46,708 nt of DNA from Armatimonadetes bacterium DC. GTDB lineage: Bacteria; Armatimonadota; Fimbriimonadia; Fimbriimonadales; GBS-DC. This document shows positions 1 through 46,708 of this stretch, piece after piece. Both the position numbers and the translations under genes were made by a program. The notes beneath the pieces were generated by a model, which worked only from the letters and a program-made list of their open reading frames with translations, had not been told where the DNA came from and did not search any database. Location of the stretch: contig LDYB01000014.1 in the NCBI GenBank assembly GCA_001442985.1, positions 259,054 through 305,761 of the forward strand, written 5' to 3'. Every line of letters starts with the position of its first letter. Positions within the stretch are counted from its first letter, which is position 1.

Positions 1-38
1 TCGGTCAGGTCGCTGGCATAGGGCTTTCGCTCGCTCAT
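1..38 (-). CDS. Start of a probable IS5-type transposase (partial, runs off left edge)
   Basis: Only the first 12 codons lie in the window. They read MSERKPYASDLT, which closely resembles the N-terminus of IS5-family DDE transposases (typically 'xxRKPYPSDLTDAQW'). The ATG is at 36-38 on the minus strand. A GGGTATACT sequence (-10 at 48-53) sits nine bases upstream with no Shine-Dalgarno, so the transcript would be nearly leaderless. The ATG overlaps the stop codon of the upstream lipoprotein gene. This suggests the lipoprotein's last codons are encoded by the end of an inserted IS. Assignment rests on 12 residues only; the rest of the element is outside the window. Confidence 0.5.
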   Translation of the reverse strand, partial: MSERKPYASDLT

Positions 39-502
39 AGCGGACAAAGTATACCCGAACTCACTTTCCTAGATCGCTTCTCACCAGCAATTGCTACATA
101 ACGCCTTGCAAATCGTATGGGGACTGAGACGCATTCAAGATGTATTGGATCGGCTGAACCCAAGTCTTTGACAGATTTGCCTCTATCGCGGTAATGAATC
201 ATTAACTTGAAAGAATTTTTACTTGTTTTGCTTGGGACACACACTGTATCGAAATACGACTGCAGGCTATCCCAGCGTCGCTCCAGAAAGAGACGGATAG
301 CCTCCTTGGCGCGTTTTTGAGCTTCCTCGCAGGACGAATCTGAGAACATCGGGGTTCGCTCATCGGGATAGGTGCGCCACAGAGATTCAAAGTACGAAAC
401 ATGCCTTGTGGAGTGTTGTTGCTTGCATCCGACAAGTACGATTGTTAATAGTAATACTGCTAAAAATAATCTACTCAGCTTGTCCTGAACTATTGTAGTC
501 AT
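35..502 (-). CDS. Putative lipoprotein, possible immunity-type partner of a YD cassette
   Basis: A 155-residue protein with an N-terminal hydrophobic segment ending in a lipobox (residues about 14-27, IVLVGC), so it is predicted to be exported and lipid-anchored at Cys. The family is not recognised. The ATG at 502 was chosen because AAAGAGG lies eight bases upstream; a longer start at 541 would add an unlikely N-terminal tail. It begins 15 bases after the end of a degraded YD-repeat fragment, the same arrangement as the lipoprotein at 919-1452. Its stop overlaps the transposase ATG, so the true C-terminus may have been replaced when the IS inserted. An immunity role is inferred from context only. 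Confidence 0.6.
   Translation of the reverse strand: MTTIVQDKLSRLFLAVLLLTIVLVGCKQQHSTRHVSYFESLWRTYPDERTPMFSDSSCEEAQKRAKEAIRLFLERRWDSLQSYFDTVCVPSKTSKNSFKLMIHYRDRGKSVKDLGSADPIHLECVSVPIRFARRYVAIAGEKRSRKVSSGILCPL
48..53 (-). promoter_or_regulatory. Candidate -10 box for the transposase
   Basis: TATACT on the minus strand, preceded by GGG, ends nine bases before the ATG at 38. It fits the GGGTATAAT-type extended -10 seen before several other genes in this window. No clear -35 was identified. Confidence 0.4.
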
Positions 503-516
503 GGCAAAGACCTCTT

Positions 517-830
517 TCATGGTTCGAGACAATCCGTCCATATCTTGCCGTAGCCCTCCAGAAAGTTTCTCAGCGCACCTACCGCAGAGCCGTTGCTCAC
601 CTGATCCTCACATACAAAACGGCGTTTATCGCTATTGCCTGAGCAACATTCTATATTATACCGCGACTCCAGACGCAAATGGGACGACCCATTCCGATAA
701 TCCCATGCTATCTGCATCAGCCGATTTTCCTTGTCGTAGAGGTATACCTAGCGCTCCACGGACTCTTCCCAACGCGCGAGCGTGCCTTCGGGGTTCCACT
801 TTGTCGCGCTACTCAACAGAATCCCTCGCA
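517..830 (-). pseudogene. Degraded Rhs/YD-repeat fragment with in-frame TAG
   Basis: On the minus strand the frame reads KWNPEGTLARWEESVER, then TAG (748-750), then VYLYDKENRLMQIAWDY and on to a stop at 517. The WNPEGTLARW segment and the following YxYDxxxRL are Rhs/YD-repeat motifs. They match WNPEGTLARW in the larger YD gene at 1437-2579, and the match also holds at DNA level. There is no plausible start, and the amber codon splits the repeat, so this is a remnant. The residues after the YD motif contain several cysteines and are unrecognised. The upstream limit is approximate. It precedes a lipoprotein gene, which suggests a third toxin-tip/partner cassette that has decayed. Confidence 0.6.
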
Positions 831-918
831 ACGGGCGCCTCGCCATATTCCACCAGAAAACGCAAGGAGGTGTCGGGGGCTTGTGAACCCAACAGGCGTT
901 TCGCCTCGCCAAGCCCTT

Positions 919-1452
919 TCACCCGAAGATCAAACTCGCTGATATAATGCTTGGCAAGTAGTTCCACAACCCAGTAATCTCCCACCAGCATAAGCCAGAC
1001 ATTCCCAGTTTCACCCACCCCCGCGCCGACTCAGGCGCATTCGCCAGTCGCATCACATAATATCCGCGCTGGCGACTCCTCAACTGCTCGACTTGAGTGG
1101 GTTCCATATGTTTCCAGAACTTCGGATTGAGTTTCTGGGATTGGGCAATATCCAGAACAACCAGCTGGTACTGATCCACACTCCCCTTGCGGGTGCCCTT
1201 CTGAATTGCGATACCGAGATGGTAAGTTGTTGTCTCCACGCTGTAGGGCGCTGTTTGAACCCAATAAGCATTCCTTATCTGAACGATACAGTCGGGTAAG
1301 ACCGGAACCCAGAGCAATGAGCCGCGAGCGGCAACCGTATTGGGTTCACTGGCTTGCTGCTGACGACACCCTGTCAGCACATAACCCAGAGAGCCTAACA
1401 ATCCGCAAAGTAGTATAGCCACTGCCCACTCGCGCCTTATTGCCACTGACAT
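919..1452 (-). CDS. Putative lipoprotein overlapping a YD-repeat gene
   Basis: A 177-residue protein with a classic lipoprotein signal: basic start (MSVAIRREW), hydrophobic core and the lipobox VLTGC near residue 28. It is predicted to be lipid-anchored outside the cytoplasm. The remaining sequence is not recognised. The ATG at 1452 lies inside the last codons of the upstream YD-repeat gene (16-base overlap), which implies translational coupling. This is the layout expected for a toxin-tip and immunity pair, but immunity function is inferred only from that layout and the surface anchor. Confidence 0.65.
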   Translation of the reverse strand: MSVAIRREWAVAILLCGLLGSLGYVLTGCRQQQASEPNTVAARGSLLWVPVLPDCIVQIRNAYWVQTAPYSVETTTYHLGIAIQKGTRKGSVDQYQLVVLDIAQSQKLNPKFWKHMEPTQVEQLRSRQRGYYVMRLANAPESARGWVKLGMSGLCWWEITGLWNYLPSIISASLIFG

Positions 1453-2579
1453 GTTGAGCCTCCGGGAATCCAGTCCCCGATAAAAGCACCAGGTATCTCG
1501 GCGGGGCTTGAGCAACCATGGGTATTGGGATCCTGCTCCTGCCCTGGACAGCAATTGTACTGTTTGTTCGTCTCCGTGATAACGCAGATTCGCCGCCGCC
1601 AAGGACTGTACCTTGTGTCATATGGCGGGCAATTCTTTACCCATTTGATACGGCACTGTTGCGTGACGATACGGTCTCGATTGCACACACGATGCCGACA
1701 CCACACAGAAGTGTACCCAAGGATGTTAGCCATCCTCGCCCAACGTGACCACGGTCCACAGCGGATATCGGGAATGAGAATATCTTGAATATTTCTACAC
1801 TCCAGACCTGCATACACATACCCGCATCGTGGTTTGGGACGGCAAGGGCGCTGACCTAATCGAGTCAAGACAATTTCACTGGTACTCTCATCCACGCAGT
1901 TATCGTCTATTGCGGGAGCGCAAATATCATACCCAAGATTTGGTTCGGATTGTTGTTGACAGGGAATCAGCCTTTGTAATGCCTGTCCATCGCTGTCGAG
2001 CGGAATGTATCTTGTTATCGCGCCGCTATGGTAGACCTCTGAATCCTCAAGGTCAATGCGTAGGAACTGGTTATAAAACAACACACGCCCCGCTTCCACA
2101 TATGCTTCCAGCGTATCCCAGCCCTCGCTCCCTATCGCCCGACTATACACCCGCATCGGCACACCGCCACACCCTATCCGACACACATACCGATACTCCT
2201 GACCAGCAGGCACATCCCGCTTCCATACCCGAACACCATCGCTATTATACCCATACTCATACGCCACCTGCAGGTTGCCGTTGCCATAATCCCGCTCGAT
2301 CCGCGTCAGGCGACCCTCCTCATCATACCCGAACACCCGGGCATAACTGTTCGGCTGATTATTGCTCCACCGCGCCAGCGTGCCCTCAGGGTTCCACACG
2401 AAACGGTTCACCTCGCCACTCCACACATCCAGCACGCTCTCTAAACGACCCGACACCTCGTCATAACTATAGACATCCCAGTGTGAGCCGTTCACCACAT
2501 CGTCCCGTATCACCATCGCCCGACTGCCATCGGGATTGTAGTCATAACTCCGACGGTACGCTACCTGACCCGTGCGCAC
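1437..2579 (-). CDS. Truncated Rhs/YD-repeat protein with Cys-rich C-terminus
   Basis: A 380-residue protein. Residues about 10-150 carry YD repeats (YDYNPDGSRA, YSYDEVSGRL, FGYDEEGRLTRI, YEYGYNSDGVRVWKRD), followed by an Rhs-like core segment to about 230. The last 150 residues are Cys-rich with no recognised fold (for example CRHRVCNRDRIVTQQC). Full Rhs proteins are usually over 1000 residues. Here a TAG lies three codons upstream of the only possible start, a GTG at 2579, so the N-terminal shell-forming part is missing. It may be an orphan tip cassette or a 5'-truncated pseudogene. It overlaps the lipoprotein gene downstream. Rhs family membership is secure; the activity of the C-terminus is unknown. 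Confidence 0.65.
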   Translation of the reverse strand: MRTGQVAYRRSYDYNPDGSRAMVIRDDVVNGSHWDVYSYDEVSGRLESVLDVWSGEVNRFVWNPEGTLARWSNNQPNSYARVFGYDEEGRLTRIERDYGNGNLQVAYEYGYNSDGVRVWKRDVPAGQEYRYVCRIGCGGVPMRVYSRAIGSEGWDTLEAYVEAGRVLFYNQFLRIDLEDSEVYHSGAITRYIPLDSDGQALQRLIPCQQQSEPNLGYDICAPAIDDNCVDESTSEIVLTRLGQRPCRPKPRCGYVYAGLECRNIQDILIPDIRCGPWSRWARMANILGYTSVWCRHRVCNRDRIVTQQCRIKWVKNCPPYDTRYSPWRRRICVITETNKQYNCCPGQEQDPNTHGCSSPAEIPGAFIGDWIPGGSTCQWQ

Positions 2580-2604
2580 CTCGCTCGCCTAATGATCAGG
2601 GCTT

Positions 2605-2751
2605 TTAGTGGGGCTTGCTGAACGAAAGCGGGGCACTGAACAAGCGCGTATCGGCGACCTTCTCCACGCGCCCCGTGGGCAGGTGCAGCCGCCAGAGTGA
2701 GCTGAGCATTCCGCTGCCATTCTCAAATTGCGCTCTGTTTCTGACTGTCAT
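2605..2751 (-). pseudogene. Short beta-propeller-like remnant
   Basis: The minus frame from an ATG at 2751 reads ...SSLWRLHLPTGRVEKVAD...FSAPLSFS before TAA at 2605. That pattern resembles one blade of a PD40/TolB-type beta-propeller ('aplsFSpdGrrlaf'), cut off in the middle of the blade. At only 48 codons it cannot be a complete propeller. It lies between the membrane propeller gene and the truncated YD gene, and looks like debris from rearrangement of the cassette row. The region 2752-2809 shows no further recognisable coding. Confidence 0.35.
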
Positions 2752-2809
2752 AATCCAGCAGTTCACGACTTACCTCCACAAGCGAGGCTTTCGCCTGTTC
2801 GTAAAATCG

Positions 2810-3781
2810 TCACCGTTTTGAGTGGATCTCAACAACTTTATGCAGAGCCCCATCGCGCGTATTTATTCGCCACACAATCGGATTTGCCGAATCCGTTAGA
2901 ATAAAAAGATTCTCGTCGCCCATTTTTAGCTGGATTACGCGCGCACGCAGGGTGGTAATCTGCTGAGATGTGTGGTTGGATATGGTATATTTGTAGACTA
3001 CGGTTGTCTGCGCCGCAGGATTCTCCTGCGTGTAATAAAGATACCTTCCATCCGGACTTCCCACAGCTGCGTGGGCAACAATCTTCAAAGGAACCCGACG
3101 CACGACCTTTGGATTTGGTTCTTCGATTCCTTTGTCTAACAAGCCGATGAGCCACTTTTTGCCGCCTACCTGCGGAAAAGAGAGCAATACTTTTTTATCA
3201 GAAAGTATTTGCTCTAAATTATAGTATGCAGAACCTGTATCAAGACTTAGTAGAGAAACGGTTCCATTTCCTGCGTCGGCGATATAGGTTCCCCTGTATA
3301 AACCGTGAATGTCCCAGCCCTTCTTGACTTCCCATTGGTCAAAAACGAACTTCGTCTTTGAAACTTTCCTTACCCTTCCTTCCCACACCCCCCCTTCACT
3401 TGTCATCCGAAACATCTCGCCTGTCTGGAGATCAAGTCGGTACAGCAAAATATCCGAGTCGGCACGCTTCGGATGCTGCAGAACGGAAACAAGCGCCCAT
3501 CTATCGCTCAGTACGCAAAGCTCACGGATTTGCCCCTTGATAGCTACTAATCGAGAAGCCCTCTGGACATGGAGTTCATAAGCATACAGTTCATTTCCCC
3601 GACTGAAGATCAATCGCTTTCCTGACGAGTCGACATCGAAGTCACAGAACGCCTCACTTGAGGACTGCCTCGCTCCCCCGATACCTCCTATCCACATCGT
3701 GAGGAGGAATAGCACCCCCCCACACAATAGGAGCGCAAGCAATACAACAGTTACCGCTGGCAAAAAATGTTCCCGACGCAT
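2810..3781 (-). CDS. Membrane-anchored beta-propeller-like protein next to PLA2 cassette
   Basis: A 323-residue protein with one N-terminal membrane segment (residues about 9-33, VTVVLLALLLCGGVLFLLTMW) and a large outer part. The outer part contains spaced propeller-like strands such as DVDSSGKRLIFSRGNELYAYEL, ILLYRLDLQTGEMFRMT and SPDGRYLYYTQE, resembling PD40/TolB-type propellers. The ATG at 3781 has GAGGTGA eight bases upstream and follows the phospholipase A2-like gene by 15 bases, so the two are probably co-transcribed. Position and surface anchoring suggest an immunity or chaperone partner; this is inference. A regulatory sensor is an alternative. Confidence 0.6.
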   Translation of the reverse strand: MRREHFLPAVTVVLLALLLCGGVLFLLTMWIGGIGGARQSSSEAFCDFDVDSSGKRLIFSRGNELYAYELHVQRASRLVAIKGQIRELCVLSDRWALVSVLQHPKRADSDILLYRLDLQTGEMFRMTSEGGVWEGRVRKVSKTKFVFDQWEVKKGWDIHGLYRGTYIADAGNGTVSLLSLDTGSAYYNLEQILSDKKVLLSFPQVGGKKWLIGLLDKGIEEPNPKVVRRVPLKIVAHAAVGSPDGRYLYYTQENPAAQTTVVYKYTISNHTSQQITTLRARVIQLKMGDENLFILTDSANPIVWRINTRDGALHKVVEIHSKR

Positions 3782-3796
3782 TCAGCCTTCACCTCT

Positions 3797-4369
3797 TTAT
3801 GGGGCTAGAAGCATACACACAGGTCCACGCAGCACACCGAGGTCAACCAGTATACCTCGGACTAGCTCACAAAGCTTAGGGTTGGCGGCCTTCTTGCAAT
3901 CGACTTTCGCAGCGCATTTCGCCAAGCTGCAGTCGCATAACGCACAAGAGATGGCAAAGCAAATCCGCAGAGGAGTGCAATTGTTTACTTCGTAGCAATC
4001 ATCATGGGCGAAGCAGCAGGCATCCAATGCGTCTACAGGTGCAGGTATCGGTCTTATCCCGCCACCAGGATTGGGTATGCGTACAGGGGGATGCCCCATA
4101 CCACACCAATTACCATAGCGAATTGAAGACAGAATCTTGATAACTATTATCCCGACATTAGGGAAATGAGTGGGAGGCAGCTGTGGCGGTATCTCCCCGC
4201 ACTGCCCTCCTCCACACCCCCCGTCCACCAGTGGGGAACACACGGCTACATCCGTCGGCACAAACACCGGACACGCGCACGGCTCAGCAAGCGCGCTCTG
4301 CACCGCCAGCCCGTTGCTATCCTGCGGATAATAACCCCACGGCTCGCCCGATGAACCCATCATCAGCAA
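3797..4369 (-). CDS. Phospholipase A2-like Rhs C-terminal cassette
   Basis: About 190 residues, Cys-rich. The second half carries DACCFAHDDCYEVNNC followed by CALCDCSLAKC. This matches the secreted phospholipase A2 active-site pattern CCxxHDxCY, where His and Asp are catalytic and the cysteines pair. The expected activity is cleavage of membrane phospholipid acyl chains. The upstream in-frame sequence (GYNGNWRFTHSGG, to about 4438) resembles YD/Rhs core linker but lacks a good start; only TTG/ATG codons near 4369-4360 are available. The reading frame is the same as that of the gene upstream, separated only by TGA at 4439-4441, so it may be the 3' part of one broken gene. A putative membrane partner follows 15 bases downstream. 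Confidence 0.6.
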   Translation of the reverse strand: MLMMGSSGEPWGYYPQDSNGLAVQSALAEPCACPVFVPTDVAVCSPLVDGGCGGGQCGEIPPQLPPTHFPNVGIIVIKILSSIRYGNWCGMGHPPVRIPNPGGGIRPIPAPVDALDACCFAHDDCYEVNNCTPLRICFAISCALCDCSLAKCAAKVDCKKAANPKLCELVRGILVDLGVLRGPVCMLLAP

Positions 4370-4438
4370 AGGACCCCCACTGTGCGTGAACCGCCAGTTC
4401 CCATTATACCCCAGCGTGTTTTCCGCAGACGCACAGTT

Positions 4439-5053
4439 TCACCTACTACTCCCTGCCTTTATTATACGGTAACCACGCGGTATCACAAAAAGGTCGCGGG
4501 GCAGGGTTTTGAACTCCAGCTCCAGTGTGTCCCAGACTGTGTAATAGACTAACTTTTCGGAACTCAGCATCTTTATGACACCTCGCAATGTCCACCCTTT
4601 CGCAGGCCCTGCAGAAATCGTCCATGTCCACGCCTCGGAAACCAAAACCACACCAGAGTGGTTCAAGCTATCCCTCGACTGCTCTACAACACACCAGAAG
4701 CCCCGATGCCGCTCAGTAGAACGCGCAATAACCGATGACGACCCCTGCTGAGGTGCAGTTTCTGCCTCCGTATCTTCAATCACCTGGGCTGTACGCGACG
4801 CCGAATCAACACGGTAAGTACGCAAACGCCCGCCCTCTTTGAGGATCAACCGAACTTCATTCGTATTCGGAATCTCGAATCATCTCCCAAAGGGTGAGAC
4901 AAAGACCTTCGCCAATGTGCCCCTTACCTCACCCACTTCAGGGTCGAGTCCGTATATCACCGCAGTCGCCTGAAACGATCCCACGGTCTCGGAGAGCTGC
5001 AGACGCTTTTGCCATGCCTCTGTACCCTGCTGCCACAGATAGGTTGCCTTCAT
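4439..5053 (-). pseudogene. Gene of unknown function interrupted by in-frame TGA
   Basis: A well-placed ATG at 5053 has GAGGAGGTGA just upstream and opens 57 codons (MKATYLWQQGTEAW...SPFGR) that end at TGA 4880-4882. The same frame then continues open for 146 codons (FEIPNTNEVRLILKEGG...FVIPRGYRII) to TGA at 4439-4441. The same frame continues again into the phospholipase A2-like segment. No family is recognised. Explanations are nonsense mutation of a longer gene, sequencing error, or recoding of TGA; a TGG-to-TGA change would restore Trp in 'GRWFEI'. Elsewhere TGA acts as a normal stop (mutS, for example), so a global code change is unlikely. Confidence 0.55.
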
Positions 5054-5087
5054 CTTCGTTCACCTCCTCAAAAACGAAGTGAAACTC

Positions 5088-5276
5088 CTAAAAGGACTCA
5101 GAGCCAACAGTCGCTTCCTTGCGTGGGCTCCTCGACGCGCTGACAACCGCAGGCGCTACATCCAGATGCAGCAACAACAGAGTTAGCCCCACTGCCAGTC
5201 CGCGTCCCACACGGGACCCCAGCACCGCACGCACTCCACGCAAGCCGAACCCTTTGCGAACCTTCTGTGCTTTCAT
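5088..5276 (-). CDS. Small signal-peptide-like protein downstream of ECF sigma gene
   Basis: A 62-residue ORF with an excellent Shine-Dalgarno (TTAGGAGGTAAA) before its ATG at 5276. It has a basic N-terminus (MKAQKVRKGFGLRG), one hydrophobic stretch (residues about 28-38, GLAVGLTLLLLHL) and a small-residue region that could hold a signal-peptidase site (VVSASRS). It lies between the ECF sigma gene and the interrupted gene on the same strand, so it could be the first secreted product of that operon or a minimal membrane anti-sigma. No family is recognised. Confidence 0.5.
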   Translation of the reverse strand: MKAQKVRKGFGLRGVRAVLGSRVGRGLAVGLTLLLLHLDVAPAVVSASRSPRKEATVGSESF

Positions 5277-5375
5277 CGCCTTTACCTCCTAAGTGTGTTT
5301 TGGAAAAGTCAATCCTTAATTAACGCGCCTGCGGGTCATTTTTAGACAGCGAATTTCCCGAATTGCCCCAAATCC

Positions 5376-5855
5376 TTACTCCGCGCCCAGAAGACGCTTC
5401 AGGCGTGCCAGCAAACGCTCAACCCGCTTGTACACTGCTCCCAGCGACACGCCCTCCTGGGCGGCGACGGCTTTGAAATGCTCCGGGTCTTTCTCGACAT
5501 ACGCAGTGAGCAGGGCGCACTGGTCTTCAGGCAGCTGCGCCAGTACCTCGCGCAGGGAAAGCAGGCAGTACCATGCCTCTTCGTCCCCCCCCCGCGCGCA
5601 TTCTTGGGCGAACCGCATAAGCGCTTCGCGTTCTTGTTTGCCTTTGCGATGATAGTCGATCAGCACATGGCGGGCAACGGTTCCTATCCACCGATCGCAG
5701 ACAGGGTTCCCCTCCTGAAGGTGACACAGCAAGCGGTAGACCACCTCGTGAGCAAGGTCTTCACAATCGGCTTCGGGAACGCCGTTCTGGCGGAAGAGGG
5801 TATAGCTGGCGTGATAGGCGCGCCATGCGAGGCGTTCCGCATCGTGTTCGGACAT
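5376..5855 (-). CDS. ECF-type RNA polymerase sigma factor
   Basis: A 159-residue sigma-70 family protein of the extracytoplasmic-function type. The region-2-like segment is at residues about 15-70 (CEDLAHEVVYRLLCHL, then RHVLIDYHRKGKQERE). Region 4 is at about 105-157, with a helix-turn-helix (FKAVAAQEGVSLGAVYKRVERLLARLKRLL). There is no region 1.1 or region 3, as usual for ECF factors. The ATG at 5855 follows AGGGAGG. A -10-like TATACT lies at 5877-5882. The genes downstream on the same strand (small exported protein, interrupted gene, Rhs cassettes) are plausible targets or co-transcribed products. No classical zinc-binding anti-sigma gene is seen nearby. Confidence 0.9.
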   Translation of the reverse strand: MSEHDAERLAWRAYHASYTLFRQNGVPEADCEDLAHEVVYRLLCHLQEGNPVCDRWIGTVARHVLIDYHRKGKQEREALMRFAQECARGGDEEAWYCLLSLREVLAQLPEDQCALLTAYVEKDPEHFKAVAAQEGVSLGAVYKRVERLLARLKRLLGAE

Positions 5856-5976
5856 CAGCGTTGCCTCCCTTGAGAGAGTATACCGTGAACAAGAGTTTCG
5901 TGGAGTGGTTCTATAATCCTACCGCCCGCACCTTATGCGGAATCATTTGCCGCGCTTCTGCATCGTTTGCTGGTGC

Positions 5977-6005
5977 TTGTTGAGTTGCTTCTTGGCGGGT
6001 ATAAT
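5977..6005 (+). promoter_or_regulatory. mutS promoter, TTGTTG-N17-TATAAT
   Basis: A -35 TTGTTG (5977-5982), a 17-base spacer ending in GGG, and a perfect -10 TATAAT (6000-6005). The mutS ATG begins ten bases after the -10, so the predicted transcript would have at most a few bases before the start codon and no Shine-Dalgarno. Predicted from sequence only. Confidence 0.7.
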
Positions 6006-6015
6006 TGCCGTATCC

Positions 6016-9000
6016 ATGAGCGCCAGTTTCCGACCGCAGACGCCCATCCTCCAGCAATACTTTCGGATTAAGGCGGAGCATCCTGATGTATTGCTGGCGA
6101 TGCAGGTGGGCGACTTCTACGAGTTCTATGGCGAGGACGCGGAAATCGCCGCCCGCGAGCTGGAGATTGTGCTGACAGGGCGCGAGGACGGCAGCAACGG
6201 ACGCATCCCGATGGCAGGCGTGCCGATTCACGCTTATGAGCGCTACTTCGCCCGACTCGTACAGAAAGGCTACCGCGTCGCCATCTGCGACCAGATCGAA
6301 GACCCCAAACTCGCCAAAGGGCTGGTCAAACGGCGCGTCACGCGCGTGCTAACCCCCGGCTCGGTGCTGGAAGATTCGATGCTCGATGCTCGCGCCAACA
6401 ACTATCTCGTCGCCGCGGTGATTGGCGAACCCGTGCATGGGCTGGGCGTCGTGGATGTGTCTACAGGCGAGTTCCTCGCCACCGAAATCGCAGGCGAGAA
6501 CCGCATGGAGAAGCTGCTGGACGAAATCTTTCGCCTTCAGCCTGCCGAAATTCTGGTGCCCGAAGACCAGAGCGAACTGATTCAGCTTCTCAAGGAGCAG
6601 ACCGACGCTGCCATCACGCCTGTGCCCCTTCAGGAGTGGGTGGGGCGCGACGCGCGGCGGCTGCTGTTGGAGCATTTTCAGGTGGACTCGCTGCGCGGGT
6701 TCGGTTGCGAAGAGTATACGCGCGGGCTGGACGCCGCCGCGCTGGTGCTGAAATACCTCCAGCACAACGAGATTCGCGCCCTGCACCATATCCGCACGCT
6801 GGCGACCTATTCGGTGGAGCGGTTTATGTATCTGGACTCGGTGGCGCGCCGCCATCTGGAGCTGACTCAGAACCTGATGGACGGCTCCCGCCGCTACACG
6901 CTGCTCTCGGTGCTGGATACGACCTGCTCGCCGATGGGCGCACGCCTGCTCAAACGCTGGCTGGACGAACCCCTGCTGCACCCCGACCCCATCAACGAGC
7001 GGCTGGACGCCGTGGAGGCGCTGATTCAGCATAGCCTGACTCGCGATGCGCTCCGTGAACGCCTGCGCAAACTGGCAGATTTAGAGCGACTCACCGCCCG
7101 CGCCAGCACGGGCACCGCCAGCGCCCGCGATCTGGTCGCCCTGCGCAATAGCCTGCAGATTGTGCCTGACCTGCACACGGAGCTGAACGCCCTGCTGGAA
7201 TCGGTAGAAAACCCGCCCGCGCTCCTGCGCCAGATTGCGCCGCGCCTTATGCCCCTCGAAACGCTCGCCGACCTGCTCCAGCGCGCCCTCGTGGACGACC
7301 CGCCCAACGACCTCAAATCGGGCGGCATCATTCGCGACGGCTACGACCCCGAACTGGACCGCCTGCGTGCTGTGCGCACCGAAGGTAAGCAGTGGATCGC
7401 CGAACTGGAAGCGCAGGAGCGCAACCGCACGGGCATCCCCTCACTCAAGGTGGGCTATAACGCCGTGTTTGGTTATTACATTGAGGTCTCCAAGCCCCAT
7501 CTGAGCAAAGTGCCCCCGCACTACATCCGCAAGCAGACCACTGCGAATGCGGAACGCTTTATCACGCCCGAACTGAAAGAGCAGGAAGCCATCCTGCTGG
7601 GAGCAGAAGAGCGCATCAACAACCTGGAGTATGAGCTGTTCTGTCGCATTCGGGATGAAGTGGCACGCCACACGCCCGCTCTGCAAACCCTCGCCCGCGC
7701 GCTGGCGGAGCTGGATGTGCTGTGCGCCTTCGCCGAAAACGCCGTCCGCAACAACTATACGCGCCCTGTGGTGGATATGGAAGACCGCATTCTGATTATC
7801 GGCGGGCGGCACCCTGTTGTGGAACGCTATAGCGAGCATCCCTTCGTGCCCAACGATGTTCATCTCCACCCCCAGCAGCGGTTGATTATTCTCACGGGAC
7901 CCAATATGAGCGGGAAGTGCTTGGTGGGGGATACTCTGATTTTCACACCGCAGGGCATCGTAACCCTGAAGAGCCTGATGCCCAGCGACGCCCCTGTGGG
8001 AGAGTTCACCCCCATCCACGCAGAGGTTCAAACGGCTTATGGTGTTCAGCGAGCGACTCATTTTTATCGCGGCGGCTGGCAGCCCACAATCCGTATCACG
8101 ACCCGAATGGGCTACACGCTGGAGGGCACGCCTGAGCATAAGGTCTGGGTACGCCGCCCCGATGGGAGCGAAGGCTGGATGCCTCTGGGCGAACTGAAGG
8201 TTGGCGATTGCGTTGCAATTGCTCGCGGCTTTAATCTGTGGGGCAGTCAAACGGAGCTGCCGACGCCTGACTTCGCGAATCCCCATCACAACACCCGCAC
8301 TTACCGCCTGCCGCGCCAGCTCACGCCCGAACTGGCTTACTGGCTTGGCTTGATAGTCGGCGATGGAACCCTGACCTACACGCATGCCATCAACTTTTCC
8401 AACAAAGACCCATTCCTGATAGACGAGTTTTGTCGCCTCTCAGAGGCGTTTTTCGGCTACACCCCCTGCCACAAGGCGAACGGGAAAGATTTCGCGATTA
8501 CCAGCCTGCAGATTCGGCAGTGGTTGGCACACATCGGACTCAACTACGCGAGTGCGGAAAGCAAGTGCATACCCGACTGTATCCTGCGGGCGCCCCGTGA
8601 GTGTGTGGTAGCGTTCCTGCAAGGGCTTTTCGACACGGATGGCTATGTGAGTAGCAAGTACGGGAATGTGTTCCTCACCACCGCCTCGGAACGCATGGCG
8701 CTTCAGGTGCAGCTGATTTTGCTCAACCTCGGCATCGTGGCTTCACGACGCACAAAAGTCGTGAAGAGCAAGCCGTATTATGAGATAGCGATTTACGGCG
8801 AGAACGCGATTCTTTTCCATCAGATTGTGGGCTTCCGCCTGCCGCGCAAACGGCAGCGTCGGGAAAATGCATCCCCGACACGCATGCCGAATGTGGGAGG
8901 CATCCTGTTCGACAGCGTTGCCGAGTTGGCTGGGGGCTACGCCGAGGTCTACGACCTCTCCGTAGAGCCTGACCATCAGTATATCGCGCAGGGCTTCGTG

Positions 9001-9744
9001 AGCCATAACTCCACCTACATCCGCCAGAACGCCCTGATTGTGCTGATGGCGCACATCGGCAGCTTCGTGCCAGCGGACCGTGCCGAGATTGGGATTGTCG
9101 ACCGCATCTTCACCCGCGTGGGCGCACGCGACGAGCTGGCGACGGGGCAATCCACCTTCATGGTGGAGATGACCGAGACTGCCAACATCCTCAATAACGC
9201 CACGCCGCGCAGTCTGGTCGTGCTGGACGAGATTGGACGCGGCACCAGCACCTATGACGGCTTGGCAATCGCATGGGCGGTGGCGGAATACCTGCAGGCG
9301 CTGGGATGCAAAACCCTGTTTGCCACCCACTATCATTATCTGAACGAGCTGGCGAACCGACTGGAGGGCGTGGCGAACTTCCGTGTGGCGGTGAAAGAGC
9401 AGGAGGGGCGCATCCTCTGGCTCCACAAGGTGTTGCCAGGGGGTACGGATCGCAGTTATGGGGTGCATGTGGCGCGGATGGCGGGCATTCCACCCGAGGT
9501 GGTGGAGCGCGCGGAGGCGATTCTGCGCGAGTTTGAACGGCGCGGCGTGCAGAGCGCCATCACACCCCCCAACGAGGGGAGCATCCCCGTGCGCACGAAG
9601 AAACTCCAGCTCACCCTGTTCGAAGCGGAGGAACACCCGATTATTGAAGAACTGCGCCAGTTAGACCCCGCAACCCTGACCCCTGTGGAAGCGTTGATGA
9701 AAATTGACGAGTGGAAGCGTCGGATTACACAGCACAGGCGCTGA
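6016..9744 (+). CDS. mutS: DNA mismatch repair protein MutS containing an intein
   Basis: The precursor has 1242 residues: an 878-residue MutS plus a 364-residue intein. MutS recognises mismatches and signals repair through its ATPase. The mismatch-binding domain with the Phe-X-Glu motif (YEFYGED) is near residues 36-42. The connector, core and clamp follow (VGYNAVFGYYIEVSK in the core). Walker A GPNMSGK(S) is at 628-634, the Ser being residue 999 after the intein. Walker B VVLDEIGRGTSTYDG is near 1066-1080, and the ABC-type signature STFMVEMTE precedes it. The ATG at 6016 was chosen because the longer frame adds a non-MutS tail and the promoter lies at 5977-6005. The intein must splice out for the ATP site to form. 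The gene stands alone; darG follows convergently. Confidence 0.97.
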   Translation: MSASFRPQTPILQQYFRIKAEHPDVLLAMQVGDFYEFYGEDAEIAARELEIVLTGREDGSNGRIPMAGVPIHAYERYFARLVQKGYRVAICDQIEDPKLAKGLVKRRVTRVLTPGSVLEDSMLDARANNYLVAAVIGEPVHGLGVVDVSTGEFLATEIAGENRMEKLLDEIFRLQPAEILVPEDQSELIQLLKEQTDAAITPVPLQEWVGRDARRLLLEHFQVDSLRGFGCEEYTRGLDAAALVLKYLQHNEIRALHHIRTLATYSVERFMYLDSVARRHLELTQNLMDGSRRYTLLSVLDTTCSPMGARLLKRWLDEPLLHPDPINERLDAVEALIQHSLTRDALRERLRKLADLERLTARASTGTASARDLVALRNSLQIVPDLHTELNALLESVENPPALLRQIAPRLMPLETLADLLQRALVDDPPNDLKSGGIIRDGYDPELDRLRAVRTEGKQWIAELEAQERNRTGIPSLKVGYNAVFGYYIEVSKPHLSKVPPHYIRKQTTANAERFITPELKEQEAILLGAEERINNLEYELFCRIRDEVARHTPALQTLARALAELDVLCAFAENAVRNNYTRPVVDMEDRILIIGGRHPVVERYSEHPFVPNDVHLHPQQRLIILTGPNMSGKCLVGDTLIFTPQGIVTLKSLMPSDAPVGEFTPIHAEVQTAYGVQRATHFYRGGWQPTIRITTRMGYTLEGTPEHKVWVRRPDGSEGWMPLGELKVGDCVAIARGFNLWGSQTELPTPDFANPHHNTRTYRLPRQLTPELAYWLGLIVGDGTLTYTHAINFSNKDPFLIDEFCRLSEAFFGYTPCHKANGKDFAITSLQIRQWLAHIGLNYASAESKCIPDCILRAPRECVVAFLQGLFDTDGYVSSKYGNVFLTTASERMALQVQLILLNLGIVASRRTKVVKSKPYYEIAIYGENAILFHQIVGFRLPRKRQRRENASPTRMPNVGGILFDSVAELAGGYAEVYDLSVEPDHQYIAQGFVSHNSTYIRQNALIVLMAHIGSFVPADRAEIGIVDRIFTRVGARDELATGQSTFMVEMTETANILNNATPRSLVVLDEIGRGTSTYDGLAIAWAVAEYLQALGCKTLFATHYHYLNELANRLEGVANFRVAVKEQEGRILWLHKVLPGGTDRSYGVHVARMAGIPPEVVERAEAILREFERRGVQSAITPPNEGSIPVRTKKLQLTLFEAEEHPIIEELRQLDPATLTPVEALMKIDEWKRRITQHRR
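7918..9009 (+). other. LAGLIDADG intein inserted in the MutS Walker A motif
   Basis: A 364-residue in-frame insertion between Lys and Ser of GPNMSGK/STYIRQ. It starts with the nucleophile Cys (CLVGDTLI, block A) and has block B EGTPEHKVWV (Thr-x-x-His). Two LAGLIDADG helices are present (AYWLGLIVGDGTL and VAFLQGLFDTDGYV), both keeping their acidic residues. It ends in blocks F and G (EVYDLSVEPDHQYIAQGFVSHN) with the terminal His-Asn, and the +1 extein residue is Ser. All splicing residues and both endonuclease acids are present, so splicing and homing activity both look intact. P-loops of ATPases are known favoured intein sites. Confidence 0.96.
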
Positions 9745-9770
9745 AGGGCATGTCCTCCTGAAGCGTGTAA

Positions 9771-10703
9771 TTAGCCCTTGCGAGAGTTCGCAACACCTGA
9801 TTGCTGGAGCGCCTGCCAAGCCGCCTCAAAGTACGGCTTGCGTTCGGGGTTCTCCGCGTGGGCGCGATACAGAGTCGCGGCGCGTACCGCCTCTTCCAGC
9901 GCCATCAGGCAATCTGCCCCTTCCAGCAGCCCCTGCAGTGTCTCAAGAGACCGTTGCCACTCTGGATGCTTCGCGAGGCTTTCCTGCGCCATCTGCAGAA
10001 CCGCCTCCGAGCGGATGGCATAGACGCGGTTTTGTTTGCCCTGCGCCAGCTGCGAGTCTTTCAGATAGCCCTGCTTGAGCGCCTCTTTCATGAGGGCTTT
10101 GGGACGCAGGCGACGCCTCTGGGCAGGCGCGTGCAGGCACACCAGCTGCGCGACCTGTTCCAGCTCAGGCTCGGTAGCGACCCACGCCATCTGCAGGTAA
10201 GTGTCCAGCGCATGCAGGTAGGCGGCGTGTTCGGGCTTCGGCGGCGCGGTGGTCTCGGCGTAGATAATCACCTCTACCTCATCGGCAAGCGGCTGGAAGG
10301 CTTGCTCAATCAGAGTGCGCACCTCGTTCCAGTCCAGCCCGCCGTTCCCGCAGCCCAGCGGCGGGATAGCAATAGAGCGAATCCCCCGTTCGCGCACCAC
10401 CTGCACCAGGTCCTGCAAGCCGCGTTGGATGTACTCCAGCCGCGAGCGCCCGCGCCAGTGCTGCTTGGTGGGGAAGTTGATGATATAGCGCGGATACAAA
10501 CGCCCGCTGACCTCGTACACCAGCACCTTGCCAATCTTCACTTCGCCCTTCTCGCACTGCGCTTTGTAGAACTCGTAGTTTTCGGGGAACAGCTCTTTGA
10601 AACGCAGCGCAAGACCCTTCCCCATCACCCCCACTGTGTTGACGGTGTTGACCAGCGCTTCCGCTTGCGCCGCCAGCAAGTCGCCCCGTTCGAACCGAAT
10701 CAT
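9771..10703 (-). CDS. darG: DarG-type macrodomain antitoxin (DNA ADP-ribosylglycohydrolase)
   Basis: A 310-residue protein. Residues 1-155 form a macrodomain (GDLLAAQAEALVNTVNTVG, GVMGKGLALRFKELFP, IAIPPLGCGNGGLDW) matching the DarG group, which removes ADP-ribose from DNA thymidine. Residues about 160-310 form a helical C-terminal region, which in DarG binds the toxin directly. The ATG at 10703 is chosen for its AGGAGG. It lies 14 bases downstream of the darT-type gene, in the usual toxin-then-antitoxin order, and is probably co-transcribed from the -10 at 11366-11371. DarTG systems are known to act in phage defence. Confidence 0.92.
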   Translation of the reverse strand: MIRFERGDLLAAQAEALVNTVNTVGVMGKGLALRFKELFPENYEFYKAQCEKGEVKIGKVLVYEVSGRLYPRYIINFPTKQHWRGRSRLEYIQRGLQDLVQVVRERGIRSIAIPPLGCGNGGLDWNEVRTLIEQAFQPLADEVEVIIYAETTAPPKPEHAAYLHALDTYLQMAWVATEPELEQVAQLVCLHAPAQRRRLRPKALMKEALKQGYLKDSQLAQGKQNRVYAIRSEAVLQMAQESLAKHPEWQRSLETLQGLLEGADCLMALEEAVRAATLYRAHAENPERKPYFEAAWQALQQSGVANSRKG

Positions 10704-10717
10704 CGCCGCCTCCTGCA

Positions 10718-11344
10718 TTAATAATACCACCTTCGGCAGACCTGCACCACAGGTTTATGCGGCGCGTTCTGAAGCAGGCTCTGCACATGCTGGAGCATGC
10801 TGCTGTCGTAAACCCCAATCATGACCACGCACTCCCAGGGGAGGTAGTCATGCACCAGAAACTCCGCCTGACGCAGGCTCTTGCGGTTGGGAATCTCCCA
10901 TGTGTCGTGCCAGTACTCGGAGCGCATGATGTCCCAGCGTATCACTTGCGGGAGCAGGTCTGGGTTGTTATAGAACCGCACGGAAGGCGAGAGCGGATGG
11001 CGGTCTGTGAACACGCAGGGCAGCCCCCGCTCCAGAACCTGTCCCACAGTGGTTACAAGGTAGACAATCTGGCTCTGTCCAGGCGCGTTCGGGACATAGC
11101 CCTTGAAGATGGCGTACAGCATGGGCGAACACGGCGCGAAATGAAACGGCGCGTAGTCCGCCACCACGCCGCCAGGCGCAAGAGGAACCCGACAATTCTG
11201 GCGCTTCGCCTTCAGATGCGGGTAGGCAATGCTTCGGGGACTGCGACCCTGCGCTTTTTTGTCGCAAAGCAGACCACTCGCGATAATCCCCTCCAGATTC
11301 TGAATGTGCGTGAGGTGATACAGCGAGATCTCCTTAACGGTCAT
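10718..11344 (-). CDS. darT: DarT-type DNA ADP-ribosyltransferase toxin
   Basis: A 208-residue protein of the DUF4433/DarT family. The N-terminal motif LYHLTHIQNLEGIIASGLL is typical, followed by APFHFAPCSPMLYAI and, near residue 160, LRQAEFLVHDYLPWECV. The Glu in QAEFLV occupies the expected catalytic position. The enzyme uses NAD+ to ADP-ribosylate thymidine in single-stranded DNA and blocks replication unless countered by DarG, encoded 14 bases downstream. The ATG at 11344 has AGGTGA upstream and a TATAAT at 11366-11371. Length is normal for the family and no truncation is seen. Confidence 0.92.
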   Translation of the reverse strand: MTVKEISLYHLTHIQNLEGIIASGLLCDKKAQGRSPRSIAYPHLKAKRQNCRVPLAPGGVVADYAPFHFAPCSPMLYAIFKGYVPNAPGQSQIVYLVTTVGQVLERGLPCVFTDRHPLSPSVRFYNNPDLLPQVIRWDIMRSEYWHDTWEIPNRKSLRQAEFLVHDYLPWECVVMIGVYDSSMLQHVQSLLQNAPHKPVVQVCRRWYY

Positions 11345-11365
11345 CTGTTTTTCACCTGCACCGCA

Positions 11366-11371
11366 ATTATA
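11366..11371 (-). promoter_or_regulatory. Candidate -10 box of the darTG operon
   Basis: TATAAT on the minus strand, 21 bases before the darT ATG, leaving room for the AGGTGA ribosome binding site. No matching -35 hexamer is evident. Confidence 0.5.
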
Positions 11372-11461
11372 CTGACATGAGTGGCAACAGGTTCCTGTCG
11401 CGGGAAGTCAGGGGAGATCAATTGCGAGGATTCCATCAAAAGAGTGCGAAATTGCTTCCCT

Positions 11462-12895
11462 ATGAACACCGCAAGCCTTGCCCGTGACCTCGCCGCGATT
11501 GTGGGGGCAGAGAGCGTGATTACCGACCCCGTGGCGCTGGCGACCTACGACTGCGACGCCTACACGATTGAGAAGGCGATGCCCACCGTGGTGGTGTTGC
11601 CCCAGAACACAGAGCAGGTCGCTGCGATTATGCGCTATGCGCATCAGCAGGCGATTCCTGTTATTCCGCGCGGGGCGGGCACGGGGCTATCGGGCGGTGC
11701 GCTGGCGGTTAATGGCGGGATTGTGGTGGTCACCAGCCGGATGAACCGCATCCTGTGGGTGGATGTGCGCAACCGACGGCTACGGGCGCAGGCAGGGGCG
11801 GTGAACCTGCATCTCAGTCGCGCGGTGGCGCACGCAAACCTGCACTTTGCGCCAGACCCCTCCTCACAGGGCGCATGCACGCTTGGTGGCAATATCGCCG
11901 AGAACTCTGGCGGTCCTCACACGCTCAAGTACGGCGTCACGGTGAACCATATTACCGCCATTCAGGGCGTACTGCCCGACGGCGAGGTGGTGGAGCTGGG
12001 TGGCGACGAAGACGAACCCTACGGCTACGACCTTGTGGGGCTGGTGGTGGGGAGCGAAGGCACGCTGTTGTTTGTTACCGAAGCCACCGTGCGCCTGACG
12101 CCCAACCCCCAGAGCGTGCGCACGATGCTCGCCGTGTTTGAGACCTTAGAGGATGCCAGCCAGACGGTTTCGGATATTATCGCCGCGGGCATTATCCCCG
12201 CCGCGCTGGAGTTGATGGACGCGCTGACGCTTCAGGCAGTCGAATCGGCGTTTCAGTACGGTTTCCCACTGGATGCGGAGGCGGTGCTGCTGATAGAGCT
12301 GGACGGTCTGGAAGCAGAACTGCCCGCCGAGGAGGCGGAGGTGCTGGCATTATGCGAGCGCAACCGCGCCCGCGAGGTGCGCCGCGCTCAAACCCCCCAG
12401 GAACGCGCCCGTCTCTGGAACGCCCGCAAGAAGGCGATTGGCGCGCTCGGACGCCTCGCGCCCTCATGCGTGACGCAAGATGGAGTTATCCCCCGCTCCA
12501 AACTACCGCAGGTGCTGCGCGAGGCGAGCCAGATTGCCCGGAAATACGGGCTGCCGCTGGCAAATGTGTTTCACGCAGGCGACGGCAACCTGCACCCCGT
12601 GCTGCTGTTTGACGACTCCGACCCCGATCAGGTGGCGCGTGTAGTGGAAGCAGGCGATGAGATTCTGGCGCTCTGCCTGCGCGAAGGCGGTAGCCTTACG
12701 GGCGAACACGGGATTGGCGTGGAAAAGTGCGCGATGATGCGCCAGATGTTTTCGCAGGCAGATTTGGAGACCATGAAGCGTATCAAAGCGGTGTTCAATC
12801 CGCAGGATAGACTGAACCCTGAAAAACTATTTCCCGACACGCGCTATTGTTATGAAAGTAAGCGCCGCCTGCGCCAGCGTGCGGCGAGTATTTAA
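11462..12895 (+). CDS. glcD: FAD-linked oxidase, glycolate oxidase subunit GlcD type
   Basis: A 477-residue flavoprotein of the GlcD/D-lactate dehydrogenase group (FAD_binding_4 plus FAD-oxidase C domain), predicted to oxidise glycolate, D-lactate or another 2-hydroxy acid. The FAD-binding segment is near residues 35-215: VIPRGAGTGLSGGALAV, then LGGNIAENSGGPHTLKYGVT and LVGLVVGSEGTLLFVTEATV. The C-terminal substrate domain includes NVFHAGDGNLHPVLLFD and GGSLTGEHGIGVEK. The ATG at 11462 matches family starts; no Shine-Dalgarno or clear promoter is visible. No glcE or glcF partner lies beside it, so the exact substrate and electron acceptor are uncertain. It converges on secDF, with a hairpin between. 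Confidence 0.88.
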   Translation: MNTASLARDLAAIVGAESVITDPVALATYDCDAYTIEKAMPTVVVLPQNTEQVAAIMRYAHQQAIPVIPRGAGTGLSGGALAVNGGIVVVTSRMNRILWVDVRNRRLRAQAGAVNLHLSRAVAHANLHFAPDPSSQGACTLGGNIAENSGGPHTLKYGVTVNHITAIQGVLPDGEVVELGGDEDEPYGYDLVGLVVGSEGTLLFVTEATVRLTPNPQSVRTMLAVFETLEDASQTVSDIIAAGIIPAALELMDALTLQAVESAFQYGFPLDAEAVLLIELDGLEAELPAEEAEVLALCERNRAREVRRAQTPQERARLWNARKKAIGALGRLAPSCVTQDGVIPRSKLPQVLREASQIARKYGLPLANVFHAGDGNLHPVLLFDDSDPDQVARVVEAGDEILALCLREGGSLTGEHGIGVEKCAMMRQMFSQADLETMKRIKAVFNPQDRLNPEKLFPDTRYCYESKRRLRQRAASI

Positions 12896-12901
12896 AACAA
12901 G

Positions 12902-12923
12902 CGCGGGGGCGTCTGCCCCCGCG
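12902..12923. terminator. Hairpin between convergent glcD and secDF
   Basis: CGCGGGGGC (12902-12910), loop GTCT, GCCCCCGCG (12915-12923): a perfect 9-bp GC stem between the 3' ends of two convergent genes. There is no long T-run, but the position suits bidirectional termination. Confidence 0.65.
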
Positions 12924-12929
12924 TGCGCG

Positions 12930-15452
12930 TCAATAGCGTCGCTTGCGTTTGCCCACATGCGCGGCGCGTGCCTTCTTTTTCGGGGTGGCATCCTGCTCGC
13001 TGGCAGCAGGAGTTGAGGTCTGGGCTGGGGTAGAAGGCGCCGACGCTGGTTTGGAAGGTACCGCCGTTGCCTTCGCGGCAGCCATCTGGCGCTCGCGCAT
13101 GCGCTCCGCCGCACCCTGCCAGCTCACCAAAATCTGGCTGGCGATGAAGATAGAAGAGTAGGTTCCCGTGATCACGCCAATCGTCATCGCTGCATAGAAG
13201 GTGCGCAGGTCGTGCGTTACCGAGCCGAAAATCCAGAGCGCAACCAGCACAATCACCACCGTCAGGCTGGTGTTGATGGAGCGCGCCAGCGTCTGGTTCA
13301 GGCTGCGGTTGACGATTTGCGCCAGCGTGTCGCCGCGCGCGCGATGGCGCAGGTTCTCGCGGATGCGGTCGTAAACAATAATCGTGTCGTGGATGGAGAA
13401 CCCGATCAGGGTCAGCAGCGCAGTCACGAACAGCGCGTTCACTTCCCAGCCGAGCGTGTAGCCCAGAACTGCCATCGCGCCGACGGTGACCAGCACATCG
13501 TGCGCCAGCGCGATAGTCGCCGCAATTCCGAACTTGAACCCGCTCCAGCCGCCCTCAATCGAGAAGCGCACCGCGATATAGAGCAAGATGGCGATCAGCG
13601 CGAGGGTGACGGCGGTAATAGCGCGTTGCACAGTTTCGGCGCGCACGCGCGGGCTGATGCTGGCGAAGCTCACATCTTTGAGTTCGCCCAGCGGCTTGAG
13701 CGCCTCCAGAACCTTCGCTTTGTCCGCTTCGGTGGCTTCCGCCACATGCACAATCAACTGGCGGTTGCCCTCTGCAAACTGGGCGCTAACCTTCTCAAAG
13801 CCCGCTTTGCGCAACAACGAAACGACATCCGAAATGGTCGCCTGAATCGGCTCTGGCTGCGCATTGGGGGGTGCATTGGGTGGCAGTGGCTTGCTCAGCA
13901 CGATCTCGCTCCCACCTGCAAAATCGATGCCGGGCTTCAGACCGCCCAGCCCGAACCAGAAGAACAGCCCAATCGCTATCAGCACGGCGCTGGCGATGTA
14001 ATACAGCCCGCGCTTGCTGACGAAATCGAACCGATCGCGTGCCACGCTCAGGTCGCCGCTCAGTGCCACGCCCACCTGCCGCGCCAGCCCGAACCACTTC
14101 GGCGAAGGATGCACACCCAGCCCCACCAGCACATAGAGCAGCGTGCGCGTGCAGGTAATCGCCGTGAAAAAGCTTATCAGCACACCAATCGCCAGCGTGG
14201 TGGCGAACCCCTGCACGGGACCTGTGCCATAGTAATAAAGGATGAGACAGCTGATCAGCGTGGTGAGGTTTGAGTCGAAAATCGCTGCGAAGGCGCGTTT
14301 GAACCCCGCGTCGATGGCGGAGAGGAGCGTCTTGCCCAGGCGCAGCTCCTCCTTGAGGCGCTCGAAGATGAGGATGTTGGCGTCCACCGCCATGCCCGTA
14401 GACAGCACGAAGCCCGCAATCGCGGGGAGCGAGAAGGTCACGCCCACCCATTTGAAGAGCGCAATCGAGAACAAGATATAGAGCGCGAGCGCAATTACCG
14501 CAATCAGACCGGGCAGGAGGTAGTAGGCGACCATGAAGACCATCACGCCTGCCACGCCAATCGCGCCTGCCTGCAGGATGCGCTCCCACGCGCGCTCGCC
14601 CAGGGTGGCTTCCACCCGACTGATCGATTCCACGCTCAGGCTCACGGGCAAAGCACCGGCGTTCAGCAGGTCGCGCAGGCGCGTCGCCTCACGCAGGGTG
14701 AAGTTGCCCTGAATCACAGGCTCACGCAAATTGGGCGACTGGATCACAGGCGCGGAGATAATCTTCTCGTCCAGCACAATCGCGATATGCTCTTTCAAAT
14801 AAAGCGTCGAGGCGCGGGCGAACTTCTCCTGACCTTCCCGGTTGAAAATCAGCAGCACTTCGGGGCTGATGGCTTGCTGGGTCACTTCCGCGCGCTCCAG
14901 CTCGTCGCCCGAAACAATCAGCGGGCTGTTTTGAATAATCTGCAGGTATTCGGGAGTGCCCTCTTTAATCAGGCGCCCCGGTTCCTTCGGGTCGCCCAGA
15001 TCGCGAAACCGCACAATCTCTTCGCCGCGCTCATCTTTGTCTATCACAATCTCATAGCGCCCTAAGGGATTCTTTTCACTGCGTACATCTTTCAGATAAC
15101 GGAACTCCAGCCGTGCGGTGGTCTGGAGTAGTTCGCGCGCTTCCTCCTCGTTGGTAAAGCCCGGCAGCTCAATCACCAGCTCCGTATCGCCCTTGATATA
15201 AATCGTCGGCTCAATCACACCCAGGATGTCGATGCGCTTCTGCAGGATATCCACCAGCAGGCGCATGCGTTCAGGACTCCATGTTTTCTGCTCTTCGGGG
15301 GTGAGTTTTTCCACCTCCGCCCGCAGAGTCATCCGAATCCCGCCCTTGACATCCAGCCCCTGACGGATTGGCTCTTTCCAGCCGAAGAGGGCGTAAGCCG
15401 CGAGTCCTGCTAAGGCTACGATAATCGCCAGGTAGATAAAATGTTTATTCAC
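12930..15452 (-). CDS. secDF: Protein translocase subunit SecDF (fusion)
   Basis: An 840-residue fusion of SecD and SecF, the membrane proteins that use proton motive force to pull exported proteins through SecYEG. The first TM is at residues 5-25. SecD motifs are QGLDVKGGIRMTLRAE near 30, the large P1-type domain, and FVLSTGMAVDANILIFERLKEELR. The SecF half starts near 470 (GLYYIASAVLIAIGLFFW, KPGIDFAGGSEI) and contains IGFSIHDTIIVYDRIREN. The tail after about 790 is low-complexity (Ala/Pro/Ser/Thr, then basic KKKARAAHVGKRKRRY) and may contact the ribosome or membrane surface; that is a guess. The GTG at 15452 follows AGGAGG. The promoter is shared, divergent, with the beta-glucosidase gene. 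Confidence 0.96.
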   Translation of the reverse strand: MNKHFIYLAIIVALAGLAAYALFGWKEPIRQGLDVKGGIRMTLRAEVEKLTPEEQKTWSPERMRLLVDILQKRIDILGVIEPTIYIKGDTELVIELPGFTNEEEARELLQTTARLEFRYLKDVRSEKNPLGRYEIVIDKDERGEEIVRFRDLGDPKEPGRLIKEGTPEYLQIIQNSPLIVSGDELERAEVTQQAISPEVLLIFNREGQEKFARASTLYLKEHIAIVLDEKIISAPVIQSPNLREPVIQGNFTLREATRLRDLLNAGALPVSLSVESISRVEATLGERAWERILQAGAIGVAGVMVFMVAYYLLPGLIAVIALALYILFSIALFKWVGVTFSLPAIAGFVLSTGMAVDANILIFERLKEELRLGKTLLSAIDAGFKRAFAAIFDSNLTTLISCLILYYYGTGPVQGFATTLAIGVLISFFTAITCTRTLLYVLVGLGVHPSPKWFGLARQVGVALSGDLSVARDRFDFVSKRGLYYIASAVLIAIGLFFWFGLGGLKPGIDFAGGSEIVLSKPLPPNAPPNAQPEPIQATISDVVSLLRKAGFEKVSAQFAEGNRQLIVHVAEATEADKAKVLEALKPLGELKDVSFASISPRVRAETVQRAITAVTLALIAILLYIAVRFSIEGGWSGFKFGIAATIALAHDVLVTVGAMAVLGYTLGWEVNALFVTALLTLIGFSIHDTIIVYDRIRENLRHRARGDTLAQIVNRSLNQTLARSINTSLTVVIVLVALWIFGSVTHDLRTFYAAMTIGVITGTYSSIFIASQILVSWQGAAERMRERQMAAAKATAVPSKPASAPSTPAQTSTPAASEQDATPKKKARAAHVGKRKRRY

Positions 15453-15480
15453 GGTTGCCTCCTCCTGCGTATCGAGAGGG

Positions 15481-15487
15481 TATTATA
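15481..15487. promoter_or_regulatory. Overlapping divergent -10 boxes for bgl and secDF
   Basis: The heptamer TATTATA holds a plus-strand TATTAT (15481-15486, seven bases before the beta-glucosidase ATG) and a minus-strand TATAAT (15482-15487, 29 bases before the secDF GTG). Both are preceded by GGG in their own direction. Simultaneous polymerase occupancy in both directions would be sterically exclusive. Confidence 0.6.
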
Positions 15488-15493
15488 CCCGCT

Positions 15494-16822
15494 ATGCGAT
15501 TCCCGAAGGACTTTTTGTGGGGCGCGGCGACCGCCGCCTATCAGATTGAAGGCTCGCCTTTGGCAGACGGCGCGGGCATGTCCATCTGGCATCGGTTCAG
15601 CCACACACCCGGCACGATTTTGAACGGCGACACAGGCGATGTGGCGTGCGACCACTATCGGCGCTGGCGCGAAGACATCGAGTGGATGCGCCGACTGGGG
15701 CTGAACGCCTATCGGTTCTCGGTTGCGTGGGCGCGAGTGCTGCCCGAAGGGCGCGGCAGGGTCAACACAAAAGGGTTGGACTTTTATCAGCGGCTGGTGG
15801 ATGTCCTGCTTCAGAATGGCATTACGCCAATGGTGACTCTCTATCACTGGGATTTGCCCGCCGCTCTGCAAGACGAAGGGGGCTGGGCGAATCGGGAGTG
15901 CGCCTCGTGGTTCGCCGAGTATGCGGAGCTGATGTTTCGCGCTCTGGGCGACCGCGTGAAACTCTGGGCGACCCTCAACGAACCGTGGGTGGTGATGGCG
16001 CTGGGCTACCTGATGGGACAGCATGCACCCGGGATGCGCGATATTGGCGCTGCCAGCCGCGCAGGGCATCATCTGTTGCTGGGGCACGCGCTGGCAGTGC
16101 AGGCGCTTCGGGCATTAGACATTCCGGGCGCCCAGATCGGCATCGTGACCAACCTCGGACCCCAGCAACCCGCCAGTGAAAACCCGCAAGATCAGGCAGT
16201 CGCCCTGCTCTGGCATCAGTTTATCAATCAATACTTTTTAGACCCGATTTTCGTAGGCGAATATCCGCAGACGGTGTTGAGCTTCGTGGGTGAGTTCGCA
16301 CCGCCTGTGCGTTCGGGCGATATGGAGGTGATTCAGACCCCGATTGATTTTATCGGGGTGAACTACTACACGCGCAATGTGCTGGCTTATGACGCCGACA
16401 GCCCCTTCGGTTCGCGCACCGTCCCCCAGCAGGCGCTTCACACTGAAATGGGTTGGGAGGTCTATCCGCAGGGGCTTTACGAAATTCTGAAGTGGCTCCA
16501 CGGGACCTACGGCGCGGTTCCGCTTTATATCACCGAGAACGGCGCGGCGTTCGCCGACACGCTCAACGAGAACGGCGAGGTGGACGACCCCCTGCGCGAA
16601 GAATATATTCGCGCCCATCTGGAGCAGGCGTATCGGGCGCTTGAAGAGGGCGTGCCCCTAAAAGGCTACTTCTACTGGTCGTTGATGGATAACTTCGAGT
16701 GGGCGTTTGGCTACTCCAGGCGCTTCGGGCTGCTCTATGTGGATTTTGAGACCCAGCGGCGCATTCCCAAGCGGAGTGCGCACTGGTATGCGCAATTTAT
16801 CGCACAACAGCGGGCAATTTAG
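15494..16822 (+). CDS. bglA: GH1 family beta-glucosidase
   Basis: A 442-residue cytoplasmic glycoside hydrolase family 1 enzyme with no signal peptide. It should hydrolyse terminal beta-linked glucose or galactose by the retaining mechanism. The N-terminal signature FLWGAATAAYQIEG is at residues 7-20. The acid/base Glu is in TLNEPWV near residue 163, and the nucleophile Glu is in LYITENGAAF near 348. The aglycone region DNFEWAFGYSRRFGL is near 400. Length is normal for GH1. The ATG at 15494 lies seven bases after a TATTAT box, so the message is probably leaderless. It diverges from secDF; a dockerin-type secreted protein follows. Confidence 0.95.
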   Translation: MRFPKDFLWGAATAAYQIEGSPLADGAGMSIWHRFSHTPGTILNGDTGDVACDHYRRWREDIEWMRRLGLNAYRFSVAWARVLPEGRGRVNTKGLDFYQRLVDVLLQNGITPMVTLYHWDLPAALQDEGGWANRECASWFAEYAELMFRALGDRVKLWATLNEPWVVMALGYLMGQHAPGMRDIGAASRAGHHLLLGHALAVQALRALDIPGAQIGIVTNLGPQQPASENPQDQAVALLWHQFINQYFLDPIFVGEYPQTVLSFVGEFAPPVRSGDMEVIQTPIDFIGVNYYTRNVLAYDADSPFGSRTVPQQALHTEMGWEVYPQGLYEILKWLHGTYGAVPLYITENGAAFADTLNENGEVDDPLREEYIRAHLEQAYRALEEGVPLKGYFYWSLMDNFEWAFGYSRRFGLLYVDFETQRRIPKRSAHWYAQFIAQQRAI

Positions 16823-16932
16823 GCATTATCAACCCATCATGGCGAACCGTAGCCCCCATGATAGCGTCTAATGCCTCTATGGTAGGCATCAGGGACGAAC
16901 CCAACCGCCCTACCGAAAGGAGGATTATGCAT

Positions 16933-18057
16933 ATGCGACGAACGATGTTCTGGGTCTTTACTGCAGCCACGCTGACATTAGGTATGGCGTTTGCAGACGG
17001 CAAGCCACACAAGAGCAGTTTCCAACGCTACGAGGGACCTGCAATCTCTGTGCGCCCCCAGCGCATGATGAAGGTGCGCGTGGAAAACGGGCGACTCGTG
17101 CCCGTAACGCCCTGGGTTCAGGTCGGCGACTTTGCGCCAGCGGGTCCCTGCGACCCGAACGAGGTGCTGGTGTGGGACCATTTCGGCGCTGACGCGAATG
17201 GCAACCCCACGGGCGGCGAGAACTGCAATAGTCTCTTCGCGCCTGATGAGCGCTACTACTTTGGCGATGCCTACAACAACCCCTACTACGCGAACGATAT
17301 TGAGACCCTCGTGGACAGCCAGTATAACGGTGGGGTCGCTACCTCGCTGGCGCACGCATGGTTCTGGAACGCAGGCGGTCAGGGCAACAGCCAGAACTGT
17401 GTGGTGCTGGTGTTCACTGTTGAAGATCTGGACACTACCTGCGCTACCGATGTTCACGATATCTTCGAAGCCACGAACTCCGCAATTGAAGGGGTTGTTC
17501 TGGACTACGGCTCGCTTCCTTCCAGTATCGGGTTAGGCTACTACTCCGACGCGGTGTGTTTGAACCCGATTGGCGGGCTTCAGCTGCCATCACAACCCGA
17601 CAGCAACGGGGTTCTGGGCGGCTATGTGGTGGTGTACGCCAGCGCGTTTGACTCCACCACAGGTACTGTAACGCCAGCAGCGGGCGCCCAGCCAATGCTC
17701 TGGAGCCCCGAGATTACGGGGATTGGCACCTCCACCCCCAAACAGTGGGATGATGACGACCCTGCCGATTATAACCATGGCACGGGCGAGTGCTACGACT
17801 ATGCTTATAGCGGTCTGTGCCAGGACATGCCAAATGTCACCATCTGGGGTGGCATGATGGCGTTCTGGGCATCCACTGGGGGATGCCAATCAAACAACGG
17901 GGATGTCAACGGCGACGGTTGTGTGGATGATGCGGACCTGCTGTCGGTGCTGTTTGCCTTTGGCGGCACGGGCGGCGCGGAAGACACCAACTGCGACGGC
18001 GTGGTGGATGATGCGGACCTGTTGACCGTGCTGTTCAACTTTGGCGCAGGCTGCTAA
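16933..18057 (+). CDS. Secreted protein with C-terminal dockerin-like repeats
   Basis: A 374-residue protein with a signal peptide (MRRTMFWVFTAATLTLGMAFA). A central region of unknown fold is rich in Asn, Asp, Gly and aromatics. The C-terminus carries two dockerin type I-like calcium loops, DVNGDGCVDDADLLSVLF and DTNCDGVVDDADLLTVLF, ending in NFGAGC. Dockerin-like calcium-binding repeats are known; what they dock to here is not, and no cohesin is seen. The ATG at 16933 is preferred over 16927 because it gives nine bases from AAAGGAGG. The related 38937-40973 protein shares the same C-terminal signature. Confidence 0.8.
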   Translation: MRRTMFWVFTAATLTLGMAFADGKPHKSSFQRYEGPAISVRPQRMMKVRVENGRLVPVTPWVQVGDFAPAGPCDPNEVLVWDHFGADANGNPTGGENCNSLFAPDERYYFGDAYNNPYYANDIETLVDSQYNGGVATSLAHAWFWNAGGQGNSQNCVVLVFTVEDLDTTCATDVHDIFEATNSAIEGVVLDYGSLPSSIGLGYYSDAVCLNPIGGLQLPSQPDSNGVLGGYVVVYASAFDSTTGTVTPAAGAQPMLWSPEITGIGTSTPKQWDDDDPADYNHGTGECYDYAYSGLCQDMPNVTIWGGMMAFWASTGGCQSNNGDVNGDGCVDDADLLSVLFAFGGTGGAEDTNCDGVVDDADLLTVLFNFGAGC

Positions 18058-18066
18058 CCCTTCTGC

Positions 18067-18102
18067 GATGCCTCATCCCCCTCTTCTGGGGGGTGAGGCA
18101 TC
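18067..18102. terminator. Strong hairpin between convergent genes
   Basis: GATGCCTCATCCCCC (18067-18081), loop TCTTCT, GGGGGGTGAGGCATC (18088-18102): a 15-bp stem with one G-T pair. It overlaps the last codons and stop of the minus-strand ABC gene and lies ten bases after the dockerin-type gene, so it can terminate in both directions. The hairpin encodes the C-terminal PPRRGG of the ABC protein. Confidence 0.7.
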
Positions 18103-19344
18103 CGCAAGCGTTTCCATCAGTGCCTTGAGATTGTCGAAGCATCGCATTCCCCCCTGTAGCAGCTGATTCCAGAGAGCAGTTGCTTGCCCGTGCGTGTAGT
18201 CTCGTTCTTCAAAGGGGCGTTCACAGAGGGCGTACACGGGCACGCCCGCCTGCTGTGCATGCAGAGCCACCTCCAGATTGCGCAGGTTGCCGTGTCCGAA
18301 GGGCACATCGGCAATCACCACGGCGTGCGCGCCACGCGCCAGCTGGCATGCCCGTTGAAAATTCGGCTCGGAGATGGGCGAGAAGGGCGGCTCGGTGAGA
18401 TGCTCCAGCTGGAGGGCGCGCGCAATCTCCTCATCGGTGTCCAGCAGGTTCAGCACGCCCGTGCAGACGCGCCAGCCCTGCTCCAGAAGCGCGTAATAGA
18501 GCTCGGCGCCTGTGCCTCCCCCTGCAATCACAAACGCACAGGGCGCGTTCGGCTCCAGAGTGAGCGGTGTCTGGGGCGTCAGAGCGAACACCAGCGGCTT
18601 GCCCGTGAGCGGGTTGCGTCGCACCAGCGTCGGCGTGTGGTATACCGACTCCAGAATCGCGGGGTCAAACACCGCCTCGGGCGTACCGTATGCCACAATC
18701 TGTCCCTCGTGCATCAGCGCCACATAGTCGGCGTACTCGCTGGCGAGGTTCAGGTCGTGAAGCACCGCCAGCACCCCTTTCTGTTGCTCCAGGGCGTGCT
18801 GGCGGATGGCGTGCAGAATCTGCACCTGATGGCGCAGGTCTAAGTGAGCGGTGGGTTCGTCCAGCAGCAGATAGTTTGCCTGCTGGGCGAGAGCGCGGGC
18901 GAGATGGATTCGCTGGCGTTCGCCGCCGCTGAGCTCCCCCACCCTGCGCGTGGCAAGATGCGCGATTCCAGCGAATTCCATCGCCCGATGAACCGCCTCC
19001 CAATCGCGCGCGCTGACGCCCCAGAACCCCTTTTGGTGGGGATAGCGCCCCATCATCACCAGCTCGGCGACGGTGAAGCCCATATCGGGAGGCGATTCCT
19101 GAGGGGCGTAAGCCACCTGCTGGGCAAAACGCACAGGAGAAATCTGATCAAACGGCTGTCCCTCCAGCAGGCACTGCCCGGAGTGGGGGCGTAGCACCCG
19201 CGCCAGCACACGCACGAGGGTCGTTTTGCCGCTGCCGTTGGGTCCTAACAGGGCGGTCAGCGCGCCGCGCTCTATAGTGAGCGAAACCTCACGCAGAATA
19301 GGGCGTTCGCCGTAGCCCGCTGCAATCTGGATTGCCTGAAGCAT
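18073..19344 (-). CDS. ABC transporter ATPase (iron/cobalamin type) with extra C-terminal domain
   Basis: A 423-residue protein. Residues 1-255 are an ABC ATPase of the FecE/BtuD type that powers uptake of iron chelates, haem or cobalamin: Walker A GPNGSGKTT near 35, VAYAPQESPPDMGFTVAELVMMGRYP, signature LSGGERQR, Walker B LLLDEPTAHLDLRHQ, H-loop VLHDLNLASEYAD. Residues about 265-415 form a second domain (AFVIAGGGTGAELYYALLEQGWRVCTGVLN...HAVVIADVPFGHGN) with a nucleotide-binding-like glycine motif; I cannot name the family. No permease or binding protein is adjacent. The ATG overlaps the trkA-type stop by one base (TGATG), so translation is coupled to it. Confidence 0.85.
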   Translation of the reverse strand: MLQAIQIAAGYGERPILREVSLTIERGALTALLGPNGSGKTTLVRVLARVLRPHSGQCLLEGQPFDQISPVRFAQQVAYAPQESPPDMGFTVAELVMMGRYPHQKGFWGVSARDWEAVHRAMEFAGIAHLATRRVGELSGGERQRIHLARALAQQANYLLLDEPTAHLDLRHQVQILHAIRQHALEQQKGVLAVLHDLNLASEYADYVALMHEGQIVAYGTPEAVFDPAILESVYHTPTLVRRNPLTGKPLVFALTPQTPLTLEPNAPCAFVIAGGGTGAELYYALLEQGWRVCTGVLNLLDTDEEIARALQLEHLTEPPFSPISEPNFQRACQLARGAHAVVIADVPFGHGNLRNLEVALHAQQAGVPVYALCERPFEERDYTHGQATALWNQLLQGGMRCFDNLKALMETLADASPPRRGG

Positions 19345-20009
19345 CAGCGTGCGGCGCCCCGAAAGAGGCGAGCCAGCTGCTGCACATGCTCGGCAGGGGT
19401 CAGCGCCACAATCGTGTCGCCCGGTTGCAAAATCAGGTTCGCCAGCCCCAGCACCAGCTGCCCATTCCGCACCACAACCGAGAGCAGGGTTTTAGGCGGC
19501 AGCTCCAGCTCGCCGATGCTTTTGCCCGCCACCTTCGATTCGGGGGTTACCTCAATTTCCACCACTTCAATCTCGCCCCGCATGATTGCACCGATGGGCA
19601 GCACTTCGCCGTACTCCACTTCCTGCTCCAGAATATTGAAGATGAATCGCGTGCTACAGATGGTTTCGTGGATGCCGAGTCGGAAAAAGAGCGCCTCGTG
19701 GCGAGGGTCGCGCACGATTGCCAGCACGCGCTTGACCTTGAAAAAGTTCTGCGCAATCTGGCAGATGATGAGGTTGTCCTCGTCATCGCCGGTGGCGGCG
19801 ACCACCACATCGGCGCGGCGGGCGCCCGCTTCGTTCAGCACGCGCACCTCGCAGGCGTCGCCGTACATCACGCGCTCGCCCATCTCGTCCATCAGCTCCG
19901 CAGCGCGTTTGCGGTTTTTCTCAATAATCAGCACCTCATAGCCGTGTTGATGAAGCGCTTTGCCCAAGTGATAGCCAATATCGCCTCCGCCAGCAATCAG
20001 CACATACAT
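19344..20009 (-). CDS. trkA: TrkA/KtrA-type potassium channel regulatory protein
   Basis: A 221-residue cytosolic regulator of K+ transport. The N-terminal RCK Rossmann domain begins MYVLIAGGGDIGYHLGKALHQ (GGGDIG binds NAD(H) or nucleotide) and runs through GDACEVRVLNEAGARRADVVVAATGDDEDNLI. A TrkA_C domain follows from about 140 (ESKVAGKSIGELELPPKTLLSVVVRNGQ...LQPGDTIVALTPAEH). This is the one-subunit length rather than the double-length TrkA. No TrkH/KtrB membrane subunit is in the window. It sits six bases after surE and overlaps the ABC gene, in one minus-strand operon. Confidence 0.9.
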   Translation of the reverse strand: MYVLIAGGGDIGYHLGKALHQHGYEVLIIEKNRKRAAELMDEMGERVMYGDACEVRVLNEAGARRADVVVAATGDDEDNLIICQIAQNFFKVKRVLAIVRDPRHEALFFRLGIHETICSTRFIFNILEQEVEYGEVLPIGAIMRGEIEVVEIEVTPESKVAGKSIGELELPPKTLLSVVVRNGQLVLGLANLILQPGDTIVALTPAEHVQQLARLFRGAAR

Positions 20010-20015
20010 CGGGTT

Positions 20016-20840
20016 TTACCTCCGTGCCAGTTCGTTCAGTTGCGCCACCCACTCGTGCAGGGGCGCCAGCAGGTTGTACGCCGTGAAGTCCAGATGAATC
20101 GGGGTGATAGACACATAGCCATGCGCAACAGCGTAGACATCGGTGCCGGGCTGGTCGCGGTCTTCCACAAGGCTACCGCTGAGCCAGTAGTAGGGTCTGC
20201 CTGCAGGGTCCACGCGGGTCTCAATTCGGTCAGCGTATTGCCTCTTGCCGAGTGCGGTCGCCTGAAAGCCGCGCACCTCGTGCCACGGCAGGTTTGGCAC
20301 ATTCACATTCAGGAAGGTGTGTGGGGGCAGGGGATGCTCCATCAGCATGGAGGCGATTTGCACCGCCGCCTGCCCTGCTGTTTCATAATGCAGTGTGGGG
20401 GGTTCCGCGGGCGCGTCGCTTTCTGAGCGGGCGAGGGGCAGCACCTCTTCCGCCGCAAGCGAAATCGCAAAAGCGTTCACCCCATGCACTGCGCCTTCAA
20501 TCGCGGCAGCCACCGTGCCAGAGTAGGTCAAATCCCAGCCCAGATTCGGACCGGCATTAATGCCCGACACCACCAGGTCCACGCGATGCTCCATGACCGC
20601 ATGCGCGCCGAGGGTCACGCAATCGGTGGGCGTGCCGTTTGTGGCGTAGGCAATCGTGCCGTCCAGCAGATGCACGCGGTGCAGGCGGAGCGGTTTATGG
20701 AGGGTGATGGAGTGTCCTGCAGCGCTTCGAGGGCGCTCGGGCGCGACCACAAACACCTCGCCCAGCGTGCGCAGATGCTGTGCCAGCACCCGAATGCCCT
20801 CGGCATAAACCCCATCATCGTTAGTGACAAGAATGCGCAT
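20016..20840 (-). CDS. surE: 5'/3'-nucleotidase SurE
   Basis: A 274-residue SurE-family metal-dependent nucleotidase that removes phosphate from nucleoside monophosphates. The N-terminal signature MRILVTNDDGVYAEGIRVLA contains the metal-binding Asp-Asp. APERPRSAAGHSIT, YATNGTPTDCVTLG and LVVSGINAGPNLGWDLTYSGTVAAAIEG follow, all typical. The later part (NVNVPNLPW...VSITPIHLDFTAY) is also standard. Length is normal. The gene starts 33 bases after the antitoxin-like gene and is followed within six bases by the trkA-type gene. Confidence 0.95.
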   Translation of the reverse strand: MRILVTNDDGVYAEGIRVLAQHLRTLGEVFVVAPERPRSAAGHSITLHKPLRLHRVHLLDGTIAYATNGTPTDCVTLGAHAVMEHRVDLVVSGINAGPNLGWDLTYSGTVAAAIEGAVHGVNAFAISLAAEEVLPLARSESDAPAEPPTLHYETAGQAAVQIASMLMEHPLPPHTFLNVNVPNLPWHEVRGFQATALGKRQYADRIETRVDPAGRPYYWLSGSLVEDRDQPGTDVYAVAHGYVSITPIHLDFTAYNLLAPLHEWVAQLNELARR

Positions 20841-20873
20841 GGCTCTTATGGGTGAGGCATCGTTTGCCTCTCA

Positions 20874-21110
20874 TCATTCCTCTCTGTTCAGGACAGGAAT
20901 GCTGCCAAGATACTCATCAACACGCTGGCTGATATCGGAGCGTTGCTCACGGTCGTGTGCGATGCCCACCATTCGCCATGCAACCTCCCAGTTGGGCGCG
21001 AAAGCCGCTTCGACCTCAACAACCTCCACGAGGGTGCCATCGGCTAACTGCGCGTCTGGCTCCAGCATTACAACCCCGTTTTGAACAACGCCCCGATATC
21101 GTTTTGGCAT
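20874..21110 (-). CDS. Small antitoxin-like protein (AF2212-like/DUF104 pattern), orphan
   Basis: A 78-residue protein starting MPKRYRGVVQNGVVMLEPDAQLADGTLVEVVEVE. The pattern 'G.VxNGxVxLxxxxxLxxGTxVEV' is that of AF2212-like (DUF104) or AbrB-type antitoxins, which bind DNA or a PIN toxin through an N-terminal beta-strand module. The C-terminal half (EVAWRMVGIAHDREQRSD) is helical and could bind a partner. The ATG at 21110 is chosen because the frame upstream adds only three codons and this start aligns with the family. No PIN or other toxin gene is adjacent; it lies 21 bases after sdhB. Confidence 0.6.
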   Translation of the reverse strand: MPKRYRGVVQNGVVMLEPDAQLADGTLVEVVEVEAAFAPNWEVAWRMVGIAHDREQRSDISQRVDEYLGSIPVLNREE

Positions 21111-21131
21111 GGTTCTCACCTGCTCGTTGAA

Positions 21132-21941
21132 TTATTCCGCGCCCTCGCCCACTACCCTGTCAGGGATAATCCCCAGCCACTTTTTGAGGCGGTAGATCGT
21201 GGTATCGCGGTTCAGCTCGGCAATCGCGCGGGTCAGCGGGATGCCTTTCGGGCAGACCTTCACGCAGTTCTGGGCGTTCCCGCAGCCCGTGATGCCTTCG
21301 GGACCCGTCAGCACTTCCAGCCGCTCGTATTCCAGCGTATTGCCCGTCGGGTGCAGGTTGAACAGCTTGGCTTGGGCAATCGGCGCGGGTCCGATAAAGG
21401 CGGAACGCTCGTTATACTGGGGGCACGCCTCCATGCAGCACCCGCAGGTCATACAGCGGGCAAAGGCATAGCGCAGCTCGCGCACGCGGTCGTCGATGCG
21501 CGGACCCGGACCCAGATCGTGATACCCATCCACGGGAATCCACGCCTGCAGCTTTTTGAGCGCCTCGAACATCCGCGAGCGATCCACAATCAGGTCGCGC
21601 ACCAGCGGGAACTTGCTCATCGGCTCTAAGGTCACTTCAATCGCGTCGCCGTTGCGCTTGCCGACCTGATCAATCAGCGCGGCGCACGCCTGCTGCACCA
21701 TGCCGTTGACCACCATCGTGCAGGTGCCGCACACCTGTTCCAGGCATGCCGCCTCCCATGCAGGGGGCGAGACCTGCTTACCCGTGCTATCCACAGGGTT
21801 GCGCTGGATGTCCATCAGGCAGGAAATCACATTCATATTCGGGCGGTAGGGCAGCTCGAACACCTGCCAGTAGGGCTGGGCGTTCGGACCGTCCTGACGC
21901 CGTATCTTGAGACGAATGGTTCGGATAGAGCCGTTCTGCAT
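21132..21941 (-). CDS. sdhB: Succinate dehydrogenase/fumarate reductase iron-sulfur subunit
   Basis: A 269-residue electron-transfer subunit linking the flavoprotein to the quinone site of complex II. The [2Fe-2S] domain has CLEQVCGTCTMVVNG near residues 66-80 and a further Cys at about 85. The [4Fe-4S] site is CMTCGCCMEACP near 163-174, and the [3Fe-4S]/[4Fe-4S] region is CGNAQNCVKVCPKG near 220. The ATG at 21941 has GGAGG about eight bases upstream and a TATAAT at 21962-21967. sdhA and the membrane subunits are not in this window. It diverges from the menaquinone methyltransferase gene, consistent with a menaquinone-dependent enzyme. Confidence 0.94.
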   Translation of the reverse strand: MQNGSIRTIRLKIRRQDGPNAQPYWQVFELPYRPNMNVISCLMDIQRNPVDSTGKQVSPPAWEAACLEQVCGTCTMVVNGMVQQACAALIDQVGKRNGDAIEVTLEPMSKFPLVRDLIVDRSRMFEALKKLQAWIPVDGYHDLGPGPRIDDRVRELRYAFARCMTCGCCMEACPQYNERSAFIGPAPIAQAKLFNLHPTGNTLEYERLEVLTGPEGITGCGNAQNCVKVCPKGIPLTRAIAELNRDTTIYRLKKWLGIIPDRVVGEGAE

Positions 21942-21961
21942 GGCGTTGAACCTCCATGCTG

Positions 21962-21986
21962 ATTATACCCTGTTGGCGGGTATAAT
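21962..21986. promoter_or_regulatory. Divergent -10 boxes for sdhB and menG/ubiE
   Basis: A minus-strand GGGTATAAT (box 21962-21967, 20 bases before the sdhB ATG) and a plus-strand GGGTATAAT (box 21981-21986, 11 bases before the methyltransferase GTG) sit back to back, separated by 13 bases. The two promoter regions must overlap, so expression of the pair is likely interdependent. Confidence 0.65.
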
Positions 21987-21997
21987 AACTTGCGATT

Positions 21998-22747
21998 GTG
22001 AAAACTCGCACAGAGTGGCAGATGGAGCCGCCGATCTGGGCGCGGCACGACGAGCAGCGGCGCCGGTATGTGCGCGAGATGTTCGCACGCATCGCCCCGC
22101 GCTACGACCTGCTGAACTCGATTCTCAGCTTCTGGCTTCACTACTACTGGCGCCATCAGGTGGTACGCATGTTGCGCCTCTCCTCGAACGCCCATGTGCT
22201 GGACCTCTGCACGGGCACAGGCGACCTCGCGCTCGATATCGCGCGCCATCTGGGACCTGCAGGGGAGGTGATTGGGCTCGACTTCTGCGCCCCAATGCTG
22301 GAGCAGGGTCAGCGCAAGGCACAACGCCGCGGGCTGAACCACATCACATGGATTCAAGCCGACGCGCTCCAGCTCCCCTTCGCCGACAACCAGTTTGAAG
22401 CGGTGACGATTGCGTTCGGCTTGCGCAACCTGATAGACAAACCGCGCGCCCTGCGGGAGATGTTTCGGGTGCTTCAGCCGGGCGGGCGCCTGGCGGTTCT
22501 GGAGCTCAACCGACCGCAGGGCATGCTGATGGGCAAGTTGTACGATTTTTACACACTCAAAATTTTGCCCGCCATCGGCAGGAGCCTCAGCCATGCCGAC
22601 GCCTACCTCTATCTGCCGATGTCGATTCAGCACTATGAAAGCCGAATCACCATCGCCGAGATGATGCGCGAGGCAGGCTTTCAGAATGTCTGCTATCGCG
22701 ACCTCACCTTTGGCGTGGTGTGCGTTCATATGGGGGTTAAGCCATGA
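21998..22747 (+). CDS. menG: Demethylmenaquinone/ubiquinone methyltransferase (MenG/UbiE)
   Basis: A 249-residue SAM-dependent C-methyltransferase for the last step of menaquinone synthesis. Family signatures are MFARIAPRYDLLNSILSFW near residues 28-46, SAM motif I VLDLCTGTGDLALDIAR, and VTIAFGLRNLIDKPRALREM near 137. The C-terminal part (YLPMSIQHYESR...FQNVCYRDLTFGVVCVHMG) is typical. It starts at GTG 21998, 11 bases after a -10 box. It overlaps the polyprenyl synthase gene by four bases (ATGA), so the side-chain and methylation steps are translationally coupled. UbiE and MenG cannot be separated by sequence alone; menaquinone is favoured by context. Confidence 0.93.
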   Translation: MKTRTEWQMEPPIWARHDEQRRRYVREMFARIAPRYDLLNSILSFWLHYYWRHQVVRMLRLSSNAHVLDLCTGTGDLALDIARHLGPAGEVIGLDFCAPMLEQGQRKAQRRGLNHITWIQADALQLPFADNQFEAVTIAFGLRNLIDKPRALREMFRVLQPGGRLAVLELNRPQGMLMGKLYDFYTLKILPAIGRSLSHADAYLYLPMSIQHYESRITIAEMMREAGFQNVCYRDLTFGVVCVHMGVKP

Positions 22748-23781
22748 TTCGTTCTTACGCGCGTCCTCACACCATTACTGTGCCGGAGATGCTGGCGCCG
22801 ATTCTGCCAGAGATGGAGGCAGTCGAGGCGTTTTTGGTAGCGCAATCGGAGACGAACATCCCGGAGTTCACGGCGTTAACGCGCCACCTGCTTTCGGCGG
22901 GCGGCAAGCGCCTGCGCCCTGCGATGGTGATTTTGTGTGCCTACTCCGCTGCGCCAGAACGGTTCGGTGCGCTCTATCGCAACGGGCACGCCGGTGTGGA
23001 ACGGCTCGCCCGTATCGCGGGCTGTATGGAAATGATTCATATGGCGACGCTGGTGCATGACGATGTGATTGACCAGACTTTCACGCGCCGCGGCAAGCCC
23101 ACCGCAAACGCCCTCTACGGCAATCTCGCCACGGTGCTGTCAGGCGATTTTATTCTCGCGCGCGCAATGTATCATCTGGCGATGGACGGCGATATGCGGG
23201 TTATTCAGCAGGTCGCGCAAATCACTACCCAGATGAGCGAAGGCGAAGTGGCGGAGGTGTTTCTCCGACGCCAGCTAAACCTGAGTGAGGCGCAATACCT
23301 GGAAGTCGTGCGCCGTAAAACCGCCGAGTTTTTAGCGGGCTGTTGCCGTATCGGAGGCTATCTGGTGGACGCCGAACCCCATGTGCTGGACGCTCTGGAG
23401 CAGTTCGGGCGTCAGCTGGGGATTGCTTTTCAGATTACCGACGACCTGCTGGACTATCTGGGCGACCCGCAGACGACAGGCAAACCGAACGGAACCGATT
23501 TTCGTGAGGGGTTTGCGACCCTTCCTTTGATTCATTACTACGGTGCGGCGCCCGAATCGGAGCGCCGTCAGCTCGAAGCGGAGTTCGGGCAGCCCATCTC
23601 GCATGAGCGGTTCCTGCAGATTAGAGAACAAATGCGCCTGACGGGCAGTCTAAAGTATGCAGAGGAGGTCGCGGAGCGCTTCCGCCAGAGCGCTCTGGAG
23701 GCGCTGGCACCGCTCGCCCCTTCTCAGGCGAAATCCGCATTAGAGGAGGTTGCCCGATTCGTAACGGAGCGCAAATATTGA
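22744..23781 (+). CDS. hepT: Polyprenyl diphosphate synthase (HepT-like)
   Basis: A 345-residue trans-isoprenyl diphosphate synthase that builds the quinone side chain. It contains GGKRLRPAMVIL near residue 55, the first Asp-rich motif MATLVHDDVIDQTFTRRGKPT near 100, and the second Asp-rich motif FQITDDLLDYLGDPQTTGKP near 227. Length and motifs match the catalytic subunit of long-chain synthases (hepta/octaprenyl). The ATG overlaps the menG stop (ATGA). The residues before the first Asp-rich motif, which set chain length, do not let me fix the product. Both genes together point to menaquinone supply. Confidence 0.93.
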   Translation: MIRSYARPHTITVPEMLAPILPEMEAVEAFLVAQSETNIPEFTALTRHLLSAGGKRLRPAMVILCAYSAAPERFGALYRNGHAGVERLARIAGCMEMIHMATLVHDDVIDQTFTRRGKPTANALYGNLATVLSGDFILARAMYHLAMDGDMRVIQQVAQITTQMSEGEVAEVFLRRQLNLSEAQYLEVVRRKTAEFLAGCCRIGGYLVDAEPHVLDALEQFGRQLGIAFQITDDLLDYLGDPQTTGKPNGTDFREGFATLPLIHYYGAAPESERRQLEAEFGQPISHERFLQIREQMRLTGSLKYAEEVAERFRQSALEALAPLAPSQAKSALEEVARFVTERKY

Positions 23782-23783
23782 GC

Positions 23784-24638
23784 ATGCAGGAACCGGCACG
23801 GAAAGAGCTATCGGGGCTGGCGAACCGCTTCGAAAGTTTTCTCTTTGACCTGGATGGGGTGGTCTACCGGGGACACCAGCCCTTGCCCCATGCGGTTACC
23901 ACGCTCAACCTGCTTCGCGAAGCCGGGCGTCAGATTTTCTTTCTGACCAACAACTCTGGCGCCACACGAGAGCAATATGCCCACAAGCTCACCGCGATGG
24001 GCATTCCCACCACGCCGGAGCAGGTCATCACTTCTGGCTGGGCAACCGCGCTTTATCTCAAAAAGGCGCTCCCGAACGCCAAACTGTTCGTGGTGGGCGA
24101 ACCCGGGCTCAAAGAAGAACTCGCCTCGCACGGTTTTGCGCTCATAGAGAACCCCGACGAGACTCTGCCCGATGCCGTGGTGGTAGGGATTGATCGGAGC
24201 TTTGATTACACGCGCCTTGCGCAGGCACAGTACGCCATTCTGGAAGGCGCACGCTTTATCGCCACAAATGCGGACCCCACCTATCCCGCCGAGCATCGGC
24301 TGCTGCCTGGCGCGGGCGCGATTGTCGCCGCGATTGCCACTGCCACCGGACGCAAGCCGATCCTGATTGGCAAGCCCAACCCCGAAATTCTGGCGCCCCT
24401 GATTCAGGCGCAACGCATCCACCCCCAGACGACCCTGCTGGTGGGTGACCGTCTGGACACCGATATTGCGCTGGCGAACCACCTGCATATCCCCTCCGCG
24501 CTGGTACTGACGGGCGTCACGCAACGCAACGATGTGGAATGCGCGCCGCTGGAACTGCTCCCCACATGGGTTTTGAACCATCTGGGCGAACTGCTCGGCG
24601 ATGCGGTGGAGAACCTCTTGATTCACCCAACGGCATAG
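23784..24638 (+). CDS. HAD-family phosphatase, NagD/PNPase type
   Basis: A 284-residue haloacid dehalogenase-superfamily phosphatase of the class IIA (NagD, 4-nitrophenylphosphatase, phosphoglycolate phosphatase-like) group. Motif I is FLFDLDGVVYRGHQPLPHA near residues 22-40, with the nucleophile Asp. Motif II is FFLTNNSGATREQY, motif III has the Lys in ILIGKPNPEIL, and motif IV is TLLVGDRLDTDIALANH. The ATG at 23784 lies two bases after the preceding stop, so it is likely co-transcribed with hepT. The natural substrate is unknown. The gene's 3' end contains the -35 box of the tRNA-Ala promoter. Confidence 0.9.
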   Translation: MQEPARKELSGLANRFESFLFDLDGVVYRGHQPLPHAVTTLNLLREAGRQIFFLTNNSGATREQYAHKLTAMGIPTTPEQVITSGWATALYLKKALPNAKLFVVGEPGLKEELASHGFALIENPDETLPDAVVVGIDRSFDYTRLAQAQYAILEGARFIATNADPTYPAEHRLLPGAGAIVAAIATATGRKPILIGKPNPEILAPLIQAQRIHPQTTLLVGDRLDTDIALANHLHIPSALVLTGVTQRNDVECAPLELLPTWVLNHLGELLGDAVENLLIHPTA

Positions 24639-24646
24639 GGTATAAT
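24618..24646 (+). promoter_or_regulatory. tRNA-Ala promoter, TTGATT-N17-TATAAT
   Basis: A -35 TTGATT (24618-24623, inside the HAD gene), a 17-base spacer ending in GGG, and TATAAT (24641-24646). The mature tRNA begins ten bases later. The second tRNA copy at 32441 has no equivalent upstream, so this promoter marks the left copy as the original, expressed gene. Confidence 0.75.
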
Positions 24647-24650
24647 TAAG

Positions 24651-24736
24651 CGCAGTGGGGCGGTAGCTCAGCTGGGAGAGCGCTAGAATCGCACTCTAGA
24701 GGTCGGGGGTTCGAATCCCCTCCGCTCCACCAGATT
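24651..24736. repeat. Left 86-bp direct repeat (attL)
   Basis: Identical to 32435-32520. It comprises six bases before the tRNA (CGCAGT), the whole 76-base tRNA-Ala and GATT after it; sequence diverges immediately on both sides. An integrase gene lies 75 bases downstream, so the repeats are read as attachment sites. The exact crossover point cannot be located because the copies are identical. Confidence 0.85.
24657..24732 (+). tRNA. tRNA-Ala(CGC), promoter-bearing copy
   Basis: A 76-base cloverleaf with encoded CCA. Acceptor GGGGCGG/CCGCTCC includes the G3-U70 pair that identifies alanine tRNAs. The D-stem is GCTC/GAGC, the anticodon stem CTAGA/TCTAG with loop ATCGCAC (anticodon CGC, reading GCG), and the T-arm GGGG-TTCGAAT-CCCC. 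It has its own promoter upstream and serves as the integration site of the element to its right. Confidence 0.97.
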
Positions 24737-24757
24737 GTATCCTTTCCCTCTGAAACC

Positions 24758-24780
24758 CCGCAAACACCCCATATCTTGGG
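24758..24780 (+). repeat. Left inner inverted repeat, candidate integrase arm site
   Basis: CCGCAAACACCCCATATCTTGGG, 25 bases inside the left tRNA copy, matches the reverse complement of 32399-32420 (CCGCAA-TACCC-A-ATATCTTG) with one gap and about three mismatches. It also contains the small hairpin ACACCC/GGGTGT (24765-24782). Placement just inside each end in inverted orientation is typical of arm-type recombinase sites; the role is inferred. Confidence 0.5.
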
Positions 24781-24810
24781 TGTCGCCCGCGCTTCCTCTG
24801 GAGCCACTCT

Positions 24811-25758
24811 ATGGCAGAGAACCCTAGAATCGCGATTCGCGTAGAGGATACTCATAACGAGATTCAGTGGGCACTGGAACTCTGGCTCGAAGCACTGGAC
24901 GCAAAAGGGTGCAGTCGCAACACGCTCGCGTGCTACCGCTACTACCTGCAACCGTTTGTGGAGTTTCTCGCGCGTCAAGGACTGACCACGCTGGACGCTG
25001 TGCAACCCCTGCATATTCGCAGGTGGCTGCTCTCCCGACGCGAACAGGGGGTATCCCCCAAGACCCTGCGCAACGCGCTCGCGTTCCCTGAGGTCTTCTG
25101 GAACTGGTGCGTGCGTGAGGGACTGACCGAAAATAACCCCTTCGCAAAGGTGGAGAAACCCAAAGTCCCGCCCAAAGTCAAGCCTGCTCTGACCCCTGAC
25201 GAAGTGGAACAGATTCTGCACGCCTGCGAAGGAAAGGATTGGCTCCGACTTCGCGATAAGGCGCTGGTGCTACTCTTACTCGACACGGGATTGCGCATAC
25301 ACGAAGCGCATAAACTCACGGTAGCGGACGCGAAGCAGAACTGCCTGCTGATTCGAGGCAAAGGAGGCAAACAGCGTGTGGTGTTTCTCTCAGCGGAAGT
25401 CCGACTCGCGATAAACCGCTACCTGAAAGCGTGCCCGTACCCGCTGAAAGACGAATCCCCACTCTGGCAAGGGGAGCGCGGCGCTCTGACGCTGGACGGC
25501 ATAAAGCTCGCGATTCGCAAACTGGGGAAGCGTGCAGGACTGCCGAAACCGCTGGGAGCGCATGCGTTTCGCCGAACTTTCGCGACTTGGAGCCTGCGGA
25601 ACGGCATAGACTTGGAGCATTTACGCCAGCTCATGGGGCACTCTGACTATGCCGTGCTTCGCCAGTACCTCGCGCTGGTGGAAGCTGACCTGAAGCAGGC
25701 ACACCAGCAACACAGCCCCCTGCGCACGCTTCTGAAAAAGGGAGGGACACGCCGATGA
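24811..25758 (+). CDS. int: Tyrosine recombinase/integrase of the element
   Basis: A 315-residue phage-type integrase. The N-terminal SAM-like core-binding domain is at residues about 20-110 (KGCSRNTLACYRYYLQPFVEFLA). The catalytic domain follows, with Arg in LLLDTGLRIHEAHKL, Lys in GKGGKQRVVFL, His-x-x-Arg in GAHAFRRTFATW, His in LMGHSDYAVLRQY and the likely nucleophile Tyr in RQYLALVEADL. All catalytic positions are present. It should excise and integrate the element at the tRNA-Ala repeats. Its ATG is 78 bases from the left tRNA, the usual place for an integrase, and its stop overlaps the next gene (ATGA). A CTAGAATCGCG copy of the tRNA anticodon region lies in codons 5-8. Confidence 0.95.
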   Translation: MAENPRIAIRVEDTHNEIQWALELWLEALDAKGCSRNTLACYRYYLQPFVEFLARQGLTTLDAVQPLHIRRWLLSRREQGVSPKTLRNALAFPEVFWNWCVREGLTENNPFAKVEKPKVPPKVKPALTPDEVEQILHACEGKDWLRLRDKALVLLLLDTGLRIHEAHKLTVADAKQNCLLIRGKGGKQRVVFLSAEVRLAINRYLKACPYPLKDESPLWQGERGALTLDGIKLAIRKLGKRAGLPKPLGAHAFRRTFATWSLRNGIDLEHLRQLMGHSDYAVLRQYLALVEADLKQAHQQHSPLRTLLKKGGTRR

Positions 25759-26129
25759 AATTCTATCGCCTGCACTCCCCACGAAGCGGATATGAGATGA
25801 CCATCCTTGCTCGCTCTTTTGAGGAAGCCGTCGAGGTGTTTGCCGAGCTGGCAGGGAGTGGTGAATGCGAGCTGCTCGGCGTCGAGCCTCTGCAGTTTAA
25901 CCCCTCGCTGTATATCGGCGTTGCGGAAGGACGCGCCTTTGTGGGGCGTTTCGTGCCTGTGGGCAGGGGCGAATACTGGCTGAAGCCTGCGCTCAACTGG
26001 CAGGAGCTGGAAGCGGAGGCACGGGCGTGTGTGGAGGCGCAAGGGGGCACGCTGACAGAGGCAGGTCTTTACCGTTGCCCGCCTGAGCTGGCGCAACGGG
26101 CACGGTTTGGGCAGGAATCGGGCGAGTAG
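25755..26129 (+). CDS. Unknown 124-residue element protein coupled to integrase
   Basis: I do not recognise the family. MKFYRLHSPRSGYEMTILARSFEEAVEVFAELAG suggests an alpha/beta fold. There is no signal peptide or membrane segment, and the C-terminal half is Ala/Glu-rich and probably helical. The ATG overlaps the integrase stop (ATGA), so it is made together with the integrase and could be a small accessory factor such as an excisionase-like or regulatory protein. No helix-turn-helix is obvious, so that idea is weak. Confidence 0.7.
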   Translation: MKFYRLHSPRSGYEMTILARSFEEAVEVFAELAGSGECELLGVEPLQFNPSLYIGVAEGRAFVGRFVPVGRGEYWLKPALNWQELEAEARACVEAQGGTLTEAGLYRCPPELAQRARFGQESGE

Positions 26130-26138
26130 GCGCGAATC

Positions 26139-26144
26139 TTGACA
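26139..26144 (+). promoter_or_regulatory. Candidate -35 box before the hairpin leader
   Basis: A perfect TTGACA ten bases after the preceding stop codon. The best -10 at suitable spacing is weak (TTGCAT, 26163-26168). If used, transcription would start within or just before the structured leader and drive the gene at 26243. Confidence 0.35.
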
Positions 26145-26148
26145 GTAG

Positions 26149-26237
26149 CCGTCGGGTGCGGTTTGCATGCGCCCCGTAAGTGCAGGCGGTGTCCTCATTC
26201 ACCGCCTGCAACCCGACGGTGAGCCTGAATGAGGAGG
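26149..26237 (+). promoter_or_regulatory. Nested hairpin leader with loop complementary to the Shine-Dalgarno
   Basis: Outer arms CCGTCGGGT (26149-26157) and ACCCGACGG (26211-26219) pair perfectly. Inside them TGCAGGCGGTG (26181-26191) and CACCGCCTGCA (26200-26210) form a perfect 11-bp stem with an eight-base loop, TCCTCATT. The loop plus two bases (TCCTCATTCA) is the exact complement of TGAATGAGGA at 26226-26235, which covers the ribosome binding site GAGGAGG of the next gene. A loop-to-ribosome-site pseudoknot or a competing helix could therefore block translation. Pairing is directly visible; regulation is inferred. Confidence 0.6.
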
Positions 26238-26242
26238 CGAAC

Positions 26243-27082
26243 ATGGAGCAGCAACGCCAGCGGAAGGCGCACCATCGCGCCCCTTTGGAAGTCCAGAGTC
26301 GGCTTCTGCAAGCCTACTGGGAAGTGCTTTTACAAGACGAACGATTCTGTGAAGAGTGGCGAATCCTGTGCCATTCCGAACGGTGCAAAAAGTGGCTTCA
26401 ACTTCGTGAACAGTGGGATTCCATGAAGCGCGAAAAGAAGCGCAAAACGGCGGGTGTACTCACCGAGATGTTTATTGCCCAGTCAGATTTTTACAGTCAT
26501 GTGAAATTGTTTTGCTACAGGTGGAAACTACCCTGGCGCTTGTATCAGAGCATTATCGAAACCTTTGCGAGTGTACCGAAGGAATGCTGTTCCTCTCCCC
26601 ATGTGCTTGAGGAAATTGCGCAAGGGAAGCTATGCCTGATAACGACTCGCCTTTCCCCCTATCCTTATGGGCGTTCCCCAAAGCGCAAACGCCATAAGTT
26701 CCGCATAGTGATGGAGTTTCCCGAATATGACCCCCTTACGCAATCCCGCGAAGCCTACCTTGCGAGCTGCCGTAAGCAGGCACTGAAGCAGATTGAGAAA
26801 CAGGGGCGCGAATATTGCCGTGAAGTGGAACGCGCCACGAAGGAAGGTTTGTCCTTTGACTCTTTTCATAGACCCTGCTGGAACCGCTATCGGGATTCCG
26901 AATACATCAAGCGGGTGGCTAAGCAGGTCTATCTCAGGGTTGTCAAAGGTTGGTCTTGGGGACAGATTAGTTCATGTGTGAGGGGACGGCGTGCAACTGT
27001 AGAACACTCCACCAACCGAGCCATCGATATCCTCAGCCCGTTCCTGCCATTCTGCCTCCAAAATACCCCCAGAAGTGTCTAA
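26243..27082 (+). CDS. Unknown 279-residue basic protein behind the structured leader
   Basis: I do not recognise the family. The protein is basic and Cys/Trp/Arg-rich, largely helical, with KCxKWLQLREQW and a long KREKKRKTAG segment. The C-terminal region (EYIKRVAKQVYLRVVKGWSWGQISSCVRGRRATVEHS) could be a helix-turn-helix DNA-binding domain of the Sigma-70-r4/transposase type. The ATG at 26243 is set by GAGGAGG five bases upstream; the open frame extends further 5' but runs through the hairpin. Tight apparent control and a DNA-binding-like tail fit a replication initiator or master regulator of the element; this is inference. Confidence 0.65.
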   Translation: MEQQRQRKAHHRAPLEVQSRLLQAYWEVLLQDERFCEEWRILCHSERCKKWLQLREQWDSMKREKKRKTAGVLTEMFIAQSDFYSHVKLFCYRWKLPWRLYQSIIETFASVPKECCSSPHVLEEIAQGKLCLITTRLSPYPYGRSPKRKRHKFRIVMEFPEYDPLTQSREAYLASCRKQALKQIEKQGREYCREVERATKEGLSFDSFHRPCWNRYRDSEYIKRVAKQVYLRVVKGWSWGQISSCVRGRRATVEHSTNRAIDILSPFLPFCLQNTPRSV

Positions 27083-27138
27083 AGCTCCCACACGGGGTTT
27101 GCTTTGGATACCCCTCACTATGATAGAATGCTCGCGCT

Positions 27139-27336
27139 ATGATGACAGTGCGCGAGATTCTGTATTGGGATGACGCAGCTTTCGAGGCGCTAAAGCGTCG
27201 TGCAAAGCGGAACTTTCGGACAGTGCGAGCTGAAGTGGCAGCCATCCTCATGAGAGAGCTGCAAGAGGAGGCTGAGCAGATACGCAGGGAGTGGCAATCC
27301 AAAGAGTCGCGTGAAGGGGGTGAGTCCCAGCCATGA
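27139..27336 (+). CDS. Small ribbon-helix-helix-like protein
   Basis: A 65-residue protein, MMTVREILYWDDAAFEALKRRAKRNFRTVRAEVAAILMREL..., resembling the FitA/Arc-type pattern (strand, then helix with LKxRAxxNxRSxxxEVxxIL). It is probably a dimeric DNA-binding regulator or antitoxin. TATGAT/TAGAAT sequences at 27119-27129 lie nine or more bases before the ATG, with no Shine-Dalgarno, suggesting its own leaderless promoter. Its stop overlaps the primase-helicase ATG (ATGA), so it could set replication protein levels. No toxin is adjacent. Confidence 0.6.
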   Translation: MMTVREILYWDDAAFEALKRRAKRNFRTVRAEVAAILMRELQEEAEQIRREWQSKESREGGESQP

Positions 27337-29642
27337 GAAACGCGAACGCCCCCCACCCGCAGGGGAACGGCAGGGGGCAATCAGCAGGGCGTCCAAGTAT
27401 CCCCGACAGGGATTATACCCCGCCCGCCCTCTCGCTGGAAGCCGTCCTGCCCCACCTGCACAAAGTCCAGCCCCTCTCGGACGGGAGCTACCTTGCCTGT
27501 TGCCCCGCCCATGACGATAAGGAACCGAGCCTCTCCCTGAAAGAGGAAAACGGCAAACTGCTCTGGCACTGCTTCGCAGGGTGCAGTCAAGACGCCGTAC
27601 AACGCGCTCTGCTGAACCTCGTGAACCGAACCGCCCCACGCCACGCCCCACAGGGGCTGACGCTGGAGCGCTATGCCAGCGCCAAGCAACTGCCTATAGA
27701 CCGCCTTCGTGCGTGGGGCTGTGAGGACGCCCAGTATCAGCAGATTCCTGCCGTGCGGATACCCTATCGCGATAGCGAGGGCAACCTGAAGGCGGTACGG
27801 TACAGAATCGCCCTCACGGGCGAGAACCGCTTCCGCTGGCGAACAGGCGATAAGCCGACGCTCTACGGGCTGTGGCGCTTGCCAGAGTGGCAGGGTGCAG
27901 AAGTGGTGTATCTGTGTGAGGGTGAGTCGGACACGCATACGCTCTGGAGCGCAGGACTGCCCGCGCTGGGCGTCCCTGGCGCCAGCGTGTGGCAAGCCGA
28001 GTGGTGGGCGTTTCTGCAACCGTTTTCGCGCGTGGTGGTGATTCCTGACCGTGATGAGGCGGGGCAACACCTGCTGAGGAATCTGATGATAACCTGTCCT
28101 GAAGACCTGCTCCATCGGGTGCAGGTGGTGTCTTTGCCCGAAGGGTGCAAGGATGTGAATGCGCTCTGGGTACGCGAGCGAGCCGATATCGCAAGATTCC
28201 TGCAGGCGCTCCAGCAGTGTGCCTCGAAACCCCTTCAGTCAGTTTCTTCTCTTAATGTCCCCCCCGCCAAAGAAACTGAAACGGAACCCCTCTGGTGTAT
28301 CCGAACGGGGCGTGAGCTGGTAGAAATGGACTTCCCGCTCCTCACAAGCCTGCCTCTGCTGGGGCAAGCAGGGTTCCTTTATGAGCGCTGTAGCCACCTG
28401 CTTGTGGCACACCCGAAGGCAGGCAAAACACAGGTACTGCTCCACTCCGCCATCCAGTGGCTGGAGCAGGGGAAGCGTATTGCCATTCTTTATGAGGAAC
28501 CCGAAGCGCTGATGGCAAACCGCCTGAAGACCTTGCCCAGCCTGCACGCCCTTGCGAGCGAACAGGTGCTTTTCATCAAGCTGAGGACTCCCCTGACGGA
28601 TAGGACGCTAAGGGCGTTAGACGCCCAGCTGCATGCGGATATTTATGTGGTGGACACCGCCCGTGCGTTTCTGCCGATAGAGAACGAAAATGACAACGCC
28701 GAGCTGGCACGGACACACTATGCGCTGGTGAACGCGAATCAGGAGATGGGCAAGACGCTGATTATGCTCCACCACGCGCCTCAGGAGCTGCCCACGAAAA
28801 TCGCACTTCGCTCGGCTGGGGGACTGGCAACGGCAGGAGCCTACGATATGGTGATTGCGATAGAGCAGATTCAGCGGGGTGATGACTGCTACTGCCGTGT
28901 GGAAGCCGAGGGACGCTTCGCGCCTCCCCCACCTTTCGAGTTCCGCTGGGAAAACGACACGCTGGTGCTGAATGCGGTAGTCCCCTATCGCGAACAGCTG
29001 GAGCTGGCGGTAATCCGTGCGCTGGCGCAACTTCACCAACGGAATCCCGAGAAAGACTACTTCCCGACGGCGGAGATTCAGGGAGCGTTGGAGATAGACG
29101 GCAATCCGACAGCGTTCCGTGTGATAGAGGCGCTCCAGCGCCTCGCGGAGCAAGGCAAGGTCAAGGAGTCGCCCACGAGAGGGGCGCGAAACGCCCGCCT
29201 GTGGCGCTTAGTTTCAGTTTCTTTGGAAGGGGGGATATTAAGAGAAGAAACTGAAAGCGCCCCTGAGGCGCAACCCCCCACCAACCCCTTCGCGACACGG
29301 CAGGCACTGAACCCTGACCCCGAACTGGACGCCATCCTGAATACCCTCACACAGGGCGACTTCGCACTGGAACCTGCCGATGTGGACGCCATCCGAATCT
29401 TCTGGAGCTTCGCCCAAGCGCGAGGCTTCCCCCCGCTGGAACTGCCCGCTTACGGCTACACCCTGCCCGCAGGACGCGAAGCCTACCTGAACGCCCTCTA
29501 TGACCTCGCGGGCACGGAAGCCATCCCCCTCGCCACGCGGGCGCTCCAGCAACGGGACAGCACAGGTGAACCTGCGCTGACCGCTACCCAAACCCAACCC
29601 GCTGACAGGGGTGCTACCCCTGTCCAACCGACGCTGATGTAA
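27333..29642 (+). CDS. Primase-helicase: CHC2 zinc finger, TOPRIM and RecA-like ATPase
   Basis: A 769-residue replication protein. A CHC2-type zinc-binding segment lies near residues 48-90 (CCPAHDDKEPSLSL...LLWHCFAGCSQDAVQRAL). A TOPRIM domain follows at about 185-270 (VVYLCEGESDTHTLWSAGLPALGVPGAS, then VVVIPDRDEAGQHLLR), carrying the conserved Glu and Asp-x-Asp. A RecA/RepA-like ATPase is at about 340-540 with Walker A VAHPKAGKTQVLLH and Walker B DIYVVDTARAFLP. A winged-helix-like tail is near 560-630. This is the layout of phage and plasmid primase-helicases. The ATG overlaps the previous stop. It implies autonomous replication after excision, by inference. Confidence 0.9.
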   Translation: MRNANAPHPQGNGRGQSAGRPSIPDRDYTPPALSLEAVLPHLHKVQPLSDGSYLACCPAHDDKEPSLSLKEENGKLLWHCFAGCSQDAVQRALLNLVNRTAPRHAPQGLTLERYASAKQLPIDRLRAWGCEDAQYQQIPAVRIPYRDSEGNLKAVRYRIALTGENRFRWRTGDKPTLYGLWRLPEWQGAEVVYLCEGESDTHTLWSAGLPALGVPGASVWQAEWWAFLQPFSRVVVIPDRDEAGQHLLRNLMITCPEDLLHRVQVVSLPEGCKDVNALWVRERADIARFLQALQQCASKPLQSVSSLNVPPAKETETEPLWCIRTGRELVEMDFPLLTSLPLLGQAGFLYERCSHLLVAHPKAGKTQVLLHSAIQWLEQGKRIAILYEEPEALMANRLKTLPSLHALASEQVLFIKLRTPLTDRTLRALDAQLHADIYVVDTARAFLPIENENDNAELARTHYALVNANQEMGKTLIMLHHAPQELPTKIALRSAGGLATAGAYDMVIAIEQIQRGDDCYCRVEAEGRFAPPPPFEFRWENDTLVLNAVVPYREQLELAVIRALAQLHQRNPEKDYFPTAEIQGALEIDGNPTAFRVIEALQRLAEQGKVKESPTRGARNARLWRLVSVSLEGGILREETESAPEAQPPTNPFATRQALNPDPELDAILNTLTQGDFALEPADVDAIRIFWSFAQARGFPPLELPAYGYTLPAGREAYLNALYDLAGTEAIPLATRALQQRDSTGEPALTATQTQPADRGATPVQPTLM

Positions 29643-29656
29643 GGAGGTCTATGGCG

Positions 29657-30049
29657 ATGATTCTCACCATTCAAAGCACAGAACCCCTGCCAACTGGGGA
29701 ATATCGCGTGAAGCTGGTGGAGCTGACCACTGTGGACGGCAAGTATGGCGAACAGCTCCGCTGGAAGCTGGAAGTGGCACAGGGCGAGTACGCAGGGCGC
29801 ACGCTGACGGCGTTTTGCTCGCCTTCGGGCAATCCTGCGAGCAAGTGCGTGCGCTGGGTGTCGGCGCTGATAGGACGCCCTCTGCAGGCGGGTGAGCAGG
29901 TAGACCTCGCCACGCTGGTGGGCAAAGAGGCGCGGGCAGTGGTGATTGTGAAAGCCACGCCCGAAGGACGCGAGGTCAACAGCGTGCAGGAACTGCTCCC
30001 GCTTCGCCCGCGCCCTGCCAGAGAGGACGCCACGCTACTGGACGACTGA
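29657..30049 (+). CDS. DUF669-like single-strand-DNA-associated phage-type protein
   Basis: About 130 residues: MILTIQSTEPLPTGEYRVKLVELTTVDGKYGEQLRWKLEV...YAGRTLTAFCSPSGNPASKCVRWVSALIG...EARAVVIVK. The pattern of a beta-rich OB-like half followed by a short helical part and a closing strand resembles DUF669 and related proteins, which occur beside phage primases and may bind single-stranded DNA. The ATG at 29657 is preferred to 29651 because it lies nine bases after AAGGAGG. It follows the primase-helicase directly, supporting a replication role. Family assignment is by pattern only. Confidence 0.65.
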   Translation: MILTIQSTEPLPTGEYRVKLVELTTVDGKYGEQLRWKLEVAQGEYAGRTLTAFCSPSGNPASKCVRWVSALIGRPLQAGEQVDLATLVGKEARAVVIVKATPEGREVNSVQELLPLRPRPAREDATLLDD

Positions 30050-30057
30050 ACCCGACA

Positions 30058-30090
30058 GGGGCAGGGGCGTGCTGCCACACGCCCCGCCCC
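30058..30090 (+). repeat. GC-rich hairpin inside the element operon
   Basis: GGGGC-A-GGGGCGTG (30058-30071), loop CTGCCA, CACGCCCCGCCCC (30078-30090): a 13-bp stem with one bulged A and no following T-run. It lies between the DUF669-like gene and the GTG-start gene, so it may act as an RNA-processing or partial attenuation site rather than a full terminator. Confidence 0.45.
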
Positions 30091-30109
30091 ACTGAGGAGG
30101 TGATACAAG

Positions 30110-30469
30110 GTGATAGGTAAGACGGCGATTCCACAACAGGGGCGCATTCTCCTGCAAGCCCCGAACGGCAAAGTGTACGGCGTGATAGAGAACCGCACGC
30201 TGAAAAAGCGCGTCGTGGGCACAAAGCACTTCCTGCGCAAACCGCCTGCGATTGCGATAGACGCCGACCTGTTCCAGCGGTATCGCGCCGAGTTTGACAC
30301 GATAGAGGTGCAGGATGTGGAAACGGGCGCGGTCTATCGGCTCTCGGCGAGGCAGTTTGAGTCGTGGTGCTGGGAGCTGGAGCGGGGCTACGGCAAGCAG
30401 TATGCGGTCTTGCTCTCGCGCTGGGCGGTGCAGAAGCCTAACGACCCGCAACTGGTGCTGGAGGTGTAG
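30110..30469 (+). CDS. Unknown 119-residue element protein
   Basis: Not recognised. It starts at GTG 30110 after an excellent GAGGAGGTGAT. The sequence is beta-rich at the N-terminus (GRILLQAPNGKVYGVIENRTLKKRVVGTKHFLRKPPAIAIDADLFQRY) and helical at the C-terminus (RQFESWCWELERGYGKQYAVLLSRW). There is no signal peptide or metal motif. Its place among replication and nuclease genes suggests a DNA-metabolism accessory; nothing in the sequence confirms this. Confidence 0.7.
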   Translation: MIGKTAIPQQGRILLQAPNGKVYGVIENRTLKKRVVGTKHFLRKPPAIAIDADLFQRYRAEFDTIEVQDVETGAVYRLSARQFESWCWELERGYGKQYAVLLSRWAVQKPNDPQLVLEV

Positions 30470-30470
30470 T

Positions 30471-30698
30471 ATGCCGACGCTTCAGCCTGAACGCGAGCCG
30501 AGACAAAGACCGTGCCCCGACTGCAACACCCAGTATCGCCACAAGGACGGCACGACCTACGGCGACGGGTTATGTGCCGACTGTGGGGGCACGGGCAAAG
30601 ACCCGCTGACTGACGAACCCTGCGACGCCTGCTTCGGAAGCGGGTTATGCGATACCTGCAACGGCGCAGGCACGCTGATAGAGGAGGTGCCACGATGA
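30471..30698 (+). CDS. Small DnaJ-type zinc-ribbon protein
   Basis: A 75-residue protein with four Cys-x-x-Cys knuckles, CPDCNTQY, CADCGGTGKD, CDACFGSGLC and CDTCNGAGTL, spaced like the zinc-binding domain of DnaJ (CxxCxGxG) but without a J domain. It should bind two zinc ions and may mediate protein or nucleic-acid contacts. The ATG at 30471 is one base after the previous stop; its own stop overlaps the next ATG (ATGA), so synthesis is coupled. The longer upstream frame overlaps the preceding gene and is rejected. Confidence 0.75.
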   Translation: MPTLQPEREPRQRPCPDCNTQYRHKDGTTYGDGLCADCGGTGKDPLTDEPCDACFGSGLCDTCNGAGTLIEEVPR

Positions 30699-30934
30699 AT
30701 CAACCCCAAATCGTACCTGTGCTGAAGACACTGATTGTCTATCTGGGCGACAGCGTGCTTTACTACTTCACCGCTCCGTTTGCCGTGCGCCTCGAATCGC
30801 GCGAGAACGGCACACTGTTGACCGTTATGCACGATTCGGGCGTGCGCCAGTTTGTGGTGGGAAAAGACCTCATCAACACGCTGGCGTGTGTGCATATCGG
30901 CGAGGTGGAGGCGCTTGAGGAGATTCGTGCGTGA
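30695..30934 (+). CDS. Unknown 79-residue element protein
   Basis: MNQPQIVPVLKTLIVYLGDSVLYYFTAPFAVRLESRENGTLLTVMHDSG... is not recognised. It looks like a compact alpha/beta domain with no membrane segment or metal motif. GAGGAGG lies six bases before the ATG, which overlaps the stop of the zinc-ribbon gene; the 3' end overlaps the VRR-NUC gene by eight bases. Coupling on both sides supports it being a real gene. Confidence 0.7.
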   Translation: MNQPQIVPVLKTLIVYLGDSVLYYFTAPFAVRLESRENGTLLTVMHDSGVRQFVVGKDLINTLACVHIGEVEALEEIRA

Positions 30935-31235
30935 GCGGGACTTCCAGCGCACGGTGATAGAGCTCGCGCGACTGCGGGGCTGGCGGGTGTATCACGCCCG
31001 CCCTGCCCTCACTCAGCGCGGGCGCTGGCTGACGCCCGTGCAGGGCGATGTGGGCTTCCCTGACCTCGTGCTGGCACGACAGGGACGGCTGATATTCGCC
31101 GAGCTGAAACGCGAAGGCAGGAAGCCCACGCCCCCGCAACAGGGCTGGCTGGAGGTGCTGGCGACCTGTGCAGGGGTAGAGGTCTATCTGTGGACGCCTG
31201 CGGATTGGGGGGAGATTGTTCGAATCTTGCGATAA
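30927..31235 (+). CDS. VRR-NUC (PD-(D/E)XK) nuclease
   Basis: A 102-residue stand-alone VRR-NUC domain. The active-site Asp is in GDVGFPDLVLARQGRLIF and the Glu-x-Lys is in FAELKREGRKPTPPQQGWL; the QQGW helix is also characteristic. Such nucleases occur in phages and cut branched or flap DNA. The start is taken as GTG 30927, with GAGGAG four bases upstream, overlapping the previous gene; no other start fits the family length. Next to a primase-helicase it may resolve replication or recombination intermediates. Confidence 0.85.
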   Translation: MRERDFQRTVIELARLRGWRVYHARPALTQRGRWLTPVQGDVGFPDLVLARQGRLIFAELKREGRKPTPPQQGWLEVLATCAGVEVYLWTPADWGEIVRILR

Positions 31236-31261
31236 AGGCTCGCTATCAAGCGGGCTTCGGG

Positions 31262-31267
31262 TATAAC
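31262..31267 (+). promoter_or_regulatory. -10 box for the coiled-coil gene
   Basis: GGGTATAAC with the box at 31262-31267, seven bases before the ATG at 31275. It follows a short hairpin (GCTCGCT 31238-31244, AGCGGGC 31249-31255) that may end the preceding operon. It suggests an independent, leaderless transcript. Confidence 0.5.
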
Positions 31268-31274
31268 TTGAGGC

Positions 31275-31874
31275 ATGAAACCCCTCGAAACCCTCCTTGA
31301 GCAAGCCGAAGCCCTGCGCCGTGAATGGCACGACCTGCCCAAACGAACCGACTCTGCCTTGCTTAAGGGCGATAAGGACGCCCTGCTGGACGCTCAGATT
31401 CGGGAGCGCCAGATACCTTATGAGTTTCTGCTGAACCTGAAACAGCGTGCGGAAGCCGTTGCCGAGATGATTCGCGCCGATATCGAAGCCGTCGCCCAAC
31501 AGCGCGAGGCGGTACGGGCGAAGCTTGTGGCTGTCATCGAGGCGCTGGAGAAAGCATGGCGCGAGCTGGAGCCACTGCAACGCCAGTGGTGTGAGCTTGG
31601 TGGCTCTTCAGAAGACCAGCCCCTCTATCAGCTCCAACGCGGCGGCTTTGTGTATGTATGCGATAATCGCCAGAGTCGCCTGCGAAGCGAGCTTGAAACC
31701 GTCGAGGACGCTCTCCGCAATCTCGAACCTCTCCTGAAGGGCGTAGGGGAAGGTGAGAGCAAGGCGATTGTGATGGCTCGGCAGGCTTTGCAGGACGGTG
31801 GCGAGAGCTTGCCCGCCGTGCGCAACTACCTCGCCATCGAGCGCCACTATATCACGCGCGAACACCAGCCGTAG
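31275..31874 (+). CDS. Coiled-coil protein of unknown function
   Basis: A 199-residue charged protein with long helical, heptad-like stretches (LETLLEQAEALRREWHDLP, AVAEMIRADIEAVAQQREAVRAKLVAVIEALEKAW, LRSELETVEDALRNLEPLL) and a short break near residue 120 (GGFVYVCDNRQ). There is no signal or membrane segment and no recognised family. It is the last gene of the element and appears to have its own promoter and a leaderless start, unlike the coupled genes before it. It could be a cargo gene, a superinfection factor or a structural partner. Confidence 0.7.
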   Translation: MKPLETLLEQAEALRREWHDLPKRTDSALLKGDKDALLDAQIRERQIPYEFLLNLKQRAEAVAEMIRADIEAVAQQREAVRAKLVAVIEALEKAWRELEPLQRQWCELGGSSEDQPLYQLQRGGFVYVCDNRQSRLRSELETVEDALRNLEPLLKGVGEGESKAIVMARQALQDGGESLPAVRNYLAIERHYITREHQP

Positions 31875-32348
31875 CCCCACTCGCGCCAGCATGCGCCCCT
31901 ACACTGCGGTTTGCGGGAGCATGAGGGTGTCTTTGTGTCCTTTTCGGGGGGGCGGTATCGGGCAGAGTGTGGGAGAATCTTATGCTGAATCGGGCAGTTT
32001 GTGGCATACCTGCGAGCTGGCACATCACGGCAGGGGCGCGAACAGGCGCAGGGAAGGCACGGGAGCGGGAACCTGCGCCTGTTTCGTGCAGAATAAGGCA
32101 GTTTCGGGTTCAGCACGGGGGAGAGGGAGAAAACGGGAGTTTTCGATTTGTTCGAGGCAGGAATCTTCACACACGAGGCGTATAAAGAGAATGCCAGCGC
32201 AGTGAACGGGGCACTGCACTGGCGAGGCTCCAGCAGGTGCAGGCTGCTGAAGCGGACTGTAAGATTCGAAACTCGCTCCGAGTTTCCTGCTGAGCGCCTC
32301 TGAAAATCCCCCGAATCGGGGAGCCTGACCCTCCAACAGGCAGAGGAA

Positions 32349-32365
32349 GAGAGCGCTAGAATCGC
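32349..32365 (+). repeat. 17-base fragment of tRNA-Ala near the right end
   Basis: GAGAGCGCTAGAATCGC is identical to bases 24676-24692 of the tRNA, from the D-arm through the 5' anticodon stem to the last anticodon base. It lies 75 bases before the right tRNA copy, in the same orientation. A shorter piece, CTAGAATCGCG, recurs at 24824-24834. It may be an integrase core-type binding site or a relic of an earlier integration. Confidence 0.55.
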
Positions 32366-32398
32366 GCGAACCCTGAAGGGGCAGAGAGGGCGTGAAAA

Positions 32399-32420
32399 CG
32401 CAAGATATTGGGTATTGCGG
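32399..32420 (-). repeat. Right inner inverted repeat, candidate integrase arm site
   Basis: On the minus strand CCGCAATACCCAATATCTTGCG, 20 bases inside the right tRNA copy, pairs with the left site at 24758-24780 in inverted orientation with one gap and about three mismatches. Confidence 0.5.
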
Positions 32421-32434
32421 AGGGTGCAACACAA

Positions 32435-32520
32435 CGCAGTGGGGCGGTAGCTCAGCTGGGAGAGCGCTAGAATCGCACTCTAGAGGTCGGGGGTTCGAAT
32501 CCCCTCCGCTCCACCAGATT
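32435..32520. repeat. Right 86-bp direct repeat (attR)
   Basis: Identical to 24651-24736, covering CGCAGT, the complete tRNA-Ala and GATT. It marks the right boundary of the integrated element. Confidence 0.85.
32441..32516 (+). tRNA. tRNA-Ala(CGC), second copy, apparently promoterless
   Basis: Base-for-base identical to 24657-24732, with CCA, the G3-U70 pair and the CGC anticodon, so it could function if transcribed. No TATAAT-like box lies at the right distance upstream (bases 32421-32440 are GC-rich), in contrast to the left copy. It would regain the promoter after excision by recombination between the repeats. Confidence 0.95.
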
Positions 32521-32600
32521 CTCCTCAAGTAAGAACTCCGGAAAGCCCGGCGCAGAATGGCTTGGTGAATTCCTCTATTTTAGGGCTCTGAGCATTTCTC

Positions 32601-33008
32601 TCACCCCAATCGCGAGGCGCGGCGCAGACGGGGAAATACCGCCGTCGCATAGAGAATCACCCCAGCAACCTCCATCACACGCCCCATCGCCAGAACGATT
32701 TCCTGTTGCGTCCCCAAGCCAAGGGCGCTCCATCCCACGCCCAGATTCAGGGTTCCCAACGCGCCCCAGACTCGCCATGCGTGCTGGCGCTGGTTCTGCT
32801 CATCTCGCGGCAGAATCCAGTAGCTCACGCCCATCGCCAGCTGAATAAGCCAGCCAATCAGCAGAATCTCCGCATGAATCGCGCGCCATGCCCCCACAAT
32901 CGCGTGAAAAGCCAGCGCTTTCGCACTCAGCATCCACGCGCCCAGCGAGAAGCCCACCACCAGATGAAGTAATGCGCATCGTACCAGCCAGCAACTCAAA
33001 CGAGGCAT
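32601..33008 (-). CDS. Four-TM CcoN/NnrS-like membrane protein, paralogue B
   Basis: A 135-residue protein with about four membrane segments. The segment HAEILLIGWLIQLAMGVSYWILPR resembles helices of haem-copper oxidase subunit I (CcoN)-like and NnrS-like proteins, with conserved His and 'GV.YW..PR'. The ATG at 33008 lies one base after the stop of its paralogue (33010-33420), which has HLLVVGWATQMIFGVAYWMFPR. The pair probably arose by duplication. Too short to be an oxidase; a role in haem, nitric oxide or copper handling is a guess from context. It is the last gene of the operon, close to the element's right boundary. Confidence 0.7.
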   Translation of the reverse strand: MPRLSCWLVRCALLHLVVGFSLGAWMLSAKALAFHAIVGAWRAIHAEILLIGWLIQLAMGVSYWILPRDEQNQRQHAWRVWGALGTLNLGVGWSALGLGTQQEIVLAMGRVMEVAGVILYATAVFPRLRRASRLG

Positions 33009-33009
33009 C

Positions 33010-33420
33010 TCACTTCTCCCTGACACGCCCCCAGATGGTGAACACGAATACCAGACTCGCAAGCCACTGGAAACCGGCACTCGTGAGGAGCAGAGCCTCC
33101 CATATCGGCGCCGAAGACAGCGGTACTGTTGGCTCCGCGACCACACGCAACACCAGACCGAGGTTCAGGCACCAGAAAACAACGGCACTCGCCCGCTCGG
33201 AGCCGTAAGGCGCAGAGCGCGACAATCGGGGAAACATCCAGTAGGCAACCCCAAAAATCATTTGCGTCGCCCAGCCCACCACCAGCAGGTGAAACACACT
33301 GGGCGCCGCATTCGCCAGCCATGCAAACGAGAGCGGGAGATGGGTCAACAGGTGCAACCCCAGCCCCAGCACCAGATAGACCAGCGACATCCGCACCATC
33401 CATCGGCTCCAGCGCGGCAT
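33010..33420 (-). CDS. Four-TM CcoN/NnrS-like membrane protein, paralogue A
   Basis: A 136-residue protein with about four hydrophobic segments and the motif HLLVVGWATQMIFGVAYWMFPRLSR, shared with the next gene. It starts (MPRWSRWMVRMSLVYLVLG) like its paralogue (MPRLSCWLVRCALLHLVVG). Conserved His residues (LGLHLLTHLPLS, FHLLVVGW) could ligate haem or metal, as in the related oxidase fold; this is inferred. It begins three bases after the stop of the 12-TM protein and is co-transcribed with it. Confidence 0.7.
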   Translation of the reverse strand: MPRWSRWMVRMSLVYLVLGLGLHLLTHLPLSFAWLANAAPSVFHLLVVGWATQMIFGVAYWMFPRLSRSAPYGSERASAVVFWCLNLGLVLRVVAEPTVPLSSAPIWEALLLTSAGFQWLASLVFVFTIWGRVREK

Positions 33421-33423
33421 CGT

Positions 33424-34530
33424 TTACCCCTGAACCGACTTCAATCGCGCCAGCAGCACCGCGCTCACCGTGTTGAGCAAAAAGAGCAGGATGGCAACCC
33501 CGTTCAGCGCGGCACCCCACTGACGCAAAATCGGCACCTCACCGAAATCTCCCACCAACCGCAACAGCAGGGAGCCATGCAGCACCCCTACATGCCCATA
33601 AAAATGCGAATGATACGGAACCGCCCAGCCCGTTACCGAGGGGAAGATGATAGGCGCGTGGGCAAACACCATCGAGAAGACGAACCCCAGGAAAAACGCA
33701 TGGAGCAGGGCGTCTGCCCAGAAGCCCGGTGCCAGCCCCGGCGCCATAAGCGCGGCGCCCCCCGCCACACCCAGCCAGAAATAGCCTCCCATCAGCGTGC
33801 GCCCTGTAAACCCTGTTAGCCCCCGCGCTCGCATCGTGTAGCGCGCTGTGTCAAAGCGAACAAGCCACCCCGCAATCGCCAGCAAACCGACACCAAAAAG
33901 AACCAGCCCCTCGCGCGGCGCAACCGCGTGCAGCAGCATACCCCCACATAACGCCAGTATCCCCATTCCCATCCCAATCCGACTGCCCGGGGTCGGCCTG
34001 GTGAGGCGGTTCAGTTCCAGTCGTTCCGCAAAAATGGTCAATAACAGAAACAGCACCCAGCAGAGCGTCCCCGTGTAGCCCAGGGAACTGGGGACAAACC
34101 CGCCCAGATACCAGAAACCGTTGCCCACGAGCCAGCAAAGCGCGCCCAGCCCCATCAGCGCATGCGGCAAAAAACGGTGCTGGCAGTAGAGCCTCCCATA
34201 CAGCACGATGAGCAGCAGGCTGGCGCCATTTATCAGCAGCCAGCCATAGAGCGGTGAAGGCACAAACACCAGCGCCAGCGCGCCGAACCCACTTGCTGTG
34301 GGTGCCAGATAGCCCCAGCGCCAGCGTGTAGCGACCGCACGCTCCAGACCGATCAAGGTGCCGAAAAAGCCCCCGACCATCAACAGACTGTGGGCAAATG
34401 GGGGCGCGGCGATGGGCATGTCCAGACCCAGGCGTTGAAGTCCTGCGGCAATCCCAAATAAGAGCGCCAGCATGCCCAGCGCCAGCAGGGCAGGGCGGAA
34501 CGGGCTTTTCGGCACACTGGCGAGCGACAC
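33424..34530 (-). CDS. NnrS-like multi-pass membrane protein
   Basis: A 368-residue, very hydrophobic protein with about 10-12 membrane helices. Scattered His residues include AAPPFAHSLLMVGGFFGTLIGLERA, LLHAFFLGFVFSMVFAHAPIIFP and YHSHFYGHVGVLHGSLL. The 'HAPIIFP' and His-rich late helices resemble NnrS-family haem/copper proteins linked to nitric oxide tolerance. The match is by pattern and not certain. It lies 17 bases after pilT on the same strand and directly before two small CcoN-like proteins, with which it may form a complex. Confidence 0.65.
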   Translation of the reverse strand: MSLASVPKSPFRPALLALGMLALLFGIAAGLQRLGLDMPIAAPPFAHSLLMVGGFFGTLIGLERAVATRWRWGYLAPTASGFGALALVFVPSPLYGWLLINGASLLLIVLYGRLYCQHRFLPHALMGLGALCWLVGNGFWYLGGFVPSSLGYTGTLCWVLFLLLTIFAERLELNRLTRPTPGSRIGMGMGILALCGGMLLHAVAPREGLVLFGVGLLAIAGWLVRFDTARYTMRARGLTGFTGRTLMGGYFWLGVAGGAALMAPGLAPGFWADALLHAFFLGFVFSMVFAHAPIIFPSVTGWAVPYHSHFYGHVGVLHGSLLLRLVGDFGEVPILRQWGAALNGVAILLFLLNTVSAVLLARLKSVQG

Positions 34531-34547
34531 GCCGCCCCCCCCTGCCC

Positions 34548-35636
34548 TTACATCCTGCGGAGCATCTGACGCAGCTCCGAGTGGACGCCCGCGTAGTTCA
34601 TCGCCTCTTCAGGCGTAATGAGCTGCTTCTGCACATAGCGGAACAGACACTGGTTCATGGTCATCATGCCCCAGTGTTCGCCCTCGCGGATGGCGTTATA
34701 AATCTCGCCGATGTGCCCGTCCTCAATCATCTTCTCAACAGTGGGGGTGTTAATCATAATCTCCAGCGCGGCGATGCGCCCCACACCACCCGCGCGCGGC
34801 ACCAGCTTCTGGGCGATAATCCCCCGCAGGGTGTTCGCTAACCGCTGCAGGATATGCTTTTTATCCGCAGGCGGGAACATGTTCACAATACGGTCCATCG
34901 TTTCATAGGCGCTGGGCGTGTGAACGGTGGAGAACACGAGGTGTCCCGTTTCGGCTGCCTGCATACAGGCTTGCATGGTCTCCACATCGCGCATCTCACC
35001 GATCAGAATCACATCGGGGCTTTCACGCACAACCGAGCGCATCGCGTCGATGAACGACTCGGTGTCGATTCCCACTTCGCGCTGGCTCACGATGCACTGC
35101 TTATCTTCATGCACGAACTCGATGGGGTCTTCAATCGTAACGATATGCCCCCGTCGGGTGTTATTGATGAGGTCAATCATTGCCGCCAGCGTGGTGGACT
35201 TCCCCGAGCCAGTGGGTCCTGTAACCAGAATCAGCCCCTGTCGGTATTGAGTCAGCCCCGCCAGCACGCGCGGGATGTCAGGCTCTTCGGGCCAGAGCTC
35301 TTCCAGTTTCCAGTGCTTTAATGGAATGAGGCGGAACACGCCCGCGACCGTCTGGCGTTGCTGGTAGACATTGGCGCGGATGCGGCATACATTCTCGACG
35401 GTAAACGCGAGGTCTATCGCCAGGCGGTGTTCAAATTTGGCAATTTGTTCGTGCGACATGGGACTGAAGCAGAGGTCGCGTGCTTGGGCGGGGGTCAGCG
35501 GGGCGTACTCCTCCGGGAAGGGTGCGATTTTGCCGTGCAGGCGCATCACAGGGGGCGCCCCCGCTTTGATGAACACATCCGACGCACGCATTTCGAACGC
35601 GCGTTTGAGCAAATCGTTCAGGGTGTAGTCCAGCAT
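34548..35636 (-). CDS. pilT: Type IV pilus retraction ATPase PilT
   Basis: A 362-residue hexameric motor ATPase that depolymerises type IV pili for twitching motility and DNA uptake. Features in order: N-terminal PAS-like domain (ASDVFIKAGAPPVMRLHG), Walker A VTGPTGSGKSTTLAAMID near residue 130, Asp box IVTIEDPIEF, Walker B DVILIGEMRD, His box STVHTPSAYETMDRIV, and a C-terminal AIREGE segment in the place of the AIRNLIRE retraction motif. Length is normal. The ATG is four bases after the stop of the preceding TM protein gene. No other pilus genes lie in the window. Confidence 0.93.
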   Translation of the reverse strand: MLDYTLNDLLKRAFEMRASDVFIKAGAPPVMRLHGKIAPFPEEYAPLTPAQARDLCFSPMSHEQIAKFEHRLAIDLAFTVENVCRIRANVYQQRQTVAGVFRLIPLKHWKLEELWPEEPDIPRVLAGLTQYRQGLILVTGPTGSGKSTTLAAMIDLINNTRRGHIVTIEDPIEFVHEDKQCIVSQREVGIDTESFIDAMRSVVRESPDVILIGEMRDVETMQACMQAAETGHLVFSTVHTPSAYETMDRIVNMFPPADKKHILQRLANTLRGIIAQKLVPRAGGVGRIAALEIMINTPTVEKMIEDGHIGEIYNAIREGEHWGMMTMNQCLFRYVQKQLITPEEAMNYAGVHSELRQMLRRM

Positions 35637-35640
35637 CGTT

Positions 35641-36360
35641 TTAGCCTCCGATTTCTCGAGTTTGGTTCGATTGGACGGTTTCCGTTTCGCTTTGTCGCTT
35701 GAGAAGATACGACGCGCCCCAGAAGATTCCTATCCCAATCAACAGCGCCAGCGCAATCAGCAGCAGGATCGCCCACGGCGAGAGGGCGCGTGGCGGCACT
35801 GCTTCGGGAGCAGGTGCCGTCTGCGGCTGCGGGCGCTTCGGCGGGATTTCCAGCAGGCTGGGGTCGGGCGTGTGGACATAAATCATCGTGCGCCACAGCC
35901 GCGGCTCTGCCTGAGTCCACATCGATAAGTGGGGAGTTTTGTATTCTGCGTAGCCCGCATACTGAGTCTCGTGGGGCAGGGCGGCGTAGATGTGAATCAC
36001 GGGCATGTCCGCAAAGGTGCGCACGAGCGAGGTAAGGTCTACCGTGCCTTCCTTGAGGTTCACCAGCCCGCTGGTGGAGAAGGTCGCGACGGTGAAGAGT
36101 TCGTTCGGCTTGGCATCGCGCTTGAGGCTATCATCGCCAATCTCAAGGTTGGCGATCAGCCGCTGGCTGCGCTCGGCGAACTGACGCACACGCTCCTGTA
36201 CCTGATTGTGCGGAATGCGCCGATCAAAAGTCCAGCTCACCCAATTTGTGCCGTCGGGCTGGACATAGAGGAGCACCACCACATTCGGGGGGCGCGTCCA
36301 GTCCTGCGCCCATGCCATGAGTCCTATCCACAGCCAGAGCCAAACCGCAAGCCGTCGCAT
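35641..36360 (-). CDS. Exported single-TM protein upstream of pilT
   Basis: A 239-residue protein with a signal peptide (MRRLAVWLWLWIGLMAWAQ), an extracytoplasmic domain of about 150 residues (VVVLLYVQPDGTNWVSWTFDRRIPHNQVQERV...), a Pro/Ala-rich linker near 175-195, one membrane helix (WAILLLIALALLIGIGIFWGAS) and a short polar cytoplasmic tail. I do not recognise the family. Its position directly before pilT suggests a membrane link to the pilus system or a surface sensor; unproven. It starts two bases after the previous stop. Confidence 0.75.
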   Translation of the reverse strand: MRRLAVWLWLWIGLMAWAQDWTRPPNVVVLLYVQPDGTNWVSWTFDRRIPHNQVQERVRQFAERSQRLIANLEIGDDSLKRDAKPNELFTVATFSTSGLVNLKEGTVDLTSLVRTFADMPVIHIYAALPHETQYAGYAEYKTPHLSMWTQAEPRLWRTMIYVHTPDPSLLEIPPKRPQPQTAPAPEAVPPRALSPWAILLLIALALLIGIGIFWGASYLLKRQSETETVQSNQTREIGG

Positions 36361-36362
36361 CG

Positions 36363-36695
36363 TTACTCCTCGAGCGTTCGGAAAAGCGGGTCTAACTCCG
36401 CGGCGTACTGATGTTCAATCGCGGCGTAGGCGAGTTCCAATCCGACCGTCCACAGGAGCATGACTGCCTCTTCGGGGGGCAGTTCCAGCACGCGGGCGAA
36501 GAAATCCTGAATGATTTCCTCATAAGAGCGGGCGGTCTCGGTCATCATCTCGTAGCATCCCGTTGCGTCGCGGGCGTTCTCGTAAGCTTCTTTCTGGAGC
36601 TGGTCCAGAAATTCCCGCACATTTTCTGGCGTCGCGTTGCGGAGGTTCTCTCCGAAGTGCTGACGCACGCGCTCGCGAAACTCCGATAGTCGCAC
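36363..36695 (-). CDS. Unknown 110-residue helical protein, first gene of the pilT operon
   Basis: A soluble, acidic, mostly helical protein (FRERVRQHFGENLRNATPENVREFLDQLQKEAYENARD...FFARVLELPPEEAVMLLWTVGLELAYAA). Not recognised. A GTG at 36695 preceded by AGGGGA is preferred over a TTG at 36716, because a TACAAT -10 box (36717-36722, preceded by GGG) would place transcription initiation inside the longer frame. It is followed within two bases by the exported TM protein gene. Confidence 0.65.
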   Translation of the reverse strand: MRLSEFRERVRQHFGENLRNATPENVREFLDQLQKEAYENARDATGCYEMMTETARSYEEIIQDFFARVLELPPEEAVMLLWTVGLELAYAAIEHQYAAELDPLFRTLEE

Positions 36696-36728
36696 TGTGA
36701 TTCCCCTGAGACTCAATTGTACCCCACT

Positions 36729-38789
36729 TTAGCGTGGGTAGGCGGCGGGCACACCGCCATCCACACAGAGAACCGCGCCCGTGGTTTTGGCGGAGCGGTC
36801 GGACGCGAAAAACAGCACCGCTTCGGCGACATCTTCAGGGGTGATGTTGACCTTGAGGGTGGTGCGCTGGCGATAATACTCTTCCAGCGCTTCGGGGGGA
36901 ATGCCGTAGGTGCGGGCGCGCTCTTCACGCCACTGGCTGTCCCAGATTCGCGAGCCTTGAAGCACGGCGTCGGGCGCGACGCTGTTGACCCGAATTCCGA
37001 ACGCGCCGCCCTCTTCGGCGAGGCATCGCGCCAGATGGAGCTCGCTCGCTTTGGCGGCGCTGTAGGCAGCCGCCGCCTTGCCCGCCACCAGCGCATTCTT
37101 GGAGGTGATGAACACCATGCTGCCCCCAATTCCCTGCTCCTGCCAGATTCGAAACGCCTCGCGTGCCACCAGAAAATAGCCGCGCGCCAGTATCGCAAAG
37201 AGGCGCTCCCAGTCGGCAAGTGTGGTCTCGGTAATCGGCGCGGAGTGGGCAATCCCCGCGTTATTGACCACGATATCCAGTCCGCCGTAGGTTAGCGCTA
37301 CTTGATGGAAGGCGTGCCGTACCTGCGCCTCGTCGGACACATCGCAGGGAATCGCCACTGCGCGCCCCTCGCCGTGGCGGGCAGTGATTTCCTGCGCGGT
37401 GCGTGCGGCGCCTTCGGCATCGATGTCGAGCAGTGCCACATGTGCCCCCTCCTGCGCGAGTCGCAGGGCGCTTGCCCGCCCAATCCCCGACGCGCCCCCC
37501 GTAATCACCGCCACACGCCCCGCAAGTTCCCTGTCAGGGGGACGCAGGCGCAACTTATACAGCTCCAGCGGCCAGTATTCAATCCCGAACGCCTCTTCGG
37601 GCGTGAGCGACACGAACTGTCTCAGTGCCGTCGCGCCGCGCATCACTGCAATTGCGCGATGGTAAAGGTCGCGGCTGATTCGCGCCCGTGCCACATCGCG
37701 CCCCGCGGTAACCATGCCCAGCCCTGGTATCAGCACCACGCGCGGCGCGGAGTCAAACATCGTTTCGTCGCCACGCCGATGCGCCTCAAAATATGCCTGA
37801 TACGCCTCCCGATACCGCTGAACCGCCTCCGGAATCTGCGCCTTGAGCGATTCCACCGAGCGCCCGTCCCACTCCAGCCACAGGGGGTAGTGTTTCGTGT
37901 GAACGATGTGGTCGGGGCAGGCGGAGCCAATCAACGCCACCTCGCGAGCGCGCTCGCTGGAGACAAATTCCAGCACTTCGGGCGAATCGTCCACACACAA
38001 AACCTGATGCTGCTGCTTGCTGATGGCGCCGCGCAACACGGGCAAAATCGCCCGGAGTGCCTCTTTGCGCGGTTCGGGTTCCAGCGCGGGCACACGCACC
38101 CCGCCAAACACCCGGCGCCCGCGTGCATGGTCGGCGATATAATCTTCCGCCTCCTGAATCAGGCGGATGGTGGTTTCGTAGCACGCTTTCGCGGTCTCGC
38201 CCCAGCACACCAGCCCGTGCTTGCCCAGCACAATCCCCTCCAGCTGGGGGTTCTCGCGCACCTGTTGCCCGACCGCCTTGCCCAGCGTGAAGCCAGGACG
38301 CACATAGGGAATCCAGCCGACGCGCTTGCCATAAAGGCGTTTCACATGGGCTTCGCCGTCAGCGCAGGTTGCAAGGCTGATAATCGCGTCAGGGTGGGTG
38401 TGATCCACATGAGCGTGGGGCACGAAGGCGTGCATGAGGGTTTCAATAGACGGGCGCGGACCGCGCGGGGTGAACAGGCAATGCGTGAGGTACTCCACCA
38501 TCTCCTCATCGGAGAGCGACTCGCGCTCAAAGAGAGGCAGCACATCCTCAAGGCGCAGCCCTGCGATGTCGTTCAGGGTAAGCGTGGCGAGGTCGGAGCC
38601 AGAGCCTTTGACCCACAGCACCCGAACCTGCCTGCCGCGAAAGTCGGTCTCTTCTGCCTTAACGGAGGTGTTGCCCCCGTAGATGTTGCACACCGTGCGG
38701 TCGGCTCCCAGCAGGCGGGAGCGATAGACCAGCTGTTCGCGCGGGCTGAGCGCTTCGGCTTCCGCATCGTTCCAGAGTGAGCATGGCAC
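36729..38789 (-). CDS. rhaD: Bifunctional rhamnulose-1-phosphate aldolase/alcohol dehydrogenase
   Basis: A 686-residue two-domain enzyme. The N-terminal class II aldolase domain (residues about 1-390) carries NIYGGNTSVKAEE and zinc-binding histidines in HAFVPHAHVDHTHPDA. The C-terminal short-chain dehydrogenase (about 430-686) has the NAD motif VITGGASGIGRASALRLAQEG, NNAG and the catalytic pair Ser/Tyr-x-x-x-Lys (FITSKNALVAGKAAAAYSAAKASE). The fusion cleaves L-rhamnulose-1-phosphate to DHAP and L-lactaldehyde, then oxidises or reduces the aldehyde. GTG 38789 is chosen to match the family start ('xxLWNDAEAxxLSPxxxLVYRSRLLGADR'); no Shine-Dalgarno is visible. No other rhamnose genes are nearby. 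Confidence 0.9.
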   Translation of the reverse strand: MPCSLWNDAEAEALSPREQLVYRSRLLGADRTVCNIYGGNTSVKAEETDFRGRQVRVLWVKGSGSDLATLTLNDIAGLRLEDVLPLFERESLSDEEMVEYLTHCLFTPRGPRPSIETLMHAFVPHAHVDHTHPDAIISLATCADGEAHVKRLYGKRVGWIPYVRPGFTLGKAVGQQVRENPQLEGIVLGKHGLVCWGETAKACYETTIRLIQEAEDYIADHARGRRVFGGVRVPALEPEPRKEALRAILPVLRGAISKQQHQVLCVDDSPEVLEFVSSERAREVALIGSACPDHIVHTKHYPLWLEWDGRSVESLKAQIPEAVQRYREAYQAYFEAHRRGDETMFDSAPRVVLIPGLGMVTAGRDVARARISRDLYHRAIAVMRGATALRQFVSLTPEEAFGIEYWPLELYKLRLRPPDRELAGRVAVITGGASGIGRASALRLAQEGAHVALLDIDAEGAARTAQEITARHGEGRAVAIPCDVSDEAQVRHAFHQVALTYGGLDIVVNNAGIAHSAPITETTLADWERLFAILARGYFLVAREAFRIWQEQGIGGSMVFITSKNALVAGKAAAAYSAAKASELHLARCLAEEGGAFGIRVNSVAPDAVLQGSRIWDSQWREERARTYGIPPEALEEYYRQRTTLKVNITPEDVAEAVLFFASDRSAKTTGAVLCVDGGVPAAYPR

Positions 38790-38892
38790 AAAAGTTGCTG
38801 TTCGCGGCGGCAGGCGAGACTCCTGCCATGAGTCTGCCGCTATCTGGGGATGGAAAGCGCCCTTTCGTCTCAGTGAGGCGTGAGAGGTGTGA

Positions 38893-38898
38893 TATAAT
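38893..38898 (+). promoter_or_regulatory. -10 box of the secreted repeat protein gene
   Basis: TATAAT at 38893-38898, with transcription predicted about 30 bases before the ATG at 38937. That leaves room for the ribosome site CAGGAGGT (38922-38929). Confidence 0.55.
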
Positions 38899-38936
38899 TG
38901 AATGTAACGATACGCTTGATTCAGGAGGTCTGGAAT

Positions 38937-40973
38937 ATGAAACGGGAAAACATCGCGCATAAGGTTCTGCGAATCGGTTTGGGGCTCGTGGCAAGCCTTG
39001 TCGTGAGTGCGTCCTTCACGCAGGGAACCTGGACCTGGCAGCAACAGTGCAGTAGCAACGAGTGGCGAACCATCTGTCAGGGTTCCATCTGTGGCTATGA
39101 CCAGAACGGCAACCCCGTCTACTGGTACGCGAATAACTGGGGGCACACATACTGCGGCTACCAGCCCAGTTTGCCCGGACCGGGTTCTATTGTGCTGTTT
39201 CCAACGGGTTCAGGAGCATTACTTGCCAGTAATGTGGACATTTTCAGCGTGACGATAGCCAGCGGCGCTGTGCTGAACTGGAGCTGGGGCACGATGACTC
39301 TGCGCGATCCAGGGGGCGCCAATCCCGGTTCTCTGAGCATTCTCAGTGGGGGCACCCTGCTGTGGAGCGAGGGCTCGCTTGACCTGCGAAGCGACTCCAG
39401 CGGTAACCCTGGTACGCTAACCAACGCGGGCTTGTTGCGCTGGGTGAACAACTACTCGCGTGGTTTGAGCGGGTTGCTGGTCAATCAGAGCCAGTTGGTA
39501 CACGAGGCAGGGGCTACCTACTTCAACGGGGCGACTGTGCGCAATGCCAGTGGGGCGACAGCCGAGGTACGCTCTGGCGACTGGTACAACAGCTCAGGGA
39601 GTAATCTGGTGGTCAATCTGGGCACGCTGACGAAGACCACTACCAACAGTTTCACCTGTGGTGTGCCGATGCAGCAGCAGAATGCCACCGTGAATGTGCA
39701 GGAGGGTACGCTGTCGCTCACAGGCGCCAACAGCACGCACGAGAATGTGAGCTGGAGTGTGGCGTCGGGGGCGACGCTGGCATTTGACCGCACGCACATT
39801 TTCACGGGGGCGCACGCAGGGAATATTGCGGGCACGCTGGGGGCGTTTTCCAGCAACGCGGTGTTGCGGGCAGGTTCGGCTGGAGCGACTTTCAACTTCA
39901 CGGGCACAGGGCTGCAGGTTAGCAGTGCCAGTATAGACGGCGGCAGTGCGGGGTTGACCAACGCGGGCTTGTTGCGCTGGGTAGGCAGCTACACGCGCGG
40001 TTTGAGCGGGTTGCTGGTCAATCAGAGCCAGTTGGTACACGAGGCAGGGGCTACCTACTTCAACGGGGCGACTGTGCGCAACGCCACTGGGGCGACAGCC
40101 GAGGTACGCTTTGGCAACTGGTACAACAGCTCAGGCACCAATCGCGTGGAAAACAGCGGGACACTGAGAAAGACCTCGCCCGACCCCAACAATCCCACCT
40201 CATTCTCCACCTCGGTCAACACTACCAACAGCGGGCTGATTTCAGTGGAAAGCGGCACGCTCACCTTCAACACCCTCGCCCAGACCAACGGCGAGACCCG
40301 CATCTATCGCAACGCCACCCTGTCTGTCAACAACCCGCTCGCGATGCAGGGCGGCAAACTCACAGGCGCGGGCACGCTCAGCGGCAACCTCAACAACACC
40401 GCAGGCGCCATCGCGCCCGGCATCGATGACCCCAGCCTGCCCGACCAGAACCCGCTCGGCATCCTGACCCTCAACGGCAACCTGACGATGGGCGCGGATG
40501 CGGTCTTTGAGGTAGAGCTGGCGGGCACCGATAACTCCGACCCCGCCAACCCACAGTATGACCGCGTGGTGGTATCGGGTTCAGGGCGCACCGTGCAGCT
40601 GGATGGCACGCTGCGCGTGAAGGGTCGGGGCGGCTATGTGCCTGCGCTAGGCGACACCTTTGATATTCTGGTGCGCACGGGCAGCTGGTGGAACTTTTCA
40701 GGCGCGTTCCACACGGTGGAGGTGGATGCTGACACCCTGCCGTGCGTGGCGTTTGAGGTGCAGTATCTGTCCGACCGGGTGCGCATAGTGGCTTCTGCGG
40801 CGGGCAGCCCCGATATCAACCGCGACGGGTGCGTGGACGACGCCGACCTGCTGGCAGTGCTGTTCGCCTTTGGTCAGACGGGCAGCGCTCTGCCAGAGGA
40901 CACTAACTGCGACGGGGTTGTGGATGACGCTGACCTGCTGGAGGTTCTCTTCGCCTTCGGGCAGGGGTGCTGA
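38937..40973 (+). CDS. Secreted repeat-rich protein with dockerin-like C-terminus
   Basis: A 678-residue exported protein. The signal peptide is at residues 1-30 (KVLRIGLGLVASLVVSASF). The long Gly/Ser/Asn-rich body contains many short strands (SVTIASGAVLNWSWGTMTL, NVQEGTLSLTGANSTH, LTGAGTLSGNLNN), typical of a right-handed beta-helix or autotransporter-type solenoid. Two nearly identical blocks lie 179 residues apart (LLRWV...LVHEAGATYFNGATV). The tail has two dockerin-like loops, DINRDGCVDDADLLAVLF and DTNCDGVVDDADLLEVLF, ending FGQGC, shared with the 16933-18057 protein. Likely an envelope or extracellular structural protein; ligand and anchoring are unknown. The ATG has CAGGAGGT upstream. 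Confidence 0.82.
   Translation: MKRENIAHKVLRIGLGLVASLVVSASFTQGTWTWQQQCSSNEWRTICQGSICGYDQNGNPVYWYANNWGHTYCGYQPSLPGPGSIVLFPTGSGALLASNVDIFSVTIASGAVLNWSWGTMTLRDPGGANPGSLSILSGGTLLWSEGSLDLRSDSSGNPGTLTNAGLLRWVNNYSRGLSGLLVNQSQLVHEAGATYFNGATVRNASGATAEVRSGDWYNSSGSNLVVNLGTLTKTTTNSFTCGVPMQQQNATVNVQEGTLSLTGANSTHENVSWSVASGATLAFDRTHIFTGAHAGNIAGTLGAFSSNAVLRAGSAGATFNFTGTGLQVSSASIDGGSAGLTNAGLLRWVGSYTRGLSGLLVNQSQLVHEAGATYFNGATVRNATGATAEVRFGNWYNSSGTNRVENSGTLRKTSPDPNNPTSFSTSVNTTNSGLISVESGTLTFNTLAQTNGETRIYRNATLSVNNPLAMQGGKLTGAGTLSGNLNNTAGAIAPGIDDPSLPDQNPLGILTLNGNLTMGADAVFEVELAGTDNSDPANPQYDRVVVSGSGRTVQLDGTLRVKGRGGYVPALGDTFDILVRTGSWWNFSGAFHTVEVDADTLPCVAFEVQYLSDRVRIVASAAGSPDINRDGCVDDADLLAVLFAFGQTGSALPEDTNCDGVVDDADLLEVLFAFGQGC
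39419..39600 (+). repeat. Internal direct repeat, copy 1
   Basis: Repeats at 39956-40137 with an offset of exactly 537 bases (179 codons). Within it 39462-39544 is identical over 83 bases to 39999-40081, while the flanks differ at scattered bases, so the core looks recently homogenised. Confidence 0.85.
39956..40137 (+). repeat. Internal direct repeat, copy 2
   Basis: Second copy of the block at 39419-39600. The identical core is 39999-40081. Confidence 0.85.
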
Positions 40974-40994
40974 AGCAATCTCGTCTTGCCTGCT

Positions 40995-41029
40995 GGAGCC
41001 AGCCTCCTACCTATCAGGAGGCTGGCTCC
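40995..41029. terminator. Bidirectional hairpin terminator
   Basis: GGAGCCAGCCTCCT (40995-41008), loop ACCTATC, AGGAGGCTGGCTCC (41016-41029): a perfect 14-bp stem between the convergent secreted-protein and copper ATPase genes, each ending within 22 bases of it. Confidence 0.75.
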
Positions 41030-41037
41030 CGTAGCGT

Positions 41038-43155
41038 TCAGACTCGCCAGCGCAACAGGCGGAGGGCGTTGCTCACCACCGAAACCGAGCTCATGCTCAT
41101 CGCCAGCGCGGCAATCATCGGGTTCAGATACCCCAGCGCCGCCAGCGGAATGCCCAGCGTGTTATACACGAACGCAAAGAACAGATTCTGCCGAATTACC
41201 CCGTAGACCGCCTGTGAGAGCCGAAGTGCGTTCAGCAGGGTGCGCAAATCGCGGTTCAGCAGCACCATATCGGCGGTGTCGGTCGCGATTTGCGTGCCCG
41301 TAGCGACGGCGATACTCAAATCCGCCTGCGCGAGAGCGGGCGCGTCGTTGATTCCGTCGCCCACAAACGCCACCTTACGCCCCTGCGACTGAAATTGCTT
41401 CACCAGATGGGCTTTGTCGGTCGGCAACTGACCCCCATACCAGCGGTGAATGCCCACCATCCGGGCGAACGACTCCACTGCCGCGGGCTGGTCGCCCGAA
41501 CACAGCACCACCTCAATCCCCATCTGCTGAATCTGGCGAATGACTTCGGCGACGCCGGGCAGGGGCGTCTCGGTGAACTCAAAACCCGCGTAAATCGTGT
41601 TGTCCACTGCGAAAAACACGGTGCCTTTGGGAAGAGTCTCCTGCTCAATCCCCGCTTCCCACAAAAACCGTGCGCTTCCGATGCGCAAAATATGCCCTTC
41701 CCAGAGCGCTTCCACGCCCCCACCAGGAACCGTGCGCACTTCTTTGATCTCAGGGAAGTCGTGAACGCCCTGCTGGCGAGCGTATTCCAGAATGGCTTCC
41801 GCGAGTGGGTGGCGCGTCGCTTGCTCTAACGCGCAGGCGAAGCGCAACACCGCCAGCGGGTCCACATCGGGGTGAACGCTGTGGATAGCTTTCACGCGCG
41901 GATGCCCCATCGTGAGCGTGCCTGTCTTGTCCAGAATCAGCACCTCTACCTGACGCACGCGCTCTACCGCATGGATTCCCTTCAGCAGCACGCCTGCCCG
42001 CGCCATGCGTGTGGAACCCGTAAGCAGGGCAATCGGCACCGCCAGCCCCAGGGCGCACGGGCACGCAATCACCAGCACGCTGACCGCAGGGATCAGCGCC
42101 TGCGCCACCGAGCGCGTGGCAAGCCACCAGCCGACGAAAGTGAACAGCGCTATCGCCACCACTACAGGCACAAAGATGCTGGCGATTTTGTCGGCGAGCC
42201 GCTGGATTTGCGCTTTCTCGGTCTGGGCTTGCTCGACGGCTCTGGCAATCTGCGCCAGCATGGTGGCTTCGCCGACCGCCTGCGCCTGAATGTGAAGCAC
42301 GCCATCAGTGAGCAGGCTGCCGCTTAATACCGTGTCGCCCGCCACACACTCACGCGGGAGCGATTCGCCCGTAATGGTAGATTCGTCCACCCAGCCGCGC
42401 CCTTCCAGAACCACGCCGTCCACGGGGATGCGTTCCCCCGTGCGTACCATCAGGCGGTCGCCCACTTGCACTGCCGAAAGCGGCGCCTGCCGATAGGTCT
42501 CGCCGTCCCAGCGCGTTACGCTGTGGGGCAGCAGGCGATAGAGCGACTCCAGCGCGGAGCGTGCGGAACCCAGCGCCCGCCCTTCCAGATAGCGTCCGAA
42601 CAGCACCAGCGTGATAATCACCGCTGAAGTCTCAAAATAGAGGTGGTGTGTGTGCCCTCCCATCAGCAGAACCGTGCTGTAGGCATATGCCGCGAGCGTG
42701 CCCATCAGCACCAGCACTTCCATGTTTGCGGAGCGCGCCTTGAGCGCTCCCCACGCCGCGCGATAGAGGGGTGCCGCCGCCCAGAACTGCACGGGGGTCG
42801 TAAGCGCCCACAGCAGCCACCCCTGATAGCGCCACAGGTTCGGGAACACCATGCTCAACAGAAACACGGGCAGGGTCAGCGCCGCGCTCCATAACAGGCG
42901 CTGGAGCGTGTAGGGGGTCTCGTGCGTCGCGGGCGCGGTTTCGGGCGCCTCCAGCTCGGCGGCGTAGCCTGTTTTCTGTACCGCCTCAATCAATACTTCG
43001 GGCGCGACAGGCTCCTTGAGGGCGACCTCCGCTTCCTCGGTAGCGAGGTTCACCAGCGCGCTCTCCACGCCGGGCACGCGCGCGAGCGCTTTCTCCACAC
43101 GGCGCACACACGCGGCGCAGGTCATCCCCCGAATCTTCAGACGCACTCTGGGCAT
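41038..43155 (-). CDS. copA: Copper-translocating P-type ATPase
   Basis: A 705-residue P1B-1 ATPase that exports Cu(I) using ATP. One N-terminal heavy-metal domain has the site GMTCAACVRRVEKAL (residues 10-24). Eight membrane helices include the transport motif VIACPCALGLAVP. The actuator motif is STITGESLP, the phosphorylation site is ILDKTGTLTMGHP, the nucleotide-domain HP motif is RHPLAEAIL, and the hinge is VAFVGDGINDAPALAQ. Residues NMEVLVLMG and YNTLGIPLAALG, with a late Met-Ser-x-Ser-Ser segment (MSMSSVSVVSNALRL), fit copper specificity. The ATG at 43155 lies six bases after a GGGTATACT box, so the message should be leaderless. No copper chaperone or regulator is adjacent. Confidence 0.95.
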   Translation of the reverse strand: MPRVRLKIRGMTCAACVRRVEKALARVPGVESALVNLATEEAEVALKEPVAPEVLIEAVQKTGYAAELEAPETAPATHETPYTLQRLLWSAALTLPVFLLSMVFPNLWRYQGWLLWALTTPVQFWAAAPLYRAAWGALKARSANMEVLVLMGTLAAYAYSTVLLMGGHTHHLYFETSAVIITLVLFGRYLEGRALGSARSALESLYRLLPHSVTRWDGETYRQAPLSAVQVGDRLMVRTGERIPVDGVVLEGRGWVDESTITGESLPRECVAGDTVLSGSLLTDGVLHIQAQAVGEATMLAQIARAVEQAQTEKAQIQRLADKIASIFVPVVVAIALFTFVGWWLATRSVAQALIPAVSVLVIACPCALGLAVPIALLTGSTRMARAGVLLKGIHAVERVRQVEVLILDKTGTLTMGHPRVKAIHSVHPDVDPLAVLRFACALEQATRHPLAEAILEYARQQGVHDFPEIKEVRTVPGGGVEALWEGHILRIGSARFLWEAGIEQETLPKGTVFFAVDNTIYAGFEFTETPLPGVAEVIRQIQQMGIEVVLCSGDQPAAVESFARMVGIHRWYGGQLPTDKAHLVKQFQSQGRKVAFVGDGINDAPALAQADLSIAVATGTQIATDTADMVLLNRDLRTLLNALRLSQAVYGVIRQNLFFAFVYNTLGIPLAALGYLNPMIAALAMSMSSVSVVSNALRLLRWRV

Positions 43156-43161
43156 ACAGGG

Positions 43162-43167
43162 AGTATA
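43162..43167 (-). promoter_or_regulatory. -10 box of copA
   Basis: GGGTATACT on the minus strand with the box at 43162-43167, six bases before the copA ATG. This spacing implies a leaderless transcript. No copper-regulator palindrome is obvious around it. Confidence 0.55.
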
Positions 43168-43230
43168 CCCGATTCGGAACCCTGTGCGGTGTCTCATCGG
43201 GTACACTTGAGAGGGCGGGAGGTGGAGTAT

Positions 43231-44526
43231 GTGCCCTCTCTGAAAACCGATTGGGGACAGGATAGCCCGGATGAGCTGCTAATCTCGCTCTGGCTCGGTG
43301 CGGGCGAAGCGTTCGAGGAGATTCAACTTGAGATTTCCTTCCCCGCGCGAAAATCGTCCCGATTTTTCCCGAATCGGCTGCGCTGGACGGTTGCCCCTCA
43401 TGGCGGGCGGGCGCGCGAGATTGCGGTTCGCCCCGCTGAAGGCACGCCCGAAGCGATAGAGATAGAACCCCGACAACTCAGTTCGAAAAAGAGCGTGCGC
43501 TTCAGGGTGTCCTATACAGGGCTTCAGGCGGGGATGTATACCCTCTCTGTGAACGCCCTGCCGAATGCGATTCTCGTTGAGGACCGCCCTGTGCGGGTGC
43601 AGGGGGGCGCGTTATCGGTTTACTTACCGAATCCTGTGAAACCGCCTGAAGCGAAGGCGGGGCAGACCTTCCTGTGCCTGCCACGCGATGGGGAGTTCCC
43701 ATCCTCCTATCGCGACCTTCAGGGGAGACCGGTGGCAGGGCAGAAGGTCGCCCTGCGGGTGTGGCGGCTGACGAAGGTGGAGCCTCGCCGTCTGGAGTTT
43801 GCGGTTGAGGGGCTGTCGGGGCGCGTGTGGTGTGAGTGGGACGGCAGCCTCGAAAAGCTGCCTGCCCTGCTCCCGATAGTGGAGGAGCCAACCGTGCGCC
43901 AGCTGCGTGCAAAGTATGAAGGGCGGCAGGTCTGGGGCTACGGCGGGATCGGCGCCACTGCGCTCACGCGCGAAACGCTGGAGCCTGTCGGGCTGGGATT
44001 CGAGCGCCTCAAGCCCGCGCGCCTGTTGCGCCTCTACCGCGTGTGGTTGCCGTGGGTGTGGCTCCCGCTCGGTTCAGCAACCTACATCGGCGGGCGAAAT
44101 TACGGCTTCTATGCCCACCACCCCCTCGTGGTCAAACTCCAGCCGATGGGGAAAGCGGTATCGGGCATGATGTTCGAGAGTCAGCACACATGGCGTCTTT
44201 TTGAATCGCCCCAGCGTCATGCCCTGGGCTTCTATGCCGTGCATGCCGACGCATGGGACCTCGAGCGCGCCTACAGTCTGCAGAACCCTTTTGAACTTTC
44301 AAAGCGGTGGAGCGCCCGCGAGCGACGCGCATGGCGCACAGGCGAGCCTGCAGAAGGCATCTCGCACGAGGTTCTCGCATGGATACAGGGCTGGCCCTGT
44401 ATCTACGGCACAAAACAGGAGTTGAAACGACTCGACAAGTGGATTTACGAGAATGTGCCCTTCGAGGCGGAATTCTTTTTCCGCAACGGGCGGCTGGTGC
44501 GGTGGAATATTCCTGACTTGCCGTGA
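43231..44526 (+). CDS. Unknown 431-residue protein
   Basis: I do not recognise the family. The N-terminal 150 residues are beta-rich (ISLWLGAGEAFEEIQLEISFP, RFRVSYTGLQAGMYTLSVNALPNAILVEDRPV). The middle holds LPRDGEFPSSYRDLQGRPVAGQKVALRVWRL. The C-terminal part is aromatic-rich (RVWLPWVWLPLGSATYIGGRNYGFYAHHPLVV). There is no signal peptide or TM helix. GTG 43231 is chosen because GGGAGGTG lies eight bases before it; the longer open frame overlaps copA and is rejected. It diverges from copA, with only 75 bases between the starts. Function cannot be assigned. Confidence 0.7.
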   Translation: MPSLKTDWGQDSPDELLISLWLGAGEAFEEIQLEISFPARKSSRFFPNRLRWTVAPHGGRAREIAVRPAEGTPEAIEIEPRQLSSKKSVRFRVSYTGLQAGMYTLSVNALPNAILVEDRPVRVQGGALSVYLPNPVKPPEAKAGQTFLCLPRDGEFPSSYRDLQGRPVAGQKVALRVWRLTKVEPRRLEFAVEGLSGRVWCEWDGSLEKLPALLPIVEEPTVRQLRAKYEGRQVWGYGGIGATALTRETLEPVGLGFERLKPARLLRLYRVWLPWVWLPLGSATYIGGRNYGFYAHHPLVVKLQPMGKAVSGMMFESQHTWRLFESPQRHALGFYAVHADAWDLERAYSLQNPFELSKRWSARERRAWRTGEPAEGISHEVLAWIQGWPCIYGTKQELKRLDKWIYENVPFEAEFFFRNGRLVRWNIPDLP

Positions 44527-44588
44527 ACTGCCCAGAAGTAGCCCAGAGAAATGAATGAGTAGCCCGCTCATGAGGCGTTTTGTGCCAG

Positions 44589-44633
44589 ACGGCTGAAGCC
44601 GTTCCTGCAAAACGAAGCCGACCTGCGTCGGCT
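44589..44633. repeat. Two palindromes resembling REP-type elements
   Basis: ACGGC-TGAA-GCCGT (44589-44602) and AGCCGAC-CTGC-GTCGGCT (44616-44633) lie 13 bases apart between convergent genes. Paired imperfect palindromes of this size are typical of REP elements or terminators. The surrounding 44527-44706 has no gene. Confidence 0.45.
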
Positions 44634-44706
44634 GGTACTGTGCCCTGAAGCCGCGATTGGTATAGCTTCGCAAGGCGCAGGATTATTCCTTGCTTTGGTC
44701 TGTCTA

Positions 44707-46539
44707 TCACAGTCCTGCCTCGCGCCTCAATCGGTCAGGGCTCCAGATTTGTTCGGCAAGCTGGATATAGAGCTTTTGCCGAGCGTCGAGGTCTGCTTTT
44801 TTGAACTGGGGATGTGGTCGAAACGGTAGCCCACTCTGTTTTATAAAACGCATAAATCCGGGGTCATGTTCGTAGGTCTTTTCGTGAAGGCTGGCAGCCA
44901 GCAGGTTTTGTTTCAGGTAATGCTCGCGTTTTGTGGCGTAATCGCAGTCGCCGTAGCTCGCATTAAAGCTGCGAGGTAGCAACAGCAGACCGCCAATTCG
45001 GTTACGGTACGCCTCGAACTCAGAGCGATGAGCAAACTCGTCCTCGTGCCGTTCAGGGTGGTTAGCCCAGATATGCTCGATCTGATAGGCGTTTTTCCCG
45101 CCGCGCTGGATGTATTCTGTGTAGCGCGAGGGGCGCCCCGACTGAGTCTCCACATAGTCGGTCATGCGCGCGAGCAGTAGATGAATCTGGGGACCGTTCA
45201 TGCCGTGCAGGGCGAAGCTCTCGTTCGTATCAAAACGCTCTCTATCCTGTTCAAGGCGTGTCATCAGGAGGTCAACAAGCGCAGGCAGTTCTTTGCGCCG
45301 GATATCACGCATCAAAAGAAACATAGCGTACTGCATGGTTGAGTAGTCAATAGACCGAAAGTTCCAGAGGCGTCGCGCGAGGAGAATGTCCAGATAGGTA
45401 GCCGTAACACGCAGTTTGCGCAGTATCACCTGATCGCTGTCCTGTTTATCGAGAGGGGCAAGGAGTACGGGGTACTGGAGGGTAAACCCGTGCCTTGCGT
45501 TGTAGTAGATAACCTCAAGTCCTGGCGTAAAGTTGTCCGCGGCTTTGCGGATAAACTCATACCAGCGCGTGTAGAAACCGAAATCCTTTTCGATGAAGCG
45601 CGCGAATGCGTCGCTACTGTCAAGCCCTAAGGTCTCGGCGCGATCGCGTACCCAGCGATGGAACTCTGTCCCGATGAGGTCGAAGTCTTGAGGTTTCGCG
45701 TCGCGCTTGCGCTCACGAATGCTTTCGGCGTGCTGACTACGCAACCACGCCTTGATTGCATCTGCCTCTTCCTCTTTACCAAGTTTCTGGAGCGCCTCAA
45801 CGCGCTCGCACCAGATTTCGCTCGCGCGATTGCGCCGTGCGGGGTCGGTAATGTTCGCGAGCAGGTAGCCCTTCAACATCTCTGTGGGCGTGAGCGAGAG
45901 TCCGCGATCGTTCATCGTCTCGAAAATGGTGTAGGCGTCGGCGTCCGAATAGGTCGTAATCTCCACCAGGTAGACATTCTCAATCAGCCAGTCGGCGAAG
46001 AAGGGCAGTGTTTCGCCACGCAATTCAGCTGGAAAAAGCTCTTCTATATCCCGGTACCGTTGTAGCATGTTCACGACCGACTCAGGCTGCTCCTCCTCAT
46101 CGAAGGTTTCGCCCTTGAGGAGCGCCTCCATGCAGGCGGTGCGCTCCTCAACATCAAGATTGAATGAGCGTCTCCCGTATTTTTGCGAGTAGATAAGCTC
46201 AACAAGTTGTTGTTTCTCTTCAGTATCTTCCATCTGCCTATAGATGTAAATCAAGAGGAGTGTAAGCGTGGTGATCCGCTGTTGACCGTCGATGAGGTAC
46301 TTGCGGTAATCTCTCTCGCTGACGATAATGGAGCCAAGAAAGTAGTGGTCGTACTGTTCCACATCTTCACGACGGTTGCCCGGCTCGTGGCTGCTGAGGA
46401 ACTTGTCCGCGAGGTCATCAATCAGCTCAGCCACCTGCTTCCGCCCCCAGCGGTACTCCCGCTGGTAGTAGTCGATGCCGAACTTCGCGCCGCTGAGAAG
46501 GGCGCGTATGTTTTTGACAGAAGCCCGAATCTCTTTCAT
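44707..46539 (-). CDS. DUF262/DUF1524 nuclease, GmrSD-like
   Basis: A 610-residue protein of the GmrSD type IV restriction-like group. The N-terminal DUF262 ParB-like NTPase domain has FGIDYYQREYRWGRKQVAELIDDL near residue 20, KYLIDGQQRITTLTLLLIY near 80, and EITTYSDADAYTIFETMNDRGLSLTPTEMLKGYLL near 195. The C-terminal DUF1524 HNH-like nuclease has NAYQIEHIWANHPERHEDEF near 485 and GGLLLLPRSFNASYGD. Such proteins degrade modified or phage DNA. Both halves are fused in one chain, as in single-protein GmrSD homologues. The ATG at 46539 starts MKEIRASVKNIRALL, as is usual. No other restriction or BREX genes are visible beside it. Confidence 0.88.
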   Translation of the reverse strand: MKEIRASVKNIRALLSGAKFGIDYYQREYRWGRKQVAELIDDLADKFLSSHEPGNRREDVEQYDHYFLGSIIVSERDYRKYLIDGQQRITTLTLLLIYIYRQMEDTEEKQQLVELIYSQKYGRRSFNLDVEERTACMEALLKGETFDEEEQPESVVNMLQRYRDIEELFPAELRGETLPFFADWLIENVYLVEITTYSDADAYTIFETMNDRGLSLTPTEMLKGYLLANITDPARRNRASEIWCERVEALQKLGKEEEADAIKAWLRSQHAESIRERKRDAKPQDFDLIGTEFHRWVRDRAETLGLDSSDAFARFIEKDFGFYTRWYEFIRKAADNFTPGLEVIYYNARHGFTLQYPVLLAPLDKQDSDQVILRKLRVTATYLDILLARRLWNFRSIDYSTMQYAMFLLMRDIRRKELPALVDLLMTRLEQDRERFDTNESFALHGMNGPQIHLLLARMTDYVETQSGRPSRYTEYIQRGGKNAYQIEHIWANHPERHEDEFAHRSEFEAYRNRIGGLLLLPRSFNASYGDCDYATKREHYLKQNLLAASLHEKTYEHDPGFMRFIKQSGLPFRPHPQFKKADLDARQKLYIQLAEQIWSPDRLRREAGL

Positions 46540-46639
46540 GGCTATGCCTCTGCCTGTTGCCGTGGCTCAGTAGAGGATTGTACCGCATGGAGCGCAGACA
46601 GCCCGCGATTGATACCAGCAACAATCATAGCGACACAGG

Positions 46640-46645
46640 TATAAT
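46640..46645 (+). promoter_or_regulatory. -10 box of the gene at the right edge
   Basis: GGTATAAT with the box at 46640-46645, eight bases before the ATG at 46654; probably another leaderless start. Confidence 0.55.
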
Positions 46646-46653
46646 TGCAGGCA

Positions 46654-46708
46654 ATGGAACGGCGTGCAAGCGTGCGACTGGACACCGAAGTGCGCTTTCT
46701 TAAGGGTG
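46654..46708 (+). CDS. Start of an unidentified gene (partial, runs off right edge)
   Basis: Eighteen codons, MERRASVRLDTEVRFLKG, follow a TATAAT box by eight bases and remain open to the window end. There is no Shine-Dalgarno. Too short to identify; it diverges from the GmrSD-like gene. Confidence 0.5.
   Translation, partial: MERRASVRLDTEVRFLKG

Follow-up and report, generated by a model that had tools for sequence, protein, structure and literature searches.

The window analysed here, a stretch of 46,708 nucleotides from contig LDYB01000014.1 of Armatimonadetes bacterium DC, contains two tRNA-Ala(CGC) genes of 76 bases each, located by ARAGORN at 24657-24732 and 32441-32516. Between them lies an element of about 7.8 kb whose genes are all on the + strand. 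The two tRNA copies are identical, retain an intact fold and each score 65.4 bits against Rfam. They form part of an exact 86-bp direct repeat in the same orientation (24651-24736 and 32435-32520), which consists of the tRNA plus six bases on its 5' side and four on its 3' side; an earlier sequence-only reading, which had described the pair and ten flanking bases as identical, was therefore borne out. No other tRNA-Ala(CGC) was found in the 2.85-Mb assembly, the next best match being Ala(GGC) at 89%. The features of the locus are the following:

24618..24646, +: sigma-70-like promoter of the left tRNA-Ala copy (TTGATT-17-TATAAT)
24651..24736, +: left 86-bp repeat (attL), identical to 32435-32520
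24657..24732, +: tRNA-Ala(CGC), promoter-bearing copy (ARAGORN, Rfam)
24811..25758, +: tyrosine integrase, XerC/D-like, 315 aa (PF00589, 3e-30; motifs TGLR, GKGGK, HAFRR, GHSD and RQY present)
25755..26129, +: 124-aa protein, start overlapping the integrase stop (ATGA)
26243..27082, +: gene-2 protein, 279 aa (reading frame opens at 26180), conserved in sister elements, C-terminal HTH-like motif
27139..27336, +: ribbon-helix-helix protein, 65 aa (FitA-like RHH, 1.5e-4, below cut-off)
27333..29642, +: primase-helicase, 769 aa, with zinc finger, Toprim and AAA_25 (phrog_239, 2e-32)
29651..30049, +: DUF669-like replication protein, 132 aa (8e-4, marginally below the curated cut-off), conserved in sisters
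30110..30469, +: 119-aa signature protein of the element family, weak nuclease-like fold (predicted model)
30471..30698, +: zinc protein with CxxCxGxG repeats, 75 aa
30695..30934, +: small protein, 79 aa, similar proteins in sisters
30927..31235, +: VRR-NUC nuclease, about 102 aa (PF08774, 7e-4; phrog_93, 1e-12)
31275..31874, +: helical protein, 199 aa, 40% identical to a protein in the Thr(TGT) element
31875..32434, +: 560-bp non-coding right end with four diverged 18-bp repeats
32349..32365, +: additional exact copy (17 bp) of the D-arm/anticodon stretch of the tRNA, located 86 bp inside the right end
32435..32520, +: right 86-bp repeat (attR)
32441..32516, +: tRNA-Ala(CGC), complete copy without recognisable promoter (ARAGORN)

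The integrase gene is intact and adjoins one tRNA end. It was matched, as were the primase-helicase, VRR-NUC nuclease and zinc protein proposed in the sequence-only reading and, at the margin given above, the DUF669-like protein. No family match was obtained in profile searches for the 124-aa protein, while the 65-aa ribbon-helix-helix protein is likely to be a regulator. A PDB sequence search with the primase-helicase gave no match. The predicted model of the 119-aa protein (pLDDT 71.7) retrieved weak nuclease matches only from the PDB and unnamed phage proteins from BFVD, and a homologue of this protein adjoins a gene, portal-like in our own reading of the frame, in an 80-kb IMG/VR phage contig. 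The structure model of the 199-aa protein was discarded as too poor to use (pLDDT 51.5). Neither capsid, portal, large terminase or tail families nor relaxase, transfer or secretion families were matched in the window element, in agreement with the earlier claim, and the element is therefore classed neither as a complete prophage nor as an ICE or IME. No recognisable gene for a terminase small subunit (TerS) was found in it either.

The left tRNA copy follows a sigma-70-like promoter, whereas a search of the window upstream of the right copy revealed no recognisable promoter, a difference that is absent from the sequence-only reading. Within the non-coding right end, the four diverged 18-bp repeats are a weak candidate for a possible replication origin. 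An extra anticodon-arm copy of the 17-bp type was searched for inside the sister elements, and none was found. GC content was rejected as an element marker, the value for the element (0.598) being equal to those of its flanks (0.603 and 0.619).

Six genomes yielded eleven sister elements with related integrases, located at tRNA-Thr(TGT), Thr(CGT), Lys, Leu, Gln(TTG), Gln(CTG), Arg and Val. Their integrases are mostly 52-74% identical (43% for the Val relative), the gene order counted from the integrase is largely the same, and most elements measure 6-12 kb (6-8 kb for most in the comparison with PICIs below). Five members, at tRNA-Lys(TTT), Thr(CGT), Leu(TAA), Gln(TTG) and Gln(CTG), are present in the complete genome G099. 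Two occur in G107, one at Arg(TCT) and one at Thr(TGT); G102 and G103 have one each at Thr(TGT), and G006, which belongs to another bacterial family, a more distant relative at Val(GAC). The genome of the window (G000) harbors a second element at tRNA-Thr(TGT), with its left end on contig C4 and its right end on contig C15. The C15 end, which opens a transposase-like frame, recurs at several other positions (77 bp, 100% identity); this element was probably split by a multi-copy insertion sequence and would be about 7.5 kb plus the insertion. In its right tRNA-Thr copy, the first two bases of the acceptor are missing.

The 119-aa marker protein was present in five of the 113 genomes of the class, four of them (the window's own genome included) in the same family, and searching the class genomes with the integrase recovered more members than searching with this protein. 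A peptide-pattern search of 84,980 species genomes identified one locus, in the KatS3mg018 genome (AP024673.1; apparently the same as G099), and a search of IMG/VR one distant phage contig. The earlier proposal of an integrative element from a lineage-bound, satellite-like family is supported, and the elements apparently represent an undescribed, lineage-bound family of satellite-like replicons in the Fimbriimonadales.

The sequence shared between the left and right ends was compared for ten element pairs, in which the shared block ranged from 47 bp, comprising the 3' part of the tRNA only, to 140 bp:

Ala: 86 bp, full tRNA
Thr(TGT), G000: starts at tRNA position 3 and runs to the 3' end
Lys: 140 bp, covering the whole tRNA and a further 61 bp downstream
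Thr(CGT): 47 bp, anticodon stem to 3' end
Leu: 69 bp, starting at the D loop
Gln(TTG): 87 bp at 95%, starting 20 bp upstream of the tRNA, including the -10 box, and stopping shortly before the 3' acceptor strand
Gln(CTG): 87 bp at 100%, with the limits given for Gln(TTG)
Arg: 80 bp, one mismatch
Thr(TGT), G107: 66 bp, one mismatch
Val: 67 bp

The tRNA is complete at both ends in three of these pairs. Both Gln elements have a complete right tRNA copy and a left copy without the 3' end, a rare 5' configuration with the promoter supplied by the element. The sequence-only reading had called a full tRNA copy unusual, and no direct precedent for bacterial elements with complete copies was found in the open literature, most subscription journals lying outside that search. 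Given the range of block lengths, however, the full copy marks an extreme of a continuous series in the family and is not a defining trait, and attachment sites reaching beyond the tRNA have been reported for archaeal elements (PMC8371274). Since all ten blocks overlap between the anticodon arm and the T arm, the crossover is likely to take place in the anticodon arm, and anticodon-centred crossover is a known class (PMC4383910, PMC8371274).

In the Ala, Gln(TTG), Arg, G103 and G000 Thr(TGT) elements, the integrase adjoins the left tRNA copy at its 3' end; in the Lys, Thr(CGT), Leu, Gln(CTG), G102 and G107 Thr(TGT) elements, it adjoins the right copy at its 5' end. Opposite orientations were observed between the Gln(TTG) and Gln(CTG) elements, whose integrases are 81% identical, and at the same tRNA-Thr(TGT) between those of G107 and G103, with integrases 86% identical. 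As most of the gene order from the integrase is conserved, it is the entire element that has changed direction with respect to the tRNA.

Relatives carrying a single tRNA at these sites had been suggested as a check on the element, and the left side of the Ala site could be matched in this way: G094 and G108 have in common with the window the 2.7 kb upstream of its left tRNA, followed by one tRNA-Ala(CGC) with no element and no integrase. Their genes downstream of this tRNA, on the other hand, differ from the right flank of the window, and a joined empty Ala site, with both flanks around one tRNA-Ala(CGC), was not found in the relatives searched. At Thr(CGT), one intact tRNA stands directly before the flank that lies to the right of the element in G099; this was seen in G102, G097 and G107 according to sequence, and likewise in G103 and G106 according to match range. 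At Gln(CTG), the right flank of the element is preceded by a single intact tRNA in G100, G000 and G096; the regions upstream of tRNA-Gln are not conserved in relatives, and so the left flank of the Gln elements has no counterpart for comparison. In the case of Arg(TCT) of G107, the right flank is found behind tRNA-Arg(TCG) or Arg(CCG) in relatives and the left flank before Arg(TCT). Because these flanks sit at different tRNA-Arg genes, a rearrangement may have occurred at this site.

TerS-like proteins were found in four sisters, namely the Thr(TGT) element of G000 (phrog_4102, 7e-15), the Lys element (3e-11), the Thr(CGT) element (phrog_7344, 2e-6) and, weakly, the Gln(TTG) element (6e-4), the matches falling partly on a generic helix-turn-helix. 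Structural (capsid), conjugation and secretion genes were not recognised in the elements of the family. Both Gln elements carry restriction-modification cargo, a type IIG and a type II system, and anti-phage cargo is known from P4-like satellites (PMC9122126). A search of eight genomes for HK97-type capsids revealed no helper prophage. A Terminase_6N match present in seven genomes was rejected as a helper, since in G099 it is a lone gene amid ordinary host genes and not a prophage. Judged by gene content, the TerS-like genes, the restriction-modification cargo, the phage relative of the 119-aa protein and the lack of structural genes form the profile of a phage satellite. Phage packaging would then be the likeliest route of transfer, a question less open than the sequence-only reading had stated.

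We consider it probable that the window contains a 7.8-kb integrative element that inserts into tRNA genes by site-specific recombination and is a replicon packaged by a helper phage. The observations behind this are the direct repeat, the gene content, the sisters at other tRNAs, the single-tRNA sites in relatives and the variable blocks. The Xer-like tyrosine integrase would recombine the tRNA-Ala(CGC) copy of the circular element with its host counterpart, the most likely crossover point being the anticodon arm. Of the two products, the left one would keep the host promoter and serve as the working tRNA, while the right one would be complete and promoterless; according to the archaeal review (PMC8371274), bacterial tRNA genes altered by recombination rely on their original promoter for expression in all but very few cases. 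The complete copy would exist because the attachment site of the element carries the whole tRNA with its six and four flanking bases, far beyond what the crossover needs. Upon excision, the predicted circular junction is GGTGCAACACAACGCAGT-tRNA-GATTGTATCC and the predicted empty-site junction TATAATTAAGCGCAGT-tRNA-GATTCTCCTC. The excised element would replicate by means of its own primase-helicase module and, as is the case for satellites, would most likely pass between cells in helper-phage particles.

The extra length of the tRNA copy could have another origin that is compatible with this explanation: the attachment site may first have held the 3' part only, and the complete copy may have been made after integration by gene conversion, with repair tracts spreading outward. 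Block ends are erratic and run past the limits of the tRNA (downstream in Lys, upstream in Gln), and a conventional 47-bp block exists in the same element family. Although the copies of the Gln(TTG) and Arg elements differ at a few positions, so that homogenisation would have been incomplete, we regard gene conversion as a serious contender that falls somewhat short of probable. It is improbable, in our view, that the element carries no tRNA at all and that the two copies derive from two host loci or a segmental duplication, joined by rearrangement. The fluid gene order around tRNA genes in this bacterial family and the G107 Arg(TCT) flanks speak for such an event, but no tRNA-Ala(CGC) was found by the window's right-flank genes in 18 family genomes (the matches covering the pilT-like gene only), Thr(CGT) presents a classical 3' fragment together with single intact copies in relatives, and random rearrangement would hardly yield ten pairs that each have an integrase at one end.

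The nature of the element can be questioned in a similar manner. Its small size, the absence of TerS from the window copy, the lack of a detected helper, a GC content equal to that of the flanks and the insertion sequence interrupting the sister Thr(TGT) element would agree with a decayed prophage or integrated plasmid that is immobile and not a satellite. This is rather unlikely, as the integrase and primase-helicase frames are open with their motifs present, several separate elements keep a compact gene order without structural genes, and five members reside in the complete genome G099. Least likely is a selected role of the element-borne tRNA as a working gene, providing the host with a second tRNA-Ala(CGC): the copy is complete, identical and intact in its fold, and the Gln elements bring a promoter, yet in the sister Thr(TGT) element the right-hand tRNA lacks its first two acceptor bases, and most sisters contain fragments only. 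As the right window copy has no promoter, a function for a spare tRNA in the window appears unlikely.

Returning to the integrative, satellite-like element as the preferred explanation, the erratic block ends would favour either outward gene conversion or capture of the whole target upon retargeting. The latter is a speculative proposal that we rate as doubtful: a near-symmetric core would permit recombination with the anticodon arms of many tRNAs in either orientation, and the whole tRNA would become the new attachment site. If true, uptake of complete tRNAs, sometimes with promoter or downstream DNA, would drive target range, and not integrase specificity alone. Target switching by tRNA-targeting elements is a long-standing problem. 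One close integrase family at no fewer than eight tRNA species, in both orientations and with 3', 5' and full-length copies, constitutes a natural series for testing target change.

Among known systems, PICIs (PMC6092414) are likewise compact, with an integrase, a replication module and a small regulator and without structural genes; integrase and replication module are found here in the absence of phage structural genes, and the TerS-like genes of the sisters are a further PICI-like feature. Unlike in PICIs, no AlpA or Stl homologue was recognised as master regulator, the window having a ribbon-helix-helix protein only and the Thr(TGT) sister HTH_3 proteins, and the present elements are smaller and belong to a different phylum. 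The PICMIs of Vibrionaceae (PMC10803314), which demonstrate that very reduced satellites exist, share with the window element a very small size, an integrase, a primase and a gene overlapping the integrase (ATGA, as at 25755). The PICMI model, however, needs AlpA and Fis, and neither family was found in the window element; the primase shows no sign of the PICMI type, and within the family the overlapping gene is present in the window element only. Because no AlpA, Stl or Fis homologue was found, the family was filed neither as PICI nor as PICMI.

With an intact tyrosine recombinase at one end and a same-orientation tRNA direct repeat at both ends, the window element has the arrangement of tRNA-targeting elements. 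The pTN3-like archaeal elements (PMC8371274) exhibit the 5' configuration with an element-supplied promoter, as in the two Gln elements, but they are archaeal and their integrase gene is split on integration, whereas the integrase described here is intact and XerC/D-like. The islands of the Islander catalogue (PMC4383910) resemble this family in their tyrosine integrase, their tRNA target, the location of the island between the tRNA and its repeat and the anticodon-centred crossover. They differ in having a tRNA fragment at one end (3760 3' and 159 5' fragments, out of 3919), while 3', 5' and full-length configurations occur here within one integrase family. The Islander method rejects matches inside full-length tRNA genes (PMC4383910), and for this reason the Ala, Lys and Arg members would be filtered out. 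Catalogues that require a tRNA fragment will miss elements with a full copy, and the full-tRNA configuration may be commoner than recorded.

The primase-helicase gene of the 7.8-kb element carries two palindromic repeats, both in frame:

28239-28279, 41-bp palindromic repeat, TCAGTTTCTT...AAGAAACTGA
29214-29254, 41-bp palindromic repeat, TCAGTTTCTT...AAGAAACTGA

None would be expected by chance. The two copies are inverted relative to each other and spaced 975 bp apart, and the middle of the gene could be invertible via recombination between them. An additional copy of the D-arm/anticodon stretch of tRNA-Ala was found inside the right end of the element, and a shorter match inside the left end:

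24824, 10-bp match, 87 bp inside the left end
32349-32365, exact 17-bp copy, 86 bp inside the right end

These matches are possibly integrase binding sites or a relic; no extra anticodon-arm copy like the 17-bp one was seen in the sister elements at other tRNA genes.

At the window edge lies the end of a multi-copy insertion sequence:

5-81 (G000:C14:259058-259134), minus strand, insertion sequence end

Identical copies are present at several other places in the same genome, one of which probably interrupts its Thr(TGT) element.

A large-terminase-like gene was found as a single match per genome in seven of the eight family genomes. In the related genome G099 it stands alone (G099:C1:2272815-2274032; L153 9815-11032), with ordinary host genes on both sides and no capsid nearby, and it is perhaps a domesticated terminase.

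Regarding the cargo of the G099 elements, the Gln(TTG) element encodes a restriction-methylation enzyme of type IIG together with a ParB-methyltransferase; the Gln(CTG) element encodes a type II pair (restriction and methylation). Finally, in the related genome G107, tRNA-Gln(TTG) (G107:C60; L145 2101-2174) precedes the flank gene where relatives carry Gln(CTG), representing an isoacceptor switch at this locus.
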